Shown: one piece after another, positions 1 to 64,000 of the stretch
Numbering within the stretch: the first letter of the stretch is position 1
Layout: each line of letters begins with the position of its first letter
Assembly: GCA_013314735.1 (NCBI GenBank)
Contig: JABUFD010000006.1
Location: forward strand, 62,001 to 126,000
Source of the DNA: Anaerolineae bacterium
GTDB lineage: Bacteria; Chloroflexota; Anaerolineae; Anaerolineales; Anaerolineaceae
Reading direction: 5' to 3'
DNA length: 64,000 bases
The notes under the pieces: generated by a model
Told to the model about the DNA's origin: nothing
Database searches by the model: none
The model's input: the letters and a program-made list of their open reading frames with translations, nothing else
Position numbers and translations under genes: made by a program

Positions 1-315
1 TTTCGCTGAGACCAGCGCCTGCGCGTTGTCGGTCAAACTGAGATGCACCACGCGCCTGTCCTCGGTGGAGGGGGTTTTGAGCACGTATCCCATGCCGGCG
101 AGTTTGTTGATCCCGGCGGTCACCGAGGCACGGGTGATGGCAAGGTGTTCGGCCAGTTCGCTGGCGGTGGGTCGGCCGAGGGTGTGGATGGCGTCAATGT
201 AATGCAACTGGGAAATGGTCAATTTGCCCATCCCGGCGTTTTCGCCGAGTTGTGCCTGCATCGCTTTCAGGGATGTATCGAGGGTATCAATAAATTGCAG
301 CAGTACGGTTTCCAT
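1..315 (-). CDS. MarR-family transcriptional regulator (C-terminus off the window)
   Basis: Reading the reverse strand from the ATG at 315 gives an open frame that runs out of the window, so only about the first 105 residues are visible. They start METVLLQFIDTLD and contain a winged-helix segment around residues 35-80 (SQLHYIDAI, then RPTASELAEHL and ITRASVTAGINKLAGMGYV), followed by the wing (EDRRVVHLSLT). That arrangement is characteristic of MarR regulators, which usually act as dimeric repressors released by small ligands. A long perfect palindrome sits 11 bp upstream of the start, which suggests autoregulation. The ligand and the targets beyond its own promoter cannot be told from this fragment. 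Confidence 0.88.
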   Translation of the reverse strand, partial: METVLLQFIDTLDTSLKAMQAQLGENAGMGKLTISQLHYIDAIHTLGRPTASELAEHLAITRASVTAGINKLAGMGYVLKTPSTEDRRVVHLSLTDNAQALVSAK

Positions 316-326
316 ACAATACTCTC

Positions 327-353
327 TATAATTAGTTTATCAAACTAATTATA
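327..353. promoter_or_regulatory. Perfect palindrome, probable MarR operator
   Basis: Two 12-bp arms, TATAATTAGTTT and AAACTAATTATA, are exact inverted copies separated by ATC. The site lies just upstream of the marR start at 315 on the reverse strand. Its position, symmetry and A+T richness fit a MarR dimer site that overlaps the promoter. Autorepression is inferred. Confidence 0.75.
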
Positions 354-654
354 TGAATTTAATCGATGATGTCAATGCCGGTAAAGGAATGGCTCCCTCC
401 TGTTTTCTGCGAGCCAGCATGGAATTCTAATTCCAACGGGCAGTGCACAAGTTTTTTAATCAACAGGTTACGATTCGCAGCCTTTATCGATTCACGGTGA
501 AACCAGTTGCCCCATTCATGCCAACCTGCATCAATCAAAACAGGCCCGGGTATGAAACCCGTAAAATCCGGTTCATTGGTGGGTTAACAGGCAAATGCGA
601 AGCGTGGCAATCAGCACAGCTCATGTTGGAACCGCCATGCGAATCAGAAATACC
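354..654. other. Intergenic region without a recognised gene
   Basis: This stretch separates marR from the trpS promoter. Short open frames exist here, but none has a convincing ribosome-binding site or a recognisable protein family. No repeat or strong hairpin was noticed. Confidence 0.5.
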
Positions 655-683
655 TTGACCATCCACCTTCACAATCGTATAAT
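655..683 (+). promoter_or_regulatory. Sigma70-type promoter for the trpS T-box transcript
   Basis: TTGACC (655-660) and a perfect TATAAT (678-683) are separated by exactly 17 bp. Transcription would begin near 690, which places the whole T-box leader in the 5' UTR. Confidence 0.85.
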
Positions 684-709
684 AAAGCTACATTACAATA
701 CACATTCCG

Positions 710-948
710 GCGTTGAAAGGGAAGAGTATCCTTTGCGCTGGCGGTACAGAGAGCGGGAACGGCAAACGATTGCCAACGGTGAGACCCCGCGCGCGCAGCA
801 GAGGAGAATGGACCCTGGAGTTGGAACGGTTTCGCCCCCGATACCGGGCACTGAGAGAAGGTTTTCCTCCAAAAAAAACCTTAATCAGGGTGGCACCGCG
901 GACCAATCCATTGCGTTCGTCCCTGTATGTGGACGAACGATTTTGTTT
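710..948 (+). ncRNA. T-box riboswitch leader, tryptophan specificity
   Basis: The leader carries the conserved T-box sequence AGGGTGGCACCGCGG at 887-901. A stem I specifier loop is visible, with AGTA at 725-728 opposite GAA at 806-808, followed directly by TGG (809-811), the tryptophan codon, and then a purine. The tRNA-contacting bulge reads TGGC, which pairs with an acceptor end having a G discriminator base, as bacterial tRNA-Trp has. Downstream, CGTTCGTCC (914-922) and GGACGAACG (931-939) form a perfect 9-bp hairpin followed by ATTTTGTTT, the expected terminator. Uncharged tRNA-Trp is expected to stabilise the antiterminator and allow trpS expression. Confidence 0.92.
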
Positions 949-965
949 AACAAGGAGAAGAAGCA

Positions 966-1970
966 ATGAGCGACAAAAAAGGCAGAGTATTTTCCGGCGC
1001 ACGCCCCACCGGGCGGCAGCACCTTGGCAATTATTTCGGCGCGATCCAGAATTACGTGGCATTGCAGCAGGATTATGATTGCGTCTACTGCATCGTGGAT
1101 GTGCACGCCCTCACCACGATGGAGACCACCGAGAACATCCGGCAGAACACGCTCGAAATGGCGCTGGATTGGCTCGCCGCGGGGATTGACCCTGCCCAAT
1201 CCATCCTGTTTGTGCAGTCGCATGTGCCCCAGGTGCTGGAACTGCACACCTATCTCTCGATGGTATCCCCCCTGGGCAAACTGAGCGAATTGCCCAACTT
1301 CAAGGAAGAGGTCAAGAACCACCCCAACAATGTCAACTACGGCCTGCTCGGGTACCCCGTGCTGATGACGTCGGACATTGTGCTGTACAAGACCAACGTG
1401 GTGCCGGTGGGCGTCGACCAGCAGTCGCACCTCGAATTCGCCCGTGAAACGGTGCGCAGCTTCAACTACCGTTACCAGACCGATGTGTTGATTGAGCCGC
1501 AGATGAAACTGACCGCCTTCCCCAAAATTTTAGGCACGGACGGCAAAGCCAAGATGTCCAAGAGCCTCGACAACCACATCGAAATGGCCTCCACCCCGGA
1601 GGAAACCACCCAGCGCGTGATGAGCATGCTGACCGATCCGCAGCGCCTGCGCCGCACCGACCCCGGTGACCCGGACGTGTGTAATGTGTACTCCCTGCAC
1701 AAGATCTTCAGCAAGCCGGAAGATGTGGAACGCATCAACCGAGAATGCCGCACAGCCGAGATCGGTTGTGTACAGTGCAAGCGCCTGCTGGCGGAGAACA
1801 TCAACAGCTACTTTGCCCCCTACCGCGAAAAGCGCGCTGCCCTGGAAGAGAAGGAAGACGAAGTATGGGACATCCTGGCTGATGGGGCGAAACGCGCCAG
1901 TGCGATCGCCGAACAGACAATGATCGAAGTGCGCGACGCAATCGGCCTGGCACCGCGCCAACGGGCTTAA
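966..1970 (+). CDS. trpS: Tryptophanyl-tRNA synthetase
   Basis: This cytoplasmic class I aminoacyl-tRNA synthetase charges tRNA-Trp with tryptophan using ATP. The 334-residue length is typical of bacterial TrpS. The class I signatures are present: a HIGH-type motif HLGN at residues 19-22 after the GARPTGR stretch, and KMSKS at residues 196-200. The start follows an AAGGAG ribosome-binding site at 951-956, nine bases before the ATG. The gene is preceded by a tryptophan-specific T-box leader, so expression should rise when charged tRNA-Trp is scarce. dtd follows after 5 bp and is probably co-transcribed. The N-terminus and all core motifs look intact. Confidence 0.97.
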
Positions 1971-1975
1971 GCCGC

Positions 1976-2413
1976 ATGCGCGCCGTTATCCAGCGGGTAT
2001 CCCACGGCAAAGTGACCGTGGAAGGTACGGCCACTGCCGAAATCGGGCAGGGCCTGATGGTCCTGCTCGGGGTCGGCCCGAACGACAGCGAAGAAGCCGC
2101 AGCGTACCTGGCGAAAAAGGTCGCCGCGCTGCGCATCTTCGGCGATGCGGAGGGCAAGATGAACCTTTCCGTACGCGATGTGGCCGGCCAGGCAATTGTG
2201 GTATCGCAATTCACCCTGTACGCTGACACGCGCAAAGGCAACCGCCCCAGCTACACCGATGCCGCCCCGCCGGAGCATGCCGCCCCGCTGGTGGAGCGCT
2301 TCATCGCCCTGCTGCAGGCTGAAGGCGTGCCGTGCGGCAGCGGCATCTTCGGCGCGCACATGGTGCTGGACATTCAGAATGACGGCCCCGTTACGATTGT
2401 GATGGAGCGCTAG
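1976..2413 (+). CDS. dtd: D-aminoacyl-tRNA deacylase
   Basis: The product hydrolyses D-aminoacyl-tRNAs (and glycyl-tRNA-Ala), so that D-amino acids do not enter protein synthesis. The 145-residue protein starts [15 protein letters not shown] and has the family's [17 protein letters not shown] segment. It ends with [10 protein letters not shown], a variant of the NGPVT catalytic loop. It begins 5 bp after the trpS stop, so the two form a translation-quality-control operon under the trpS T-box. Its last 23 bp overlap the 3' end of a convergent membrane-protein gene on the other strand. Length and motifs are normal for the family. Confidence 0.96.
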
Positions 2414-3623
2414 GCGGATTTGCTGATAGTGATTGATTGGCTGGCAGCACATGCACCACAGCCAGGAGACCTGCCACAACCCACGGCACCCACCAATACA
2501 GGTGATCGGATAACAGTCCGTTAAATTTCATCACCAAGTAGACCGATTCCACCACCAAAAAACCACCCGCTACCAGCCACCTTTTCCTGGCCTGGGTCTC
2601 ATCAAAAACGGTTTCCAATACGAGGGGGATGAAGAGGATGAAATCCCAGGACCAGATGTAAGGGGAGAAAAGGGGGGTGAATGCCAGGCTCCACAGCAGT
2701 GCTGTTCTTGCGGGCAGGCGAACGGCCAGGTACAGTGACCCGGCAAGCCCCAGCGCCACCCATGGGATAATGATGAAATAGCGGTTAACCGGCAAAGCAT
2801 GCACAAGGTAGCTGATCAAGCTGGGATGCGCCCAATCCTTGTTGGCTGTCAGGTTTGCCAGAAAATCAGCGGACCATCCCGGTGCCAGGAGAAAGAATGG
2901 GATCAGGAATAATCCCGTCCATGCGACAGCCCAAACACAGGTCAGAACCACTTTGCGGTATGCTTTCTGCCGCAGAAGAATAAACAGCCATGTTGGGAAC
3001 AGGAAGATCGCCAGTTGGGGTTTCGCCACTGAAATCGAAAAAATCAAACCCAATGCTGCTGCCGGTAATTGTTGCCAATAGCCAATGGCTGCCAGGAATA
3101 ACAGGCAGATCAGGAAAGAAATTTGGCCAAGTAAAAAATGCGTCAATACGGGAGGGAACAGCACCAGGCCGAACACGCAAACAACGAACCAGGCCAGTCT
3201 GCGATGTTTCAATTGTTGTATACTGATGCCAACGATGGCAAACAGGATCAGCAGATTGATCACCAGCCACAGATTACTGGCATAGTGTACCGGCAGAAGG
3301 CCCAGCGGCAGAAAGACACTGATTACGGCTGGCATCCATACCGCATTGGATTTTGGGATCATCTCCTGGATGTGATAGGGGCTTTGGCCTTGCAGCAGCA
3401 GGTGGGCAGGCGCCCACAAGTTATTCTGAAAATCCCAGCTGACGGGGAAAGGGATTCGTATAACAACCAGAACGATCCCTGCCAACAGAATAGCCATTAT
3501 ACCGATGACGGCAATTATTGTGGCGTGTTTTTTTATCCACCTGAATTTAATATTGGTATTCATTTTTGGGTGAGATCCTGGTAAAAAAGGTTGTGCTGCT
3601 TGATGGAGAATGCCATCAAGCAT
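2391..3623 (-). CDS. GT87/DUF2029-type polytopic membrane glycosyltransferase, copy 1
   Basis: A 410-residue membrane protein with about ten hydrophobic segments. It resembles the DUF2029/GT87 family of polyprenyl-phosphate-dependent mannosyltransferases, with a periplasmic loop after the first helix ([23 protein letters not shown]) and a [16 protein letters not shown] segment like its two upstream neighbours. It is the last gene of a three-gene tandem on the reverse strand and overlaps the preceding stop by 8 bp. The ATG at 3623 is adopted. A second ATG at 3563 (MNTNIKF, just before the first helix) is a reasonable alternative start. Substrate and acceptor are unknown; cell-envelope glycan or glycolipid assembly is an inference from the family. 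Confidence 0.72.
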
Positions 3624-4896
3624 TGTTATTGGTTTTTACTGCGTTTCCACCTGGCTCTCTTTGCTTGGTGTAGGCAGCTCTGGTAAAGTACATAAGTAGT
3701 ACCAGGAGGAAAGACAACGGTAAATAGTTATTAAAGGACAGGAAAGGGCTGTCGACGAAGGTAAAAAATAGCGGCGACCAACTGAGAATTAACATCAGAA
3801 TCAGCAAACCGTTCCATAGAACCGTTCGAGCTGGATAGGTTCGGAATTTCTCGATGAAAAACAGCAGGAAGCCCGGAAGCAAAATGATGAAATTGCGGTT
3901 TCCAAACACAATGCCAGATAAGGGTAGAAGTGCAAATGTAAAACATGTTGTCCACAAGAAATGCCTGAAACCTTTGCCGTAGGCACGAACCCACTCATAT
4001 AGGATTAACCCAAACGAGACAATTGCTAATAGAAGGCCGGCTCCTTTCTCGAAACCCGGCACGATTTTTCCCAAAATCGTTGCCGGTGTGTTGGGACTGG
4101 CATATTCAGGATAGGTCATAATCTGTTTCACAAAATCAAAAAACCAGTCCGGTTGGAACAGAAAGGAGATCGAGAAAAGAGCAATGAGGCCAGCCATCGA
4201 AGAGATGATGATCTTCCAGCGTTTCTGGGAATACGCCCATAAAAAAACCAGAAGGAAGTAGAAGATTGTCATCTGTGGTTTAAAGGTTGCCAACGCGAGA
4301 AAGATGCCGGCAGCGATATCTTTTTCGATTGATAAAAAAAACAAGGATAGAACAATAAAAATTGCAGCCAGGGAGGATGGATTGGCATCAATAATCGGCT
4401 GAAGCAAATAGGAAGAAATCAAGCTAACAATCACCATCAATAAAAAGGAAACCGGTCTGGGGTTAAAATTTGTAAATCTCAATGTAAGAATCACGATCCC
4501 AATGTGCGCTACTTCCAATATTGTCATCCATAAAGCACGCGCAATTGTAAAGTCAGGGATTGCAATCAAAGGCAACATGATAAAAATTGTGTAGTGTGGG
4601 TAAGAAAAAAGCCCCTGCATTTCCCACTCATAGGCAAGCCTTCCATACCGGAAATATTGAATTTGGTGGGTTGCTTCCAGGCTGTAGGGGCTGTCATATC
4701 TCTCGAACAGTACCAGTCTGCCCGGCAGCCACCGTATCAGGAAATCTACCCCGGCATCATTTTGTTTTGCAAAGTTCAGGTTTCCATAATATAGCAGTAC
4801 AAGTAGAAAGACACAGCCGATGAATAGAACCAACATCCTGTTCGATTTTTTACCATGTAGAGCCCAATTCCTGATGGTAGATTTGTTTGTTTTCAA
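3616..4896 (-). CDS. GT87/DUF2029-type polytopic membrane glycosyltransferase, copy 2 (A+T-rich)
   Basis: A 426-residue multipass protein whose N-terminal loop (GVDFLIRWLPGRLVLFERYDSPYS) closely parallels the next gene upstream (GTDFLHRWLPVRLMLFEGY). Both share the DANPSSLAAIFIVLSLFFLS-like helix and the LATFKPQ motif, so they are paralogues of the DUF2029/GT87 family. The acidic residue after helix 1 is in the position expected for the GT-C catalytic Asp. The start appears to be TTG at 4896, 16 bp after the upstream stop, with AGGTC as a weak ribosome-binding site; the first internal Met is residue 20. Base composition is markedly lower in G+C than copy 3 (20 of 60 bases at 4321-4380 by hand count), which suggests separate origins or relaxed amelioration. 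Confidence 0.75.
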   Translation of the reverse strand: MKTNKSTIRNWALHGKKSNRMLVLFIGCVFLLVLLYYGNLNFAKQNDAGVDFLIRWLPGRLVLFERYDSPYSLEATHQIQYFRYGRLAYEWEMQGLFSYPHYTIFIMLPLIAIPDFTIARALWMTILEVAHIGIVILTLRFTNFNPRPVSFLLMVIVSLISSYLLQPIIDANPSSLAAIFIVLSLFFLSIEKDIAAGIFLALATFKPQMTIFYFLLVFLWAYSQKRWKIIISSMAGLIALFSISFLFQPDWFFDFVKQIMTYPEYASPNTPATILGKIVPGFEKGAGLLLAIVSFGLILYEWVRAYGKGFRHFLWTTCFTFALLPLSGIVFGNRNFIILLPGFLLFFIEKFRTYPARTVLWNGLLILMLILSWSPLFFTFVDSPFLSFNNYLPLSFLLVLLMYFTRAAYTKQREPGGNAVKTNNNA

Positions 4897-4912
4897 ATTC
4901 TGACCTGCTTTC

Positions 4913-6160
4913 TTATGAACCTTTTTTATCGGCTTTGATACAAGATTTCCTCAAAACCACCAGTAATACCGCCATCAACACCGGTGCCAGAACCAGGTCG
5001 AGGTAGGAAATCATTGTATTCTCGAGGCGGAACGCCAGGTAATGGAAGGTCCAGCTGCCCACCAATGCCAGGAGGATCAGCACATCGACCCAGAATTTAG
5101 GGTGTTTCCAGCGTCCCTCCAGCACGGCGATAAGCAGGATGAAGGCCGGCAATATGGCAACGAAATTGCTCTTGGCGCTGGTGATACCGGAGATCGGCAG
5201 GAGGGTGAAGGTCAGGCAGGCAGTCCAGAACAACTGCGGGAAACCGCTTTTCCATGTTCGGAACCAGGTGATGGCGAGGATGATGCCGCAGGCAAGTGAT
5301 AATCCAAAAGCAATCCATTTTGCCATTGCGGGGAACCATGCCACCAGGACAGTGGCAGGGGTGTTGGGGCTGGCAACATCAACATAAGTACCCATCTGCG
5401 CCAGGAAACTGGTGAACCATTCCGGCAGGAACAGGAAGGAAACCCCCATTAACACCACCACCCCGGCGGCGGAGGTGAACAGCACTTTCCAGCGTTTGTT
5501 CGAAAATGCCCACAGCCACACCAGTACAAAGAACAGCAGTGTCAGCTGCGGTTTGAAGGTTGCCAGTGCCAGGAACACTCCCGCCAGCGCGTCCTGTTGT
5601 TTGGATAGAAAGAACAGGCACAGCACAATGAATAACGCCGCGATGCTGGAAGGGTTGCCGTCAATCAGCGGCTGGGTGAGGTAGGAGCAGAACAGGGCAA
5701 ACACCATCAGCAGCGGCAGCGTCACCAGGCGCGGCTTGAACCCGATGATCTGCAAACTGAGGATGACAATGGCGATATGCGCCAGCTCGATCAGGGTCAT
5801 GAACAGGGCGCGTGCCAGGGGGTAATTTTCAATGAATGCGAACGGAACAAACAGGGCGGCGGTATAGTAGGGATAGGCAAACAAGCAGGGTGCTTCTCCT
5901 GGCAGCGCCAGGCGCCCGCCGTAGCGGAACAACTGTATCTGTTCGGAAACCTCCCATGCATACGGGTTGCGATAACCTTCAAACAACATCAGTCGCACCG
6001 GCAGCCAGCGGTGCAGGAAATCGGTCCCGCCGGGCTGCAGCACGGCAAAGTTGTAATTGGCGTAGGTAAAAATGCCCAGGGCGAGGAGTACGAGCAGGAT
6101 CAGGGCAACGGTACGCAGCCAGGGTTTAAGGGGGGGATTCGGGGGGTTGAATTTGGGCAT
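4913..6160 (-). CDS. GT87/DUF2029-type polytopic membrane glycosyltransferase, copy 3
   Basis: A 415-residue protein with an N-terminal helix, a short external loop GTDFLHRWLPVRLMLFEGYRNPYAWEV, and about ten further membrane segments. The LATFKPQLTLLFF stretch and the DGNPSSIAALF helix are shared with copy 2. The family (DUF2029/GT87, GT-C fold) uses polyprenyl-phosphate sugars on the outer face of the membrane. It is the first gene of the three-gene reverse-strand tandem. The ATG at 6160 has AAGGA eight bases upstream, and a TATAAT box (reverse strand, 6193-6198) lies about 33 bp further up. Base composition matches the surrounding chromosome, unlike copy 2. The sugar and acceptor cannot be determined. 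Confidence 0.77.
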   Translation of the reverse strand: MPKFNPPNPPLKPWLRTVALILLVLLALGIFTYANYNFAVLQPGGTDFLHRWLPVRLMLFEGYRNPYAWEVSEQIQLFRYGGRLALPGEAPCLFAYPYYTAALFVPFAFIENYPLARALFMTLIELAHIAIVILSLQIIGFKPRLVTLPLLMVFALFCSYLTQPLIDGNPSSIAALFIVLCLFFLSKQQDALAGVFLALATFKPQLTLLFFVLVWLWAFSNKRWKVLFTSAAGVVVLMGVSFLFLPEWFTSFLAQMGTYVDVASPNTPATVLVAWFPAMAKWIAFGLSLACGIILAITWFRTWKSGFPQLFWTACLTFTLLPISGITSAKSNFVAILPAFILLIAVLEGRWKHPKFWVDVLILLALVGSWTFHYLAFRLENTMISYLDLVLAPVLMAVLLVVLRKSCIKADKKGS

Positions 6161-6252
6161 TGGCAGGTCCTTGGGAAGGGAGGATGGTCCTTATTATAGC
6201 GGATGATATTTCAACCGACACAGCCAACACGCCAAACGATTTTATTTTCCCC

Positions 6253-7197
6253 TTAACTCAGATCGAACTCATCCTCTTCTTCGCCGTAGCGCAGGCGCAC
6301 GTAAGATAGATAACGTTCGGGGTGCACCCTGCCTTCCTCCACCGCCAGGCGCACGGCGCAGCCGGGTTCCCATTCGCGGTGGGTGCAATCACTGAACTGG
6401 CAATCCTGCACCAGGCCGCGCAGTTCGGGAAAGTAGCCGTCGAGTTCCTCCGCTTCGGTGTCCCACAGGGCAATCGAGCGCATGCCGGGGGTATCGGCGA
6501 CGTAGCCGCCCTCGGGCACATCGATTGGGAATAGTTCGCGGTGGGTGGTGGTGTGGCGGCCTTTTTCGGTGGCATCACTCACCTGGCTCACCGCCAGCCC
6601 CAGGCCCGGCATCATCGCATTCAGCAGGCTCGATTTTCCTACCCCGGAAGGTCCTGCCAGGGCGGAGATGCGCCCTTTGAGGCGCTCGAATAACGCCTGC
6701 ACGCCTTCACCGCTACGGGCAGAGGTATAATGCACTTCGTAGGGGATGGATTGGTACAGGCCGAAGCGTGTTTCGGCTTCCGCGCGACCCACTAGGTCGA
6801 GTTTGTTGGCGACGATAATGGGCGGGATGCCGTTTTTTTCGGCGATCACCAAAAAACGGTCGAGCATGCGCAGGTGCGGCATGGGGTTGGCGCAGGCGAA
6901 TACGATCAACATCTGGTCGGGGTTGGCGAGCAGTACCTGCTGGTATTCGCCGCGCGCGCTGGGCGCCAGGCGGATGAAGGCGCTCTTGCGCTCCGCCACG
7001 CTCTCGATCACCCCGGTGCCTTCCGGAAGGCGGGTGATCTCAACCCGGTCGCCGAGGGCGGCAATATCGCCCTCTTTGGGGCCTTTCTTCAGGCGCCCGC
7101 GCAGGGAGCATTCCACGGTTTCATGCGGCGCGGTTTCCACCGTGTAGAAACCGGAACGGTACCGCAAAATAATGCCCGTGGTGGTTTGTTTTGCCAT
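6253..7197 (-). CDS. rsgA: Ribosome small-subunit-dependent GTPase A
   Basis: RsgA (YjeQ) is a circularly permuted GTPase that checks late 30S subunit maturation. The 314-residue protein has the expected order: an N-terminal OB-fold, then G4 (NKLD, 131-134), G5 (TSA, 158-160), G1 (GPSGVGKSS, 182-190), switch residues GRHTTTHRELF, and G3 (DTPGMR). A C-terminal zinc knuckle follows (CQFSDCTHREWEPGC, C-x4-C-x-H-x6-C). The start lies 27 bp after the stop of the upstream penicillin-binding protein gene. No strong ribosome-binding site is seen, so translational coupling is likely. It is the last gene of a maf-PBP-rsgA operon. Confidence 0.96.
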   Translation of the reverse strand: MAKQTTTGIILRYRSGFYTVETAPHETVECSLRGRLKKGPKEGDIAALGDRVEITRLPEGTGVIESVAERKSAFIRLAPSARGEYQQVLLANPDQMLIVFACANPMPHLRMLDRFLVIAEKNGIPPIIVANKLDLVGRAEAETRFGLYQSIPYEVHYTSARSGEGVQALFERLKGRISALAGPSGVGKSSLLNAMMPGLGLAVSQVSDATEKGRHTTTHRELFPIDVPEGGYVADTPGMRSIALWDTEAEELDGYFPELRGLVQDCQFSDCTHREWEPGCAVRLAVEEGRVHPERYLSYVRLRYGEEEDEFDLS

Positions 7198-7224
7198 AAC
7201 GCTATGCTGCCGTTGCTCCCGTCA

Positions 7225-9525
7225 TCATCCGCCGCCGTCCCCTTCAGCCTGTTGGGTTTGTTCCGCCTCTTCGGTGGCGCGCTGAGATTCTTCGGTGGCG
7301 CGCTGTACCGCGGTCTGGGTGTATTCGGCATCGAACAGGGTGGGGGTTTGGGTCACCCACAGGCGGCTTTCCCACGGGTACTGTCGGATGGCCTTGCCTT
7401 CAAAGTACAGTTCCACCACGCGCCGGAAGATCGGGGCGCTGACTTCGGAGCCTTCGCCGGCAAATTCAGTGAACACCACCACGGCGATATCCGGCTTGCC
7501 GGGTTCGTTGGCATCGGTGAAGCCCGCGAACCACGAGTGCGGGGCTTCGAGCGAGGTTTGCGCGGTGCCGGTTTTGCCGTACACCGGGTAGTACAGGTTG
7601 TAGAAGGTGCTGTAGGCGGTGCCGCGCTGTTCACTGGTCACCCAGCGCATGGCTTCGATGATGATCTGGCGGTTCTCTTCCGAGATTGGCAGGCTGCCGT
7701 GGGTTTGGGGTATAAAGGGATCGATGATGTTGCCGTTGGCATCCAGGTAGTGGTCCACCAGCTGCGGGGTGTAGAGCGTGCCGCCGTTGCCCAAAGCAGC
7801 GATGAAGGTGGCCACCTGGAGCGGGGTCACCAGCAGGGTGCCCTGTCCGATCGCCAGCTGGACGGCATCGCCCTCACCGGTGGGAGAAGGCACGTTGCCG
7901 GCGCTCTCATCCAGCACGCCGATCCCGGTCGGGCTGCCCAGGCCGAAGCCCACGGCCATTTCAGAGATGGCATTGGGGAAGTTCTGGCGGTAGAGGTCGA
8001 GGCCGATGTGATAGAAATAGGGGTTGCAGGAGCGCATCAGCCCTTGCTGCAGGGTCAGTTCGCCGCTGGCGGCCACTTCCTTTTCATAGGTCCAGTCGTA
8101 AAACACCTGGCCTTCCAGTTCTGTGAACGTGTGCCCGCACATATAGCGGGTATCGGCGGTGTAGAGGCCGGTTTCCAGCGCTGCGGCCATGGTGATGATC
8201 TTGAAGACCGAACCCAGGGGATAGCTGGATTGGCTGGCGCGGTTGATGCCGGGCTGGTTGGTGTTGTTGAGCATCGCCTCCAGCAGGTAATTGCGGTTGA
8301 AGTTATCGGGGTCGAACAGGTTGGGGTTGAAGCTGGGGTTGGAAGCCATCGCCAACACACGGCCGGTATCACGTTCCATCACCACAATCGCACCCGTTTT
8401 GCCGCTGAGAGCACGTTCCACCTGCTCCTGGAAATCAAAATCGAGGGTGCTGACCACCGAAAGGGAGGGGCGTGCGTCGGTATGCCCCAGGCGGTCGAGC
8501 ACCTGGCCTTCGGGGCTGACCACGTAGACATCAGCGCCGCGCACGCCGCGCAGGGCTTCTTCCGCACCCTTTTCGATGCCGCTGACGCCGATCTGTTCAT
8601 TGCCGACATATCCCTGGGCCTGGTAAGATGCCAGCTGTTCGGCCGGGATCGCGAGCACATACCCCACCACCTGGGCGGCGGATTCGCCGGCATAGTAGTA
8701 GCGGGTGTCATAGTTATTGAGCCACACCCCGCCCACACCGCTGATCACGTTCAGGCGCGCTTCCACCGCGTCCGCGGGGGCATCGCCGAGGGCGACATAC
8801 CAGTTGGTGCCGCGGGCGTATTCGTATTTCGCCTGGATATCAGCGGTGGGCATTTCCAGCAGGCGTGAAAGTTCCGCCAGCAGGGTGCTTTCTTTTTCGA
8901 TCTTGCCGGGCTCCACGCCGATGGCGTAGGCTTCGGTCTGGGCGGCAAAGGCATTGCCGTTGACATCGTAAATGCCGCCGCGCGCCGGGACGGAAATATC
9001 GGCGCGCAGCACGTTACCGCCGCGCAGTTGCGGCATGATCAGGCCGTCGTGCCATTCCACTTTCCATTCGCCGTTTTCCAGGGTGAGGTCCATCAGCATT
9101 TCGCTGGTGGTGTATTGTTCGATCAGGGAGGAGGTGAAGGTGACGCGGTATGCCGCCTGGGCGGTGCGGGTGCTGGTCATTACCGAGAGGATCTCACTGG
9201 TGAGGTCAGTTACCACCAGCGCCAGGGCGACATTGGTATAGCGTCCGCTGAAATCCTCCAGGCTGACGGCATCGCGGCTGAGGCTGGAGAGCATCTCGTA
9301 CATACCGGCATAATCCTGCGCCTGCCACCGGTCGAGGAAGGATTGCACACTGGCTTCCACATCGGGCACGGAGGTCAGCTCCACCACCGCGGTGGGCAGG
9401 CTGGTGACTGTGGGTTCCGGCGCGGCGGTGGCCGTGCTGCCGCCGTTGGTGCAGGCGGTGACCAGCAGCGCCAGCAGGGTCAGCGCAGAAAGGATGCGGT
9501 AGAAGGAGGTTCGGGTTGATTTCAT
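7225..9525 (-). CDS. Penicillin-binding protein transpeptidase, lipoprotein type with NTF2-like domain
   Basis: A D,D-transpeptidase that cross-links peptidoglycan outside the membrane. The 766-residue protein starts with a signal peptide and a lipobox (LVTAC, Cys25), so it should be lipid-anchored. Residues 55-165 form an NTF2-like domain of the MecA_N type, residues 175-340 the PBP dimerisation domain (starting ARGGIYDVNGNAFA), and residues 360-740 the transpeptidase. The active-site triad is complete: SVFK (Ser439, Lys442), SCN (499-501) and KTG (651-653). The start is 2 bp after the maf stop. The architecture is that of low-affinity class B PBPs such as PBP2a/PBP5fm, but beta-lactam resistance is not implied by sequence alone. 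Confidence 0.93.
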   Translation of the reverse strand: MKSTRTSFYRILSALTLLALLVTACTNGGSTATAAPEPTVTSLPTAVVELTSVPDVEASVQSFLDRWQAQDYAGMYEMLSSLSRDAVSLEDFSGRYTNVALALVVTDLTSEILSVMTSTRTAQAAYRVTFTSSLIEQYTTSEMLMDLTLENGEWKVEWHDGLIMPQLRGGNVLRADISVPARGGIYDVNGNAFAAQTEAYAIGVEPGKIEKESTLLAELSRLLEMPTADIQAKYEYARGTNWYVALGDAPADAVEARLNVISGVGGVWLNNYDTRYYYAGESAAQVVGYVLAIPAEQLASYQAQGYVGNEQIGVSGIEKGAEEALRGVRGADVYVVSPEGQVLDRLGHTDARPSLSVVSTLDFDFQEQVERALSGKTGAIVVMERDTGRVLAMASNPSFNPNLFDPDNFNRNYLLEAMLNNTNQPGINRASQSSYPLGSVFKIITMAAALETGLYTADTRYMCGHTFTELEGQVFYDWTYEKEVAASGELTLQQGLMRSCNPYFYHIGLDLYRQNFPNAISEMAVGFGLGSPTGIGVLDESAGNVPSPTGEGDAVQLAIGQGTLLVTPLQVATFIAALGNGGTLYTPQLVDHYLDANGNIIDPFIPQTHGSLPISEENRQIIIEAMRWVTSEQRGTAYSTFYNLYYPVYGKTGTAQTSLEAPHSWFAGFTDANEPGKPDIAVVVFTEFAGEGSEVSAPIFRRVVELYFEGKAIRQYPWESRLWVTQTPTLFDAEYTQTAVQRATEESQRATEEAEQTQQAEGDGGG

Positions 9526-9527
9526 GA

Positions 9528-10187
9528 TCAGTTAGCCTCAGGGAATATGCCGCGGTGTACCGGGCAGACATACGAAAGGTCAACCTGGCAATTGGCGGGG
9601 ATGTTTTCAGTGCTGGTGTAGCCCAGGGCGCGGAAACTGCGCCCGAGATGGCACAGCGGCAGGCCCATCACGCAGGCGAAGCAGGAATGGAATTGCTCCA
9701 CCGGGTGAAAGCCGCGGTGCTGGATGGCATACGCGCCGGCCTTGTCGAAAGGGTCGCCGGTGGCAATATACGCCTCGATCTCAGCATCGCTGTAGCTGCG
9801 CATTGGCACGGGCGCGGCGCACAGGTCCAGGTGAGCTTCATCGCCGTGGTTGAGCACGGCCAGGGCGGTATAGACGAAATGTTCGCGGCCGCGCAGGCGG
9901 CGCAGCATGGCACGCGCTTCGGCGGCGTCTGCCGGTTTGCCCAGCAATTCGCCATCATCGACCACGATCGTATCGGAGGCGAGGATGTGTTCACCGGGGG
10001 CGGCAAACGGCCGGGCGGCATGGGCTTTTTCCTGTGCCAGGCGCAGGACGTACACCTCCGGGGTTTCCCCGGGGCGGGGGGTTTCGTCAATATCGACCGC
10101 CTGAACGCGAAAATCCCAGCCGGTGAGCGCAAGCAGGCTGCGCCGGCGGGGGGAGGCCGAAGCCAGGAGGATCTTTAACGCGGTCAT
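9528..10187 (-). CDS. maf: Maf-family nucleoside triphosphate pyrophosphatase
   Basis: Maf proteins hydrolyse non-canonical or canonical NTPs to NMP plus pyrophosphate and are linked to division control. The 219-residue protein opens with LLASASPRRRSLLALTG, the substrate-binding SxSPRR signature, and carries ASDTIVVDDGELLGKP and KAGAYAIQHRG, the catalytic Asp and Lys/Gln motifs. About 25 residues after CHLGRSFRALG exceed the usual family end and show no recognisable motif. The gene starts the maf-PBP-rsgA operon. A TAAAAT box ends nine bases before the ATG, which suggests a very short leader. Assignment of the exact nucleotide preference is not possible. Confidence 0.94.
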   Translation of the reverse strand: MTALKILLASASPRRRSLLALTGWDFRVQAVDIDETPRPGETPEVYVLRLAQEKAHAARPFAAPGEHILASDTIVVDDGELLGKPADAAEARAMLRRLRGREHFVYTALAVLNHGDEAHLDLCAAPVPMRSYSDAEIEAYIATGDPFDKAGAYAIQHRGFHPVEQFHSCFACVMGLPLCHLGRSFRALGYTSTENIPANCQVDLSYVCPVHRGIFPEAN

Positions 10188-10222
10188 AGTCGCTTCATTT
10201 TAACACACTTGGCGCAGGCGCA

Positions 10223-10250
10223 GCGCGCATGAAGATACGCTCATGCGCGC
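10223..10250. repeat. Perfect 10-bp inverted repeat between maf and the reductase gene
   Basis: GCGCGCATGA (10223-10232) and TCATGCGCGC (10241-10250) form a strong hairpin with an 8-base loop. It lies upstream of maf and about 78 bp beyond the 3' end of the reverse-strand reductase gene. No U-run follows on either strand, so a simple intrinsic terminator is not supported. Confidence 0.55.
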
Positions 10251-10327
10251 CTGGCGGATGATTGCCCTGCATTCTCCCCATTTCTGCATGGCAATTTCAA
10301 GTCCCGTTGCGGAACATGCTGTACGGC

Positions 10328-11089
10328 TTATGCCGCACTTTCATCCACGATCTTGCCGGCGAATTTCCCCGCCGCCCAGCCGACAAAGCGCATGATGCCG
10401 CGCTTGAGGAAGTTGATCTTGCAGGGGTAGTAATACAGACCTTTGTCCCAACCGTGTTCGATGAAATACTTGCGGTCCTCCGGCAGGAAGGCCATCGCCG
10501 AACCCTGCTGGAGCATGAAGTTGAACAACTCCTTCAGCGAGGGGCGGTGATCGGTTCTGCTGCCTTCCACCAGCTTGAGAAAGCGGCCGAAGACCTTGCC
10601 ATTCACCGGTTTGGGGCTGGCACCCAACTGGCTGAGATGCCCGGCCGGGCGCATGCCGAGGTGGTGGGCGATTTCTTCCATATAGGCAATCCCCTTACGG
10701 TAGACGAACGGGCCTGCCGAGGTGCTCAGCACGAACACCGGCTTGCCCACCAGTTGCGGGTCAGGGCGGTGGAAGTAGGACACCAGGCGGTCAAAGACCT
10801 GCTTGAGCAGGGTGGAAACCTGCCACATGTAAATCGGTGAGGCCAGCAGGATGCCGTCAGCGGCGCGCATTTGATCCAGCAGGATTTCGATCTCATCCTG
10901 TGTTTTACAGCGGAAACCTTTTTCCACGCAGGCAGCGCAGCCGCGGCAGGGGCGCAGGTCCATTTTGGACAACTGCACGATCTCGACCGTGTACCCCGCC
11001 TCGCGCAGCGGGAGGGCGGCGCGTTCCAGCAGCGCGGCTGTGTTGCCATGCGCGCGCGGTGAACCATTGATCGCCAGGATTTGTTTCAT
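10328..11089 (-). CDS. Flavodoxin-fold NAD(P)H-dependent FMN reductase / iron-sulfur flavoprotein-like
   Basis: A 253-residue cytoplasmic protein of the NADPH-dependent FMN reductase superfamily. It begins MKQILAINGSPRAHGNTAALLERA, the FMN phosphate-binding loop. A cysteine cluster, PCRGCAACVEKGFRC, resembles the CxxC-x-C region of iron-sulfur flavoproteins, followed by ASPIYMWQVSTLLKQVFDRL, the flavin-side motif. The C-terminal third is basic and specific to a subgroup. The start at 11089 is chosen because it begins exactly at the flavodoxin fold and has CGGAG about 10 bases upstream. A longer in-frame reading would translate the neighbouring palindrome and is spurious. Substrate unknown; redox or detoxification is likely. 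Confidence 0.85.
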   Translation of the reverse strand: MKQILAINGSPRAHGNTAALLERAALPLREAGYTVEIVQLSKMDLRPCRGCAACVEKGFRCKTQDEIEILLDQMRAADGILLASPIYMWQVSTLLKQVFDRLVSYFHRPDPQLVGKPVFVLSTSAGPFVYRKGIAYMEEIAHHLGMRPAGHLSQLGASPKPVNGKVFGRFLKLVEGSRTDHRPSLKELFNFMLQQGSAMAFLPEDRKYFIEHGWDKGLYYYPCKINFLKRGIMRFVGWAAGKFAGKIVDESAA

Positions 11090-11161
11090 TTTCTCTTTCT
11101 CCGTTATTTGCTCGTTATCGTGATGAATTATACGCAGAATTTGGGGAGTTTGTTGTATCAT

Positions 11162-11194
11162 AGACTTCCGAAGTTTTAAAAACTTCGGAAGTCT
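11162..11194. repeat. Left REP-like palindrome of the RAYT unit
   Basis: Arms 11162-11177 and 11179-11194 are exact 16-bp complements around one central base. The same arm sequence recurs at the right boundary. It also lies between the divergent reductase and transposase genes. Confidence 0.85.
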
Positions 11195-11245
11195 GGGTAT
11201 ATTAAGAATCACCCACCAAAATTAAGCCGTAACGAACACACTTCA

Positions 11246-11890
11246 ATGCCTCGCCGCAATCATCCCTTTCTTCCAGACCATTATTATCATTTTTACAACC
11301 GCGGCAACAACCGGCAGGCGATCTTTTTTGAGCGGATTAATTACCTGTATTTTTTGCAAGGGATGAAAAGGTATCTCCTGCCGTATCTTGATGTCCTTGC
11401 GTATTGCCTGATGCCGACCCATTACCACCTGCTGGTGCGTGTAAAACCAGCGGACCAGACCGCCGCTGATCTACCCGGACAAGCCGTTACACTGGAAACG
11501 AACCTGCAAACCATCTCTGAGTCTGTTTCACATGCGATGCAATTATTGAGCATTTCCTATAATACTAAAGCGATCAACAAACGCTATGAACGCGTGGGTT
11601 CTCTTTTCCAGGGACAGTTTCAGGGAAAATGGGTGCCGGATGAGCGGTATTTGCGCACTTTGTGCCTTTACATCCACGCGAATCCAGTTAAGGATGCCCT
11701 TGCCGCCAACCCGGCTGATTGGGAGTTTAGCAGCCACCGCGATTGGATGCGGATGCGGGATGATGCCCTGGTGGATCGGGGAGGCGTCGAAAGGCATTTT
11801 GGAAATCCACAGGACTATCTTTCCCTGTTACAAGTGTGGATTGAAACACGCTGCGTGTCTGAACCATTGCGTCAGTACCTGGTGGATTGA
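11246..11890 (+). CDS. REP-associated tyrosine transposase (Y1_Tnp / TnpA_REP family)
   Basis: A 214-residue HUH single-strand nuclease of the RAYT family. The HUH metal-binding pair is visible as HYH at residues 59-61 (MPTHYHLLVRV). The helix with the candidate nucleophilic tyrosine is SYNTKAINKRY (Tyr105), followed by the family signature GSLFQGQFQGKWV and the YIHANPVK motif. These proteins cleave and rejoin single-stranded DNA at REP hairpins and are usually single-copy and domesticated rather than proliferating. The matching palindromes 52 bp upstream of the start and 52 bp beyond the stop support this role. No ribosome-binding site is obvious. The protein looks full length. Confidence 0.92.
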   Translation: MPRRNHPFLPDHYYHFYNRGNNRQAIFFERINYLYFLQGMKRYLLPYLDVLAYCLMPTHYHLLVRVKPADQTAADLPGQAVTLETNLQTISESVSHAMQLLSISYNTKAINKRYERVGSLFQGQFQGKWVPDERYLRTLCLYIHANPVKDALAANPADWEFSSHRDWMRMRDDALVDRGGVERHFGNPQDYLSLLQVWIETRCVSEPLRQYLVD

Positions 11891-11942
11891 GGGGATGATT
11901 GCGGTTAAGACAGATTTCCGAATATATAGACTTTCGAACAAT

Positions 11943-11976
11943 AGACTTCCGAAGTTTTTTAAAACTTCGGAAGTCT
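11943..11976. repeat. Right REP-like palindrome of the RAYT unit
   Basis: Arms 11943-11958 and 11961-11976 are exact 16-bp complements around TT, and are identical in sequence to the left palindrome arms. The -10 box of the next gene starts 4 bp after it, so the hairpin also forms the upstream edge of that promoter. Confidence 0.85.
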
Positions 11977-11980
11977 TGAG

Positions 11981-11986
11981 TACAAT
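11981..11986 (+). promoter_or_regulatory. -10 box for a leaderless APH-like gene
   Basis: TACAAT lies exactly 6 nt before the ATG at 11993, so transcription should start at or within a base of the start codon. TTTAAA at 11958-11963, 17 bp upstream and inside the RAYT palindrome, may act as a weak -35. Confidence 0.65.
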
Positions 11987-11992
11987 TATTGC

Positions 11993-12874
11993 ATGACACA
12001 CCCTCCAATTCTGATCGATACCGAGCTTGTGCGGCGGTTGGTGGCGGGGCAGTTCCCGCAGTGGGCACACTTGCCCATCCGGCCGGTTGCCAACGGCGGC
12101 TGGGACAACCGCACCTTCCACCTGGGTGGGAGCATGCTGGTGCGCCTGCCGAGTGCCGCCCATTACCGCGAGCAGGTGGCCAAGGAGCAAACCTGGCTGC
12201 CCCGCCTGGCGCCGCACCTGCCCCTGCAAATCCCGGCGCCGCTGGCGGTGGGCGAACCAGCGCACGGCTACCCCTGGGCATGGTCCATCTACCGCTGGAT
12301 TCCGGGTGAAAGCGCGCTGACCGCGGCGGTAACGGACCGCACCCGTTTTGCCCGTGACCTGGCCGCCTTCCTCACTGCACTGCAATCGATCGACACTTGC
12401 GGTGCGCCGCCGGCGGGAGAACACAACTTCTGGCGTGGCGGCCCGCTTTCAGTGTATGATCGCGAAACCCGGGACGCCATGGTGCTGGCGGGGCGGATCG
12501 ATACGGGCAGGGCGGCGGCTATCTGGGAGGCAGCGCTTGCCGCCACCTGGGAACATCCGCCGGTGTGGGTGCACGGCGATGTGGCTGCCGGGAACCTGCT
12601 GGTGCAGGACGGCAAGCTGCGTGCGGTGATCGATTTCGGCTGCAGCTGCGTCGGCGATCCCGCCTGTGACCTGGCGATTGCCTGGACGTACCTGGAGGGG
12701 GAAAGCCGTGCGGTGTTCCGGGCGGCACTGCCGCTCGATCCCGCCGCCTGGGCGCGTGGGCGCGGCTGGGTGCTGTGGAAAAGCCTGATCACCCTGGCTG
12801 GCGCGATGGATGGTGATGCGCGCGCCACCGATGCCGGGCGCGTGCTGGCACAAGTGCTGGCAGACCATTGGTGA
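11993..12874 (+). CDS. Aminoglycoside phosphotransferase (APH)-family kinase
   Basis: A 293-residue protein with the protein-kinase-like APH fold. An N-lobe ATP-binding region (residues 30-70, VANGGWDNRTFHLGG) precedes the catalytic loop HGDVAAGN (194-201, catalytic Asp196) and the metal-binding IDFG (Asp214), then SCVGDPACDLAIAW. This pattern is typical of APH relatives annotated as aminoglycoside or macrolide 2'-phosphotransferases, but many act on sugars, homoserine or unknown small molecules. Antibiotic resistance should therefore not be assumed. The ATG at 11993 has no ribosome-binding site, but a TACAAT box ends 6 nt upstream, which fits a leaderless mRNA. It directly follows the RAYT unit. 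Confidence 0.88.
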   Translation: MTHPPILIDTELVRRLVAGQFPQWAHLPIRPVANGGWDNRTFHLGGSMLVRLPSAAHYREQVAKEQTWLPRLAPHLPLQIPAPLAVGEPAHGYPWAWSIYRWIPGESALTAAVTDRTRFARDLAAFLTALQSIDTCGAPPAGEHNFWRGGPLSVYDRETRDAMVLAGRIDTGRAAAIWEAALAATWEHPPVWVHGDVAAGNLLVQDGKLRAVIDFGCSCVGDPACDLAIAWTYLEGESRAVFRAALPLDPAAWARGRGWVLWKSLITLAGAMDGDARATDAGRVLAQVLADHW

Positions 12875-12912
12875 AAGCGGCAGCAATTCGCTGTCACGGG
12901 ACCACGATGATA

Positions 12913-12941
12913 TTGTATCCATGCCGTTTGGCCGCTACAAT
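12913..12941 (+). promoter_or_regulatory. Promoter for the Cys-rich protein gene
   Basis: TTGTAT (12913-12918) and TACAAT (12936-12941) are separated by 17 bp. The mRNA would have a leader of about 25 nt carrying the GGAGG ribosome-binding site of the gene at 12974. Confidence 0.7.
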
Positions 12942-12973
12942 GAAAGAACAAACCATTTCATCTGGAGGAAGCA

Positions 12974-13639
12974 ATGGCAAAAGAAAGCTGGATTGAACGC
13001 CTGGGGCGAAGCCTCGATGACGCTGGCGGGGAGACGCTGCGCCGGGAGATCATCGGTGATGGTGCCGGGTTGACCTCTGCCTCCAACCCTGGCGCCAAGG
13101 CGCGCTGGGCTGCGGAGATGATCGAGCGGATGCAGGTCCATTTTGATGCAGAGCAATGCCGGCAAATCATGAGCCGCTGCTCCTGTGCCTTTTCCCAAAG
13201 CCTGATCCGCCAATTTAAGCAAGCCTATACTGCCGGCGGGGGATTGGCAGATGTGGTCGAAGCCATGCGCGCTGAGCAAAGGGAAAGCATCATCAAAAGC
13301 CTGGGTTCGGATGCAGCGTTGATCCAGTTGGCAGAAAATGAGCGTTTTATGCACAGCCCCGAAGTGTGCGAAGATGGCAGTATCCTGCATACGGGACGGC
13401 CGTATCATCCGAAGGCATATTTGTTGGCGAGTGATGAACAGGGCAGGCGTCAGCACATGTGCCATTGTGGATGGATCAACGGTAGTAAAGGCGAAATTCC
13501 AGTTGCTTTTTGCGGCTGCGGCAGTGGTTTTTACCGTATTTTATGGGAAAGCCTGCTGGATGCGCCGGTGACAGTGACCGTGGAAAGCACCGTATTCAGC
13601 GGCGGAAAGTACTGCCAGATGCGTATTAACCGTTCCTGA
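12974..13639 (+). CDS. Conserved cysteine-rich protein of unknown function (DUF6144-like)
   Basis: A 221-residue soluble protein without signal peptide or membrane segment. Its cysteines occur in clusters: DAEQC near residue 56, SRCSC, PEVC, HMCHC, FCGCG, and KYCQMRI at the C-terminus. The terminal strand pattern (VESTVFSGGKYCQMRI) recalls the ends of V4R-like or L-2-amino-thiazoline hydrolase-like domains, and the overall Cys pattern recalls DUF6144. Neither identity is certain. The Cys pairs suggest metal or cluster binding. A strong GGAGG ribosome-binding site precedes the ATG, and the gene has its own promoter at 12913-12941. Function unknown. Confidence 0.75.
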   Translation: MAKESWIERLGRSLDDAGGETLRREIIGDGAGLTSASNPGAKARWAAEMIERMQVHFDAEQCRQIMSRCSCAFSQSLIRQFKQAYTAGGGLADVVEAMRAEQRESIIKSLGSDAALIQLAENERFMHSPEVCEDGSILHTGRPYHPKAYLLASDEQGRRQHMCHCGWINGSKGEIPVAFCGCGSGFYRILWESLLDAPVTVTVESTVFSGGKYCQMRINRS

Positions 13640-13733
13640 CCGGGCGAGAAGGGCAACAGCGGGAAACCGGCCAGCTGTTCTTCCGGCCAGATTGGCGGAA
13701 TGAAAAGGGCTGACCTGAAAGGAGACGTATACG

Positions 13734-14312
13734 ATGTCAACCCGTTACGCAGAATGTATGACCGGGTGGAAGCCATGGATGAAGGAATACCGGTATGGGA
13801 TTGTGCTGATCATTCCGCCGGAACCCCATCGGGCGGTTGTCAATGCGCTTCGGCGGGTGTATACCTGGTCACAGGGGTCGGAGTGTGATGCGCATATCAG
13901 CCTTTCAGTGCCGGCGGCCGGCCCGGTAAATGCCATCGATCTGCTGGAACTGGAAGATATGTTGGCGGGTTTCGAACCGTTTCTGTTGCACTATGGCCCC
14001 ATCATCACCGGGGGCGACGGGCGGGGGATTGTCCTTGATATCCAGCCGCAGGAGGTCCTCAACCGCCTGCTCCCGCTGGTTGAAGGCACGCGTATGTTCC
14101 AGGGCGCGCCGGAACGGAAATGGCCTTTTTCAGCACACATGACCATCGCGGAAATTCTCACCATACCCCAATCGCTGGAATTGCGCAGCCAGCTCTCAGA
14201 CCTGAACCTGTCGGGCAGTTTCCGGGTGGATCATCTTTCGTACATTGTGCCGGATGAGAATTTTGCCTTCACCGAACGGGCGAAAATCAAGGTCGGGCGT
14301 GATTGCCGGTAA
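13734..14312 (+). CDS. 2H phosphoesterase / 2'-5' RNA ligase-like protein
   Basis: A 192-residue protein with the two HxS/T motifs of the 2H phosphoesterase superfamily: AHISL (His54, Ser56) and AHMTI (His134, Thr136), spaced 80 residues apart as in YjcG/LigT-type proteins. Members hydrolyse or form cyclic 2',3'-phosphates in RNA or nucleotides, but most bacterial members have no proven substrate. The ATG at 13734 follows AGGAG with a spacing of eight bases. A second in-frame Met at residue 9 is possible. The gene lies 21 bp before an MFS transporter gene that has its own -10 box, so co-transcription is not needed. Confidence 0.85.
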   Translation: MSTRYAECMTGWKPWMKEYRYGIVLIIPPEPHRAVVNALRRVYTWSQGSECDAHISLSVPAAGPVNAIDLLELEDMLAGFEPFLLHYGPIITGGDGRGIVLDIQPQEVLNRLLPLVEGTRMFQGAPERKWPFSAHMTIAEILTIPQSLELRSQLSDLNLSGSFRVDHLSYIVPDENFAFTERAKIKVGRDCR

Positions 14313-14322
14313 GGGTTTGTAG

Positions 14323-14328
14323 TACAAT
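14323..14328 (+). promoter_or_regulatory. -10 box for a leaderless MFS gene
   Basis: TACAAT is separated by exactly 6 nt from the ATG at 14335, and there is no ribosome-binding site. This is the same geometry as at 11981, 18789 and 58350. Confidence 0.65.
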
Positions 14329-14334
14329 CCGGGT

Positions 14335-15621
14335 ATGGAAGAAACGAAAGTGGAACACACGCCGGCACCCGACCGCGGCTGGCTGAAACTGTATATTCCC
14401 CTGTTTGTGGGGCAGATCTTTTCCCTGCTGGGCAGCACGCTGGTGCAGTTCGCCATTGTGTGGTGGCTGACCGAAACCACCGGCTCCTCCGCCATCCTCG
14501 CCAGCGGGACAATCGCGATCATCGTACCCGGCGCGCTGCTGGGGCCGTTCCTCGGTACGCTGGTGGACCGCCTCGACCGCCGGCTGGTCATGATCGCCAA
14601 CGATACCATCATCACCCTCGGTACGATTTTCCTGATGCTGATGTTCTGGCTGGATCTGATTCAGGTGTGGCATGTGTTTGTGGTGTTTGGCCTGTCTTCG
14701 CTGATGGGGAGCATGCAGTGGACCGCCAACACGGCCGTGATGAGCACGATTGTACCGGATACGCAGCTGCAGCGTGTGCAGGGCATCACCACCACCCTGC
14801 AGGCGGCAGTGCATATTGCCGGTCCGCCGCTGGGCGCGCTGCTGATGGGTCTGCTGCCGGTGTACGGCGTGCTCGCGATTGATGTGGTTACGGCTGTGAT
14901 CGCAATTGTGATCCTCAGCCTGCTGCGATTGCCAAAGGTGGTTCGGCACGATGAAGGCGCTGTCACCCCGCGCCGCATGTGGACTGATTTTAAGGAAGGA
15001 CTGCGTTTCATCCTTGCCTGGCGCGGGCTGTTCTACGTGATCATCGGCTTTGCCCTGATGAACGCCATCCTTGAGCCGATCTTCACCTTTTTCCCGCTGC
15101 TGGTGACGCAATATTTTGGGCTGGGCGCGTTGGAACTGGGCAGCATCAACGCCGCCTGGGGGCTGGGGATGGTGGCGGGCGGGCTGCTGATGAGCGCGTG
15201 GGGCGGATTCAAGAAGAAGGTCAATACGATGATCATCGGCAACCTGGTGATGGGCCTCTTTCTGGCGATCGTGGCGGCAGCCGCACCGCACCAATTCTGG
15301 CTGGCGCTGGTGGGCATTTTCCTCACCGCCTCGGCCAACCCGATGAACAACGCCGCTTCGATGTCGCTGCTGCAAAGCCGCGTGCCCAAACACTTGCAGG
15401 GGCGGGTGCTTTCCCTGGCGAGCAGCATGGTAACGATCACGATCCCGATCTCGCTGGCGATTGCCGGGCCGCTGGCGGAGGTGACCGGGGTGCATCCCTG
15501 GTACTGGATTGGCGCGGTGGGGATGATCGTGATCAGCGTGGCATTCCTGTTGATGAAGCCGATCCGCACGATTGAGGAGCAGGAACTGCCCGAAACCTTT
15601 CGCGCAGTGGCAGCGGAGTGA
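14335..15621 (+). CDS. MFS transporter, macrolide-efflux (DHA3)-like
   Basis: A 428-residue integral membrane protein with about twelve hydrophobic segments. The inter-helix 2-3 loop GTLVDRLDRRLVMIANDT is the conserved MFS motif A (G-x3-DRxxRR). The overall layout, with a short cytoplasmic N-terminus (TPAPDRGWLKLYIPLFVGQIFSLLGSTLVQFAIVWWL), is that of the MFS_3/DHA3 group, often annotated as macrolide or multidrug exporters. The substrate cannot be read from sequence. The mRNA is predicted to be leaderless from the TACAAT box at 14323-14328. The downstream region holds two large inverted repeats before recA. Confidence 0.9.
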   Translation: MEETKVEHTPAPDRGWLKLYIPLFVGQIFSLLGSTLVQFAIVWWLTETTGSSAILASGTIAIIVPGALLGPFLGTLVDRLDRRLVMIANDTIITLGTIFLMLMFWLDLIQVWHVFVVFGLSSLMGSMQWTANTAVMSTIVPDTQLQRVQGITTTLQAAVHIAGPPLGALLMGLLPVYGVLAIDVVTAVIAIVILSLLRLPKVVRHDEGAVTPRRMWTDFKEGLRFILAWRGLFYVIIGFALMNAILEPIFTFFPLLVTQYFGLGALELGSINAAWGLGMVAGGLLMSAWGGFKKKVNTMIIGNLVMGLFLAIVAAAAPHQFWLALVGIFLTASANPMNNAASMSLLQSRVPKHLQGRVLSLASSMVTITIPISLAIAGPLAEVTGVHPWYWIGAVGMIVISVAFLLMKPIRTIEEQELPETFRAVAAE

Positions 15622-15737
15622 GATACGGCCGCTGAGGCAGGGGCAGGCTTGCCTGTGCTGCATGCGTGAAACCGTATCCGACAAGGGGAGCCGCTTTCCT
15701 TAACTTTTTCGGGGGCTGCTGCGTAACTTCTGAACCA

Positions 15738-15801
15738 CCATCCCGGAGGCAGGGAGTTACGCCGCCTGGGTTCGTGACCGGAATACCTGCCTCCGGGATG
15801 G
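15738..15801. repeat. 16-bp inverted repeat downstream of the MFS gene
   Basis: CCATCCCGGAGGCAGG (15738-15753) and CCTGCCTCCGGGATGG (15786-15801) are exact complements separated by 32 nt. No T-run follows the arm on either strand, so a standard terminator is not supported. It may be an RNA structure or a mobile-repeat remnant. Confidence 0.7.
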
Positions 15802-15896
15802 GATGGCGGAGGTGAGTGTGGAATGTTTGACCGGAACAAAAATGCACGCGCCGCTTTTTAGGTTAGCATGGCTGGTGTTACACTATTGGACTTATG

Positions 15897-15953
15897 TCCA
15901 GGATCGGGGATGGTTTGTACCAGTACAGGCGGCCTCACATCCCCGGTCCTGGA
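15897..15953. repeat. 16-bp imperfect inverted repeat upstream of recA
   Basis: TCCAGGATCGGGGATG (15897-15912) and CATCCCCGGTCCTGGA (15938-15953) pair with a single mismatch. The 25-nt loop itself contains the small palindromic element TGTACCAGTACA. The region lies between the MFS stop and the recA promoter. No gene is seen between 15622 and 16197 apart from these structures and the recA promoter. Confidence 0.65.
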
Positions 15954-16077
15954 TATGATACGACGATGCCACATTAACTGGGGCGGTTGGAACCCAAAAA
16001 GCAGACCATAGGGAAAAAAGGAAAGTGCTGTTCCGAAATGCTGGTTTCCTTGCAATTCGTCCCGAATCTTGCCATAA

Positions 16078-16098
16078 TTGACAATAGTACCCTGTCAA
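16078..16098. promoter_or_regulatory. TTGACA/TGTCAA inverted repeat upstream of recA (candidate operator)
   Basis: TTGACA and TGTCAA are complementary half-sites separated by 9 bp, about 28 bp upstream of the recA -10 box. Neither the Gram-negative nor the Bacillus-type SOS box is seen. A LexA-like or other regulator could bind here, but this is speculative. Confidence 0.35.
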
Positions 16099-16122
16099 AT
16101 AGTAGCAATAATAGAACAAATA

Positions 16123-16131
16123 TGCTATAAT
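16123..16131 (+). promoter_or_regulatory. Extended -10 promoter of recA
   Basis: TGCTATAAT is an extended -10 element (TGn-TATAAT). No strong -35 lies 17 bp upstream (TAGCAA). The predicted leader is about 60 nt and contains the AGAGGAG ribosome-binding site. Confidence 0.65.
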
Positions 16132-16197
16132 GAATACCTGTACCCGGAAAACAACCGCGGCGGCCGCGGAGATGGATTGACCCAAGAGGAGAAAACA

Positions 16198-17304
16198 ATG
16201 GCCAAGAAAAAAACCACCACGTTCCAGGGGTTCGCCCTGGAAGGAACCGAAGGACAGCAGGATGAAGCCCGCCGCGCGGTGCTCGACAAAGCTCTCGGTG
16301 ATATCACCAAACGCTACGGCGACGGCGCCATCATGCGCCTGGGCGAGGCCAAGCACCTCAACGTGGAAGCCATCCCCACCGGCTGCCTCTCGATCGATAT
16401 CGCCCTCGGCGTGGGCGGCATCCCACGCGGGCGCATCACAGAAATCTACGGACCGGAAGCCTCCGGCAAGACCACCCTGTGCCTGCACGTGGTGGCCGAA
16501 GCACAGAAGATGGGCGGCACGGCTGCCTTCATCGATATGGAACATGCCCTCGACCCGGTGTATGCCGCGCGGGTGGGCGTTAACATTGATGAACTGCTGA
16601 TCGCCCAGCCCGATACCGGCGAACAGGCGTTGGAAATTGCAGAAACCCTGGTGCGCTCCGGCGCGGTGGAAGTGGTGGTGATCGACTCGGTCGCTGCCCT
16701 GGTGCCGCGTTCTGAAATCGAAGGGGATATGGGTGATGCCTCGATGGGCATGCAGGCGCGCCTGATGTCACAGGCGTTGCGCAAGCTCTCCGGTGCCATC
16801 AACCAAACCCGCACCGCCGTGATCTTCACCAACCAGCTGCGCCAGAAGATCGGCGTGATGTTCGGCAACCCCGAAACCACTTCGGGCGGGATGGCGCTCA
16901 AGTTCTACGCCTCGATGCGCATTGATGTGCGCCGCATCCAGTCGATTAAGATGGGCGCCGAGATCATCGGTAACCGCGTGCGCGTCAAGGTGGTCAAGAA
17001 CAAGGTCGCGCCGCCCTTCCGCACCGCGGAATTCGATATCATGTACAACGAGGGCATCTCCAAGGTCGGCGACCTGATTGACCTGGGCACGCAGCTTGAT
17101 GTGATCTCAAAACGCGGTTCGTTCTACTCCTACGGCGAAATCCGCCTGGGCCAGGGGCGCGAGAATACCAAGGAATTCCTCAAACAGAACCCGGATATCA
17201 TGCAGGAAATTGAAGGCGTGGTGCGCGAAATGGCGATCAACGGCCTTGACCTGGGGTTTGACATGAGCGACGAGGACAGCGATTCTTTCGGGGATGATGA
17301 GTAG
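16198..17304 (+). CDS. recA: Recombinase RecA
   Basis: RecA forms ATP-dependent filaments on single-stranded DNA, carries out strand exchange, and triggers LexA self-cleavage. The 368-residue product begins [16 protein letters not shown] and has an N-terminal helix, Walker [10 protein letters not shown] (85-93), the [16 protein letters not shown] Walker B region, the L2 loop and [20 protein letters not shown], and an acidic C-terminal tail ([12 protein letters not shown]). The N-terminus is about 15-20 residues longer than in Escherichia coli RecA. The ATG at 16198 has AGAGGAG eight bases upstream, which rules out an upstream in-frame TTG. A terminator follows the stop. It is apparently monocistronic. 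Confidence 0.98.
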
Positions 17305-17348
17305 TTCCGCGGAGATCACTGGAAACCAGGGTCATCACTGGAATAGAG

Positions 17349-17398
17349 GACACCGGGCTGTCGATGCCGAACGCATTTTCCACCCGGTGTCTTTTTTT
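17349..17398 (+). terminator. Intrinsic terminator of recA
   Basis: GACACCGGG (17349-17357) pairs with CCCGGTGTC (17383-17391), followed by a run of seven T. It lies 45 bp after the recA stop. Confidence 0.85.
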
Positions 17399-17439
17399 GG
17401 ATTTCTGTACCGTGAACCGCCGCGGGAATCGTTGGCCGG

Positions 17440-18090
17440 TTACTGCTTCACTTCCTGCCCGGCGGTGTTGCCGGGGATGAAGCCTTCCAGGTGCTGCGCG
17501 CTGGCGGCGCGCACCCACACCTCATTGCCCAGTTTCTCGCTTTTGCCCAGTTCGAGGATGGAACCCTTTGGCAGGGTTTCCAGCACCGGGCTGTTCTTGT
17601 CGGGCTGGCTGTAGAGGTGGGTTTCCTTTTGCAGGGTTTTCCATTGGCGCAGGATGGGCGTGGAGCCGGGGATGTAGGCCTTCTGGTCCCCGCCCAGCAG
17701 TACCACGGACCACACCATGCCGCCCACGTTTTTGTTGTTGGCGGAAAGGGTCAGGCTGTCGCCGCGCTGTTTGACGGCCACCACCGGGGATTGCAGCCCG
17801 GGTTCCTGGTACAACCGGGTTTCCTCCGCCAGGCGCACCGTGGCCTTGCCGCCGGCGGCCTGCGCGATCATCACCACGTCATACACCGTCCAGGCGGCGA
17901 TGAACAGCAGGAAGATACCCTGGCTGAGCGCTATGCCGAAGAAAGTGATCTGGCCGCCCTGGGCATAGGCATCCAGGCCCCAGATCCCAATCCCAACCGT
18001 GATGGCCAGCCCGGCAACCGCGCCCCACAGGCGGCTCTTGCTGGAAATGAACCATTGCACCAACACAGCCCCTAAAATGACAAAATTCAT
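17440..18090 (-). CDS. Membrane protein with two bacterial SH3-like domains
   Basis: A 216-residue protein with three N-terminal membrane segments (residues 1-15, 22-40 and 50-75) followed by an extracytoplasmic region. That region holds two consecutive SH3b-type modules: ETRLYQEPGLQSPVVAVKQRGDSLTL and ETHLYSQPDKNSPVLETLPKGSILELG. SH3b modules bind peptidoglycan or metal, or act as protein-binding adaptors. The start at 18090 follows an AAGGAG ribosome-binding site. It is convergent with recA and stands alone. The specific role is unknown; a cell-wall-associated function is inferred. Confidence 0.75.
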   Translation of the reverse strand: MNFVILGAVLVQWFISSKSRLWGAVAGLAITVGIGIWGLDAYAQGGQITFFGIALSQGIFLLFIAAWTVYDVVMIAQAAGGKATVRLAEETRLYQEPGLQSPVVAVKQRGDSLTLSANNKNVGGMVWSVVLLGGDQKAYIPGSTPILRQWKTLQKETHLYSQPDKNSPVLETLPKGSILELGKSEKLGNEVWVRAASAQHLEGFIPGNTAGQEVKQ

Positions 18091-18297
18091 GGCAACACTC
18101 CTTGGTGAAATTGTGAATGATTCCGTGTCCCCTCCTTTAATAAGTATAGGCCGTTTGGGGCAGGATGCAAGAAATCAATCCCCGTTCTGCATGTACTGGC
18201 GAGGTGCGGCTTTGCGGGAAATGTGGTATTACTATCGTATCAAGCAATCCTGCCGTCGGGCGGGAATCCCAATATGGAGCTATCGAGGAGGTCATTG

Positions 18298-18726
18298 ATG
18301 GAGATCGGGATACAGGTGTATGTGCGCGGGAGCGATGAGGCGGTGCAGGTGTACCAGCAGGCGTTTGGCGTTGCGTTGGGGTATCATGTGCGCCATAGTG
18401 ATGGCACCTTTTTGCACGCGGAGCTGGAACGGGACGGGAAGAGTTTCCTGGCGGTGAGTGAGGCCGATAATGATATCGGTGAGGAGCTGCGCAAGCTGTG
18501 TACACCGGAACGCTATCCCCCGATGAATTTCGGCATCACCCTGCCGGATGCGGAAGCCGTACACCAGGCATTTGCGGTACTGTCGCAGGGGGGTGTGGTG
18601 CTGATGCCGGTCACGCGCCTGCCGTGGTCCGATTGCTGTGCCAATGTCGTCGACCGCTTCGGGGTGTTCTGGTATGTTTCCGTTCCCAACCACCGCCCGG
18701 AAGATGATGAATTAACGCTTCACTGA
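18298..18726 (+). CDS. VOC-superfamily (PhnB/glyoxalase-like) protein
   Basis: A 142-residue protein with the paired beta-alpha-beta-beta-beta modules of the vicinal oxygen chelate fold. It starts MEIGIQVYVRGSDEAVQVYQQAFG, where a PhnB-like YxxAFG motif is visible, and ends with DRFGVFWYVSVPN. The ATG at 18298 is preferred over an upstream in-frame start because GGAGG lies seven bases before it and the fold begins there. The function of PhnB-type VOC proteins is generally unknown; some bind metals or antibiotics. Three 23-bp direct repeats begin at its stop codon. Confidence 0.82.
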   Translation: MEIGIQVYVRGSDEAVQVYQQAFGVALGYHVRHSDGTFLHAELERDGKSFLAVSEADNDIGEELRKLCTPERYPPMNFGITLPDAEAVHQAFAVLSQGGVVLMPVTRLPWSDCCANVVDRFGVFWYVSVPNHRPEDDELTLH

Positions 18727-18786
18727 GCCTGTCGAAGGACGGTTCCTGAGCCTGCCGAAGGACGGTTCCTGAGCCTGTCGAAGGAT
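18723..18786 (+). repeat. Three tandem 23-bp direct repeats (CTGAGCCTGTCGAAGGA family)
   Basis: The unit CTGAGCCTGYCGAAGGAYG starts at 18723, 18746 and 18769, an exact 23-bp period. The third copy degenerates into the -10 region of the next gene. Each unit contains a short GCCTGTCGAAGG element often met as an intergenic repeat in environmental genomes. A related CCCTCGACAAGCTCGGGAG element occurs at 34409-34427. Confidence 0.85.
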
Positions 18787-18788
18787 GA

Positions 18789-18794
18789 TACAAT
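18789..18794 (+). promoter_or_regulatory. -10 box for a leaderless gene
   Basis: TACAAT lies exactly 6 nt before the ATG at 18801 and directly follows the third 23-bp repeat. No ribosome-binding site is present. Confidence 0.6.
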
Positions 18795-18800
18795 TCTGGC

Positions 18801-19631
18801 ATGGCAGCAAAAAAGATCATCGTGGCATTTGAAGCCGGGACAGGCGGCGCCGAGGAGGAGACGGGCGCGCTGGAGGCACTGGCGCGTGAAACCCTGGCCC
18901 TGCCGGATGCGGAATGCCGGGTGATTCCCCCCGCTGCGTGGGGCGCGCAGGGGACGTACAGCGAGGCGGACCTTTCGGATACATCCCGCCAGGCGGCACT
19001 GCTGCAGCAGCAGTTCGCCTGGTTCGAGTCGCACCGCTGGGGCATCACCCCGGAGGCAGCCGCCGGCGCTTTCCGTGATGTGCTGGGCAATCCTGCCCGT
19101 GGCAGTTTGCTGTTCCTGTACGCCTTTGACCGTCAGCGGGTGACCGAAGCCGAGTTCAAATTTGACCGCCTGTACACCGCCTGGGTGCCGCGCGCCAATT
19201 ACCTGCGCCCCGCCCTGGTGCTGGCGGCAATCGCTTTTGTGGTCGCGGCACTGCCGATCACCCTCAGCCTGCTGTTTCCCGATGTGCTGCGCGGCGGGTG
19301 GGCGATCCTCGACCTGGTAGCGCTGTGGGCGGCGGGTACACTCCTGTGGCGCGGCACAATCCGCCGCCTGCGCAAATACCCGCTGGAACAGTGCGAAACC
19401 TGCGGCGGGTGCGGGCATACCAACCGCTTCACCAGCGTGGTGACCTTCAACTGTGAAAAATGCGGGCGCGACCTCTCGTATGAATTGGCGCATAACCCTG
19501 CCGAACGTGCCTTGCGCGTCCGCCAGGTGAAATGCCCCTACTGTGACGGCCAGAATGACCTGCATGGCCGGCGTATGATGTATACCTGCCGCAAATGCGG
19601 CGTCAGGCAGCGCTCCAATAAATCCCTCTGA
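18801..19631 (+). CDS. Membrane protein with C-terminal double zinc ribbon, function unknown
   Basis: A 276-residue protein of unknown family. The first 130 residues are soluble and lack a recognisable motif. Two membrane segments follow (LRPALVLAAIAFVVAALPITL and GWAILDLVALWAAGTLLW, around residues 134-180). The C-terminus has two consecutive zinc ribbons: CETCGGCGH with CEKCGRD, and CPYCDGQ with CRKCGV. The protein is probably anchored with both soluble parts on the same side. No RBS precedes the start; a TACAAT box 6 nt upstream indicates a leaderless mRNA. No functional inference is justified beyond metal binding. Confidence 0.75.
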   Translation: MAAKKIIVAFEAGTGGAEEETGALEALARETLALPDAECRVIPPAAWGAQGTYSEADLSDTSRQAALLQQQFAWFESHRWGITPEAAAGAFRDVLGNPARGSLLFLYAFDRQRVTEAEFKFDRLYTAWVPRANYLRPALVLAAIAFVVAALPITLSLLFPDVLRGGWAILDLVALWAAGTLLWRGTIRRLRKYPLEQCETCGGCGHTNRFTSVVTFNCEKCGRDLSYELAHNPAERALRVRQVKCPYCDGQNDLHGRRMMYTCRKCGVRQRSNKSL

Positions 19632-19759
19632 CGCGCTGCATTGCCTATTCGGCTTGAAACCTTCACCCGTGTTTTTCGTATCTATCTATAACTGTATTTG
19701 GATTTAACCATGTATAATGAAGGCAGCGGGCTGGTAACTGCTGCCTGACGGAGGAAGAT

Positions 19760-20251
19760 ATGAAAAAGAAAAATGGTCTGATTTTTGGCGTGATCCTGAT
19801 CCTGGTAGGCGCGGCGCTGATCGCCCTGCAGCTCTTCCCGGATTTGCGGGTGTGGGTTGACTGGCCGATCTTCGTGCTGGGCATCGGGGTGATTTTCCTG
19901 GTGGCGAGTGTGCTGTCCGGCAACGGCGACCTGGCGATTCCCGGTTTCATCAACGCCGGCATCGGCGGCATCCTGTATTACCAGCACCTCACCGGTGACT
20001 GGGCCTCCTGGTCATACATCTGGACCTTGATCCCGGGTTTCATCGGGCTGGGCATCCTCGCATCCAACCTGATCAACCGTGACCCGGTGGAACGCTCCGG
20101 TGTCACCCTCACCCTGCTCAGCGCGCTGGCGTTCGCGGTGTTCTACCTCGGTGAGCGCTTCGAGATCGGTTGGGACCTGCTGTGGCCGGTGGCGCTGATC
20201 CTGGTCGGCATCCTGGTGGTGGTGCGCAACATGTTTCGCAAACGTGACTAA
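19760..20251 (+). CDS. LiaI/LiaF-like transmembrane protein (DUF5668-like)
   Basis: A 163-residue integral membrane protein with about five or six hydrophobic helices in short repeats (FGVILILVGAALIALQLFPD, WPIFVLGIGVIFLVASVL, WPVALILVGILVVVRN). The repeated W-P-x-x-L-I-L-x-G pattern is characteristic of LiaI/LiaF-TM-like domains, which take part in envelope-stress sensing. GGAGGA precedes the ATG and a TATAAT box lies about 45 bp upstream. A GIN-head protein gene follows 21 bp later. The pairing of LiaI-like membrane proteins with DUF2807-like proteins is common and suggests one envelope-associated unit. Confidence 0.75.
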   Translation: MKKKNGLIFGVILILVGAALIALQLFPDLRVWVDWPIFVLGIGVIFLVASVLSGNGDLAIPGFINAGIGGILYYQHLTGDWASWSYIWTLIPGFIGLGILASNLINRDPVERSGVTLTLLSALAFAVFYLGERFEIGWDLLWPVALILVGILVVVRNMFRKRD

Positions 20252-20272
20252 TCCGCTAGTGGAAAGGGGCTT

Positions 20273-20926
20273 ATGAACACAAACTTCAGTGACCGTGAAA
20301 GCCGCCCGATCGAGGGGGTGTCGGCTGTTGTTCTCAAAGATATCGGGCGGTTGGTGATTCGCCAGGGCGCACAGGAAGCGCTGGAAGTCGAAGCCGATTC
20401 GCAGATGCTGCCGAATGTGCAGACTGAACTGGTGAACGGTGTGCTGGAGCTGGGCATGAGCCGCAGCTGGAGCGAACGTGTCGCCAACAGCTTTACCCTG
20501 CGACATGTGGCCTATTACCTGACGGTGAAAGACCTGAAAAGCATTGACCTGAAAGGGATTTCCAACCTGGAAATCCACGATTTCAGCGGCAGCGAACTGG
20601 TGATTACCACCCGCGGACATATCGGGGTCAAAATCGACGGGATCGACCTGCAAAACCTGGTGGGCAAATTCCATTGGTCTACCACGGTGCATGTCAGCGG
20701 ACGGGCCAGGAACCAGGAAATTTTCCTGAGCGGCTCCAGTAAATACAATGCCGCCAACCTCGAAACCGAACAAACCACCCTGACCCTCTCTGATAAGAGC
20801 CAGGCGGATGTGACCGTCAGCGGCAAGCTTTCGGTGCAGAGTTCCGAGGAAAGCTACGTGCAATACCACGGCGATCCGCAGGTGATGATCAACAACACCG
20901 CCGACAGCGGCATCCATCACTTCTAG
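20273..20926 (+). CDS. Adhesin-head GIN (DUF2807)-like beta-solenoid protein
   Basis: A 217-residue protein that reads as a putative auto-transporter adhesin head GIN domain: regularly spaced beta strands (KDIGRLVIRQGAQEALEVEADSQ, VKDLKSIDLKGISNLEIHDFSGSELVITTRGHIGVKIDG, and SSKYNAANLETEQTTLTLSDKSQADVTVSGKL). No signal peptide is visible, so either it stays inside or its export route is non-classical. It lies 21 bp downstream of the LiaI-like gene and is probably co-transcribed. DUF2807 proteins are frequent in Chloroflexota and Bacteroidota next to PspC/LiaF-like membrane proteins. The biochemical role is unknown. Confidence 0.78.
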   Translation: MNTNFSDRESRPIEGVSAVVLKDIGRLVIRQGAQEALEVEADSQMLPNVQTELVNGVLELGMSRSWSERVANSFTLRHVAYYLTVKDLKSIDLKGISNLEIHDFSGSELVITTRGHIGVKIDGIDLQNLVGKFHWSTTVHVSGRARNQEIFLSGSSKYNAANLETEQTTLTLSDKSQADVTVSGKLSVQSSEESYVQYHGDPQVMINNTADSGIHHF

Positions 20927-20954
20927 CGCGGGACGCCATCCCATTCACCACGGA

Positions 20955-22208
20955 TCAGGCGGGAGGGTTCGATCCGACCTCTGCCGCGCGGTCCGTGGTT
21001 TTGGCTTCACGGCGCGGCACACGCAGGCTGACCACCGTGCCAAGCGCGGCAGCAGCGGCCAGTAGAATGCCGGTGGACCAGAACAGGGTACGCGTGGCAC
21101 TGTCCCGCGCCGCCCACCCCAACGCCGCGGCAGCATAGGGGGTGAGGAATTGACCGAGGAACTGCATACTGCCCACCAGGCCAATCGCCAGGGTGCGCTG
21201 CGCGGCGGGCACCGATTGTGCCGCCAGGTACAGCAGCAGCGGCATCAGCAGGCCTTCCGCGAACCCGATCAGGGCCATTGCTGCCATCAGTCCGGCAGTG
21301 CCTTCTGCCGCAGCCAGTACACCATACCCCAGCGCCATCAGCGCCAGTGACAGCATGCCCAGGTAGCGGCGGAAGGTTTTCAGCAGGCTGGCAAAGGCCA
21401 GCCCGATCACGAACGAAGCCAGCGTGTCGGCGGCAATCGCCCAGCCTGCCAGCGCCGATCCGCCGAGGTTGTAGGCAGCCATGTGCAGGGAAAGGTTGGC
21501 GGGCATCATGTAAAACCCGATGCGCTGCAGCACCATCGCCAGTGCCAGCAGCCACACTGCCTTCCATTCGAAGCGTTCCGGGGCAATTTCTGCCGCCGGC
21601 GGTTGAAGCACGGGTTCAGCCGTTCCGTCGCGCTGGAAGCGCTGGATGGTTGTTTTGGGGTCGGGGATCCATACCAGGGTGACCAGGAATACCGCGAACC
21701 CCAGCAGGTACACCCAGAACACATTGCGCCAATCGGCGGTAGCCAGGGTGCCGACCAGCGGGGCAACCACCACCCCGGTCAGGCTGCGGGCCGATTGCGA
21801 CCAGCCCATCATCTGCGCGCGTTCGCGTCCGCTGTAGAAATCGGCGATGAGGGACACCGACAGGGGCGAGATGATTCCCACCCCGATTCCAAGCACAGCG
21901 CGCGTGGCGAGCAGGAAGCCAATCCCCGGCGCGAAGCGGCCCGCCAACCCGCCAACCATGTACAGGCACAACCCGGCCAGCAGCAGGACGCGCTCTGACA
22001 TGCGTGACGCCAGTCGACCGGTAAGGATGGATACCACCATGATGAAGAGCGAGGGCAGGGTCAGCACCATCTGCACACTGGCGGGGCTTGCCTGCGGAAA
22101 GGCCCGGGCAATGCTCCCCAATGTGGGGGCGATGGCCGCCCCGGTCAGGATCGTCAGCAGGGAAAGCGAGAGCAGCGCGGCCTTAAGGACAGGGGAGCGG
22201 GGGTTCAT
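20955..22208 (-). CDS. MFS transporter (DHA1-like)
   Basis: A 417-residue integral membrane protein with about twelve helices. MFS motif A appears as GRLASRMSERVLLLAGL after helix 2, and the second half has the matching LLKTFRRYLGMLSL loop. The profile resembles DHA1-type drug or metabolite exporters. The ATG at 22208 has no ribosome-binding site; a TAAAAT box lies 6 nt upstream, which suggests a leaderless transcript. Its 3' end faces the GIN-head gene with a gap of about 28 bp. The substrate cannot be inferred. Confidence 0.9.
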   Translation of the reverse strand: MNPRSPVLKAALLSLSLLTILTGAAIAPTLGSIARAFPQASPASVQMVLTLPSLFIMVVSILTGRLASRMSERVLLLAGLCLYMVGGLAGRFAPGIGFLLATRAVLGIGVGIISPLSVSLIADFYSGRERAQMMGWSQSARSLTGVVVAPLVGTLATADWRNVFWVYLLGFAVFLVTLVWIPDPKTTIQRFQRDGTAEPVLQPPAAEIAPERFEWKAVWLLALAMVLQRIGFYMMPANLSLHMAAYNLGGSALAGWAIAADTLASFVIGLAFASLLKTFRRYLGMLSLALMALGYGVLAAAEGTAGLMAAMALIGFAEGLLMPLLLYLAAQSVPAAQRTLAIGLVGSMQFLGQFLTPYAAAALGWAARDSATRTLFWSTGILLAAAAALGTVVSLRVPRREAKTTDRAAEVGSNPPA

Positions 22209-22214
22209 GGGTTG

Positions 22215-22220
22215 ATTTTA
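22215..22220 (-). promoter_or_regulatory. -10 box for a leaderless reverse-strand MFS gene
   Basis: Read on the reverse strand, TAAAAT is followed by 6 nt and the ATG at 22208. It has the same geometry as the TACAAT-N6-ATG set on the forward strand. Confidence 0.5.
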
Positions 22221-22277
22221 ACATGTGCCCGGCGGCAGATTGGTTGGCGAATGAAAACGAAAAAGCGGCAGTGGGGA

Positions 22278-22307
22278 TTGCAGTGAGGATGGGAATGTTT
22301 GTATAAT
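22278..22307 (+). promoter_or_regulatory. Promoter upstream of the 22.5-kb membrane protein
   Basis: TTGCAG (22278-22283) and TATAAT (22302-22307) are 18 bp apart. The mRNA would carry a leader of about 160 nt with a short direct repeat (GCATCCACC twice around 22345-22370) and potential hairpins. Confidence 0.6.
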
Positions 22308-22476
22308 CAGGATAGGTCGAAGCATCATCGGGAATCCCGGGCGCATCCACCTCCAGGTGCATCCACCCGGCATGGGAGCCGCATGGCAGCCAGGTTTGCG
22401 CTGTAGATCGGTTGGGTTTGCTGCATGCGCGCAACCGCAGGCAGGGGGGCGGCAGATACCCGGATTGGAGACACAT

Positions 22477-23103
22477 ATGTTGATTACCCTGACGGAAAAA
22501 CCCCGCTGGCTTTTTTACGCGGGATGGGTTGTGTTGCATGTGGTGGCGGCTGCTGCAGCCTGGTACCTCACCTGGGGGGCGATGAAACTGGTTACCGAAT
22601 GGGTCGGTGACCGGATCCAGGTCGCCGGGCAGTCTCACATTACGGAAGATTTCCTGTTCATGTATGTGCTCTTTCCCGCGATCGGGTTGGTAAGCGGGGT
22701 GTTCCAGTACCTGCTGCTGCGCCGCTTTTTCCCTCATGCCGGGTGGTGGATTGCCGCGACGGTGCTGGGCTGGCTGACGCCGTTCGCGGTTGGCGCGCTG
22801 GTGATATCAGTGCTGGGAAGGCGGAATGACACGCTGTCGATCATGGTGGGATTGTTGCTGATGGGGATGGTGATCGCCGTACCCCAATGGTGGCTGCTGC
22901 GCCGGCGGGTGCGGTACGCCTGGTGCTGGATACCCGCCTATGGCATCGGTTGGTGCCTGGCAGGGCTGTTGAACCTGGTCACCACCGAACCGCTCCCGGT
23001 CATCCTGGCGATCGCCTGCCTGCCCGCGGTTGGGACAGCCTTTGCCTGCTGGCTGCTGTTGGACCGCCTGCCGCGCCTGGCGCGGCAACACCTGGCGGCA
23101 TGA
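22477..23103 (+). CDS. Polytopic membrane protein, function unknown
   Basis: A 208-residue protein with about six hydrophobic segments, beginning MLITLTEKPRWLFYAGWVVLHVVAAAAAWYL. Charged loops (RRNDT, RRRVRY) separate the helices. The ATG at 22477 is chosen because TTGGAG lies six bases upstream and the upstream in-frame residues are unlike a protein. A promoter 170 bp upstream gives a long leader. It has no recognisable family signature. The next gene, 29 bp downstream, is also a membrane protein of similar size, so the two may form an operon and a two-component membrane complex. Confidence 0.65.
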   Translation: MLITLTEKPRWLFYAGWVVLHVVAAAAAWYLTWGAMKLVTEWVGDRIQVAGQSHITEDFLFMYVLFPAIGLVSGVFQYLLLRRFFPHAGWWIAATVLGWLTPFAVGALVISVLGRRNDTLSIMVGLLLMGMVIAVPQWWLLRRRVRYAWCWIPAYGIGWCLAGLLNLVTTEPLPVILAIACLPAVGTAFACWLLLDRLPRLARQHLAA

Positions 23104-23132
23104 TGCACTGATCGGAATGCGAGTGGGAAGCG

Positions 23133-23900
23133 ATGTGCGCGATGAATCGTGAACAAGCCATTTCCAGGGTGGAGACAGCTGCGGCGGTCGCCTTTTTCGT
23201 GGTATATGGGTTGCGGTTGATTGCCACGCAGGTGCCCTTTGGGCTGTGGATGGCGCATACACCACTCACTTTGTTGAATATCCTGTCGTCCCTGGTGCTT
23301 CTGCTGCCGGTCGGCGCATGTGTTGGTTGGATCAAAAGCTTTCCGCGCTGGTCGTACCCATATGTGATGCATACCCTTGTGTTCAGCGGGTATATGACAA
23401 ATGTGAGCACGCCGGGCTTTTTGTTCGACGGGGAGGTGTGGGGGTGGCGCGCCTGGATCCCGCTGGCGGGGGTGGTTGTGGTCTCGCTCCTGCTGACACG
23501 GTCTTTGCGTCCGCTCCAGGCGTTTGTTACCAACATCAGAGAGGAACGCTCGCTGCTGGCCTTTGGGTTTTTGGGAGGCATGCCTTTGGTGATGATGGTT
23601 TGTTATGATGAAGTCGATTGGCGCATTTCCTTACCCGGCATGGTGATGTTCACTCTGTTAATGGCGGGAACGGCCTTTCTTTACATGCAACGAGCGAGCC
23701 TCCGGACCGGTGTTAACGCGTTATGGATGGGCACATTGTTGGCAATCATCCTGGGCGTGTGGGGTTCGACCGCCTACTGGTTCCTTCACGGCACAGCCAA
23801 CATAGTGGCCGGGGTTACGGCTGGCATGCTTACTTCGCTTTTGTTATTCTTACCCGCTTTGATCAGCCTTTTGCCTCAGGCCAAAAGACCTGGTTGGTGA
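23133..23900 (+). CDS. Polytopic membrane protein, function unknown
   Basis: A 255-residue protein with about eight hydrophobic helices spread over its length, for example AAAVAFFVVYGLRLIA and SSLVLLLPVGACVGWI. It has no motif that identifies a transporter, enzyme or receptor family. The start may be the ATG at 23133 or the one at 23142 (MNREQAISRVE). Weak GAAGCG precedes both. It lies 29 bp downstream of another unidentified membrane protein and is followed by about 170 bp without a gene. A role in the membrane is all that can be stated. Confidence 0.6.
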   Translation: MCAMNREQAISRVETAAAVAFFVVYGLRLIATQVPFGLWMAHTPLTLLNILSSLVLLLPVGACVGWIKSFPRWSYPYVMHTLVFSGYMTNVSTPGFLFDGEVWGWRAWIPLAGVVVVSLLLTRSLRPLQAFVTNIREERSLLAFGFLGGMPLVMMVCYDEVDWRISLPGMVMFTLLMAGTAFLYMQRASLRTGVNALWMGTLLAIILGVWGSTAYWFLHGTANIVAGVTAGMLTSLLLFLPALISLLPQAKRPGW

Positions 23901-24071
23901 GGCCGGTACGCTCCGGGGGCTGGAAAGCAGCTTGCCGGCTGGCAGATTCCGTGAACCATGCAAATTCCGGCTATTTTCCAGCGTTTCAGTTTGTGGTATC
24001 GTTGTAGTTCAGGGGGAAAATGAGACTACAGGTGCCACCCGGGCCAATCCGGGATTGAAAGGAAGGATGCC

Positions 24072-24638
24072 ATGAATCCAATCGAACCCAGGCTCTCCCC
24101 CGCACAGTGGGAAACCTTGCTGACCTTATTGCAAGCACGCTTTGCGCAGCACCCCGAACGCCATCCCGGCCTGGATTGGGCGGTGGTGCAGGAACGGCTG
24201 GCGGCACACCCCGGGCGGTGGTGGAGCCTGCAGGAGATGGAGCGCACCGGCGGCGAGCCGGATGTGGTGGAATGGGACGCGGAAACTGGTGAGGTTGTAT
24301 TCTTCGACTGCGCCGCGGAAACGCCGGCCGGACGCCGGAGCCTGTGCTACGATGACGCCGCCCTGGCGGCGCGCAAGGCCAACAAGCCCGCCGGCAGCGC
24401 GCAGGGCATGGCCGCGGCGATGGGGATCGAGCTGCTGACGGAAAGCCAGTACCGCATGCTGCAACGCCGGGGTCATTTCGATGCGAAGACATCCAGCTGG
24501 CTGGCAACGCCGCCGGAAATCCGCCAGCGCGGCGGGGCGCTCTTTGGCGATTACCGCTACGGCGCGGTGTTCGTGTACCATAACGGCGCGGATTCGTACT
24601 ACGGCGCGCGGGGTTTCCGCGGTGTGCTGCGGGTGTGA
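24072..24638 (+). CDS. DUF4256 family protein
   Basis: A 188-residue soluble protein that matches the DUF4256 pattern: LLTLLQARFAQHPERHPGLDW near the N-terminus, then EMERTGGEPDVV, FFDCAAETPAGRRSLCYDDAAL, MGIELLTESQYRMLQ, and YHNGADSYYGARGFRG at the end. The family is widespread but uncharacterised. Its conserved Asp, Cys and Tyr residues suggest an enzyme, which is inference. AAGGAAGGA precedes the ATG. The gene stands alone between a membrane protein gene and a toxin-antitoxin pair. The length is normal for the family. Confidence 0.85.
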   Translation: MNPIEPRLSPAQWETLLTLLQARFAQHPERHPGLDWAVVQERLAAHPGRWWSLQEMERTGGEPDVVEWDAETGEVVFFDCAAETPAGRRSLCYDDAALAARKANKPAGSAQGMAAAMGIELLTESQYRMLQRRGHFDAKTSSWLATPPEIRQRGGALFGDYRYGAVFVYHNGADSYYGARGFRGVLRV

Positions 24639-24694
24639 CACGGCCTGAAACTACAGCCTGGAAGGCAGTGCTGCTTGCCTTTGTGATGTATATT

Positions 24695-24729
24695 ATGTAC
24701 ACTATGATTAAAATATACAGAGTGTACAT
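24695..24729. promoter_or_regulatory. Toxin-antitoxin operator (inverted repeat with extra half-site)
   Basis: ATGTACACT (24695-24703) and AGTGTACAT (24721-24729) are exact inverted 9-bp arms with a 17-bp spacer. A further CTGTACA follows at 24731-24737. Such paired sites upstream of a Phd-type antitoxin gene are the usual binding sites for conditional autorepression by the toxin-antitoxin complex. Confidence 0.7.
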
Positions 24730-24750
24730 TCTGTACAGAAAAGGACAAAC

Positions 24751-25020
24751 ATGATCCAGTACTCAAGTAAGGAAGCCCGTCAGAATTGGCGGAAGATCCT
24801 CGATACCGTGCTGCGGCGTGAAAGCGATGTGTTGATTGAACGCAACGGAGAACCCATCGCAGTCATCCTGCCCGTTGCCGATTATGCCTTCATCCGTGAA
24901 GCCCTGGTGGACTATCGGGATGGGTTGGAAGCCGACAGTATTTACCAGGCGTGGAAAGCGGGGCAGGAGGAATCCCTTTCCATCTCCGAAGCGATGAGGG
25001 AAATGGGATTGGATGAATGA
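24751..25020 (+). CDS. Type II antitoxin, Phd/YefM family
   Basis: An 89-residue protein with the Phd/YefM N-terminal DNA-binding domain (YSSKEARQNWRKILDTVLRRESDVLIERNGEPIAVILPVADY), in which the SxxEARxNW segment and the R-N-G-E-P-I-A-V turn are diagnostic. The C-terminal 30 residues (EESLSISEAMREMGLDE) form the toxin-neutralising tail. It binds and neutralises the RelE-like toxin encoded next, and probably represses the operon through the inverted repeat at 24695-24729. Its stop overlaps the toxin start as ATGA, the usual translational coupling in type II modules. An AAAGGA site precedes the ATG. Confidence 0.9.
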   Translation: MIQYSSKEARQNWRKILDTVLRRESDVLIERNGEPIAVILPVADYAFIREALVDYRDGLEADSIYQAWKAGQEESLSISEAMREMGLDE

Positions 25021-25436
25021 GCTACCGTGTTGAAATTACCCGGCAGGCGCTGAAACACATCAAAAAGTTACCGAAACCACTGGTTCAGCGGCTGCTGCTG
25101 GCTGCCCGTGCGCTGGGAGAAAACCCGCGGCCGGATGGGGTTCGTAAACTGCGCGGTTTTGACAATTACTACCGCATCCGTGAAGGGGATTGGCGCATTA
25201 TATACACCATCGAAGATGAAACCCTGTTGGTACTGGTAATCACGATCAAACCCCGTGGTGAAGCATACAAACAGTTTAAGGAAGCAGGAGGTGTATATGC
25301 TGTTGAATCATATAATTGCAGTGATATAGCGGGGCGGGAAGATCGGCGAGGCGTCAGTATATTCCGTGTATTACCCGACCTATTTCATTTCGTGTGGTTG
25401 GAACCCCTGGTTGCGTCTAGGTTGTGTTTCCAGTAA
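25017..25436 (+). CDS. RelE/ParE-family toxin with an unusual C-terminal extension
   Basis: A 139-residue protein whose first 88 residues form a RelE/ParE fold: MSYRVEITRQALKHIKKLPKPLV, then LRGFDNYYRIREGDWRIIYTIEDETLLVLVITIKPRGEAYK. The normal family ends at about this point, after the R-x-E-x-Y-K motif. Here roughly 50 further residues (QFKEAGGVYAVESYN onward) look unlike a domain and probably arise from loss of the original stop or a frameshift near 25265-25280. RelE-type toxins are ribosome-dependent mRNA interferases, while ParE-type toxins poison gyrase; the sequence fits RelE better. Whether the extended toxin is active is unknown. The start overlaps the antitoxin stop. Confidence 0.82.
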   Translation: MSYRVEITRQALKHIKKLPKPLVQRLLLAARALGENPRPDGVRKLRGFDNYYRIREGDWRIIYTIEDETLLVLVITIKPRGEAYKQFKEAGGVYAVESYNCSDIAGREDRRGVSIFRVLPDLFHFVWLEPLVASRLCFQ

Positions 25437-25525
25437 ACTATGATTGAAGTGAATTGAGGAAACTCCTGGTACTTCCACCATCCCCAGAGATTCTTGCATT
25501 GTTTCGAACCAAATAACGAGAACAA

Positions 25526-26410
25526 ATGGGGATAGGAAGGTGTGGAATTATCGTAAAAACTGTATATCTCTCATCAGATTTAAAGAAGGCAGTGATGGAA
25601 GGTACAATTTCTCCCATTCTTACGAATCTCTCACAAGTCAGGCTTGCCTCCGCAGTGGGAGAAAATGTAGCTGCTGCAGTTCCAGTATTTGGAATCGAAG
25701 ACTGCTTACGCTATGCGGCTCATCCAGGCGTGAGGGTTGCGCTGACAATGATACCCGGTGGCCCGTATATATCTGTTGCCGGTGCCAGGTTCGAACCTGG
25801 TAAAGCCGATGCGTCTATTGATGCTATTCTGGCCGACTACCACGCTGATCCGATCGACTGGTGGGTTGGACCTGAATCGCAGCCTGCCGATCTGGGTGAT
25901 AGACTTCAGGCACACGGCTTTAAATTACGAGAGACGGTTCCTGGAATGGCAGCCAATCTGCATGACCTGGTCGAACCCTCTTGCCCGGTTGGTTTAAATG
26001 TTTTCCTGGCTCGAGGCGAAAAGGGCTGGCAGCATTGGACCGAGGCATGTTTACGGGCATGGTGCTATGATCGGGAACTGAATGTTGAAACGGAACCGTG
26101 GTATCAAATGTGCCAGCAAGCGAGTGGGGACACGCTGTATTTATACAGCGGTTGGCTCGATGGCGAACCGGCAGCGGTGAGTATGATGGTACTGGGAGCG
26201 GGTGTTGCGGGGTTGCATTTTATCCAGACTCGGCCAGAATATCGGCGCCGGGGCATCGGCTCGCGCCTGACCTATGAACCACTAATCCAGGCGCGTCAAC
26301 TGGGCTATCACGTCGGGGTCCTCACTGCTTCAGAGCAGGGTTATCCGATCTATCGTAATCTTGGGTTTCAAGCTGTTTGTTCAATGCGCGTTTATTCATG
26401 GGAGCCTTAA
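25526..26410 (+). CDS. GNAT-family N-acetyltransferase
   Basis: A 294-residue protein with a GNAT domain in the C-terminal half: the acetyl-CoA-binding loop RPEYRRRGIGSRLTYEPLIQ (motif A, R/Q-x2-G-x-G/A), then TASEQGYPIYRNLGFQAV (motif B). The N-terminal 130 residues have a second, degenerate GNAT-like module (PGGPYISVAGARFEPGKAD), as is common in tandem GNAT proteins. The substrate is unknown. The start at 25526 is uncertain and lacks a clear ribosome-binding site; the first few residues (MGIGRCGIIVK) may not be translated. It lies 89 bp after the toxin gene and has no obvious functional link to it. Confidence 0.8.
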   Translation: MGIGRCGIIVKTVYLSSDLKKAVMEGTISPILTNLSQVRLASAVGENVAAAVPVFGIEDCLRYAAHPGVRVALTMIPGGPYISVAGARFEPGKADASIDAILADYHADPIDWWVGPESQPADLGDRLQAHGFKLRETVPGMAANLHDLVEPSCPVGLNVFLARGEKGWQHWTEACLRAWCYDRELNVETEPWYQMCQQASGDTLYLYSGWLDGEPAAVSMMVLGAGVAGLHFIQTRPEYRRRGIGSRLTYEPLIQARQLGYHVGVLTASEQGYPIYRNLGFQAVCSMRVYSWEP

Positions 26411-26727
26411 GGTCGGTATGGCATTATCATGCTGCCGTTATTACATCACCATCCTGCCAAATGTTTTTCCACCCCCAAAGCTATGCTGAAAAGGGGATAG
26501 GTAACCTGCCAATTAATCATCACCTACAGGATGGGGACACCTTAAAAAAGCCTAAAACGTTGATTCACCAGGCCAGGTTCGAAAGCTGCGCTGTTTTGAA
26601 AATGCTATAGAAAATTTATGTACCATTTTTGTTGTTGACCAGGAAATACCGTAGGTAATGGGAATCACGTTCATAACCATCCCATGGCGAAGCGGATACG
26701 CAGAATCAAGATACAGGAGGATACCCC
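26411..26727. other. Intergenic region without a recognised gene
   Basis: This stretch is relatively A+T-rich and contains no convincing gene, repeat or terminator. A short frame overlapping it lacks a ribosome-binding site and family resemblance. The SDR ribosome-binding site AGGAGGA sits at its right edge. Confidence 0.5.
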
Positions 26728-27510
26728 ATGCTGCTCAAGGATAAGGTTGCGGTCATTTACGGCGCCGGCGGAAAGATCGGCGGGGTGGTGGCACGCGCAT
26801 TCGCGCGCGAAGGGGCATTCGTCTTCCTCACCGGGCGCACGCTGGCGCCCCTCGATGCCGTGGCAGCGGAAATCACCGCTGCCGGCGGCAGGGCGGAAAC
26901 CGCGGTGGTCGATGCCCTCGAACCGGCGGCGGTGGAAGCCCACCTGGCCCACATCATCGCGAAAACGGGCCGGATTGAAATTTCCTTCAACGCCATCAGC
27001 ATCCGCGGCGACCTGCAAGGCACCCCGCTGATTGACATGCCCTGGGAGAACTTCACCACCCCCGTGCTGGTGGGCGCGAAAACCCATTTCATCACCGCCA
27101 CCGCCGCCGGGCGGCAGATGGTGAAACAGGGTTCGGGGGTGATCCTGACCCTGTCCTCCACTTCCTCGGTGTTGTCGGGGCGCGACCGGCGCTTTCACCT
27201 GACCGGGGGATTCAGCACCGCCTGTGCCACGATCGAAGCCTTCACCCTCAGCCTGGCCGGAGAACTCGGCCCGCAGGGCGTGCGGGTGGTGTGTCTGCGC
27301 CCGGATGCCATCCCCGAAACCTGGTCACCGGAACACCGGGAGGACACCAGCCCGGGTACCGTGCACCGCTACATGATGGATGGCACCGTCCTGGAGCGCA
27401 TGCCAACCCTGGCGGAGGTGGCCGAAGCCGCCGTCTTCGCCGCCTCGGACCGCGCCAGCGCCATGACCGGGACCATCCTCAACCTCAGCTGCGGCTCGTT
27501 CATGGCGTAA
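26728..27510 (+). CDS. Divergent short-chain dehydrogenase/reductase-like protein
   Basis: A 260-residue Rossmann-fold protein of the SDR superfamily. The coenzyme loop YGAGGKIGGVVARAFAREGA (Gly12, Gly14, Gly15, Gly18) is typical, TGRT follows strand 2, and the NAI segment (FNAISIRGD) corresponds to the NNAG motif. The catalytic Ser region (LTLSSTSSV) is present, but the YxxxK pair is not: the equivalent segment reads GGFSTACATIEAF. The enzyme may therefore be inactive as an oxidoreductase or use another mechanism. AGGAGGA precedes the ATG. An Imm5-like protein is encoded 5 bp downstream, so the two are probably co-expressed. Confidence 0.83.
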   Translation: MLLKDKVAVIYGAGGKIGGVVARAFAREGAFVFLTGRTLAPLDAVAAEITAAGGRAETAVVDALEPAAVEAHLAHIIAKTGRIEISFNAISIRGDLQGTPLIDMPWENFTTPVLVGAKTHFITATAAGRQMVKQGSGVILTLSSTSSVLSGRDRRFHLTGGFSTACATIEAFTLSLAGELGPQGVRVVCLRPDAIPETWSPEHREDTSPGTVHRYMMDGTVLERMPTLAEVAEAAVFAASDRASAMTGTILNLSCGSFMA

Positions 27511-27515
27511 AGGCC

Positions 27516-27992
27516 TTGCGAAATCCCCGCTTTGTGGCCATTCACCGCGGCGGAAGCCTGCCGCTGGAACAGCACCGCCAGCTGGCAGCCTGGGCGGCGG
27601 ACTGTGCCGAACGCGTGCTGGCACTGTTCACGGCGGCCTCACCGCAGGACCAGCGCCCCGCCCTGGCCCTGGAAACCGCGCACGCCTGGGTGCGCGGGGA
27701 AGCCACGGTGGGTGAGGCACGGGCCTCCGCTGTGGCGGCACATGCCGCGGCGCGGAGTGTGCCGCCGGGCCCCGCGCGGGATGCCGCCCGGGCAGCCGGG
27801 CATGCCGTGGCCACGGCCCACATGGCAGATCATGCCCTCGGCGCGGCAGTCTATGCGCTTAAAGCGCTCAAAGCGGATGCCGGCGCGGATCGCATGGCGG
27901 TTGAACAGCGCTGGCAGGCCGGGCGCTTGCCGGAAGCCATGCGGGAATGGGTGCTGCCGGCGCTGGCTGACAAGATGCGCCTGATCCATTGA
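27516..27992 (+). CDS. Imm5-like putative immunity-type protein
   Basis: An alpha-helical, alanine-rich protein of about 158 residues. NPRFVAIHRGG, AAWAADCAERVLALF, ALETAHAWVRGEATVGEARASAVAAHAAARS, and AARAAGHAVATAHMADHALGAAVYALKAL match the Imm5-like family often annotated as putative immunity protein. No toxin gene accompanies it, so an immunity role is only a family label. The reading frame has no ATG at its expected start; TTG at 27516 is adopted, with GTG at 27534 the alternative. Initiation probably depends on coupling to the SDR stop at 27510. Codon use matches the chromosome. Confidence 0.62.
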   Translation: MRNPRFVAIHRGGSLPLEQHRQLAAWAADCAERVLALFTAASPQDQRPALALETAHAWVRGEATVGEARASAVAAHAAARSVPPGPARDAARAAGHAVATAHMADHALGAAVYALKALKADAGADRMAVEQRWQAGRLPEAMREWVLPALADKMRLIH

Positions 27993-28174
27993 CTCGGCAG
28001 CAGGATTGTGTGGGTGGCCCACAGGCATAGGCCAGGCCGTTCCAGCAGATTCCTTGCCCGATTCACCCTGGATGGAATGGTGCTTCTCAGCCACACTGGT
28101 CTGCCATGTGAGCAATCGCATTGACCGGGCAGGGGTGGGGATGGCTTATTGAGATTTTTTATGCAAACAGGGAG

Positions 28175-28203
28175 TTGAAATCCCAATTTGCATGTTGTAT
28201 ACT
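28175..28203 (+). promoter_or_regulatory. Promoter for a leaderless ATPase mRNA
   Basis: TTGAAA (28175-28180), 17 bp, TATACT (28198-28203), then 6 nt to the ATG at 28210. Complete -35, spacing and -10 elements support initiation at the start codon itself, and favour ATG 28210 over the in-frame TTG at 28192. Confidence 0.75.
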
Positions 28204-28209
28204 GGTTAT

Positions 28210-29385
28210 ATGATAAAGCGACAAATCCGCTCATCCATTCAATCGTTAAGTCAGAAATATCCGGTTATTTCCATTACCGGACCCCGCCAGAGTGGAAAGA
28301 CAACCCTGGCACGGGCGTGCTTTCCGGATCATCAATATGTCAATCTCGAAAGCCTGGACCTGCTGCAGGCGGCACAGGATGACCCGCGTTCCTTTTTACA
28401 GTTGAACAGCGGGAAGAAAATGGTGATCGATGAAATCCAGAAATTCCCGGATTTGCTCTCCTACATCCAGGTGGAGGTCGACCAGCAAAAAATCACCGGG
28501 CAATTTGTAGTCACGGGTTCGCAGCAATTTGCCCTCAATGAACACATCAGCCAATCCCTGGCTGGGCGTTCGGCGAATTTCACCTTGCTGCCCTTCTCTG
28601 TAGCGGAATTGTCGGCTTCGGGTATCTTGCAGGATCATTATGAGTGGATGCTGAAGGGATTCTACCCTCGAATTTATAATCTGGAACTTTCACCAACTGA
28701 TTTCTACCGTGACTATGTGTTTACGTATGTGGAACGCGACTTGCGCCAGATTCGGAACATTGGCGATCTCAGCACCTTTCAACGCTTCATGCAGTTGCTG
28801 GCGGGGCGTGTTGGGCAGATTGTGAATCTATCTTCGCTCGGTAATGATGTTGGCATTGATCATAAAACCATTCAGTCCTGGATCGGTGTGCTGGAAGCCA
28901 GTTACATCGTTTTCCGCCTGCCGCCGTATTTTGAGAATTTTGGCAAGCGCATCATCAAGAACCCCAAGGTTTTCTTTTACGACACCGGCTTATTGTGCTA
29001 CCTGCTGGGCATCGAGAGCACCAGCGAACTCGACCGGCATTTTGCAGTGGGGAGCATCTTCGAGAATTTCATCATCAGCGAGGTGCAAAAAAGTATCTTC
29101 AACCAGCGTGCCATCGGACGCCTGTATTTCTGGCGCGACAGCAACGGCAACGAGGTCGACCTGATCATCGACCGGGGACGGGTCAAGCGCGCGGTGGAGA
29201 TCAAGCTGGGCAGCACCTATTCCTCTTCGATGCTGAAAGGCCTGAAGTTCTGGCACAACCTGCTGCCGCCGGACCAGCAGGACAACGTTTTGGTGTACAC
29301 CGGTGAAATGACCCCCGTGATCCAGGATGTGCAGCTGTGCAACTGGAAGGATTTTGTGTTGGAGCCGATAGTGAAAAACGATTAG
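28210..29385 (+). CDS. AAA_14 / DUF4143 ATPase
   Basis: A 391-residue P-loop ATPase of the AAA_14 plus DUF4143 type. Walker A is GPRQSGKTT (24-32) and Walker B is MVIDEIQKF (near residues 69-77), followed by sensor-1 VTGSQQF. A linker DFYRDYVFTYVERDLRQI precedes the DUF4143 winged-helix part and the C-terminal nuclease-fold-like motif FWRDSNGNEVDLIIDRGRVKRAVEIKLG (D...ExK). Such proteins are abundant and mobile in bacteria and archaea, and their function is largely unknown. The ATG at 28210 is chosen from the promoter geometry. It lies immediately upstream of the A+T-rich islet, but its base composition resembles the chromosome. Confidence 0.88.
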   Translation: MIKRQIRSSIQSLSQKYPVISITGPRQSGKTTLARACFPDHQYVNLESLDLLQAAQDDPRSFLQLNSGKKMVIDEIQKFPDLLSYIQVEVDQQKITGQFVVTGSQQFALNEHISQSLAGRSANFTLLPFSVAELSASGILQDHYEWMLKGFYPRIYNLELSPTDFYRDYVFTYVERDLRQIRNIGDLSTFQRFMQLLAGRVGQIVNLSSLGNDVGIDHKTIQSWIGVLEASYIVFRLPPYFENFGKRIIKNPKVFFYDTGLLCYLLGIESTSELDRHFAVGSIFENFIISEVQKSIFNQRAIGRLYFWRDSNGNEVDLIIDRGRVKRAVEIKLGSTYSSSMLKGLKFWHNLLPPDQQDNVLVYTGEMTPVIQDVQLCNWKDFVLEPIVKND

Positions 29386-29542
29386 AAGTAAACTTAACAA
29401 AATAGCAAATTTTGACTCAACATGTTTAGACGCTTTAATTCAGGTATATGCAGTAGTTAGTTTCACCAAAAGTTATTTCGAAGATAAAAAAAGGTGATAT
29501 TCCCTTGGTCTATAAAATTTTCAAAGGTTATTGGGTGAAAAA

Positions 29543-30139
29543 ATGATTCCAGATTTTCCTCGGGAAAAAGAAAAGTTAATGGAAATTTTTAATTCTTACC
29601 TAGTTGATAAGATCAACGAGTTACTAGGATTCTGGTGTGCAACCCCAAAACACGTGAATCATGAGGGTGACAAGTGGAAACTGATTAGATCAGATGGTAC
29701 TGGAGAGATTCATTCTTACAATACAGTTGAAGGATTGATGACAATTCAAAAGGGAGATGTTTCTTCTCTCACTTCCGATACTATTCGTGAAAAGCTAGAT
29801 GAAATTGCAAACAATATGGTGCGTCAAATAACTCAAAAAATGTTTGAAGAAATAGAAAGAGTTACGCATGAAGTCGGTAATGAAATCAATGCAAATGGAC
29901 AAAGTTTAAGCCCAAATCTTTTTTTGCAGATGCTAGAAAAAATTGATATGACATTTGATGAGAAGGAGGATTGGAATCCACCAACAATGTTCATATCACC
30001 GGAAATGTGGGAAGCAAATAAAGAAAACTTTCAATCATGGGAGAATGATAAGGAATTTTTAGCCAAGAGAGACGAAATAATTAGAAGAAAGAAAGAAGAA
30101 TGGCGTGATCGAGAGAATTGTCGAAAATTGGTTGACTAA
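29543..30139 (+). CDS. Unrecognised A+T-rich islet protein A
   Basis: A 198-residue protein of no recognised family. It begins MIPDFPREKEKLMEIFNSYLVDKINELLG, is highly charged, and has no signal peptide or membrane segment. Helical segments with coiled-coil character occur around residues 75-105 (TIREKLDEIANNMVRQITQ) and at the C-terminus (LAKRDEIIRRKKEEWRDRENCRK). A central aromatic motif, WNPPTMFISPEMWEANKENF, may be useful for searches. It overlaps the next gene by 35 bp. Codon use and A+T content differ sharply from the surrounding genes, which points to horizontal transfer. The ATG at 29543 is preferred to an in-frame TTG at 29531. Confidence 0.75.
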   Translation: MIPDFPREKEKLMEIFNSYLVDKINELLGFWCATPKHVNHEGDKWKLIRSDGTGEIHSYNTVEGLMTIQKGDVSSLTSDTIREKLDEIANNMVRQITQKMFEEIERVTHEVGNEINANGQSLSPNLFLQMLEKIDMTFDEKEDWNPPTMFISPEMWEANKENFQSWENDKEFLAKRDEIIRRKKEEWRDRENCRKLVD

Positions 30140-31757
30140 TGTTAATGAAAAATCGTTTCAAATTCCTTTTTGTCAGATGCTTATTGGAGAAGGTTACCAA
30201 GTTATTCACCTAAGTCGGCATGGTTCATTTGAAGAAGGGAAAGATGTTTTAGCCATTGCTCCTGATGGTATACCTTGTGCGTTTCAGCTTAAAGGAGTAA
30301 AAGGAAAAAAAATTTCTCAAACAGAATGGTCAACGTATCATGATCAGATAATACGCTTAATAGAAACTCCCATTAAGCATCCTTCGATTGGTGAAACGCT
30401 AGACCGAAGGGTTTACTTTGTCACAAATGGCGAGTTGGATGAAGAGGTTCGGGTTGAAATAACAAACCAGAATCCTGATAGGGTACGAAGAAAACTGCCT
30501 GAACTGAAAACAATCTTAAAAGGAGAATTAACAACCAGGTTTAATAAGTTGCATACTAACTTATGGCCGATTGAACTTCAATCTGAAAGAGATCTACTGG
30601 AGCTGTATCTTGCGGACGGAACAGGTTATTTAGACAAAGCAAAATTTGCGGGATTGATGGAAAGTATAATATTGAGCATAGATGATCCTAAACAAGTTGA
30701 TGGCCAAAGGCTGCTTGCGAGCGCGGCGTTATTTGCTTCATTTGCGTTATATCCATTTAGTCAAGTAGAAAACTATATTGCTGTTATTGAAGGATGGACA
30801 ATTTTTATTGCATATATAACATCATTTATTGAGAAGTATCGATTGACTAAAAAATATTGGGGAGGAACAATTCAAATTGCTGAAGAGGCTATCGAGATTG
30901 CATTAATAAATTTGTGGGAAGAGGTTAAAAACCTTGAGTATATAGTTGCAGGGGATGCATTAGCCGATCAACCGTTTTATAAAGGGCGATTAACTTGGAT
31001 TACCGGTTACATTTCCTCTCTTGTTCTTTGGCAAAACGGGAATATATCTAATGTTGCTCCTCCAGAAGATTTTTCTGATTTTCTGTTAAAAAATTTAAAT
31101 GAGTTGCATCTTTGGGGAGAAGCCGCAATTCCTCAGTTTCTTTCAATTGTGTGGGCCTTAAGAAATATCGATCATCAATATCTTTCAGATCGGTTGTTAT
31201 ATTCCATTTATCAAGGCACTCTTGCCAAAACTATATCTAGCGAAGGTCTTCCGGATCCATATCATAATCTAGGTGAAGTTACATTGGCTTTTTCAAATCT
31301 TTCTGATTTATTGGTCAAGGAAAATTTTTCAGGAAGGTCATATTATTTGGATTCACTGATTCAGTTACTTGCGAGATATGAATATCGTGGAGTGTTGGCA
31401 GAAGACTGGAAGAAAATAACTTCTGTTCAATTTTCGGAATTTGAACCAGAAAACTCTTGGCAATTTTGCTTCTGGCATTGTGAGGATGGTGTTCTTCATG
31501 TAACTCTGCCAAAAAAACCTCAAAGTTGGCAAAATCTTTTCGATCATTCCATGGAAGTTCAGGTTCATAAAATCCCCTCTTATTTTGTGTCTAATCCTGT
31601 ACTTTTATTAATCTTTCTTATGGTATTTCCTCATAGGATTCGTCCAGACGTGATCAAATTCCTGGATGAGGCTTTTGTTAAAAATTCGTTGATGGTGAAA
31701 AATTGTTACAAATCAGAAAAAGGTACCAGAACAAACCAGATGGAGACAATTCAATGA
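30105..31757 (+). CDS. Mrr-like PD-(D/E)xK domain protein, A+T-rich islet protein B
   Basis: A 550-residue protein from a GTG start at 30105, with GAAAGAAGA upstream. The first 70 residues look like a restriction-endonuclease fold of the Mrr type: helix FQIPFCQMLIGEGYQVIHLSR, then EEGKD (Asp47) and the strand CAFQLKG (Gln61, Lys63), which together give the D...QxK active-site pattern. The remaining 480 residues are mostly helical, with hydrophobic stretches (LLASAALFASFALYPF, NPVLLLIFLMVF), and show no known family. It overlaps islet protein A by 35 bp, so the two are one unit. DNA cleavage or defence is a plausible inference, not shown. Its stop overlaps the PPOX gene start as ATGA. Confidence 0.72.
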   Translation: MIERIVENWLTNVNEKSFQIPFCQMLIGEGYQVIHLSRHGSFEEGKDVLAIAPDGIPCAFQLKGVKGKKISQTEWSTYHDQIIRLIETPIKHPSIGETLDRRVYFVTNGELDEEVRVEITNQNPDRVRRKLPELKTILKGELTTRFNKLHTNLWPIELQSERDLLELYLADGTGYLDKAKFAGLMESIILSIDDPKQVDGQRLLASAALFASFALYPFSQVENYIAVIEGWTIFIAYITSFIEKYRLTKKYWGGTIQIAEEAIEIALINLWEEVKNLEYIVAGDALADQPFYKGRLTWITGYISSLVLWQNGNISNVAPPEDFSDFLLKNLNELHLWGEAAIPQFLSIVWALRNIDHQYLSDRLLYSIYQGTLAKTISSEGLPDPYHNLGEVTLAFSNLSDLLVKENFSGRSYYLDSLIQLLARYEYRGVLAEDWKKITSVQFSEFEPENSWQFCFWHCEDGVLHVTLPKKPQSWQNLFDHSMEVQVHKIPSYFVSNPVLLLIFLMVFPHRIRPDVIKFLDEAFVKNSLMVKNCYKSEKGTRTNQMETIQ

Positions 31758-32275
31758 CCGATCGCAATCCAATTGACACCAGGAATCTTGATATCTACGG
31801 CAATCCCCCGCTGCCGTGGAGCCGGCCGCGTGACTTGTTGGCGGCGGCAATCTTCTTTGGCAGGCCGGCGTTCCTCGGCACCGTACGGCCGGATGGCCGC
31901 CCCCATGCTGCTGCCATCGCGCCCTTGTGGCTGGCGGGGGAGATCTATTTCACCAGCGGCCCGGGGACGCGCAAGGCGCGCGACCTGGCGCACAACCCGG
32001 CCTGTACGCTCTCCGCCAGCCTGGCCACGATCGACCTGGTGCTGGAAGGCGAGGCGCTGCGGGTGACCGATGCGCCGACGCTGGAACGGCTGGCGGCACG
32101 CTGCCGGGAAGGCGGCTGGCCGGTGCAGGTGGCGGGAGATGGTTTTACCGGCCCGTACAGCGCACCGAGCGCCGGGCCGCCGCCATGGCACCTCTATCGC
32201 TTCCGCTTTCACACTGCCATCGGCAATGCCACGGCTGAACCGAACGGGGCAACCCTGTGGCGTTTTGAATGCTAG
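31754..32275 (+). CDS. Pyridoxamine 5'-phosphate oxidase-related (PPOX) flavoprotein
   Basis: A 173-residue split-barrel flavin- or F420-binding protein. Residues 30-90 (AAIFFGRPAFLGTVRPDGRPHAAAIAPLWLAGEIYFTSGPGTRKARDLAHNPACTLSAS) are the typical PPOX core with cofactor-contacting positions at TVRPDGRPH and TGPGTRKA-like loops. The substrate is not determinable; relatives include F420-dependent reductases and heme-degrading enzymes. The ATG at 31754 has GGAG eight bases upstream and overlaps the stop of the A+T-rich islet gene (ATGA). The gene itself is G+C-rich, so the islet probably inserted directly upstream of a resident gene. Confidence 0.85.
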   Translation: MTDRNPIDTRNLDIYGNPPLPWSRPRDLLAAAIFFGRPAFLGTVRPDGRPHAAAIAPLWLAGEIYFTSGPGTRKARDLAHNPACTLSASLATIDLVLEGEALRVTDAPTLERLAARCREGGWPVQVAGDGFTGPYSAPSAGPPPWHLYRFRFHTAIGNATAEPNGATLWRFEC

Positions 32276-32312
32276 GTGAGGGCGGGAAGCTCCCTCATTT
32301 TCACCAGCAACC

Positions 32313-33911
32313 CTACCCGTCAATCTCCGGCAAAGCCTTGCGCCACGCCGCATCCGCGGTCGCCAGTTCATAACTGCGCCCGATGCGCAGCAGGTTGGCT
32401 TCGCTGAAATCCGGCCCCAGCAGCTGGATGCCGATTGGCAGGCCGTCCTGGTCGATGCCGCCGGGGAGGGAGATGCCCGGTACGCCGGCATGGTTGGCGG
32501 GCACGGTCAGCTGGTCGGCGTACTGCATCAGGACGGAATCGCCGTAGACATCGCCGATCTTGAAGGCGGTGGTGGGGGTGGTGGGGGTGAGGAGGGCATC
32601 CACGCGGTACTTGCCATGAGGGTCAAAGGCGGCTTCATAATCGCGCCGGATGAGGGTGCGCACCTGCAGCGCGCGCTGGTAATACTGCTCGCTGTACTGC
32701 GCGGCGCTGACATACATGCCCATTAAAATTCGCAGCTTGGGCTGCAGGCCGAAGCCCTCGTTGCGCGTGCGCTTGTATTGGTCGCGCAGGTCCATCATTT
32801 TGTCGCCGGTGCGGTAGCCGTACTTGACGCCGTCGAAGCGGTGCAGGTTGCTGGCGGCTTCGACGCGCGAAATGACAAAATAGGCCGGGATGCCGTAGCG
32901 GCTGTTGGGCATGGGCACATCTTCGACGATTTCCGCGCCCAGCGCGCGCAGCACTTCGGCGGCTTTGCGCACGGCGGCTTCAATTTCCGCCGGGAGTGCC
33001 TGATCCTGGTAGCTGCCATCGGCAGCGCCATCGGCAGCGGGGAAGGAAATGCGGAAATAATCGGGGGACAGCCCGATGCGCATGCCCTTGATGTCTTTTT
33101 CGATCTCCGCCAGGTAATCGGGCACATCAACGCGGGCGGTGGTGCTGTCGCGGGGGTCGGCGCCGGCCATCGCCTGCAGCATCAGGGCGGCATCGCGGGT
33201 ATCGCGCGCGATCGGCCCCGGGCAATCGAGCGAGGAGCCGAAGGCGATCAGCCCGTAGCGCGAGACGCGCCCATAGGTGGGTTTCATACCCACCACGCCG
33301 CAGAAGGCGGCTGGCTGGCGGATGGAACCGGCGGTATCGGTACCCAGGGAAAGCGGGGCTTCCTGTGCGGCAACCGAAGCGGTGCTGCCGCCGGAGGAAC
33401 CGCCGGGAACGCGGTCCAGCTTCCACGGGTTGCGCGGCGAGGGCTGGAAGGCGGAGGATTCGTTGGAGGAGCCGTAGGTAAATTCGTCGAGGTTGACCTT
33501 GCCCAGCATCACGGCCCCGGCGCTTTCCAGGCGTGCCACGGGGGTGGCAGTGTAGGGGGCGGTGAAATTGGCGAGGATTTTGGAGGCGGCGGTGGAGGGG
33601 GTGCCTTTGACGCAGAAGATGTCCTTGACGGTGAAGGGTATCCCCGCCAGGGGGCCGGGGTCTTCGCCGGCGGCAAGCTGTTTATCAATCTGCTGTGCCT
33701 GCTGGCGCGCGCGTTCGGCGGTGAGGGTGATGAAGGCATGTACCTTGTTTTGATCGGCCTCGCTCAGGTCGCCGTAGCCGATCTGCCCGGGGACGCCGTC
33801 AACGGCTTCAATCCGTGCCAGGGCGGCTTCGGTGATCTCCAGGGCGGAGGTTTCCTTGTTGCGCAGCATCTGCGCCAGTTCATAGGCGGAGCGTTGGTGG
33901 AGGTGGGTCAT
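32313..33911 (-). CDS. gatA: Glutamyl-tRNA(Gln)/aspartyl-tRNA(Asn) amidotransferase subunit A
   Basis: GatA supplies ammonia from glutamine for conversion of misacylated Glu-tRNA(Gln) or Asp-tRNA(Asn). The 532-residue protein contains the amidase signature: catalytic Lys96 (TVKDIF), the GGSSGGS loop with Ser172, and nucleophile Ser196 in GTDTAGSIRQPA. It is about 40 residues longer than common GatA proteins, with insertions near residues 38-55 and around the ISFPAADGAADGSYQDQ segment. The ATG at 33911 overlaps the gatC stop (ATGA), so translation is coupled. No gatB is present nearby, which is common. The Ser-Ser-Lys triad is intact. Confidence 0.96.
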   Translation of the reverse strand: MTHLHQRSAYELAQMLRNKETSALEITEAALARIEAVDGVPGQIGYGDLSEADQNKVHAFITLTAERARQQAQQIDKQLAAGEDPGPLAGIPFTVKDIFCVKGTPSTAASKILANFTAPYTATPVARLESAGAVMLGKVNLDEFTYGSSNESSAFQPSPRNPWKLDRVPGGSSGGSTASVAAQEAPLSLGTDTAGSIRQPAAFCGVVGMKPTYGRVSRYGLIAFGSSLDCPGPIARDTRDAALMLQAMAGADPRDSTTARVDVPDYLAEIEKDIKGMRIGLSPDYFRISFPAADGAADGSYQDQALPAEIEAAVRKAAEVLRALGAEIVEDVPMPNSRYGIPAYFVISRVEAASNLHRFDGVKYGYRTGDKMMDLRDQYKRTRNEGFGLQPKLRILMGMYVSAAQYSEQYYQRALQVRTLIRRDYEAAFDPHGKYRVDALLTPTTPTTAFKIGDVYGDSVLMQYADQLTVPANHAGVPGISLPGGIDQDGLPIGIQLLGPDFSEANLLRIGRSYELATADAAWRKALPEIDG

Positions 33912-34246
33912 TGTTCGTCTCCTTTGCCCTGGATGCGGGTGTGGGGGATATCGGGTACCACGAAGTAGCGCCCTTCGGTTTGCGGTGCCTGTGCCAGGAT
34001 GCCGTCGGGGTCGTCGTAGGGCTGCCATTCATCGGAACGGGGTTGGGCGCTGCGCGAAAGCGGGTAGTCGATGCCATGCAGTGAGGCTTCGGTGCCTTCG
34101 GGAATGGGGATGGCAGCCAGTTCGGCAATCGATGCCAGCTGGGCGTTGAGTTCACGCCGCAGGTATTCGGCCTGGATTTCATCCAGTTCCAGCGCGGCCA
34201 GTTCCACCAGGTGGTCAAAGGTTTCACGATCAAGGGTTTCTGCCAT
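33908..34246 (-). CDS. gatC: Glutamyl-tRNA(Gln)/aspartyl-tRNA(Asn) amidotransferase subunit C
   Basis: GatC is the small belt-like subunit that stabilises GatA and the GatAB complex. The 112-residue protein begins MAETLDRETFDHLVELAALELDE, the standard GatC opening helix, and continues with LRRELNAQLASIAELAAIPIPEGTEA and a PLSRSAQPRSDEWQPYDD region that matches the loop contacting GatA. The ATG at 34246 has GGAGG seven bases upstream. The stop overlaps the gatA start. Downstream (reverse-strand sense) is gatA; upstream is a repeat-bearing intergenic region. Confidence 0.95.
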   Translation of the reverse strand: MAETLDRETFDHLVELAALELDEIQAEYLRRELNAQLASIAELAAIPIPEGTEASLHGIDYPLSRSAQPRSDEWQPYDDPDGILAQAPQTEGRYFVVPDIPHTRIQGKGDEQ

Positions 34247-34310
34247 GGTGCCTCCACTCCGTTGCAAACGGATGTTTGTTTTCACGCCAATTGTACCATC
34301 GAAGCAGCAT

Positions 34311-34430
34311 TCTCCCACCAGCGGACAAAGTGGTCATTTTGCGAACTCCCCTCGACAGTAATTCGGCGGACTCTCCCTTTGCAGACTATATGGGTATGTT
34401 GCGATCTCCCCTCGACAAGCTCGGGAGCGT
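34311..34430. repeat. Imperfect ~60-bp tandem duplication with CCTCGACA elements
   Basis: TTGCGAACTCCCCTCGACA (34339-34357) recurs as TTGCGATCTCCCCTCGACA (34399-34417), 18 of 19 bases identical at a 60-bp distance. TCTCCC at 34311 is matched at 34372. The second copy continues into AAGCTCGGGAG, which can fold back on CTCCC as a small hairpin. It sits between divergent gatC and the CpXC gene. Confidence 0.65.
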
Positions 34431-34571
34431 TGAGATGAGGAGCGTGATTAATGGGGAAGCTACATTTCGCACAATCGCGCACATATTTCTTATACACTTC
34501 CAATACTCCGCTGCGCGGAATCAGGGTAAAATCAAAAAGATTGCAATCTGTTATTGAAAAGAGAAAAGCGC

Positions 34572-35930
34572 ATGCCTCAAACACAACTCCCCTGCCCTCA
34601 ATGCGGACGCCCGGTGGTGGCGGACGTGACCCAATTATTCGATGTCGGTGCCGACCCCGGCCTGAAGAACCTGTTCCTGAGCGGGCAGGCCAACCTGGCC
34701 GCCTGCCAGAACTGCGGCTACCAGGGCCCGGTCAACCTGCCGATTGTGTACCATGACCCGGCAAAAGAACTGCTGTTGACCTACTTCCCGCCCGAACTGC
34801 ACATCCCGATGAATCAGCAGGAACAGGTAATCGGACCCCTGATCCGCAAGGTGGTGGATAATCTCCCCCCCGAAAAGCGCAAGGGCTACCTGTTTAAGCC
34901 GCAGACCATGCTCACTTTCCAGCGCATGCTGGAGGTGGTGCTGGAAGCGGACGGGATCACCCCGGAAATGATGAAACGCCAGCAGGAGCGCCTGCAATTG
35001 CTGCAGCGCCTGATCCCGATGGATGAATCCAGCCGCAAGCACGTGGTGGCGCAGGATGCCGCGCTGATTGACGAGGAGTTTTTCCAGATGATCAACAGCG
35101 TGCTGCAGATCACCGCTTCACAAGGCGACCAGAACGGTGCCAAAATGCTGGCGGAATTGCAACAGTTCCTGTTTGCCAACACCGAAAAAGGCAAGGAACT
35201 CAAAGCCCAGGTGGATGAAGCCCAGGCGGCGATCAAGTCGCTGCAGGAAGCCAGCCGCGGCGGCGGGCTGACCCAGGAAAAATTACTCGACCTGGTGGTT
35301 GCTGCCCCAACCCAGGTGCGCCTGATGACGCTGGTCAATTATGCCTTCCAGGGGCTGGATTACACCTTCTTCGCCCTGTTGAAGCAGCGCATTGAAGCCG
35401 CCAGCGGCGAGGAAAAGCAGCGCCTGACCGGCCTGCGCGACCGCCTGCTGGAAATGCGCCAGCAGATCGAAAAGGAAGTGGCTGAGCAAACCCAGGCGAT
35501 GCGTGACATCATCAACGAGATCATCGAAAGCGATCCGATGGAAGAAGCCGTGGGCAAATACGCCCAGGCGATCAACCAGACCTTCGTGGATGTATTGCAG
35601 GATGAGATCGAGCGCGCCCACCAGGCGATCAATCTCGACCGTTCGGAAAAATTGCAGCATCTGATGGACATCATCACTGAAGCGACCCAGGCGCCGCCGG
35701 AAATCCAGCTGGCGCAGGAACTGCTTTCAGCAGACAGCGACGAGGAGCTGGAGGCGATGCTGGCGGACCACGATGACCAGGTCAATTCGGAACTGGCGCA
35801 GGCATTGGGGATGCTGGTGCAGCAGGTGGGTGAGCGTGATGACATTGACCAGGACACCAAAGACCGCCTGCAGAATGTGTACAACAAGGTGCTGCGCATC
35901 AGCATGAAAAAGAATCTCAGCAAAAATTGA
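34572..35930 (+). CDS. CpXC-domain protein
   Basis: A 452-residue protein with an N-terminal CpXC zinc-binding domain: CPQCGRP near residue 8 and CQNCGYQGPVNLPIVYHDPAKELLLTYFP near residues 46-74. The rest is soluble, acidic and strongly helical. Several long coiled-coil-prone segments are rich in Glu, Gln and Leu (ELKAQVDEAQAAIKSLQEAS, RLLEMRQQIEKEVAEQTQA). The CpXC family is widespread in Chloroflexota, Firmicutes and others, with no established function. The ATG at 34572 is preferred over an in-frame TTG 18 bp upstream. A bidirectional terminator follows the stop. Confidence 0.82.
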   Translation: MPQTQLPCPQCGRPVVADVTQLFDVGADPGLKNLFLSGQANLAACQNCGYQGPVNLPIVYHDPAKELLLTYFPPELHIPMNQQEQVIGPLIRKVVDNLPPEKRKGYLFKPQTMLTFQRMLEVVLEADGITPEMMKRQQERLQLLQRLIPMDESSRKHVVAQDAALIDEEFFQMINSVLQITASQGDQNGAKMLAELQQFLFANTEKGKELKAQVDEAQAAIKSLQEASRGGGLTQEKLLDLVVAAPTQVRLMTLVNYAFQGLDYTFFALLKQRIEAASGEEKQRLTGLRDRLLEMRQQIEKEVAEQTQAMRDIINEIIESDPMEEAVGKYAQAINQTFVDVLQDEIERAHQAINLDRSEKLQHLMDIITEATQAPPEIQLAQELLSADSDEELEAMLADHDDQVNSELAQALGMLVQQVGERDDIDQDTKDRLQNVYNKVLRISMKKNLSKN

Positions 35931-35948
35931 GAGATGCGTCAGTGAAAT

Positions 35949-35990
35949 AAAAAAAACAGCCGCCAGCACAAGCCGGCGGCTGTTTCGTTG
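35949..35990. terminator. Bidirectional terminator between convergent genes
   Basis: AACAGCCGCC (35955-35964) pairs with GGCGGCTGTT (35975-35984). A-rich sequence precedes the stem and TTTCGTTG follows it, so it can serve both the CpXC gene (forward) and the membrane-protein gene (reverse). Confidence 0.75.
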
Positions 35991-35999
35991 TTGCCACGA

Positions 36000-36884
36000 T
36001 CAGTGTAAATTATCTTTGAAGAACACGGTGCGCACGAAGGTATCCATCACGAAGGCTGCGCCGCCGCCAATCAGGGCGATCGGCAGGATCAGATTCCAGT
36101 TGAGGGTGAAATATGCCACGCCGGCCACGGCCAGGGCGGCAATGCCGATCACGGCCAGCGAGAGGGAAGCACCGCGGTGCCTGCCTTTGGAAAGGCCGAT
36201 GGCGGCGGCATGCACCAGCGCGCCCAGGCCGGGCAGTGCCACGAACACCGCCCACCAGTTGGCAGAGGGGATGAATTCGCGGATGGACAGCAGGCCGAGT
36301 TTTTCCGCCAGGAAGGTTGCACCCAGCAGCATCGCCGAGAGGCCCACCCACAGGTTCCACATCGTCCAGTGGCGTTCCGCCACGCCCTTCTTGCTGCCGC
36401 GGTCAATGAAGCCATTGAGGAAGATCGAAAGGCCGGGGGTGATCACCATCAAGGGCCACCAGGTGCGCCACGAGAGGTCCAGCAGCAGGATCAGGGCCAC
36501 GGTCAGCACCACCACCCCCGAACCGAAGCTGCTGCGTACGCCGTGGGTCAGGCGGCGCTTGCGCCAGAAGATTTCCCACGCGCCGCTGAAAAAGCCGAAG
36601 GCCGGCAGGAGGATGAACACCGCCCACCAGTTGAAACCGGTTTCGATCACACCGAACTCCCGCAGCAGGAAATACGCGCCGAGGGCGATCAGCAGGAAAC
36701 CCCATACAATCCCGCTGGTGGGGCGGCGGTAGGCTTTTTTGCCGGGCTGCTCTCGTTCCGCATCCGCCTCCACCCTGGGGGCGGGTTCGGCGGTGAACTG
36801 CGCGGGTGGCGCGCTTTCTTCCGGTGCCGGCTGTTCTTCCGGGATGGATTGATCCTGTTCAGGATCGAGCATTTGTTCAGACAT
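36000..36884 (-). CDS. Membrane protein with LiaI/LiaF-like repeats, function unknown
   Basis: A 294-residue protein. The first 70 residues are acidic and proline-rich (EEQPAPEESAPPAQFTAEPAP) and probably cytoplasmic. About eight hydrophobic segments follow, in repeated pairs (IVWGFLLIALGAYFLLREFGV, NWWAVFILLPAFGFFSGAWEIF, WWPLMVITPGLSIFLNGFI, NWWAVFVALPGLGALVHAAAI). The NWWAVFxxLPxxG unit occurs twice, showing internal duplication, and resembles LiaI/DUF5668-type modules. The ATG at 36884 has AAAGGAGAG upstream. It is convergent with the CpXC gene. An envelope-related role is inferred only from the domain type. Confidence 0.72.
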   Translation of the reverse strand: MSEQMLDPEQDQSIPEEQPAPEESAPPAQFTAEPAPRVEADAEREQPGKKAYRRPTSGIVWGFLLIALGAYFLLREFGVIETGFNWWAVFILLPAFGFFSGAWEIFWRKRRLTHGVRSSFGSGVVVLTVALILLLDLSWRTWWPLMVITPGLSIFLNGFIDRGSKKGVAERHWTMWNLWVGLSAMLLGATFLAEKLGLLSIREFIPSANWWAVFVALPGLGALVHAAAIGLSKGRHRGASLSLAVIGIAALAVAGVAYFTLNWNLILPIALIGGGAAFVMDTFVRTVFFKDNLH

Positions 36885-37080
36885 GATATCTCTCCTTTGG
36901 TTTTCTTTTCTTTCCTTATTAAATGCATTCGCCTTGAACACAATTTGATTCTATCAAATAACTACGCAGAGAAGCGCGGAAGGTTGCAGAAATCCATCCA
37001 TCGTGCTGTACGGGGGCAGGCTGGCGTTCGGCGGGCGGTTTGTTGATATAATCACATCATACCAACCAGGAGAAAAATAA

Positions 37081-37467
37081 ATGATACGAGAAAAAGGAAT
37101 CTTCCGGATGATGCTGGTGGCGAAGGACTACGCCGCTTCGATTGCCTTCTACCGCGACGCGCTGGGCCTGGCGGTGGACCATGACTGGTATTATGGCCCC
37201 AAAGACTGCGGCACGGTCTTTACCGCCGGGGCGGGGCTGGTGGAAATTCTCGGCGCGCTGCCGGGGATGGAATACGCCGTCCCGCAGGGCGCGTGGCTCG
37301 CGATGGAAGTGGATGATGTCGATGCCGCTTACCAGGCGTTGCTGCAAAAAAGCGTGAACATTCTCGAAGCGCCCACCACCTACCCGTGGGGCCACCGTAT
37401 CATGAAGCTGACCGACCCCGACGGCCTGCTGATCTGGCTGTTCAGCCCGGCAGCGAAGGCATCCTGA
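37081..37467 (+). CDS. VOC-superfamily (glyoxalase/bleomycin-resistance-like) protein
   Basis: A 128-residue protein with two beta-alpha-beta-beta-beta modules: FRMMLVAKDYAASIAFYRDALGLAVDHDWYYG for the first, and PQGAWLAMEVDDVDAAYQALLQKSVNI... HRIMKLTDPDGLLIWLFSP for the second. The conserved DPDG turn and closing strand are typical of the VOC fold. Possible metal ligands are not fully clear. Family members include glyoxalases, dioxygenases and drug-binding proteins; the substrate is unknown. CAGGAG precedes the ATG and a TATAAT lies about 30 bp upstream. It is separated by about 210 bp from the next gene. Confidence 0.85.
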   Translation: MIREKGIFRMMLVAKDYAASIAFYRDALGLAVDHDWYYGPKDCGTVFTAGAGLVEILGALPGMEYAVPQGAWLAMEVDDVDAAYQALLQKSVNILEAPTTYPWGHRIMKLTDPDGLLIWLFSPAAKAS

Positions 37468-37680
37468 TCTCTGCCGGGAGCACCGCACCGCGGTGAAAGC
37501 CAATCGAATGACCGCGAATGAAACCACATCCAGTGCTGGATGTGGCGCCTGGGAATGTCCAGGTTTTCCACGCCATTCCGTGTACTTTGCCCATCGTGCG
37601 CGATCTGGTAGAATAGGGGTACGGTATTGCGTCCTGCGAGATACCGCGAATTCTTATCGTTATCGGAGAAGAAGAACCGA

Positions 37681-40548
37681 ATGAGATTGTTCCGCCGATT
37701 TTGGGCGTTGTGTATTGTTTCTTTACTGCTGGTATCCAGCCTGACCCAGGCGCTGCCGATCCGGGCTGCGGTGCCTGGTGCGGCGGATGCCCAGTCGATT
37801 GCGCACAACAAGGCGGAAATGATGCTGGCAGAGATGAGTACCCCTGAAAAGGTCGGCCAGTTGTTCCTGCTCGGATTCCGCGGCAATGACACCGGCCGGG
37901 ATGCGCTGATCACCAGCCTGGTCCAGGATTACCACATCGGCGGGGTGGTGCTTTCCAGCGCCAATGACAACTTCCAACCCGGGCAAAACCCGGCCGCAGA
38001 AGCGGCTGCGCTGATCGAAGACCTGCAAAGCGTGGAATGGGACACTTCCAACCAGAATGAAACACTGGACCAACCCTCCGGTGACCAGTACATTCCGCTC
38101 TATATTGGCATCAGCCAGCCGGGGGACAGTGCCCCCCAGGACCAGATCTTCGATGAGCTGACAATCCTGCCCAGCCTGATGGCAATCGGTGCCACCTGGG
38201 ATACCAACACCGCTTACCAGACGGGCGCTGTGTTGGGCCAGGAATTATCCGCGCTGGGCTTCAACTTCCTGCTGGGTCCCGCGCTGGACGTGGTGGAAGG
38301 GGACAGCCTGCGCCTGGGGATTAATTCGTTTGGCGCCAGCCCGGCCTGGGTGGGCAGCCTGGGACAGCACTACATCGAAGGCATCCACACCGGTGCTGGC
38401 AACCGGATGACCGTCATCGCCCGTACCTTTCCCGGCAGCGGCGGGGCAGACCGCGCAACCACCACGGAAGTGGCCACTGTGCTGAAAACCTGGGAGACGC
38501 TGGACAGCGTGGACCTGCAGCCGTTCTACGCGGTCACCGGCGGTGCGCCGGAGGCCGTGATGCAGGCTGACGGCCTGCTGCTCTCGCATATCCGCTACCA
38601 GGCGCTGCAGGGCACCATCCGCCCCACCACCCGCCCGGTCACGCTGGACGGCGAGGCGATGCAAACCCTGTTCTCCCAACCCATGCTGGGCTCGTGGGAA
38701 GCTTCCGGCGGGCTGGTGGTTTCTGACAACCTGGCCAGCCTCTCCATCCGCAAATTCTTTGACCCGCTCAATTTCACTTTTGATGCGCGCCAGGTCACCA
38801 GTTCAGCCCTGATCGCCGGCAATGACCTGTTGATCCTGGACGGGCTGGTTTCGGGTTCGGATGAAAGCAGCTACCTGCTGCTGGTGGATACGCTGACCTT
38901 TTTTGCGCAGAAATACGAGGATGACCCGGTTTTTGCCGAACATGTGGACCAATCTGTACTGAAGATTCTCGCCAGCAAATACACCCTGTACGATAATTTT
39001 GAACTGGAAACCGTGCTGCCTGGCGAAAACGCGCGCGCCACGATCGGCGAGGCGCGGGCGATGGTATTCAATGTGGCGCAGAACGCGGTCACACTTCTCA
39101 GTCCTGACCTGGCAGATTTGAACAATGTCCTGCCGGATGTGCCCGCCAGCCGCGAACGAATCCTGTTCATCTCCGACACACTATCCGCACGGCAATGTAC
39201 GCGCTGTGAAGCGCAGACGGTATTTTCTGAACGCGGCCTGATGGATGCGGTGCTGCGCCTGTATGGTCCGCAGGGCAGCGGCCAGGTGCTCGCCAACCGC
39301 CTTTCGAGCTATTCGTTTGCCGCGCTGCGAGCCTACCTGGACGACACCCAGATGGAATTTGAGCATCCCGTGCTGGAGGAGCTTCAGCTGGCGGATTGGG
39401 TGGTGTTTTCGATGCTGGATGTTGACAATGCCCGTGCCGCATCCCAGGCGCTCAAGCTGCTGCTGGCACAAAAGCCAGACCTGCTGCGGGATAAGAAGGT
39501 GGTGGTATTCGCCTTTAACAATCCCGCCCAATTGGATGCGACTGAAATTTCCAACATCTCAGCCTATTACGCGCTGTATGCCAAGGCGGACGAATTTGTC
39601 GATGTGGCAGCACGTGTGCTATTCAAGGACCTGCCGCTGAACGGCGCGCTGCCGATTTCCCTGCCGGCGATTGGTTATGATGTCAGCCAGGCAATCCAGC
39701 CTGATCCCAACCAGGTGATCCCGCTGGAACTGGACCTGGAAACCCTGGCAACCATGCTGGCCGCCCAGGAGGGCGCTTTGGAACCGACGCCGATTGCCGC
39801 TGAAGAAGAACCACTGGAAACCCCCACCCCCACCATGGAACCTGCCCCAGCCTTCCAGGTCAATGACCAGATTCCCCTGGTGGCCGGGCCGATTTATGAC
39901 CACAACGGCAACCTGGTGCCGGATGGCACGGTGGTGCAGTTCCAGGCGGTGTTGTATACCGACAGCCCCGGGCTGACCCAGGTGATCAACACCAGAACCA
40001 CGCGCGGGATGGCACGCGCCGTATTTCCCATCCAGCGCAGCGGCTTGATGGAAATCCGCGTGATCAGTGAACCGGCACAACTTTCATCCGTCCTGCAGAT
40101 TGATGTGCCCAGCGAGGGCAACGCGCTGATCATGGAGGTAACCCCCCTGCCGCCGGCGGAACGCACCCCGCCGACCGCCTTCCCCACCTTCACGCTGGAG
40201 CCGACCGTGACGGTGACGCCCAGCCCCACCGTGACCCCCCAGCCGGGGCCGGTCAATCCGCAGCCGCAGGCCGAGGAGTGGATTATGGGGATGGCGCTTT
40301 CGTGGGTGTATGGGTTTGCCGCGTTTGTGGCAGTCTACCGCAACCACAACCTGCGCTGGCAGGCGCGGCGCGGCCTGCTGGTGACCATCACCAGCATTGT
40401 GGGGTATTCCTACCTGGCATTGAATCTGCCGGGCGCCAAATGGCTGTTCAATGCCACCAATGGCATGTGGTCAACCCTGATCGTGTGCTCGATCGGCGCG
40501 CTGGTGGGTTTCCTGCTGGGTTGGGTGTGGCGCCACGAATTTGAGTAA
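37681..40548 (+). CDS. Membrane-anchored glycoside hydrolase family 3-like protein with degenerate catalytic motif
   Basis: A 955-residue extracytoplasmic protein. Residues 1-30 are a signal peptide. Residues 45-370 form a GH3 N-terminal barrel (KAEMMLAEMSTPEKVGQLFLLGFRG, GPALDVVEGDS, and GGLVVSDNLASLSI, where the Asp of SDN is in the nucleophile position). The NagZ KHFPGHGxxxxDSH dyad is changed to ARTFPGSGGADRAT, so catalysis by the NagZ mechanism is doubtful. A second GH3 C-like domain, a TP-rich linker, an Ig/Big_1-like segment and about three C-terminal membrane helices follow. The ATG at 37681 starts at the signal peptide. It may act as a carbohydrate-binding or altered hydrolase. Confidence 0.82.
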   Translation: MRLFRRFWALCIVSLLLVSSLTQALPIRAAVPGAADAQSIAHNKAEMMLAEMSTPEKVGQLFLLGFRGNDTGRDALITSLVQDYHIGGVVLSSANDNFQPGQNPAAEAAALIEDLQSVEWDTSNQNETLDQPSGDQYIPLYIGISQPGDSAPQDQIFDELTILPSLMAIGATWDTNTAYQTGAVLGQELSALGFNFLLGPALDVVEGDSLRLGINSFGASPAWVGSLGQHYIEGIHTGAGNRMTVIARTFPGSGGADRATTTEVATVLKTWETLDSVDLQPFYAVTGGAPEAVMQADGLLLSHIRYQALQGTIRPTTRPVTLDGEAMQTLFSQPMLGSWEASGGLVVSDNLASLSIRKFFDPLNFTFDARQVTSSALIAGNDLLILDGLVSGSDESSYLLLVDTLTFFAQKYEDDPVFAEHVDQSVLKILASKYTLYDNFELETVLPGENARATIGEARAMVFNVAQNAVTLLSPDLADLNNVLPDVPASRERILFISDTLSARQCTRCEAQTVFSERGLMDAVLRLYGPQGSGQVLANRLSSYSFAALRAYLDDTQMEFEHPVLEELQLADWVVFSMLDVDNARAASQALKLLLAQKPDLLRDKKVVVFAFNNPAQLDATEISNISAYYALYAKADEFVDVAARVLFKDLPLNGALPISLPAIGYDVSQAIQPDPNQVIPLELDLETLATMLAAQEGALEPTPIAAEEEPLETPTPTMEPAPAFQVNDQIPLVAGPIYDHNGNLVPDGTVVQFQAVLYTDSPGLTQVINTRTTRGMARAVFPIQRSGLMEIRVISEPAQLSSVLQIDVPSEGNALIMEVTPLPPAERTPPTAFPTFTLEPTVTVTPSPTVTPQPGPVNPQPQAEEWIMGMALSWVYGFAAFVAVYRNHNLRWQARRGLLVTITSIVGYSYLALNLPGAKWLFNATNGMWSTLIVCSIGALVGFLLGWVWRHEFE

Positions 40549-40635
40549 ACACCGGATTGCGGCGACCTTTGTTCGGTTCCGAACCACCTTCTACCACTGG
40601 CGTTCGCCATGCCAGCCCCAAATGACTGGGCAGCG

Positions 40636-42045
40636 TTATGCCGGGCGGGGAATCACTTGTTCGGCGGGGGCACCCAGGGTGGGATCGCGGAAGTAGACAT
40701 GCCCGGCCAGCGGGTCCTCCCAGGCGTCGAGGCGTGCTTTCAGCTTCGCTTTCAGGTCTGTCATCACTGCCGCGCAGGCGGGGTCTTCAGCGCGGTTGAT
40801 CAATTCCTCGGGGTCTTCGCTGAGGTGGTAGAGTTCATCCTCGGCGGTCAGGTTCCACACCAGTTTCCATTCCGCGGTGCGCAGCATGCGCTGGCTGTAG
40901 AGGCCGAACTGTGCGCCGTTGAAGCTGGCACTGACGGAATCGGGCCAGTCGGCGGGGGTGACCCCTTGCAGCAGCGGCAGCAGCGAACGCCCCATGAACT
41001 GCGGCAGCGGCGGCAGGCCGGCCAGGTCCATCAGGGTGGGCGGCAGGTCGAGAGTGTGGTTGCAGAAGGCCTCGATGCGGCTGCCGGGCGCGATGGCGCG
41101 CGAGTAACGCAGGATCAGCGGCACGCGGGTGACATCATCATACAGGACGTAATGCTTGTCGAGCATACGGTGCGCGCCGCACAGGTCGCCGTGGTCTGAG
41201 GTATAGATCACCAGGGTGTCATCGAGGATGCCCAGCTGCTCCAATGCCGCCAGCATGCGCCCGACCGCGTCATCGATCTGGCTGATGATGCCATAGTACA
41301 GCGCCGCGGTGTTGGACCAGTCTTCCCAGGTGTAGTGTTCCAGCCCCCAGTTGCGCAGCTGCTGGCGCTGGATGTAAGGCTTGCCGTTGAGATCATCGTT
41401 GAAATTACCCCATTGCGGAATATCCTGCGGTTGGTACATCGCGGCAAACGGTTCCGCCGGGCGGCAGGGGAGGTGCGGCTCGTGGAAGGCCACCTGCAAA
41501 TGCCAGGGGCGGCCGCCGGCATGCAGTTGCTGGATGGTCTCGACGGCCGCTTGCGCTTCGAGGTGGGTGCGGGTTTGCTCCAGCGGCAGGGGGTCCGGTT
41601 CACCCATGTAACCGCTACGGTAGGCAGGCATCTGCCGGGCGAACTGTGCCTTGAAGACGGGCACATCGCCGTCGTAGCTGTCGTAGCCGTAATCGGTGGG
41701 TTTGTGGCTTTTGCTGGCGTGCCATTTGCCGATGAAGGCGGTCTGGTAACCGGCTTGCTGCAAGGCGCGCGGCCAGGTGGGGGTTTCGGGATCGATCCAG
41801 CGCGTGGCGTAGCGCAGGTCATAATTCCAATAGGCGCCCAGTTTTTCCTCCTTGACGCCGGTCAGCATCGCCTGGCGCGCCGGGCAGCAGGCCGGCAGGG
41901 TGGTGTGCGCCTGGTGAAAGGCGGCCCCTTCCGCCGCCAGGCGGTCGAGGTTGGGGGTGTGAATCGGGAATTTGCCGACAAAACCGCAGCAATCATAGCG
42001 ATGCTGGTCAACGAGGATCAACAGGATATTGGGATGTGTACTCAT
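40636..42045 (-). CDS. Sulfatase (Cys-type, alkaline phosphatase superfamily)
   Basis: A 469-residue sulfatase that removes sulfate esters from a carbohydrate or related substrate. It starts MSTHPNILLILVDQHRYD, carrying the first calcium-ligand Asp. The signature CCPARQAMLTG gives Cys53-x-Pro-x-Arg57, the site converted to formylglycine. FIGKWH and the metal-binding TSDHGDLCGAH follow. It lacks a signal peptide, so it is probably cytoplasmic. A formylglycine-generating enzyme would be needed and is not in this window. The ATG at 42045 has a TACAAT box 6 nt upstream, which suggests a leaderless mRNA. It neighbours a GH3-like protein, consistent with glycan use. Substrate unknown. Confidence 0.92.
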   Translation of the reverse strand: MSTHPNILLILVDQHRYDCCGFVGKFPIHTPNLDRLAAEGAAFHQAHTTLPACCPARQAMLTGVKEEKLGAYWNYDLRYATRWIDPETPTWPRALQQAGYQTAFIGKWHASKSHKPTDYGYDSYDGDVPVFKAQFARQMPAYRSGYMGEPDPLPLEQTRTHLEAQAAVETIQQLHAGGRPWHLQVAFHEPHLPCRPAEPFAAMYQPQDIPQWGNFNDDLNGKPYIQRQQLRNWGLEHYTWEDWSNTAALYYGIISQIDDAVGRMLAALEQLGILDDTLVIYTSDHGDLCGAHRMLDKHYVLYDDVTRVPLILRYSRAIAPGSRIEAFCNHTLDLPPTLMDLAGLPPLPQFMGRSLLPLLQGVTPADWPDSVSASFNGAQFGLYSQRMLRTAEWKLVWNLTAEDELYHLSEDPEELINRAEDPACAAVMTDLKAKLKARLDAWEDPLAGHVYFRDPTLGAPAEQVIPRPA

Positions 42046-42051
42046 GCCGCT

Positions 42052-42057
42052 ATTGTA
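42052..42057 (-). promoter_or_regulatory. -10 box for a leaderless sulfatase gene
   Basis: On the reverse strand, TACAAT is followed by 6 nt and the ATG at 42045. There is no ribosome-binding site. Confidence 0.6.
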
Positions 42058-42138
42058 CTGCGGTTGGCAGGGGAGTGGCGCAAATGAAAATGCGTTTCAA
42101 CGGTGGCGTTGTGCCTCGCTGGCACAACCCGGGGTTGT

Positions 42139-42789
42139 TTAGCGCTTTGTCAACCCGTCCAGCAGCCAGCGCTGCTGCGTGGCATCATAATTGAAGTGCG
42201 CGTCAAAATCATACGGGTAACCGGTGCAATCTGCGCCGACCTTGTAGACGTAGTGCGCGGCGATTTTGGCGTAGCTGCCGGTATCGGTGAGGACACGGAT
42301 ATCGGAAAGCTCGATCTCGCACAGGTCCATGTCCTCGTAGCCTTCTTCGAAATCGGAGAACAGGTTGTCGTGCATGTTGAGGCGGTAGGCATAGGTGAGG
42401 TTGTTCCAGGCAGAAGCGTAATCGCCGCGGTTGATGGCGTCAAAGTACACGTGCAGGAAGTGTGAACCCGGTTCGCCGGTGATGATATCCGCCGCCGGGA
42501 CGGGGGTATTGGTGGCGGTGGCGGTCGGCTGCTGGGTGGCAGTGGCTTCGGCGGTGGGGAGCGGAGTTTCGGTCGGCAGGGGGATTTCGGTGGCGGTGGC
42601 GGCGGGGGTGATGATCTCAACCTCGGCTTCGGTTGGCATGGCGGTGAGGGTTTGCGCCACGATCACCTCCACCAGGTCAACCACGGTGGGAGTTGAAACG
42701 GGTGCTTTATCGCGGTTGGGCAGGTTGCAGGCGCCCAACGCCAGCGCGCACAGGCAAAATACAACGATACGGAGGAACTGTTTTTTCAT
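42139..42789 (-). CDS. PT-rich lipoprotein with NTF2-like C-terminal domain
   Basis: A 216-residue lipoprotein. The signal peptide (MKKQFLRIVVFCLCALALGAC) ends in a lipobox with Cys21. A Thr/Pro/Ala-rich linker, residues 40-100, spaces the folded domain from the membrane. The last 110 residues (HFLHVYFDAINRGDYASAWNNLTYAYR onward) look like an NTF2/SnoaL-type alpha+beta fold. The ATG at 42789 is chosen because it begins the signal peptide; upstream residues in the same frame are not signal-like. The function is unknown. Such spacer lipoproteins are typical of Chloroflexota. A TATACT box lies about 50 bp upstream. Confidence 0.78.
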   Translation of the reverse strand: MKKQFLRIVVFCLCALALGACNLPNRDKAPVSTPTVVDLVEVIVAQTLTAMPTEAEVEIITPAATATEIPLPTETPLPTAEATATQQPTATATNTPVPAADIITGEPGSHFLHVYFDAINRGDYASAWNNLTYAYRLNMHDNLFSDFEEGYEDMDLCEIELSDIRVLTDTGSYAKIAAHYVYKVGADCTGYPYDFDAHFNYDATQQRWLLDGLTKR

Positions 42790-42921
42790 GACCAACCATC
42801 CTGTCACAAGCCGCCGGGGCGAACTACCGCCGGTTAATTCCAGTATAGCACGAATGCATACCTGCCTGATAGCACAACTCGTGCCAACTGGCACGGATGC
42901 CCGGCAGTGCGGATGACAGGC

Positions 42922-43398
42922 TTAGCGGTACCAGCCGTCTTTGAGGGCCTGCAATAGGGGCGGGTAGCGCTTGAGGGCGGCCTCTGCCGGCGGAATTTGC
43001 GAGGGGTTGGCAAAGCGCGTTCCCAGCACGAGGTAGATCAGGCTGCCCGCGCCGACCAGGATCGCGAACAGGATGCCGCCGGGGTGGGTGGGCTGTAAAC
43101 CGAACAGGAGCAGGTTCATCAGCAGCCCGCCGCCGATGCCCACGCCGAACAGCAGGATCAGGCTCAGGCGCCGGACACGACGCAGGCGCTGGTGAATACG
43201 GGCGCAGGCCGGGCAGCGGGGTACGGCAATTTCCACCTGTTCGGTGGTCTGGGCGGCGCCGCCGTTTTCACCGGACCTGTTCACGCTGCGCACCAGGCGC
43301 TGCGGGTAGGCGGATGCCGCTTCAGCGGGGGCGGACCCGCAGTAAAAACAAAGCCCCATGTCTTCGGGTACGGGCGGCTGGTTCTCAATTTCGCTCAT
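42922..43398 (-). CDS. Membrane protein with N-terminal zinc-binding Cys pairs, function unknown
   Basis: A 158-residue protein beginning MSEIENQPPVPEDMGLCFYCGSAPAEAA. One CxxC pair (CFYC) is followed about 50 residues later by a second (RCPACARIHQRLRR), which together would bind zinc. Two membrane helices follow (LSLILLFGVGIGGGLLMNLLLFGL and GGILFAILVGAGSLIYLVLG). The ATG at 43398 has GGAGG about seven bases upstream. No family could be named. The topology resembles small zinc-ribbon membrane proteins elsewhere in the window (18.8 kb). It is not obviously in an operon. Confidence 0.68.
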   Translation of the reverse strand: MSEIENQPPVPEDMGLCFYCGSAPAEAASAYPQRLVRSVNRSGENGGAAQTTEQVEIAVPRCPACARIHQRLRRVRRLSLILLFGVGIGGGLLMNLLLFGLQPTHPGGILFAILVGAGSLIYLVLGTRFANPSQIPPAEAALKRYPPLLQALKDGWYR

Positions 43399-43678
43399 CA
43401 CACGGCCCTCCTGGAATGACCTTTGCCTATGATTATTGACCCGATACGGTGGAAAGTCAAGCGGGGTAGCGGGGGTTTTTGGCTGGTTGAAATGGATGGC
43501 TACCTGGTTGAACAATACCCGGTAATAATTGGGTTTCAGTTGGCGGCATAAAAAAAGAAGCATACAAAAAGCCTGTATAATTCATCGTTGGTTTGCTATC
43601 ATGCCTGGCCTCAAGCAAGCAAACTCCGCGTGGTGCTGATTATGTGGTTAATCGCTGACAGCTTGTCATTTTCAAACA

Positions 43679-43708
43679 TTTTCCTCGCATGTCAATATGC
43701 GGGGAAAA
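43679..43708. repeat. 12-bp imperfect inverted repeat upstream of the CPBP gene
   Basis: TTTTCCTCGCAT (43679-43690) and ATGCGGGGAAAA (43697-43708) pair with one mismatch around a 6-nt loop. Another small repeat, TGACAGCTTGTCA, lies at 43656-43668. With the TATAAT around 43576 these may be leader hairpins of the downstream gene. Confidence 0.55.
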
Positions 43709-43733
43709 CATCCACACGAAAGGGTAGCATTGC

Positions 43734-44621
43734 ATGAAAAATAGGAGCACGAAGTTGGTTCTGGTGGGTATCATGACCCTGATTGCGTCATTGCTTCCAG
43801 ACATCATGATCAGAGAGTTGGTTGGGTTCCTTCCCCCCTGGTGGTTCCTGGCCAAAGGCGTTCTCCTTATCGCCGTCGTTATCTACCTTCTGGTTGGCCC
43901 CAGAGAGAGAAGTCTGGCAATGTACGGTGTTATCCTGACCACGGTTATCGTAGTGCAGATGATCACGAGCCGGATTGATATCTCTGCCTGGTGGCAGTCG
44001 CTCTTTCCATCGGGGAGTTTTAGCGGACAGTTCGGCGGTGCAATCTTGCTCAAGTTCCTGGGGATCATCCCGGTTGTGGGGTTGTTGCTGCTGTTGTACC
44101 GATCACCGTCCAGGGTCTATCTCGTGAAGGGCGATCTGTCGGTGAAGGCATCACGCATCGGTTGGCTTGGGATAGAGGAAGATAAGATCAGTTGGGGAAA
44201 ACTCTCTGTCATCTCGGCGTTGCTCATCGCCGCCGGCACTTTCCTGCTGACGTTGGCCACCGTAACTGGTTTCTCACTGTCATCGACCTTTTCCCGCTTA
44301 CCCTCACTTTTGCCGCTCATCGTCCTGTTCGCGCTTGTGAATTCCTTCAGTGAGGGCGTGGTTTACCGCAGTGCTGTGCTTGGCCCGCTCATGGAAGTGC
44401 TCCCAAAGGATTCCATTATCATCGTTGCAGCGGCATTTTTTGGATTCGCCCACTTTTACGGAGCGCCAGGCGGTATCATTGGGGTCATGATGAGCGGCGT
44501 ACTCGGTTGGTATATGTGTCGAAGCATGTACGAGACCCGGGGAATTGTCAGCGCATGGATCATCCATTTTTTCCAGGATATTGTCATTTTCTCGACGATC
44601 GCAGTTTTGGGGGGATTCTAG
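43734..44621 (+). CDS. CPBP intramembrane metalloprotease-like protein
   Basis: A 295-residue polytopic membrane protein. The C-terminal half shows the CPBP (Abi) motif order: FSEGVVYRS, corresponding to EExxxR; then FFGFAHFYG, giving FxxxH; and HFFQDIV, the third His with an Asp. The first Glu of the canonical EE pair is Ser here, so proteolysis may be altered or lost. CPBP proteins process membrane-bound peptides, including in bacteriocin self-immunity and prenyl-protein maturation. An AAAGGG site precedes the ATG, and a hairpin lies in the leader. No bacteriocin gene is nearby. Its substrate cannot be named. Confidence 0.78.
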   Translation: MKNRSTKLVLVGIMTLIASLLPDIMIRELVGFLPPWWFLAKGVLLIAVVIYLLVGPRERSLAMYGVILTTVIVVQMITSRIDISAWWQSLFPSGSFSGQFGGAILLKFLGIIPVVGLLLLLYRSPSRVYLVKGDLSVKASRIGWLGIEEDKISWGKLSVISALLIAAGTFLLTLATVTGFSLSSTFSRLPSLLPLIVLFALVNSFSEGVVYRSAVLGPLMEVLPKDSIIIVAAAFFGFAHFYGAPGGIIGVMMSGVLGWYMCRSMYETRGIVSAWIIHFFQDIVIFSTIAVLGGF

Positions 44622-44766
44622 GAGGTCTGCCCCGCATCGAGATAATTTCTGCCTGGCAATAAGCCGCAGGTGATATTTCTCCAATGTACGCTGTCAGGCA
44701 CCTGAAAATGGGCGTCGGACAGGTCAAAGAATTTAAGAACGAGATCGCCTTTTATTGTTCTCTGCT

Positions 44767-45354
44767 TCAATACCACTGCGCGTCTTCGCCGGGGATGCGG
44801 CGCACATCCGGGAAGTAGATGGTGGGGAAGGAGAAGTTCATCTGGGCGAATTGCCAGCCGGCTTCACCGCGCACCACCACCGCCGTCAGGCGCAACGGCC
44901 AGACGAAATCTTCACCACGCGAAAGTTCATAGAGGGTATTGCTGCCGCCGCGCAGGATGTAGAGCAGTTTCTGACGGGCAGTCATCGGGGCTTTTGCAGT
45001 GAATTCCTGCAGGTAATCCAGGAAACCCTGGTAGGTTTCCTCGCCCACATGCTCAGAAACCGTGGCGCTGACCGCAATCCAGCCCACATCGCCATGGGAA
45101 TGGATCGAGAGTGTGTCCATCTCCAGCCGCAGGTCGCCCCAGCCCTGCCAATCACCGGCGACAAGCGCGCGGGCGCTGTCGCGGTCGAGATACCATTCAC
45201 TCACTCCGGGGCGCTGGCCGCCGGTGCCGATCACCTCGCATTCGGGGGTGAAGAGTTGCATAAAGGCATCCACCTGCGCCTGGTCGCGCGCGATGTAGCC
45301 CTGCTGGAACTGGTCTACCAGGGCGTGGATGTGCTGGGTGTGTTTTTCATTCAT
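44767..45354 (-). CDS. SnoaL/NTF2-like protein, DUF4440-type
   Basis: A 195-residue soluble protein with a cone-shaped NTF2-like fold predicted from its pattern: HIHALVDQFQQGYIARDQAQVDAFMQLFTPECEVIGTGG at the N-terminus, then HSHGDVGWIAVSATVSEH, and a closing strand GWQFAQMNFSFPTIYFPDVR. The family includes ketosteroid-isomerase-like enzymes and many uncharacterised proteins. A long insertion with TARQKLLYILRGG is unusual. GCAGGAGG precedes the ATG, and a TATAAT box lies about 30 bp upstream. It is adjacent to the arsenic operon but shares no obvious link with it. Confidence 0.75.
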   Translation of the reverse strand: MNEKHTQHIHALVDQFQQGYIARDQAQVDAFMQLFTPECEVIGTGGQRPGVSEWYLDRDSARALVAGDWQGWGDLRLEMDTLSIHSHGDVGWIAVSATVSEHVGEETYQGFLDYLQEFTAKAPMTARQKLLYILRGGSNTLYELSRGEDFVWPLRLTAVVVRGEAGWQFAQMNFSFPTIYFPDVRRIPGEDAQWY

Positions 45355-45423
45355 GGTATAAGGGCCTCCTGCCGGTTTGGGTTGGGCGTATTATACAGCA
45401 GGTGGCCCCAGAGGGATAGGTTG

Positions 45424-45840
45424 TTACGCGTCGGTCTCCACGCCCAGGCGGTTGAGAACCTCCTGCACGCGCCGCCGGATCTCATCGCGTACGGCGTGGT
45501 AGCCTTCGTCATCGAGGTGCTTGGGGTCAGAGAGCGCCCAATCTTCGCGCGCGGCGGCACGTACGAACGGGCACGCATCACCGCAGCCCATGGTGGCGAC
45601 AAAATCAAATTCCACATCGGGCAGGTCATCGAGCGATTTGGAAGCATGCGTGGTCAGGTCGTAGCCCAGTTGTGCCATGGCGGCCACCGCGCGCGGGTTG
45701 ACCACACCGGAAGGCCGCGAACCGGCGCTATAGGCTTCCACCGCCGCACCGCCCAGCATGCGCGCGAAGGCTTCCGCCATCTGGCTGCGGTTGGAATTTT
45801 CTATACACACAAACAGGACTTTTCGAATGGGGTTGTTCAT
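45424..45840 (-). CDS. arsC: Arsenate reductase, low-molecular-weight phosphatase type
   Basis: The enzyme reduces arsenate to arsenite for export. The 138-residue protein carries the phosphatase-like P-loop VCIENSNRS (Cys12 to Arg18, C-x5-R) and a redox pair in MGCGDACP (Cys86, Cys90), followed by the DPKH general-acid region. This is the thioredoxin- or mycothiol-linked group rather than the glutaredoxin type. The ATG at 45840 is 76 bp after the end of acr3 in the same direction, so arsR-acr3-arsC form one operon. An upstream in-frame reading is not protein-like. Length is normal. Confidence 0.93.
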   Translation of the reverse strand: MNNPIRKVLFVCIENSNRSQMAEAFARMLGGAAVEAYSAGSRPSGVVNPRAVAAMAQLGYDLTTHASKSLDDLPDVEFDFVATMGCGDACPFVRAAAREDWALSDPKHLDDEGYHAVRDEIRRRVQEVLNRLGVETDA

Positions 45841-45916
45841 TGGGCATTCTCCTCGGGAATGGGGGTGCAGCAGGTTGTTCGATTCTGCATGACGCTGGAT
45901 CATGGTTGGAAGTACA

Positions 45917-46969
45917 TTAATCGCCGCCAAAGCTTTCCTCAACAACGGTGAATTGTTGTAATTGCAGCTGTCGATCTCGCCAGAACCCGCGCTTCCCCAG
46001 CCAGCGTCCAAGGTATACCAGCCCCAGCATGACGGGGACTTCCCAGAACAATCCCATCGTCGTGCCCAGGGCTGCCATGGAACCCACACCATAGATCGAA
46101 ACCGCGGTGGCAATGGCAATTTCAAAATGGCTCGAAGAGCCGATCAGGACCGTGATAATGCCTTCGCGGTATCTCAAGCCGAACAGGCGGGTGATGATCA
46201 GGTTGAAACTTACCACGATCACAAATCCCAACAGCAATGGAACCGATACCAACAGCAGCTGATCGAAATTGTTCAACAGAACGTCACCATTCAATGAAAA
46301 CAACACCACCAGCGTCATCAGCAATGCGCCGATGGAGACTTTACCCACTGCCGGTTTGTAGCGGCTATCAAACCACACCTGGCCCTTCCATCTGATCAGC
46401 AGGCGTTTACTGAAAAATGCCAGTACCAGGGGGAGTCCAATGAACACCAGGGCTGAGATCAACAGACTCACCCGGTCGATGGGAATATTCTGAATACCGG
46501 TCAACAGTGAAACCACCGGCACATACAGGAACATGATCGTGATCGTATTGATACTGGTGTTGATCACATTTTGTTCCTGGTTTCCTTCCGCCAGTTTGCC
46601 CCATACCAGCACCATGGCGGTACAGGGTGAAGAGCTTAACAAGATGATGGCCACCATCAGTTGCTCGCTCTCTTGCAGGAACAGCCTGGCCAGTACCATC
46701 CCGACAATGGGGGCGATGATCCAGTTGGAGAACAAAGCCAGCAGAATGGGTTTTGGCTGCTCTTTCAACTTTTTGACCTCAGACATTTGCAGGTTCATCA
46801 ATGCCGGGTACATCATCAGGAACAGGCAAATGCCAATCGGGATGGAAATTCCGCGGATTTGCCAGGAATCAATTGTTTCACCAAGGCCCGGCACTGTCTG
46901 GGAAAGCAGCAAACCCAGTCCCATGCACAATAGCACCCATAAAAATAAATACTTTTCAAACTTGCTCAT
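45917..46969 (-). CDS. acr3: Arsenite efflux transporter, ACR3 family
   Basis: Acr3 exports arsenite (and sometimes antimonite) using the proton gradient. The 350-residue membrane protein has ten hydrophobic helices. It contains the conserved helix with the substrate Cys (IILLSSSPCTAMVLVWGKL) and the closing GSSSHFEIAIATAVSIYGVGS segment with the conserved Glu. Two close ATGs are possible. The one at 46969 has AAGGAG eight bases upstream and is preferred over 46975, whose spacing would be only 2 bases. It lies between arsR (20 bp upstream) and arsC (76 bp downstream). Confidence 0.94.
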   Translation of the reverse strand: MSKFEKYLFLWVLLCMGLGLLLSQTVPGLGETIDSWQIRGISIPIGICLFLMMYPALMNLQMSEVKKLKEQPKPILLALFSNWIIAPIVGMVLARLFLQESEQLMVAIILLSSSPCTAMVLVWGKLAEGNQEQNVINTSINTITIMFLYVPVVSLLTGIQNIPIDRVSLLISALVFIGLPLVLAFFSKRLLIRWKGQVWFDSRYKPAVGKVSIGALLMTLVVLFSLNGDVLLNNFDQLLLVSVPLLLGFVIVVSFNLIITRLFGLRYREGIITVLIGSSSHFEIAIATAVSIYGVGSMAALGTTMGLFWEVPVMLGLVYLGRWLGKRGFWRDRQLQLQQFTVVEESFGGD

Positions 46970-46989
46970 TGCCATATCTCCTTGTTGGT

Positions 46990-47346
46990 TTACCCCGGTT
47001 TCACTGAACAGGCGTTGGCCTGATTGGGCCCGCACGAAGGCTGCCGCGTTTGGATTTGATTGGGATCTGTCAGCTGTAGAAAGGCCTGGCGGAATTGTTC
47101 CAGTACGGTGGGGTTAATTTCAAAGTAAATCCAGCGTCCATCCTGTTCATCCCTTGTGGAAGTGACCAGGCCGAGGCCCATCAGCACGTGCATATGATGT
47201 GACACCAGGCTGAGTGAGATCCCCAGGGATTTGGCAATTTCGCAATTGCATTGCAATCCGGTCATCAACAACTGGAAGATGGCAAAACGGGTGTCGTTCG
47301 CCAGGGCTTTGATCCATTCATAGGTCTGTTGGTGTCCTTCTGTCAT
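46990..47346 (-). CDS. arsR: ArsR/SmtB-family transcriptional repressor
   Basis: A 118-residue winged-helix repressor. Residues 10-75 are the core (YEWIKALANDTRFAIFQLLMTGLQCNCEIAKSLGISLSLVSHHMHVLMGLGLV). Cys33 and Cys35 sit next to the DNA-binding helix, as in arsenite-sensing ArsR, and two more cysteines occur in the C-terminal CGPNQANAC tail. Arsenite binding should release DNA. GGAGGTG precedes the ATG. It heads the arsR-acr3-arsC operon and probably autoregulates through the inverted repeat at 47358-47383. The Cys arrangement differs from the classic CVC-D motif and could make the third ligand come from the tail. Confidence 0.92.
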   Translation of the reverse strand: MTEGHQQTYEWIKALANDTRFAIFQLLMTGLQCNCEIAKSLGISLSLVSHHMHVLMGLGLVTSTRDEQDGRWIYFEINPTVLEQFRQAFLQLTDPNQIQTRQPSCGPNQANACSVKPG

Positions 47347-47357
47347 AGCACCTCCAA

Positions 47358-47386
47358 AATACTTCAATCTATATTCAAGTATTATA
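47358..47386 (-). promoter_or_regulatory. ars operator and -10 box
   Basis: AATACTTCAAT (47358-47368) and ATTCAAGTATT (47373-47383) form an inverted repeat with one mismatch around CTAT, of the shape seen at ArsR sites. Read on the reverse strand, a TATAAT (47381-47386) overlaps its edge, so bound ArsR would block RNA polymerase. Confidence 0.72.
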
Positions 47387-47517
47387 ACAGATAAGCTAGG
47401 AGAAATTAATCCTGCATTGGGTGAGGATGTGTTAATTCTGACAGTTCTTCACCAGAATTCTGCCACCTGAACGCAGTACGACATGCGAAGGACGGTTGGG
47501 GTTGCCAGCCGCCAGGA

Positions 47518-47982
47518 TTATTTTTCCCGTTTGCCCTCTGCCAGCAGCTGCACCATTTCGGCAATGCGCCTGGCGCGGGTGTCATCGCGTTTGGCGCTTT
47601 CGATCCAGCGGATGTAATTCTTGCGGTAAAAGGTTGGCAGGCCGTCAAAGAAGGTTTTCGCCGCCGGGTGGGCGTCCAGCGCCTGGCGGATATCCGCTGC
47701 CAGGTTGGCGTCCTGCGGGCCTTCCAGTTCCAGGGTGACAACCACCGGATCGCCGGCGCTGAGGCCGCTGTCGCGCAGCCAGGCGGCACCCACGCGGAGG
47801 AAATAAGCCTCTTCCTGGGCGCCGAGGGTGCCGCGCACCGCGTGGCCGTTGATGGTACCGGTGACGGCAAACCGCGGCCTTGCCCCCCAGGCTTGCACGG
47901 GTGGAAACGGCAATGCCACAAACGTGAACTTTCCTTCACGCTGGAGGATGGTTTCGAAGGTCTGATGGGTTGGTGTTGTCAT
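47518..47982 (-). CDS. YdeI/OmpD-associated-like protein (DUF1905 plus OmdA)
   Basis: A 154-residue soluble protein. Residues 6-95 are a DUF1905-like beta barrel (EGKFTFVALPFPPVQAWG, RFAVTGTINGHAVRGTLG, GDPVVVTLELEG). The last 50 residues match the OmdA/YdeI end (ALDAHPAAKTFFDGLPTFYRKNYIRWIESAKRDDTRARRIAEMVQLLAEGK). These proteins are associated with stress resistance and peptide antibiotic tolerance in some bacteria, but biochemical function is unknown. It overlaps the 3' end of the MBL-fold gene by 47 bp; AAGGAGTT precedes the ATG. The cluster is DUF3795, MBL hydrolase, then this protein. Confidence 0.86.
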   Translation of the reverse strand: MTTPTHQTFETILQREGKFTFVALPFPPVQAWGARPRFAVTGTINGHAVRGTLGAQEEAYFLRVGAAWLRDSGLSAGDPVVVTLELEGPQDANLAADIRQALDAHPAAKTFFDGLPTFYRKNYIRWIESAKRDDTRARRIAEMVQLLAEGKREK

Positions 47983-48862
47983 TCCAGTAACTCCTTAAGC
48001 CGGCATACTCCAGCACCATCCCGCTGCCGACTTCTTCCAGCGGCAGGCGCTGGGCGAGGGCGATTTTGGCGCGCAGGTCGGTACAGTGGCAGGCATGCAC
48101 GGCGGCGGGGCACAGGCTGGCAAGGAAATCCGTGGTGCCCTGCAGGCGTTCGGGGGAAGGGTTCAGCAGGTGGAAGCCGCCGATGATGTCACGCACGCGC
48201 GCCTCGCCGGTACATTCACGCGCGTATTGCACGATGTTGCCGATGCCGGCATGCGAACAGCCGGTGAGGATCACCAACCCTTCGGCGGTGCGCACCGCCA
48301 GGGCGGTATCATCGCGCAGCAGGTCAGGGCCGTCGGTGCTGCTGCCGATGGCGGCGGCGGGTTCAAAGGCGGTACGGCGCGGAATTTCGCCGAGGAACAG
48401 CACGTGTTCGCTGAGCCACGCCGGTTCCGCGCTCAGGCGCAAATCGAATAAATCGGCCAGGCTGGCGCGCGAGATCACATTGCCGATCTGGCGCGGGGCG
48501 GGGGCAAAGGCTTTACGTTCCAGCGCGTCGGGGTGTGCCACAAATTCCGGTTTCGGCGCGGGTGGCTCCGCGGAAGGGCGGTGGAATTCCGCCTCGGACA
48601 TGCGGCGCATCAGCGGCAGCAGTCCCCAGGTGTGGTCGAGGTGTCCATGGGAGAGAACGATCATGTCCGCGGTGAGCGGATCGATCTCCATGCGCTGGGC
48701 ATTGTACAGGAAGGCATCCGAGTAGCCGGTATCGAACAGGATGCGCCGGCCATCGGCCTCGAGCCAGGCGGAAAAGCCCGGTTCGCCGAGGAAGTAGCGG
48801 TCGATGAGGGTGTTGTTGTCGAGCAGGATGCGGATGCGGATGGTTTCCCGGACCGGGGTCAT
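47936..48862 (-). CDS. MBL-fold metallo-hydrolase (DHPRP synthase-like)
   Basis: A 308-residue metallo-beta-lactamase-fold protein. The metal motif is SHGHLDHTWG (His72, His74, Asp76, His77), preceded by ILFDTGYSDAFLYNA. Further ligands are probable in LTGCSHAGIGNIVQYA and in the C-terminal AVHACHCTDL. The pattern matches the group containing 7,8-dihydropterin-6-methyl-4-aminobenzene-phosphate synthase-like enzymes, although the substrate is open. Its start overlaps the DUF3795 stop (ATGA), and its tail overlaps the YdeI-like start, so the three are translated as one unit. Beta-lactam resistance is not implied. Confidence 0.87.
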   Translation of the reverse strand: MTPVRETIRIRILLDNNTLIDRYFLGEPGFSAWLEADGRRILFDTGYSDAFLYNAQRMEIDPLTADMIVLSHGHLDHTWGLLPLMRRMSEAEFHRPSAEPPAPKPEFVAHPDALERKAFAPAPRQIGNVISRASLADLFDLRLSAEPAWLSEHVLFLGEIPRRTAFEPAAAIGSSTDGPDLLRDDTALAVRTAEGLVILTGCSHAGIGNIVQYARECTGEARVRDIIGGFHLLNPSPERLQGTTDFLASLCPAAVHACHCTDLRAKIALAQRLPLEEVGSGMVLEYAGLRSYWNDNTNPSDLRNHPPA

Positions 48863-49293
48863 GGCTGTTTCCCGCCGAGGGCTTGTTTGCGCTGCTGGTA
48901 TTCGCTGTAGCGCGCGCTGTATTCGGCTTTGGCGTAGTGCTGCCGCAGGCGGCGTTCGTCATCCTGCCAGTAGGCGGCCTGTTCCGCCAGCCAGGCTTCC
49001 GCCCCGATCTTGCGGATGCGGCGCAGGTTTTCGATCACCGGCAGGTGCGAGCGCCAGATGGGGTCATAGGCGAATTCGATCAGACGCGTGCAGGGCAGAT
49101 CATCGCATTCGGCGCAGGTACGGTAGCCTTTGCCGCGGACGCACGCAACGATTTTGCAGTGGGCATGGTGCCAGCAGGCCGCGCACTGTCCGCAGGTGCA
49201 GTCACTGCCGCAGCCGGCACAGTCACCGGCGGCCAGGTCGACGCAGATGCCGCAGTACAGGCCGCAGGGAGCAAGATATGCCTGGTCTTTCAT
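48859..49293 (-). CDS. DUF3795 cysteine-rich protein
   Basis: A 144-residue protein that begins MKDQAYLAPCGLYCGICVDLAAGDCAGCGSDCTCGQCAAC, the dense Cys pattern of DUF3795, followed by CKIVACVRGKGYRTCAECDDLPC. A helical tail with no Cys follows. The number and spacing of cysteines suggest multiple metal or iron-sulfur sites. The family has no established activity. AAGGAG precedes the ATG. The gene is first in a reverse-strand cluster and its stop overlaps the MBL-fold start. Upstream lies the GH95 gene with an intervening gap of about 110 bp. Confidence 0.88.
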   Translation of the reverse strand: MKDQAYLAPCGLYCGICVDLAAGDCAGCGSDCTCGQCAACWHHAHCKIVACVRGKGYRTCAECDDLPCTRLIEFAYDPIWRSHLPVIENLRRIRKIGAEAWLAEQAAYWQDDERRLRQHYAKAEYSARYSEYQQRKQALGGKQP

Positions 49294-49401
49294 TACAATT
49301 CTCCTTGGGGAAATAGCGGGTGGATACGATGATGATAGCACCAGCCGGCAGCGTTTGTAAAGGCGTTGGATGGTGCAGCGCTGCCAGGGGGAGGGATGGT
49401 T

Positions 49402-51816
49402 TCACCGGGCTTGCGGCGGGTCAATGCTTTCACTGCGCCGGATGGTGACGGCCGCGTCCCGGACGGCGGTGATGGAAAAGCGGCCGTCGTGATCGTTGAC
49501 CACGGCGCCGTCTGCCAGCTCCATAATATACCCCGCCCCGGTGACAACCGTGATCCTGCCGTCCACCCTGGGCAGCAGCCGGGCGGTAACCAGGCGGTGG
49601 TCCTGCCAGCGGGCATCGACTACCACGTTCCCGCGCGCGACCAGCCCATGAAAACTCCCCGCCTCCCAGCTGTCCGGCAGTGCCGGCAGGAGGACGATCT
49701 CCTCATTGTGGCTGTGCAGCAGCATTTCGATCACGGCCTGCACCGCGCCCAGGTTGCCATCCATCTGCAGCGGTTTGTTGTCTTCCATCAGCTTGGGCAC
49801 CTGGCGGATATTGCAGCAGCTGAACAGATTGGGCAAACTTGAATGGCGAACCATACTGCCCAGCAGGTCCCTGGCGCTGTTCCCGTCGCCCAGCCTGGCC
49901 ATCAACCCGCCTGTCCACGCGCGGCTCCAGCCGTTGTTCACCCCGCCATTGCGGATACGTTTCTCGATGCTGTGGCGCACCGCCTGCCACAATTCCGGCT
50001 CCCGCTCGGTGATGCCGTGATACGGGTAAGCGCCGATCAGATGCGATTGATGGCGGTGGTCCGGGTAGGCCTCATCGACTTCAAAGCCCCACTCCAAAAT
50101 GGCGCCGTCCGCGCCAATGCGGGGGGGCGCGATCATCGCGGCGGCGATTTCAACCTGCGCCCGGAAATCTTGCGGCATTTCAACTTCATCCCGCCCGTTG
50201 GATTGCAGCACATCAAGCGCTTGCAGGCAATCCCGCAACAGTAGGGCGATCAGTTCAGCATCCATCGCGCTCATCCGGCAAAATGACAAATGCTGTCCCG
50301 CCGCGGAGAGATAGATATTCTCCGGCGAAGAGGTCACGCCCATCACAAGCTGGCCGTCCTCCACTTCCATGAAATCGAGCACAAACAGCAGCGCGTCCCG
50401 CAGGATCGGCCAGGCGCGCGCGAGAAAATCGAGGTCATGCGTATAGCGGTAATGCTCCCACAGGTCAACCGCGATCCACACCCCGCCCAGGAACCAGTAG
50501 GAGCAATGTGTCCCGGCATCCTGCACGGCGGTATCGGCCCAGATATCGGTGTTGTTGTGCAGCACAAACCCGCGGCAGCTGTACATGGTTTGGGCGGTGA
50601 CCAGGCCGTTTTCACGGATCCTTTCGGCCAATTGCAGGTAGGCTTCAAAGCACGCTGAGAGATTGGCGGCATCAGCAGGCCAGTACGCCATTTGCAGATT
50701 GATGTTGGTGGTGAACTTCGCATCCCAGATGGGGAGCAAATCGCGGCACCAGATGCCCTGGAGATTGGCCGGCAGGACACAGCTGCGGCTGCTGCTCAGC
50801 AGCAGGTAACGCCCAAAGGCGAACAACACCACCACCAGGTGATCCTCCAGCGCCTGCCAGGTGAGCGGCTGCGGCAGCACGGAAAGGTCATTGCGGGTGT
50901 AGGCATCAAACACCCGGTTCATTGCCAGGGGACCGGCGGGGACCGCGGGATGGTCCAGTTCCACCGAAGCCGCGCCAAACAAGGGCTGCCATTCCGCGAG
51001 GTGGTCGCGCAGGCAGGCATCGAAGCCCTTCTGCAGGGCGGTTTTGCAGCGTGATACGCACAGGTCTTCAATCGCTTCGGTTTCGTAATTGGTGCCGCCG
51101 GCAACCATCAGCACCGCTTCGGCGGCATCGTTGACCACGAACTGGCTGCCAACCAGGGTGCTTACGCCTGTGCTGGCGCCGAACAACGCCCCGCGGAAGA
51201 TCAGCCCGTGTTCACCGCCGCAGTGCCCGCGCATCACCAGGCCTTCCCTGCCGTGGCGCACAATGGCATCCATGTGGGTGCCGTAGCTGAAATTTCCCAC
51301 CCGTTCCCCGCGCTCGATGGTGGCGGTGAAGTTCAGCACCGGCTGCGAGGCACGCAGGCGGATGGCCAGCACCTGGTCCGGCTGGCTGACAAACGCCGTC
51401 AGCTGGTACGAAATGCCGTCGATCCGGTAAGTTTCGGTCACCACGGCGGTTTCCAGGTCGAGGATGCGCTGATAATCTTCCATCCTGCCTGTGTGGGCCA
51501 GGAAATTCAATACCACCATGCCCAGGGTTGAATAGTGGCGCTGCGTTTCGGGGGTGCCGGTGAGCGCTAACAGCGCCAATTGTTCTGCTTCGCGGACCTG
51601 CCCGGTGCGCATCATTTCCCGCATCCGGCCGATGGTTTGGATCGCATCAGGATTGTTGCGGTCCCGTGGGCCGCCGTACCAGACGGTTTCCTCGTTGAGC
51701 AGGATGTGCTTTTCCGGCAGCCCGCCCGTGACCACGGCGCCCAGCCTGCCGTTGCCCAGCGGCAAACCTTCATCAAACCTGAGGGAAGGCGTATCAAACA
51801 GGATGTGTGGTCGCAT
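49402..51816 (-). CDS. GH95 alpha-L-fucosidase (or galactosidase)
   Basis: An 804-residue cytoplasmic glycoside hydrolase of family 95, which cleaves alpha-1,2-linked fucose (some members act on L-galactose). The family layout is complete: an N-terminal beta domain (EGLPLGNGRLGAVVTGGLPEKHILLNEETVWYGGP), a linker, an alpha/alpha barrel (residues 300-700; NINLQMAYWPADAANLSACFEAYL near the active site, then ILEWGFEVDEAYPDHRHQSHLIGAYPY with candidate acids), and a C-terminal beta domain. It has no signal peptide, so oligosaccharides must be imported. CAAGGAGT precedes the ATG. It is divergent from nifJ. No transporter gene is adjacent. Confidence 0.93.
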   Translation of the reverse strand: MRPHILFDTPSLRFDEGLPLGNGRLGAVVTGGLPEKHILLNEETVWYGGPRDRNNPDAIQTIGRMREMMRTGQVREAEQLALLALTGTPETQRHYSTLGMVVLNFLAHTGRMEDYQRILDLETAVVTETYRIDGISYQLTAFVSQPDQVLAIRLRASQPVLNFTATIERGERVGNFSYGTHMDAIVRHGREGLVMRGHCGGEHGLIFRGALFGASTGVSTLVGSQFVVNDAAEAVLMVAGGTNYETEAIEDLCVSRCKTALQKGFDACLRDHLAEWQPLFGAASVELDHPAVPAGPLAMNRVFDAYTRNDLSVLPQPLTWQALEDHLVVVLFAFGRYLLLSSSRSCVLPANLQGIWCRDLLPIWDAKFTTNINLQMAYWPADAANLSACFEAYLQLAERIRENGLVTAQTMYSCRGFVLHNNTDIWADTAVQDAGTHCSYWFLGGVWIAVDLWEHYRYTHDLDFLARAWPILRDALLFVLDFMEVEDGQLVMGVTSSPENIYLSAAGQHLSFCRMSAMDAELIALLLRDCLQALDVLQSNGRDEVEMPQDFRAQVEIAAAMIAPPRIGADGAILEWGFEVDEAYPDHRHQSHLIGAYPYHGITEREPELWQAVRHSIEKRIRNGGVNNGWSRAWTGGLMARLGDGNSARDLLGSMVRHSSLPNLFSCCNIRQVPKLMEDNKPLQMDGNLGAVQAVIEMLLHSHNEEIVLLPALPDSWEAGSFHGLVARGNVVVDARWQDHRLVTARLLPRVDGRITVVTGAGYIMELADGAVVNDHDGRFSITAVRDAAVTIRRSESIDPPQAR

Positions 51817-51986
51817 GGTTCACTCCTTGCTGCGGGGGGATTGCTTTCTGAATATAGTAGTTATAGGGGGGATGGCAGGTTTTGTCAAACGCTGGATGAC
51901 AGCGCCGACGGGCTTGCGGCGGCATGCCGCGTTTCTTTTTTAAGGTTAAGGCTTTCCTCATCGTCTGCAATGTTAAAAAAATCCGC

Positions 51987-52238
51987 TATAATTAAAGAAG
52001 CCCCGCCTGTTAACCTGTGTGTATGGCCGATTGACCCGGTCAGGCCTGGCGGTTGCCTGTGGCGGCTCTGGATTAAGAAGGAAATCCGTGACACCATTCT
52101 TAACAAATATGACCTATGGTACTGTACAGATCGGGGGCTTTCCTCTATAGTTAGTGTTGGTTCAAACCGGGCTGTTTGCGTGCCCGGATAACAATGTGTG
52201 TACTGTAATCCCAGATTATTTAGAATCGGAGAAACCAT
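51987..52238 (+). promoter_or_regulatory. Promoter and long leader of nifJ
   Basis: A TATAAT lies at 51987-51992, leaving about 240 nt of leader before the nifJ start. The leader includes the hairpin CCGGGC (52167-52172) / GCCCGG (52182-52187). No known riboswitch class was recognised. Nearby TATAGT (52145-52150) may be a second promoter. Confidence 0.5.
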
Positions 52239-55200
52239 ATGAAGCGTGTTTATGAAACTCTTGACGGTAATCAAGCAACGGCGGATGTCGCCTATCGTTT
52301 GAGCGAAGTCATTGCGATTTACCCGATCACCCCATCCTCCCCGATGGGTGAGCATGCCGACGCCTGGAACGCCGAGGAACGCCCCAATATTTGGGGAACG
52401 GTTCCCAGCGTGACCGAAATGCAGGCGGAAGGCGGCGCGGCGGGTGCCGTGCACGGCGCCCTGACCACCGGTGCGCTCAGCACCACCTTCACCGCCTCGC
52501 AGGGTTTGCTGCTGATGGTCCCCAACATGTTCAAGATCGCCGGCGAATTGACCCCGGCCGTCTTCCATGTGTCTGCCCGTTCGTTGGCGGCACAGGCACT
52601 GTCGATTTTCGGCGACCATTCCGATGTGATGGCAGCGCGCAGCACCGGCTTTGCCATGCTGGCCTCGCGCTCGGTGCAGGAAGCGCATGACCTGGCGCTG
52701 ATTGCCCATGCCGCCACACTGCGCACCCGCATCCCGTTTGTGCATTTCTTTGACGGCTTCCGCACCTCGCACGAAGTCTCCAAAATTGAGATGATGGATG
52801 ACGATGACCTGCGCGCTTTGATCCGTGACGAAGATGTCTACGAACACCGCGCCCGCGGCCTGAACCCTGACAATCCCGCCCTGCGCGGTACCGCCCAGAA
52901 CCCGGATATCTTCTTCCAGGCGCGTGAAACTGTCAATACCCTTTACAACAACACCCCCGGTGTGGTGCAGGAAGTGATGGATGAATTTGCCAAACAGGTT
53001 GGCCGTTCCTATCACCTGTTCGATTACTACGGCGCCCCCGATGCCGAACGCGTGATCGTGATCATGGCGTCCGGCGGCGAAACCTGCGACACCACCGCCA
53101 AAGCGCTGATGGCGCAGGGCGAAAAAGTGGGCGTGCTGAATGTGCGCCTGTACCGCCCGTTCGATGTGGAAGCCTTCCTCAAGGCTATGCCGAAGACCGT
53201 CAAGGTGGTGGCTGCGCTGGACCGCACCAAGGAACCCGGCGCCACTGGCGAACCCCTCTACCAGGATGTGGTGGCGGCTTTCATGGAAGGCTGGGAAGGC
53301 CCCATGCCGAAGATCATCGGCGGCCGCTACGGCCTGTCTTCCAAGGAATTCACCCCCGCCATGGTCAAGGGCGTCTATGACATGATGGCCGGTACCCTGA
53401 AGAACCACTTCACCATCGGTATCAACGATGATGTGACCCATACCAGCGTCGATTACGATCCCAGCTTCTCGATCGAACCCGAAAACCTGGTGCGCGCCGT
53501 GTTCTTCGGCCTCGGTTCGGATGGTACCGTGGGTGCCAACAAGAACAGCATCAAGATCATCGCTGACCAGACCGATAACTACGGCCAGGGTTACTTTGTG
53601 TACGACTCGAAGAAAGCCGGCACCGTGACCACCAGCCACCTGCGCTTTGGTCCCGAACTGATCCAGGCCCCGTACCTGATCGGTTTGCACGATGCCAACT
53701 TCGTTGCCTGCCACCAGTGGTCGTTCCTCGAGCGTATTGATGTGCTCAAGTACGCCAAAAAAGGCAGCGTATTCCTCCTCAACAGCCTGCATGATGCCGA
53801 CAGCGTGTGGCAGCACCTGCCCTACGAAGTGCAGAAGGACATCATCGAAAAAGAACTCAAGTTCTACGTGATCAACGCCTACGACGTGGCTGGCAAAACC
53901 GGCATGGGCCAACGCATCAACACCATCATGCAGACCTGCTTCTTCTACATCTCCGGCGTGCTGCCGCAGGATGAAGCCATCGAGCAGATCAAGTACTTCA
54001 TCCGCAAAACCTACGGCAAGCGCGGTGAAGCGGTGGTGGCTGCCAACTACAAGGCGGTCGATGCCAGTATTGAGAACCTGCACCAGGTGAAAGTGCCCAC
54101 TGCCCCTACCGCGGCTGCCCATCGCCTGCCCCCGGTTCCCGCCGAAGCGCCCGCGTTTGTGCAGGAAGTCCTGGGACCGATCATGGGTTTTGCCGGCGAC
54201 GACCTGCCGGTTTCCAAGCTGCCGATGGACGGCACCTATCCCACCGCCACCACCATGTGGGAAAAGCGCAACATCGCGATCGAAATTCCCGTGTGGGAAC
54301 CTGACCTGTGCATCGAGTGCGGCAAGTGCGCCTTTGTCTGCCCGCATGCCGTGATCCGCACCAAGATCTACGATCCCAAGCATCTCGAAAGCGCCCCCGC
54401 CACCTTCAAATCGAAGGAAGCCAAGGGTTACCGCGAATTCCCCGGTGATTATATGTTCACGGTCCAGGTTTCTCCCGAAGACTGCACCGGCTGCGGCATG
54501 TGCGTGGAAGCCTGCCCCGCCAAGGACAAGCAGGATCCCACCCGCAAGGCGATCAACATGAGCCCGCAGGAACCCCTGCGCGAACAGGAAAAAGAGAACT
54601 GGAATTTCTTCTTCAACCTGCCGAACCCTGACCGCACCAAGTTTGACGCCAACAACGTCAAGAAGGCCGGCCTGCTCCAGCCGCTGTTCGAGTTCTCCGG
54701 TGCCTGCGCCGGCTGCGGTGAAACGCCCTACGTGCGCCTGCTGACCCAGCTGTACGGTGACCATATTGTGATCGCCAACGCCACCGGCTGCTCCTCCATT
54801 TACGGCGGCAACATGCCCACCACGCCCTACACCGTCAACGAAGATGGTTTCGGCCCCAGCTGGTCGAACTCCCTGTTCGAGGACAATGCCGAATTCGGCC
54901 TGGGCATGCGCCTGACCTATGACAAGCAGATGGAATATGCTTCCGAACTGCTGGCGCAGTTGAAGGATCAAGTTGGCGCCGAACTGGCCGACGCGATCCT
55001 GACCGCGGACCAGAAGGATGATGCCGGGATTGCCGAACAGCGTGACCGCGTGGATGAATTACGCAAAGTGCTGGCCGGCATGGACAGCCCCAAGGCGAAA
55101 GCCCTGGCCAGTGTGGTTGACAAACTGGTGCGCAAGGACGTATGGATCATCGGCGGTGACGGATGGGCGTATGACATCGGTTACGGCGGCCTCGATCACG

Positions 55201-55793
55201 TTCTCGCCAGCGGCAAGAACGTCAAGGTGCTCGTGCTCGATACTGAAGTCTACTCCAACACCGGCGGCCAGTCCTCCAAGGCTACCCCGCGCGGCGCGGT
55301 GGCGAAATTCGCTGCCAACGGCAAGCCGCTGGCGAAGAAGGACCTCGCCCGCATTGCCATGACCTACGGCAACATTTATGTCGCGCGTGTGGCCATGGGC
55401 TACAACGACGCCCAGACCCTGCGCGCCTTCCGCGAAGCCGCCGAATATGACGGCCCAGCCCTGATCATCGCCTACACCCACTGTGTCAACCACTACATCC
55501 AGGGCGGCATGAAGATGGGTCTCGCGCAGCAGGATGCCGCGGTCAAATCCGGCGCATGGACATTGTTCCGCTTCAACCCGGATGCCGAAAAGCCGTTCCA
55601 GCTCGACAGCAAAGAACCCACCATCCCGGTGCAGGAATATGCCTACAAGGAAGCCCGCTTCAGCCAGCTGGTGAAGAGCAACGAGGAACGCGCCGAAATG
55701 CTGATGAAACTGGCGCAGCAGGATGCCGAGAAGAGCTTTGCGGCTTACAAGGCGATTGCTGATGAACAGGAACGCGGCCTGGCAGCCGACTGA
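52239..55793 (+). CDS. nifJ: Pyruvate:ferredoxin (flavodoxin) oxidoreductase, homodimeric
   Basis: The enzyme oxidises pyruvate to acetyl-CoA and CO2, passing electrons to ferredoxin or flavodoxin in anaerobic metabolism. The 1184-residue single-chain form has the usual domain order. Domain I is the pyrimidine-binding part (AIYPITPSSPMGEHAD). Domains II and III follow, then a ferredoxin domain with two [4Fe-4S] motifs (CIECGKC from Cys691 and CTGCGMC from Cys749), and the TPP-binding domain (GDGWAYDIG, 973-981; DTEVYSNTGGQSSKATPRGA). The ATG at 52239 follows CGGAG. A perfect terminator follows. The entry is strongly codon-optimised, which creates a long spurious antisense reading frame. Confidence 0.98.
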   Translation: MKRVYETLDGNQATADVAYRLSEVIAIYPITPSSPMGEHADAWNAEERPNIWGTVPSVTEMQAEGGAAGAVHGALTTGALSTTFTASQGLLLMVPNMFKIAGELTPAVFHVSARSLAAQALSIFGDHSDVMAARSTGFAMLASRSVQEAHDLALIAHAATLRTRIPFVHFFDGFRTSHEVSKIEMMDDDDLRALIRDEDVYEHRARGLNPDNPALRGTAQNPDIFFQARETVNTLYNNTPGVVQEVMDEFAKQVGRSYHLFDYYGAPDAERVIVIMASGGETCDTTAKALMAQGEKVGVLNVRLYRPFDVEAFLKAMPKTVKVVAALDRTKEPGATGEPLYQDVVAAFMEGWEGPMPKIIGGRYGLSSKEFTPAMVKGVYDMMAGTLKNHFTIGINDDVTHTSVDYDPSFSIEPENLVRAVFFGLGSDGTVGANKNSIKIIADQTDNYGQGYFVYDSKKAGTVTTSHLRFGPELIQAPYLIGLHDANFVACHQWSFLERIDVLKYAKKGSVFLLNSLHDADSVWQHLPYEVQKDIIEKELKFYVINAYDVAGKTGMGQRINTIMQTCFFYISGVLPQDEAIEQIKYFIRKTYGKRGEAVVAANYKAVDASIENLHQVKVPTAPTAAAHRLPPVPAEAPAFVQEVLGPIMGFAGDDLPVSKLPMDGTYPTATTMWEKRNIAIEIPVWEPDLCIECGKCAFVCPHAVIRTKIYDPKHLESAPATFKSKEAKGYREFPGDYMFTVQVSPEDCTGCGMCVEACPAKDKQDPTRKAINMSPQEPLREQEKENWNFFFNLPNPDRTKFDANNVKKAGLLQPLFEFSGACAGCGETPYVRLLTQLYGDHIVIANATGCSSIYGGNMPTTPYTVNEDGFGPSWSNSLFEDNAEFGLGMRLTYDKQMEYASELLAQLKDQVGAELADAILTADQKDDAGIAEQRDRVDELRKVLAGMDSPKAKALASVVDKLVRKDVWIIGGDGWAYDIGYGGLDHVLASGKNVKVLVLDTEVYSNTGGQSSKATPRGAVAKFAANGKPLAKKDLARIAMTYGNIYVARVAMGYNDAQTLRAFREAAEYDGPALIIAYTHCVNHYIQGGMKMGLAQQDAAVKSGAWTLFRFNPDAEKPFQLDSKEPTIPVQEYAYKEARFSQLVKSNEERAEMLMKLAQQDAEKSFAAYKAIADEQERGLAAD

Positions 55794-55838
55794 GTGCCCG
55801 CCTGACATTCCCTTAACCGGGAAACCATGAATACACAG

Positions 55839-55878
55839 GCCCTGAGGTTCGAGATCATGTAGAACCTCAGGGCTTTTG
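55839..55878 (+). terminator. Intrinsic terminator of nifJ
   Basis: GCCCTGAGGTTC (55839-55850) and GAACCTCAGGGC (55862-55873) form a perfect 12-bp stem with an 11-nt loop, followed by TTTTGCTT. Confidence 0.88.
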
Positions 55879-55994
55879 CTTGCGGGGAATCCCACGTTAT
55901 CCCGACGAATGTTCAAAGACCAGGAACTTTTTTTGCGTTTTGACGTATAACAGCTATGGAAGTTAATTTATTTTAACGAAAAGGAAAAGGAAAC

Positions 55995-56810
55995 ATGTTC
56001 ACACGAAAATCACTTCAATTGTTCTTCTCTCTTGTCCTGGTGGCTGCACTGCTGTTGGGCGCCTGTACACCGGTGGACACCACCCAGCCCACCGATGCGC
56101 CGCAACCCCCGGCGGATACCGTGGAACCCACCGCTGAACCTGCGGCGGCGGAAACATCACCGCTGATTGCCTTTGACCCTGCCGGTGTGGCAACCGGTTT
56201 TTGGGTGGATGTTGTCCCGGCAGCGACTGATGACCCCAGCCAGCCCTATTGGGGTGTGGCGCCAGAATTTTCCCGCGCCACCCTGGATGGATACACCATC
56301 AGCGGGCACCTGATGCAGCCGCAGGTCTTCGTTTACCCGCTGGAAGAATTGGCGGCGACCAATGAAGCTGCCGCAACGGTGATTGCTTCACTGCAAACCC
56401 TGTTGGATTCGCCGCAGGAGATCGAGCACATGCCGCTGTTGCCGCTGTTCAATGCCGCACAGGTGCTTCACACCCAGGTGCAGTACCTGGATTTCCAGAA
56501 CGGCCGCGGTGTACGCTACCTGGCTTTCCTCAGCCAGGGAATTGTGCCGGTGAATAATCACGAGTTGTTCTACACCTACCAGGGCATCACCAATGATGGC
56601 AAATATTATGTGGCGGCGATCCTGCCTGTGAACCATCCCCTCCTGCCAGCTGATAATGCCGTTACCGGGAACGAACCGGCAGAGTTCACCAGCGATTTTC
56701 AGGGATATATTGCCAATACCGCGCAGTCTATTAATGTGGAGGCGGCCGATACCTTCACCCCCGACCTGACCCTGTTGGACGCGATGATGGCTTCATTGTC
56801 TATCCAGTAA
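55995..56810 (+). CDS. Lipoprotein of unknown function
   Basis: A 271-residue extracytoplasmic lipoprotein. The signal peptide ends in LLLGAC (Cys24). A Pro/Thr/Ala-rich spacer (residues 25-55) separates it from a folded domain of about 210 residues with an alternating strand pattern (YTISGHLMQPQVFVYPLEELA, NGRGVRYLAFLSQGIVPVNNHELFYTYQGITNDGKYYVAAILPVNHPLLP). No family signature was recognised, although the latter segment resembles uncharacterised proteins of other Chloroflexota. AAGGAAAAGGAAAC precedes the ATG. A terminator follows. It is monocistronic. Confidence 0.72.
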   Translation: MFTRKSLQLFFSLVLVAALLLGACTPVDTTQPTDAPQPPADTVEPTAEPAAAETSPLIAFDPAGVATGFWVDVVPAATDDPSQPYWGVAPEFSRATLDGYTISGHLMQPQVFVYPLEELAATNEAAATVIASLQTLLDSPQEIEHMPLLPLFNAAQVLHTQVQYLDFQNGRGVRYLAFLSQGIVPVNNHELFYTYQGITNDGKYYVAAILPVNHPLLPADNAVTGNEPAEFTSDFQGYIANTAQSINVEAADTFTPDLTLLDAMMASLSIQ

Positions 56811-56821
56811 ACACCACCATG

Positions 56822-56864
56822 CAACCCTCCGGGATTCAAACACCTCCCGGGGGGTTGTTTTTTT
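56822..56864 (+). terminator. Intrinsic terminator of the lipoprotein gene
   Basis: CAACCCTCCGGGA (56822-56834) pairs with TCCCGGGGGGTTG (56845-56857) with one G-T wobble, followed by a run of T. Confidence 0.82.
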
Positions 56865-56974
56865 CATCCGGGAAACCCGGTTCGTTTTGACATTTTCACA
56901 TCGCTGCAACGGCAAAATGCGCCTATAATGGAGTTACCGATTCACTGAATATTCACAACCAAAGGAGGAAAACG

Positions 56975-58189
56975 ATGTCCGTATTCAAGGGCAGTCCGTT
57001 GGGCGAATTGGCCCGTATTCGTGATGTTTCATCAAAGCGTGTTTCCAGCTGGGATAAAACCGGCGGGAACATGGATTTCCTGGTGGTCATGCCTGGGCAG
57101 ACTGCCTCACTGGCAGATATCCATGGCGCGGGATGCATCAACCACATCTGGTGCACGCATTCTTCCAATGTACCGAATTATCTGCGGCGGGTGGTGCTGC
57201 GCGCCCGGTGGGATAACGAAGCCGAACCCTCGATCAATGTCCCCCTGGGAGATTTCTTCGGGGTGGGGCACGCGCAGGCGGTCAATTTCTCCTCGCTCCC
57301 GCTGCAGATGAGCCCGGCGGACGGGCGCGGTTTCAACTGCTGGTTCCCGATGCCGTTCGCGGAGCGCGCGGAATTTTCACTGGTGAACGAAACCGATCAA
57401 CCTTTTACCTTTTACTACTACATTGATTACGAAGTGCATGAGCGCATCCCGGCGGATATGGGACGTTTCCATGCCGCCTGGCACCGCGAATGCCCCACGC
57501 AGGGCGCGAAAGCGGAAGACCTGCCCGCCTTGCTGGAAGCCGCCCAGCCGATGCTGGCGATGAACCCGCTGTTCAGCGCCGGGCCGGAAGCGATGAAGCA
57601 AAACCTGGCCTACGAGTTCGGCGGCAACAATATCGGCGGCAAAGGTAACTACGTGATCCTCGATGCCGAAGGCAAAGGGCATTACGTGGGCTGCAACATC
57701 AATTACCACAACCTGCGCAATGACCCCGCATTCCAATGGCCGCAGGGTGTGCCGTGGCCGATGCAGATGACTAACGTGGAAGGCGCTGATCCGGCCCTGC
57801 TGGCGGGGTTCTTCTCGATCTTCAACTGGTACGGCGAAGGCGATGACATGATCTTCATTGACGGCGAGGAATGGCCCCCCAGCCTGCACGGCACCGGCAC
57901 GGAGGATTATTTCAACACCGCCTATTGTCCCGCGGAGAAGTTTGACGCCCCCTACCACGGCATGACCCTGCCGGGCGGCCCCAACTGGGGCGGGAAATCT
58001 TCGTATTACCGTTTCCATATTGAAGACCCGATCCATTTCCGCAAGAGCATCAAGGTGACCATCGAGCACGGCCACAACAACAACCGTTCGGATGACATTT
58101 CCAGCACTGCCTACTGGTACCAGGCGGAGCCGCACAAACCGTTCGATACTCTCCCCCCCGTGGAAGATCGTCTGCCGCTTTCCGAGTGA
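56975..58189 (+). CDS. GH172 (DUF2961) glycoside hydrolase
   Basis: A 404-residue enzyme of the DUF2961 family, now GH172, whose members include difructose-dianhydride and arabinofuran-type exo-hydrolases. Double jelly-roll signatures are clear: NMDFLVVMPGQTASLADIHGAGCINHIWCT, INVPLGDFFGVGHA, GEGDDMIFIDGEEWPPSLHGTGTEDYFNTAY, and SSYYRFHIEDPIHFRKSIKVTIEHG. The GTGTEDYF motif and acidic residues nearby contain the catalytic Glu. It has no signal peptide. GGAGGA precedes the ATG. A TATAAT is present about 45 bp upstream. A terminator follows the stop. Substrate within furanoside glycans is inferred. Confidence 0.93.
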   Translation: MSVFKGSPLGELARIRDVSSKRVSSWDKTGGNMDFLVVMPGQTASLADIHGAGCINHIWCTHSSNVPNYLRRVVLRARWDNEAEPSINVPLGDFFGVGHAQAVNFSSLPLQMSPADGRGFNCWFPMPFAERAEFSLVNETDQPFTFYYYIDYEVHERIPADMGRFHAAWHRECPTQGAKAEDLPALLEAAQPMLAMNPLFSAGPEAMKQNLAYEFGGNNIGGKGNYVILDAEGKGHYVGCNINYHNLRNDPAFQWPQGVPWPMQMTNVEGADPALLAGFFSIFNWYGEGDDMIFIDGEEWPPSLHGTGTEDYFNTAYCPAEKFDAPYHGMTLPGGPNWGGKSSYYRFHIEDPIHFRKSIKVTIEHGHNNNRSDDISSTAYWYQAEPHKPFDTLPPVEDRLPLSE

Positions 58190-58215
58190 AACCGGCAGGC
58201 TTTCCTTTCTCCCTG

Positions 58216-58255
58216 GGCTGCTTCGATCCGTTCGGAGCAGCCTTCCTTTTTCCCG
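58216..58255 (+). terminator. Intrinsic terminator of the GH172 gene
   Basis: GGCTGCT (58216-58222) and AGCAGCC (58236-58242) form a 7-bp stem, followed by TTCCTTTTTCCC. Confidence 0.72.
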
Positions 58256-58349
58256 TTGCCGTATGGTTCGGGGGAGTGGTGCACTCCAATCAATCCCTGT
58301 TCGCCGCCTCGGTGCAGGGCAATCATCCGGCAGCGGATGGCGGCTCTGG

Positions 58350-58355
58350 TACAAT
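58350..58355 (+). promoter_or_regulatory. -10 box that fixes the yabE-like start
   Basis: TACAAT lies exactly 6 nt before the ATG at 58362, which directly precedes the signal-anchor. An in-frame upstream reading starting near 58092 is out of character for the family and includes the GH172 terminator. Confidence 0.68.
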
Positions 58356-58361
58356 AGCCCC

Positions 58362-59759
58362 ATGCGAAACATGTGGAAGAACCACCGGGGAATCACCCTG
58401 TTGGGGGCGGGGTTGCTGCTGCTGCTGGCGGCGGGTGCCTGGCTGCTGTGGGGGCCGCGCACAGTGGTGTTTGTGCTCAACGGCGAGGAGGTTCCCTTCC
58501 GCGCCAGCGCGCGGCGGGTGGAAACACTCGTGGCACAGGCCGGGCTGGTATTGCAGCCTGAGGATCGCGTCAGCCCCGCGCCGGGGCAAATTGTCCCGTA
58601 CGGTGAAGCACTGGTGATCGACCAGGCGGTGTGGGTGCAGTTTTACGAAGACGGCATCCTGCAAAGTGAATTCCGCTCCGCCAGCCGCCGCCCGTTGGAA
58701 CTGCTGGCTGCCGGGCAGATCCTGACCAACGCGGCGGACGAAGTCTACTGGCAGGGCACCGCCCTGGCACTCGACGGCGAATTACCGCGTGCCCCGTTTT
58801 ATATCTTTGAAATCCGCCGCGCTGCTTCGGTCACGATCGAAGTTGATGGGGAAAGCATTACCCTGCTGACCACCGCACCGACAGTTGCCGAGGCGCTGGC
58901 GCAGGCCGGGGTGTCACTTGCGCCACATGACCGCGTTTCCGCCCCATTAGACGGCAAGCCGGCTGATTCCCCACGGATCACGGTTTCACGCGCACAGGCG
59001 GTAACGATTATCGCCGATGGCGTTGAGACCAGTGCCTGGGTGACGGCGCGCAGCGTGGGCGGCGCGTTGTCAGAAGCCGGGGTGCTGCTGGCCGGGCTGG
59101 ATTTCACCCAACCGCCGGCGGAAGCGGATCTGCCCGGTGACGGGCGGATCGAGGTGGTGCGCGTGCGCGAAACGGTGCTGTTGGAACAGACCTTCCTGCC
59201 GTACAGCCGCCAGTTGCAGCCCGATCCCGAACTGCCACTCGACCAGCGCAAAGTGCTGACACCGGGGCAGACCGGGATTGAAGTGGCGCTCACGCGCGTG
59301 ACCTACCTTAACGGCGAAGAAACCGAACGTGCGGCGGAAGCTGCCTGGACCGCCAGTGAACCGCAGGATGAGATTGTTGGCTACGGCCAGCAGGTGAATC
59401 TCAGCACGGTCGACACTGAATACGGGCCTTTGGAATACTACCGCTCGGTGACCATGTATGCCACCTCGTACCATCCCTGCGCCTTCAGTGATGGCTGTCA
59501 CAACACCACCCGCGGCGGCTGCGCGCTCGAAAAGGGCGTGGTGGCGGTTTCCGGAGCGTGGTACCCGTACATGGTGGGCCAGCAGGTGTATATCCCCGGT
59601 TACGGGCGGGCGGTGGTGTGCGATTCCGGCGGCGGCATTCCCGGGCGCTACTGGATTGACCTGGGATATTCCGATGATGATTACGTGGGGTGGTATCATT
59701 GGGTGAGTGTATATTTCCTGACCCCTGTTCCTGAAACCATCCTGTGGATTTTGCCATGA
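58362..59759 (+). CDS. YabE-like G5/DUF348 and 3D-domain cell-wall protein
   Basis: A 465-residue protein with an N-terminal signal-anchor (GITLLGAGLLLLLAAGAWLLWG). Three DUF348 ubiquitin-like repeats follow (VFVLNGEEVPF..., VTIEVDGESITLLTTAPTVAEALAQAGV, VTIIADGVETSAW...). A G5-like segment (EIVGYGQ) precedes a 3D domain: VTMYATSYHPCAFSDGCHNTTRGG, then VYIPGYGRAVVCDSGGGIPGRYWIDLGYSDDDY. The 3D domain supplies the DxD-type acids of lytic transglycosylase-like peptidoglycan enzymes. Its stop overlaps rsmA (ATGA). The same order, yabE then ksgA, is known from Bacillus subtilis, where rnmV intervenes. Probably remodels peptidoglycan during growth or dormancy exit. Confidence 0.9.
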   Translation: MRNMWKNHRGITLLGAGLLLLLAAGAWLLWGPRTVVFVLNGEEVPFRASARRVETLVAQAGLVLQPEDRVSPAPGQIVPYGEALVIDQAVWVQFYEDGILQSEFRSASRRPLELLAAGQILTNAADEVYWQGTALALDGELPRAPFYIFEIRRAASVTIEVDGESITLLTTAPTVAEALAQAGVSLAPHDRVSAPLDGKPADSPRITVSRAQAVTIIADGVETSAWVTARSVGGALSEAGVLLAGLDFTQPPAEADLPGDGRIEVVRVRETVLLEQTFLPYSRQLQPDPELPLDQRKVLTPGQTGIEVALTRVTYLNGEETERAAEAAWTASEPQDEIVGYGQQVNLSTVDTEYGPLEYYRSVTMYATSYHPCAFSDGCHNTTRGGCALEKGVVAVSGAWYPYMVGQQVYIPGYGRAVVCDSGGGIPGRYWIDLGYSDDDYVGWYHWVSVYFLTPVPETILWILP

Positions 59760-60607
59760 CCCCTGCCAGACTGCCCTCCCTGCCCATTGCCGCCCTGCTG
59801 CGTGAATACGACCTGCGCCCCAAAAAAAGCCTGGGGCAGAACTTTTTAATGGATGAATACAGCCTGGAGCGGATTGTCGCGGCGGCGGAAGTGACCCCGC
59901 AGGATGCTGTGCTCGAGATTGGCCCCGGGCTGGGCAGCCTCACACGTCACCTGGCACTGGCGGCACGGCGCGTGGTGGCGGTGGAGCTGGACCAGCACCT
60001 GATCCCTCCCCTGCGGAAGGTGACGGCGGAATGGGATAATATCACCATCATACACGGCGATATGCTCGAACTGGACCCGCAGCAGCTGATGCAGAATGAA
60101 GCGTACCTGGTGATTGCCAACATTCCGTATTATATTACCTCGGCCCTCACACGGCACCTGCTGGATGGTACTGCGCGCCCGGCGCGGTTGGTATTCACCA
60201 TGCAGTACGAGGTGGCGGAGCGCATCTGCGCCACGGAGGGCAAGCACAGCCTGTTGTCATTGAGTGTGCAGGTGTACGGCGTGCCGCGCATCGTGGGGCG
60301 GATTCCGGCCGGCGCCTTTTACCCGGCTCCCAGTGTGGATTCCGCCGTACTGCGGGTGGACGTGTACGACCGGCCGCTGATCGATTTGCAAGGGTTGGAC
60401 CGATTCTTCCGCCTGGCCAAAGCGGGCTTCAGCCAGAAGCGCAAGAACCTGCGCAACTCGCTTTCCGGCGGGATGCGGATGGAGAAGGACGCCGTGGAAG
60501 CCCTGCTGGGGCAGGCGCAGATTGACCCCAACCGGCGCGCCGAAACCCTCAGCCTGTTGGAGTGGAAGACACTCACGAGTTGCTGGGGCGAATCTGCCGG
60601 GGAGTGA
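59756..60607 (+). CDS. rsmA: 16S rRNA (adenine1518-N6/adenine1519-N6)-dimethyltransferase
   Basis: RsmA (KsgA) dimethylates two adjacent adenines in helix 45 of 16S rRNA using S-adenosylmethionine. The 283-residue protein has KKSLGQNFLMDEY, the SAM-binding motif I (LEIGPGLGSLT), VVAVELDQHL, and motif IV NIPYYITSALTRHLL. The C-terminal domain with AGAFYPAPSVDSAVLRVD follows. The ATG at 59756 overlaps the yabE-like stop (ATGA), so the two genes are translationally coupled. An in-frame GTG 12 bp upstream is less likely. All catalytic motifs are intact. The enzyme also acts as a late 30S assembly checkpoint. Confidence 0.97.
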   Translation: MTPARLPSLPIAALLREYDLRPKKSLGQNFLMDEYSLERIVAAAEVTPQDAVLEIGPGLGSLTRHLALAARRVVAVELDQHLIPPLRKVTAEWDNITIIHGDMLELDPQQLMQNEAYLVIANIPYYITSALTRHLLDGTARPARLVFTMQYEVAERICATEGKHSLLSLSVQVYGVPRIVGRIPAGAFYPAPSVDSAVLRVDVYDRPLIDLQGLDRFFRLAKAGFSQKRKNLRNSLSGGMRMEKDAVEALLGQAQIDPNRRAETLSLLEWKTLTSCWGESAGE

Positions 60608-60613
60608 AACCCA

Positions 60614-60643
60614 TTGCCTGCCGGCGGCTTTCTCCTCTATAAT
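60614..60643 (+). promoter_or_regulatory. Promoter upstream of the MalT-type regulator
   Basis: TTGCCT (60614-60619) and TATAAT (60638-60643) are 18 bp apart. The predicted start is at the ATG of a short reading frame at 60650, 6 nt from the -10. Confidence 0.7.
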
Positions 60644-60649
60644 TAGGGA

Positions 60650-60700
60650 ATGGCTTTTCCTGATGAGACCACCCTATGCCGGGAGAACCGACCGCAATGA
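60650..60700 (+). CDS. Possible 16-codon leaderless leader peptide
   Basis: The frame starting at ATG 60650, 6 nt after TATAAT, reads MAFPDETTLCRENRPQ and stops at TGA 60698-60700. That stop overlaps the regulator ATG at 60697 as ATGA. It could be a coupling peptide that lets a leaderless mRNA translate the downstream gene, which otherwise lacks a good ribosome-binding site. This is an inference from spacing; no homologue is known to me. Confidence 0.4.
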   Translation: MAFPDETTLCRENRPQ

Positions 60701-63342
60701 ATTTCCGCTGCCTTGAAACCAAATTGCATATTCCCACCCCGCGCAGCGGAATCACTTTCCGCGCCCGGTTGCAGCGCATGATGCAGACCGGATATTCCCG
60801 CGGCGATCGGCTGATGCTGGTGTCAGCGCCTGCCGGTTACGGGAAAACCACCCTGGTGGTCAACTGGCTGCATGAGCACTGTGGACAACTGCTGCACACA
60901 AAACGGGTTGCCTGGCTTTCATTGGACCAAAATGATAATGACCTGGGGCGCTTCCTGGGTTATTTGACCGCGGCGCTGCAGCACGTGGACCGGAAACTCG
61001 CGGAAAGTGCACAAAGCCTGCTGGATATGCCCCAAATACCACCTGCCACAGCCATCCTTGACGAGATCATCAATGACCTGCTCCTGCAGGAACAACCCAT
61101 CCTGCTGATTCTGGATGATTATCACCTGATTCATCAAATCAAAATTCACGAAGCATTGGCGTACCTGGTCGACCACCAGCCTCCCAATCTTCACCTGGTG
61201 ATCACCACGCGTGAAGATCCGCCGCTGCCTTTGGCGCGCTTACGGGCACGTGGGCAGATGACTGAAATCCGCGCCGCGCAGCTGCGATTTAATGCCTCCG
61301 AAGCAGCTGCTTTCTTTAAAGAAACCATGCACCTGGAGTTGGAAGCGGAGGCAGTGGAGGCGCTCGAAAAACGCACCGAAGGGTGGGCCGTTGGACTGCA
61401 ACTGGCAGCCCTGGCATTGCAAAATTTGCCAGACCGCCAGAATTTCCTGGCGGATTTCAGCGGCAGCCACAGGTATATCATTGATTATCTTGCCGAAGAA
61501 GTTGTGCGCCAGCAGGACGAAGAAATCCGCCAGTTCCTGGTCCGTACCTGCATTCTCGACCGCTTCAATGCGGACCTTTGCCATGCTGTCAGTGGGCATC
61601 AAAACGCGCAGCAAGTGATCAGTGCCCTGGAACAAAATAATTTGTTCGTTGTGCCATTGGATGATGAGAGAAATTGGTACCGATACCACCATTTGTTTGC
61701 CGATTACCTGCGAATTTTGTTAACAGAGCAGGAACAACAAGCGCTGATGAAGAAGGCTGCCGCCTGGCACGAAGCCAATGATCTGCTGGTCGATGCTGTC
61801 CACTATGCGCTCGGTTCTGGTGATACCGATTTTGCCGCTGATATGATCGAGCGAGCCCTGGGTGATGATACCACCTGGTCCAGCGGTAATGTGTCTGTCC
61901 TGTCTGCCTGGCTTGAGGTGCTTCCTGCACAAACCATCCGGAACCGGCCGCGGCTGAGCCTGAATGCGTCGCGTATTTTCTACCTGTTGGGACGATTTGA
62001 GCAGGCGGAGGAGTGCATCAGGAATACAGAAGCATTGCTGAAGGCACTCCCGCCCGATGCAGACACGGAGCACATGCTGGCAGTGGCAGCGCTGTACTAT
62101 GGGTCCATCGCTTCGGTACGGGGAGAGAGTCGCAAGGCCATCGAGTTAACCCGCTATGCCCAGGAACGCATTGCAGACCACCATCACTTACTGCACGCGC
62201 GTGCCAACTTCACCCTCGGATTGGCACATGAGGTAGCCGAGCAATCCACTGCCGCGGTGGCGTATTACCTGCAATCCAGCAAGCAAGCCACAACCGCGGG
62301 GGTGCTGTTCCTGGCGGTGCATGCGCTTGGCGCGGCAGCGCAGGTGCAGATCAAACAGGGACAGCTGCGACAGGCTGAGCAAAGCTGCAGGACTGCCATT
62401 CAAATGGCAGAAGGGGCGCGCATCGCGCCATTGGGTTTGATCTACTCCATCCTGGGGGGGATCGCATTGCATCATAATGACCTCGATTCTGCTGAAGCAT
62501 ACCTGGAAGATGGCATTGCTTTATCCCGCATGGGTGGTTTGATGGATGACACCATTCTTGGGTTGTCTTTCCGTGCTGAATTGCTGTGTTACCAGGATAA
62601 GAACCAGAATGCATTGGCCGTTTTTGATGAAGTCAGAAACATCCTGCATGTGTTTGGGGTGAACCGCATCTCCATCGTGGTGGAAGCCTACCTGGCGAGA
62701 ATCCATTTGTACAGCGGAAACATGGCAGAAGCCAACCAATGGGCAGCGCGGTATCAATCGATCCGGTCGCAACAGGTCTTTGAAAATGCTGACCTGATCC
62801 TGGTCCGCTGCCTGTTAGCGTGTGGTGAGTTGGATGCGGTCCCATCCATCCTGCATCCCATTCTGGAGAAAGCTGACCAGGCAGGACGGAACCTGGTTGT
62901 GATGGAAGCCATGCTGCTCCTGGCGGTGTACTACAATGCACGCAACCAACCCGATGCGGCACTGGAATGGCTGGGGAAATCGCTGGAGCTGGCTGCGCCT
63001 GAGCACTGTATCCGCATCTTTCTCGATGAACGCAAAGCACTCGCTGACCTGCTGCCGAAAGCCCGGCAATTTGCGCCGAACCTGGTGGGCAGCCTGCTGG
63101 AAACCGGCCAACCTGAACCGGCAACCTCCCCGGGCAATGCCGCACTCATCGACCCGTTGACCGAGCAGGAATGCACCGTGCTTGGTTTGCTGGCAGATGG
63201 TAAAACCAACCAGGCGATTGCCGATGCATTGTTCATCAGCGTGGGCACCGCCAAGTGGCATGTACATAACATCCTGCAAAAACTGGGCGTAAGCAACCGC
63301 GCCCAGGCGATTGTCAAAGCGCGCGAACTCGGTTTGGCCTGA
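60697..63342 (+). CDS. MalT-type LuxR-family ATP-dependent transcriptional regulator
   Basis: An 881-residue STAND-type signal regulator. It begins MNFRCLETKLHIPTPRSGITFRARL, then a nucleotide-binding domain with P-loop SAPAGYGKTT (43-52) and Walker B LLILDDYHLI, with the downstream ITTREDPPLPLARLRARGQMTEIRAAQLRF typical of the family. A long TPR-like region (about residues 400-790) precedes a C-terminal LuxR HTH (DPLTEQECTVLGLLADGKTNQAIADALFISVGTAKWHVHNILQKLGV). Such proteins sense an inducer, multimerise and activate transcription. The ATG at 60697 fits the family N-terminus; an upstream Met (60676) would add seven residues. The inducer and target genes are unknown. Confidence 0.93.
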   Translation: MNFRCLETKLHIPTPRSGITFRARLQRMMQTGYSRGDRLMLVSAPAGYGKTTLVVNWLHEHCGQLLHTKRVAWLSLDQNDNDLGRFLGYLTAALQHVDRKLAESAQSLLDMPQIPPATAILDEIINDLLLQEQPILLILDDYHLIHQIKIHEALAYLVDHQPPNLHLVITTREDPPLPLARLRARGQMTEIRAAQLRFNASEAAAFFKETMHLELEAEAVEALEKRTEGWAVGLQLAALALQNLPDRQNFLADFSGSHRYIIDYLAEEVVRQQDEEIRQFLVRTCILDRFNADLCHAVSGHQNAQQVISALEQNNLFVVPLDDERNWYRYHHLFADYLRILLTEQEQQALMKKAAAWHEANDLLVDAVHYALGSGDTDFAADMIERALGDDTTWSSGNVSVLSAWLEVLPAQTIRNRPRLSLNASRIFYLLGRFEQAEECIRNTEALLKALPPDADTEHMLAVAALYYGSIASVRGESRKAIELTRYAQERIADHHHLLHARANFTLGLAHEVAEQSTAAVAYYLQSSKQATTAGVLFLAVHALGAAAQVQIKQGQLRQAEQSCRTAIQMAEGARIAPLGLIYSILGGIALHHNDLDSAEAYLEDGIALSRMGGLMDDTILGLSFRAELLCYQDKNQNALAVFDEVRNILHVFGVNRISIVVEAYLARIHLYSGNMAEANQWAARYQSIRSQQVFENADLILVRCLLACGELDAVPSILHPILEKADQAGRNLVVMEAMLLLAVYYNARNQPDAALEWLGKSLELAAPEHCIRIFLDERKALADLLPKARQFAPNLVGSLLETGQPEPATSPGNAALIDPLTEQECTVLGLLADGKTNQAIADALFISVGTAKWHVHNILQKLGVSNRAQAIVKARELGLA

Positions 63343-63356
63343 CCAGTTTGTAGGCA

Positions 63357-63393
63357 GCGCCGCCTATCATTCCCCTGCGGTTGCGGTTTTTTT
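63357..63393 (+). terminator. Weak intrinsic terminator of the luxR-type gene
   Basis: GCGCCGC (63357-63363) can pair with GCGGTTGC (63377-63384) with an internal mismatch, followed by a run of seven T. Confidence 0.5.
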
Positions 63394-63453
63394 GATCTGA
63401 TGTTAAAGTAAAACCCTGAATAAAAGAGATCTGTTTCATCGTAAGGAGGTATC

Positions 63454-64000
63454 ATGAACATCCAACAAGCACAGCACGAAATGCGGTCGGTGTTCCTGGG
63501 TGGGTTTGCCGGGCAGCTGGTCTCCGGCCTGATCTGGTTGATCGCTGCGGCCGTCAGTACCTGGGGGAGCGCTGCGGTGGGCATGGCATGCCTGTTCTTT
63601 GGCAGCATGTTCATCTTTCCATTGACCCAGGGCTTGCTGCGCCTGCTGGGAAGCTCTGCCAGGGTCAGCAAGGAAAATGGCCTGTGGCATCTGGGGACGC
63701 AAATCGCCTTTACGGTTCCGATTAACTTTCTGCTGGTGGGTGCGGCAACGCTCTACAACCAGAACTGGTTCTTCCCTGCTGCCCTGGTGGTGGTTGGGTC
63801 GCATTACCTGCCATTCATCACCCTGTACGGGATGAAAATGTTTGGCATACTGGCAGCCCTGCTGGTTTTGTCCGGTGCCGGGCTTGCATTGTACGGGCCA
63901 TCCATTTTCAGCCTGGGGGGCTGGGTCGGCGGCGCTTTGTTCCTGGCGGCGGCCTTTGCAGGACGGTGGCTGGCGCGAAAGGAGCAGCAAGCGAATCCCG
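63454..64000 (+). CDS. Membrane protein, DUF7010-like (C-terminus off the window)
   Basis: The open frame from ATG 63454 is still open at the window end. The visible 182 residues begin MNIQQAQHEMRSVFLGGFAGQLVSGLIWLIAAAVST and continue with about five hydrophobic helices (AVGMACLFFGSMFIFPL, LGTQIAFTVPINFLLVGAATL, FFPAALVVVGSHYLPFITLYGM, GILAALLVLSGAGLALYG). The pattern resembles DUF7010 proteins, which are uncharacterised membrane proteins; this match is from memory and uncertain. TAAGGAGGT, a near-perfect ribosome-binding site, precedes the start. It follows the luxR-type gene in the same direction, after a weak terminator. Confidence 0.68.
   Translation, partial: MNIQQAQHEMRSVFLGGFAGQLVSGLIWLIAAAVSTWGSAAVGMACLFFGSMFIFPLTQGLLRLLGSSARVSKENGLWHLGTQIAFTVPINFLLVGAATLYNQNWFFPAALVVVGSHYLPFITLYGMKMFGILAALLVLSGAGLALYGPSIFSLGGWVGGALFLAAAFAGRWLARKEQQANP

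Follow-up and report, generated by a model that had tools for sequence, protein, structure and literature searches.

The window analysed here is a stretch of 64,000 nucleotides from one contig of an Anaerolineae genome, and it contains an islet (positions 29390–31757) with a G+C content of 35.6%, as compared to 58.5% for the remainder of the window. Outside the region from 28 to 33 kb, the lowest G+C content seen in any equally long stretch of the window is 45.7%, and the counts made by hand in the initial annotation (21 G or C out of 60 bases at positions 29581–29640 and 43 out of 60 at 12121–12180) proved to be exact. The islet holds two overlapping genes, which we will refer to as A (198 aa) and B (550 aa), and the open reading frames and their translations agree with the earlier description of these genes and of their 35-nt overlap. 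The features of this locus are summarized in Table 1. Gene A begins with an ATG codon, and an in-frame TTG at position 29531 would yield a protein of 202 aa. The gene that follows B has no match at the other A–B loci that are described below.

Table 1. Features of the A–B locus and its immediate neighbours (positions refer to the window)
Feature	Position	Strand	Basis
Gene A, small helical partner protein, 198 aa	29543..30139	+	ORF, translation, relatives
Conserved basic C-terminal tail of A, residues 170–198	30050..30136	+	K183 and R194 invariant
Double-coding overlap of A tail and B start, 35 nt	30105..30139	+	Same +1 frame in 19/19 loci
Gene B, OloB-related nuclease-type protein, 550 aa, GTG start	30105..31757	+	ORF, relatives, hhalign against OloB
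PD-(D/E)xK (Mrr-like) nuclease domain of B, approximately residues 1–130	30105..30494	+	Mrr_cat in relatives, Foldseek, VIA-align
Putative active-site codons of B (D47, Q61, K63)	D47 30243–30245; Q61 30285–30287; K63 30291–30293	+	Family motif FQxK
Helical C-terminal region of B, approximately residues 131–550, proposed sensing/assembly part	30495..31754	+	Low-confidence model, OloB likeness
Upstream neighbour, AAA_14/DUF4143 ATPase gene, PADLOC candidate PDC-S01, outside the pair	28192..29385	+	Pfam and PADLOC scans
Downstream gene, 4-nt overlap with B stop (ATGA), context only	31754..32275	+	Sequence

A relative of B is present on a plasmid of Rhodococcus qingshengii (locus L002), where it is annotated as a "restriction endonuclease" and lies directly downstream of a hypothetical gene encoding 195 aa, the overlap again being 35 nt. 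With the Rhodococcus protein as the query, 17 further loci were identified in genome contigs. Seven of these are from Acidobacteria, the lineage being taken from the record titles (L013, L015, L016, L017, L020, L026, and L029 from the Bryobacterales), two from Paenibacillus and Bacillus (L014 and L018, the latter from Bacillus sp. T33-2), three from Actinomycetes (L019, L022, L027), three from Chloroflexi/Anaerolineales (L021, L023, L025), and one each from Ignavibacteria (L024) and Bacteroidetes (L028). At each of the 19 loci (viz. the window, Rhodococcus and the 17 found with it) the coding sequence for the conserved A tail runs into the start of B, always in the same +1 frame, the overlap being 32 nt long in 11 loci, 35 nt in 3, 41 nt in 2 and 44 nt in 3, where the start of B is taken as the NTG codon at the conserved column or, in Rhodococcus, one codon earlier. 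Because this arrangement of A tail and B start is kept at every locus with a B relative, A and B are real genes rather than chance frames, and the retention of a double-coding overlap of 32–44 nt across distant lineages is of interest in its own right. The joint occurrence of A and B elsewhere, on which the initial annotation had made its proposal depend, is thus seen at 18 other loci. Not all of the copies are intact. The A gene is truncated or broken up in L013, L014 and L015, with a change of frame read in L014; in L022 the frame of B changes close to its start, and L029 provides only 94 residues of B at the end of a contig. The alignments of B omit L029 and in some cases also L022, and those of A omit L013 and L014, with L015 kept in some of them as an open 3′ part.

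When 294 frames neighbouring these loci were compared, only A and B were found to recur widely (in 11 to 17 other loci), whereas each of the remaining frames had relatives at two other loci at most. The pairwise distances of A and of B are correlated (Mantel r 0.80, n = 14, with none of 9999 permutations giving a value as high), a result that could also arise from shared host ancestry. B is present as a single copy in its own 4.09-Mb genome, and among 400 genomes from the same phylum a full match to it was found solely in that genome, both with the single sequence and with a profile; no B match was detected in nine other genomes of the same family. The profile search gave a match in one further genome (G340), which was discounted, being short and N-terminal and lying in a 552-aa frame, and the 18 frames of that stretch contained no relative of A (best E 0.6). 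Likewise, in a search of 106 genomes of the phylum for further relatives of A, the only genome with a match was its own. Matches of A in 24 further genomes of the phylum (E ≤ 0.1) were discounted, as they mostly placed residues 47–126 against long frames; there were often several of them per frame, and they are read as reflecting helix composition. Plasmid searches with four further A proteins returned the Rhodococcus record or a Sulfitobacter record (see below) only, or nothing, and matches of A on Vibrio and Alteromonas plasmids were discounted as they are located in unlike proteins.

The suggestion that this islet might be a mobile system was not borne out. No integrase was seen by eye among the neighbouring frames of the window, the only bracketing repeat consists of two imperfect 22-nt copies (82%) lying inside the neighbouring genes, and no relative was found in five scans of viral contigs or in phage records searched with B and with an A relative. 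One match of an A relative in a phage record was discounted, as it had an E value of 1 and lay in a 24-aa frame. Relatives of the downstream gene were found in only 7 of 61 genomes of the order, its own included, and all of the others are at most 46% identical; because they are so few and so divergent, no empty site could be read.

Protein A was earlier described as having no recognisable family, which accords with the present searches, where no clear match was found in Pfam, PADLOC or PHROGs for 17 members of the A family, or in NCBIfam for the A protein of the window. It hence represents a protein family without a clear counterpart in these libraries. None of the 17 members matched any model of PADLOC-DB 2.0.0 (E ≤ 0.1), including that for OloA, and a search against PDB sequences retrieved myosin-V alone, with an E value of 0.045 or worse. 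Fold searches of PDB and BFVD with A gave nothing at E ≤ 0.001, the best VIA-align Z value being 3.1. The structural model of A (mean pLDDT 76.3) consists of a helix at residues 6–28, a hairpin, a 34-residue helix (78–111) and C-terminal helices. The description of A as coiled-coil-prone is to be corrected in that the protein is modelled as mostly helical, with a hairpin, and is not simply a coiled coil. Conservation within the A family is seen at G112, in a stretch resembling FDxDGxP that most rows of the alignment have, and in the basic tail, in which K183 and R194 are invariant across the 18-row alignment that includes a protein from Sulfitobacter. As the tail of the Sulfitobacter protein is basic too, though hardly double-coding, the conserved tail of A is not a mere by-product of the overlap.

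The assignment of the N-terminal part of B to the Mrr/PD-(D/E)xK type is upheld by matches to Mrr_cat among its relatives and by weak matches to the folds of NucS/EndoMS, MspJI, FokI and Hjc. The Pfam Mrr_cat model matched 11 of the 18 B members at E ≤ 0.1, the Rhodococcus protein scoring 22.8 bits where the curated cut-off is 21. The B protein of the window had no match to this model; neither it nor A could be placed in a credible family in Pfam, PADLOC or NCBIfam, and no match to B was found among PDB sequences. For B, AlphaFold2 gave a poor model, with a mean pLDDT of 54.6, residues 11–120 being better, with values of 51–79 in blocks of ten residues. With the N-terminal domain of this model, the top Foldseek matches were to NucS/EndoMS (probability 0.91–0.99 but E 0.12–0.29). 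Comparison of the nuclease part by VIA-align gave matches to MspJI (Z 6.2, rmsd 3.2, 110 residues aligned), FokI (Z 6.1, rmsd 4.1, 114 aligned), Hjc (Z 5.7, rmsd 3.6, 89 aligned) and Cap4 (Z 5.6, rmsd 3.9, 106 aligned), where the Z values may, by the tool's own warning, reflect a common arrangement. Get4 and other top rows for the helical part of B (Z up to 8.2) were set aside, as they involve residues modelled with low confidence.

The active-site pattern of the PD-(D/E)xK superfamily, D...(E/Q)xK on the core sheet, is present in B, the register of the lysine in the window's protein being ambiguous. D47, Q61 and K63, which were proposed earlier as the catalytic residues, are all found in this protein, D47 within a predicted strand at 46–51 and Q61/K63 within another at 57–65 (both of modest model confidence). 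D47 does not vary among the aligned members of the B family or among the three OloB proteins considered below. The family motif FQxK fits Q61 and K63 of the window if a short insertion follows; in both alignments, however, it is K66 that occupies the lysine column, while the predicted strand 57–65 favours K63. Thus, of the pattern originally described, the residues are in place and the aspartate is invariant, whereas the family lysine may correspond to either K63 or K66. The conservation of these residues in homologues, the lack of which had been named as evidence against the proposal, is seen in the invariant D47 and in the FQxK motif of the family.

In its D...QxK pattern and fold matches the N-terminal domain of B resembles the Mrr-type restriction endonucleases (Mrr_cat) and the PD-(D/E)xK superfamily, from which B differs in having a helical C-terminal region of about 420 residues and a conserved partner, A. 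One explanation for this locus is hence a restriction-type enzyme, similar to Mrr or to type IV enzymes, which would cut DNA in response to a sequence or modification signal with the basic tail of A aiding the recognition of DNA. The Mrr_cat matches of the B relatives, the conserved tail of A, and the presence among the fold matches of MspJI, a modification-dependent enzyme, are all in accordance with this explanation. However, the Pfam scans revealed no DNA-recognition domain in either A or B, and the caspase-type partner of an A relative in Sulfitobacter ill fits DNA recognition alone, and we regard an enzyme of this kind as quite improbable.

Beyond residue 70, B was stated in the initial annotation to have no recognised family, and kinship of this part to a housekeeping family was considered to speak against a defence function. 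Our results differ on the first point and reveal a relationship of another kind on the second, as the B family shows kinship to the Olokun component OloB over 430 columns. In the hhalign comparison of the B family with three OloB proteins, a probability of 98.7 and an E value of 2.5e-16 were obtained for these columns. The PADLOC model for OloB (PDLC03926) matched, at E ≤ 0.1, 13 of the 18 B proteins, with 1.1e-12 as the best E value, and in a scan of eight B proteins with the OloB model, five matched, one of them across residues 8 to 439 of 529; the B protein of the window itself gave no match to this model. The B family and OloB share an N-terminal nuclease-like domain with a conserved D and K followed by a helical remainder, and both are encoded in an overlapping two-gene arrangement. 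The partner proteins, in contrast, are unlike, since A is about 200 aa long where Olokun has an OloA of about 600 aa (the model has 596 positions) and no kinship between A and OloA could be detected. Good matches to OloB were obtained at three loci belonging to the phylum of L028, where the upstream gene encodes a protein of 530, 690 or 636 aa and overlaps OloB by 4 nt, as compared to 32–44 nt for A and B. These upstream genes, taken as OloA by their position and size rather than by the OloA model, were compared with the A family by hhalign, giving a probability of 0.6. The OloA model (PDLC03925) was searched in 16 genomes, namely that of the window and those of all related loci except L002, L022 and L029 (15 loci), where it gave weak matches (E ≤ 1) in 7 of the 16, none of them beside the pair. 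Conversely, in five regions surrounding matches to OloB, none of the 340 frames was a relative of A, the best E value being 0.076. Since its partner is different, the A–B pair is not Olokun by the definition of that system but a sister to it. These statements on Olokun are based upon the PADLOC names and models and the loci fetched in this work. Olokun is named in PMC10121019, and a passage of a 2026 review (PMC12926258) lists it among the systems whose mechanism is still unknown. Among the matches listed for the open-licence literature, none uses the names OloA/OloB with this meaning or reports on an A–B pair.

A second type of partner for A was observed on a plasmid of Sulfitobacter pontiacus. 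A tblastn search with the A protein of the window identified there (E 5e-3) a gene for a protein of 205 aa. This protein is a relative of A (59.9 bits and E 1.2e-20 when searched as a single sequence), and the next gene, which overlaps by 4 nt, encodes a caspase-type protein of 637 aa. The first part of this larger protein is similar to plasmid proteins mostly annotated as "caspase family protein" (among the best 30 of 82 records, E ≤ 1). Its C-terminal 397 residues align, weakly but above controls, with the C-terminal region of B, with a score of 13.1 bits against the B profile, as compared to at most 1.9 bits for 500 shuffled sequences and at most 1.4 bits for neighbouring proteins other than B (155 frames of at least 250 aa were scored, of which 18 were B). 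In the hhalign comparison of this C-terminal part with B, the score was 33.7 over 239 columns, with a probability of only 22.5, and 60 shuffles gave scores of at most 21.5. The Sulfitobacter record contains the A relative and caspase-type gene pair twice, with 100% identity, the copies being 331,180 bases apart in a record of 349,750 bases. An ungapped comparison at this distance showed 13,523 of 14,570 positions to be identical, and the second copy is most readily explained by redundancy at the ends of the assembly; the caspase-type variant is therefore counted as one case. The caspase-family proteins of plasmid TIR-caspase operons are similar to the N-terminal part of the Sulfitobacter protein, but they differ in their setting. 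The six examples that were fetched are only 324–332 aa in length, an annotated TIR-domain gene adjoins five of the six, and no relative of A was found among the 373 frames of these six regions (best E 0.49).

Based upon these observations, we propose that A and B probably constitute a self-contained two-gene immune unit related to Olokun, in which a sensing core formed by A and the helical part of B would be combined with an exchangeable N-terminal effector. The two genes would be translationally coupled as one unit. B would act as the effector, with a PD-(D/E)xK-type nuclease domain at its N-terminus and a large helical region, and A would bind this helical region, either keeping B off or completing it, until a signal of infection is received. 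The nuclease of B would then cut DNA, and the invader or the infected cell would be stopped. A and the helical region of B may thus serve as the core for sensing and assembly, to which different N-terminal domains could be attached, a nuclease in the window and a caspase-type domain in Sulfitobacter. In its proposed arrangement as a two-protein unit, with a nuclease effector and a partner holding it in check, the pair would be similar to Hachiman, which is a HamAB nuclease-helicase complex according to PMC12278908; the analogy is a functional one only, and, unlike the helicase of that system, A contains no helicase or ATPase by the Pfam scan. The designation of this locus as an undescribed defence system thus gains support from the kinship of the B family with a component of Olokun, and a role in defence is what we infer from it. 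A broader possibility, which we put forward tentatively and do not rate as likely, is an undescribed immune module in which A would be the common core and the effectors could be exchanged, A being joined through the shared helical region to a PD-(D/E)xK-type nuclease (in six lineages, by their record titles) or to a caspase-type protein (in Sulfitobacter), with Olokun forming a sister branch that has OloA in its place. As a relative of Olokun with a partner of one-third the size and with a caspase-type variant, the pair gives an indication of where the sensor and where the exchangeable weapon may lie, and it offers a compact system for biochemical studies.

An alternative explanation is a toxin-antitoxin pair, in which B would be a nuclease toxin and A an antitoxin binding directly to it, the pair serving its own maintenance rather than the sensing of phages. 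A small upstream protein and a larger nuclease-type protein with a tight overlap of their genes, the sparse distribution (a full match in its own genome only, out of 400 from the phylum) and the occurrence on two plasmids are all consistent with such a pair. However, the kinship of the B family with a component of a named anti-phage system extends over most of the protein, and the presence of an A relative beside a different type of effector is more indicative of a sensor or adaptor than of an antitoxin specific for one toxin. Additionally, the usual toxins of such pairs are far smaller than B. In view of these differences, a toxin-antitoxin function is considered unlikely here.

Among the genes surrounding the different copies of the pair there are some defence genes, which are in favour of the proposed immune function; one such neighbour in the window is the AAA_14/DUF4143 gene, PADLOC candidate PDC-S01 (Table 1). 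Ten neighbours were scanned against each of the Pfam and PADLOC libraries, picked by eye and with nine in common, of which two had no match in Pfam, and two had none and two others only marginal matches in PADLOC. The neighbours of L018 include DRT3a (E 1.3e-73), DRT3b (3.5e-136), a Schlafen group 3 helicase and a NERD protein. A GmrSD_N protein is found beside L025 and an FRG/PDC-S15 protein about 4.3 kb away from L016, and the Rhodococcus pair is accompanied by a helicase matched by PDC-M23B (7.1e-60) and HamB (3.8e-55). The surroundings of L021, L023, L024 and L026, on the other hand, are ordinary and housekeeping-like by their appearance. Such loci, together with the top Foldseek matches of the N-terminal domain of B to the repair nucleases NucS/EndoMS, would suit a pair that is not involved in defence, viz. 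a DNA-repair or regulatory nuclease with a NucS-like fold that was spread by horizontal transfer. This explanation, which does not account for the OloB kinship of the B family, for its sparse presence in distant lineages with no match in nine other genomes of the same family, or for the defence genes that adjoin several copies, seems to us very improbable.

Lastly, the order of the structural elements in the model of A and a match to a coat protein in BFVD (TM 0.49/0.53, probability 0.66, E 0.71) gave rise to the idea of a likeness to phage capsid proteins. There are only faint hints that A may resemble part of such a protein and so sense capsid assembly by mimicry. In hhalign comparisons of A with the capsid proteins of HK97, phiC31 and D3, the probabilities were at most 0.3 and within the range of shuffled alignments, and the phrog_247 model matched none of 151 genomes and no control. 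Among the PHROG models for major head proteins, matches were obtained with one of the 17 A members at an E value of 0.0029 and with the A protein of the window at 0.086. When A was compared by hhalign with seven capsid-like proteins from the order to which the host belongs, identified as matches of the phrog_1650 model in 7 of the 151 genomes, a score of 24.0 over 122 columns was obtained with a probability of 1.8, whereas 40 column shuffles gave scores of at most 19.8.

Among the genes surrounding the A-B pair in Bacillus sp. T33-2 (locus L018), profile scans identified those for a NERD protein, DRT3a, DRT3b, and a Schlafen group 3 helicase, and the region containing them is an apparent defence island. 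In the Micromonospora locus (L027), Mrr_cat (E 3.4e-8) is found in a second gene, which encodes 968 aa and lies near the pair. In the window, an ATPase gene lies next to the pair, and two small overlapping genes and two further A+T-rich stretches are also present outside the A-B islet.

Positions of the features in the window and in two related loci
Sequence	Positions	Feature	Remarks
Window	3001-5000; 11001-12000	A+T-rich stretches	G+C 43-48%
Window	24751-25436	Two small overlapping genes	Putative YefM/Phd-type antitoxin and RelE-type toxin, by resemblance
Window	28192-29385	AAA_14/DUF4143 ATPase gene	Immediately precedes the pair; matched strongly by PADLOC candidate PDC-S01 (E 2e-102)
L018	8661-18206	Apparent defence island	
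L027	3572-6475	Mrr_cat gene	

In two loci from the Chloroflexi (L021 and L025), the pair adjoins the 3' end of a gene which we take to resemble that for ribonucleotide reductase and to be the same in both. These genes matched one another when the neighboring frames were compared, and the side on which they are adjoined differs between the loci; a common insertion spot for both pairs is possible.

PHROG 1650 (major head protein) matched a frame of 636-704 aa in seven genomes from the family of the window's host (L074-L080), and the two of these frames that were inspected visually resemble a fusion of a phage protease with a capsid protein. Lastly, in the circular plasmid record CP144550.1 from Sulfitobacter pontiacus (L084 and L098), 13,523 of 14,570 positions agree with those lying 331,180 further along, and about 18.6 kb seems to occur at both ends.
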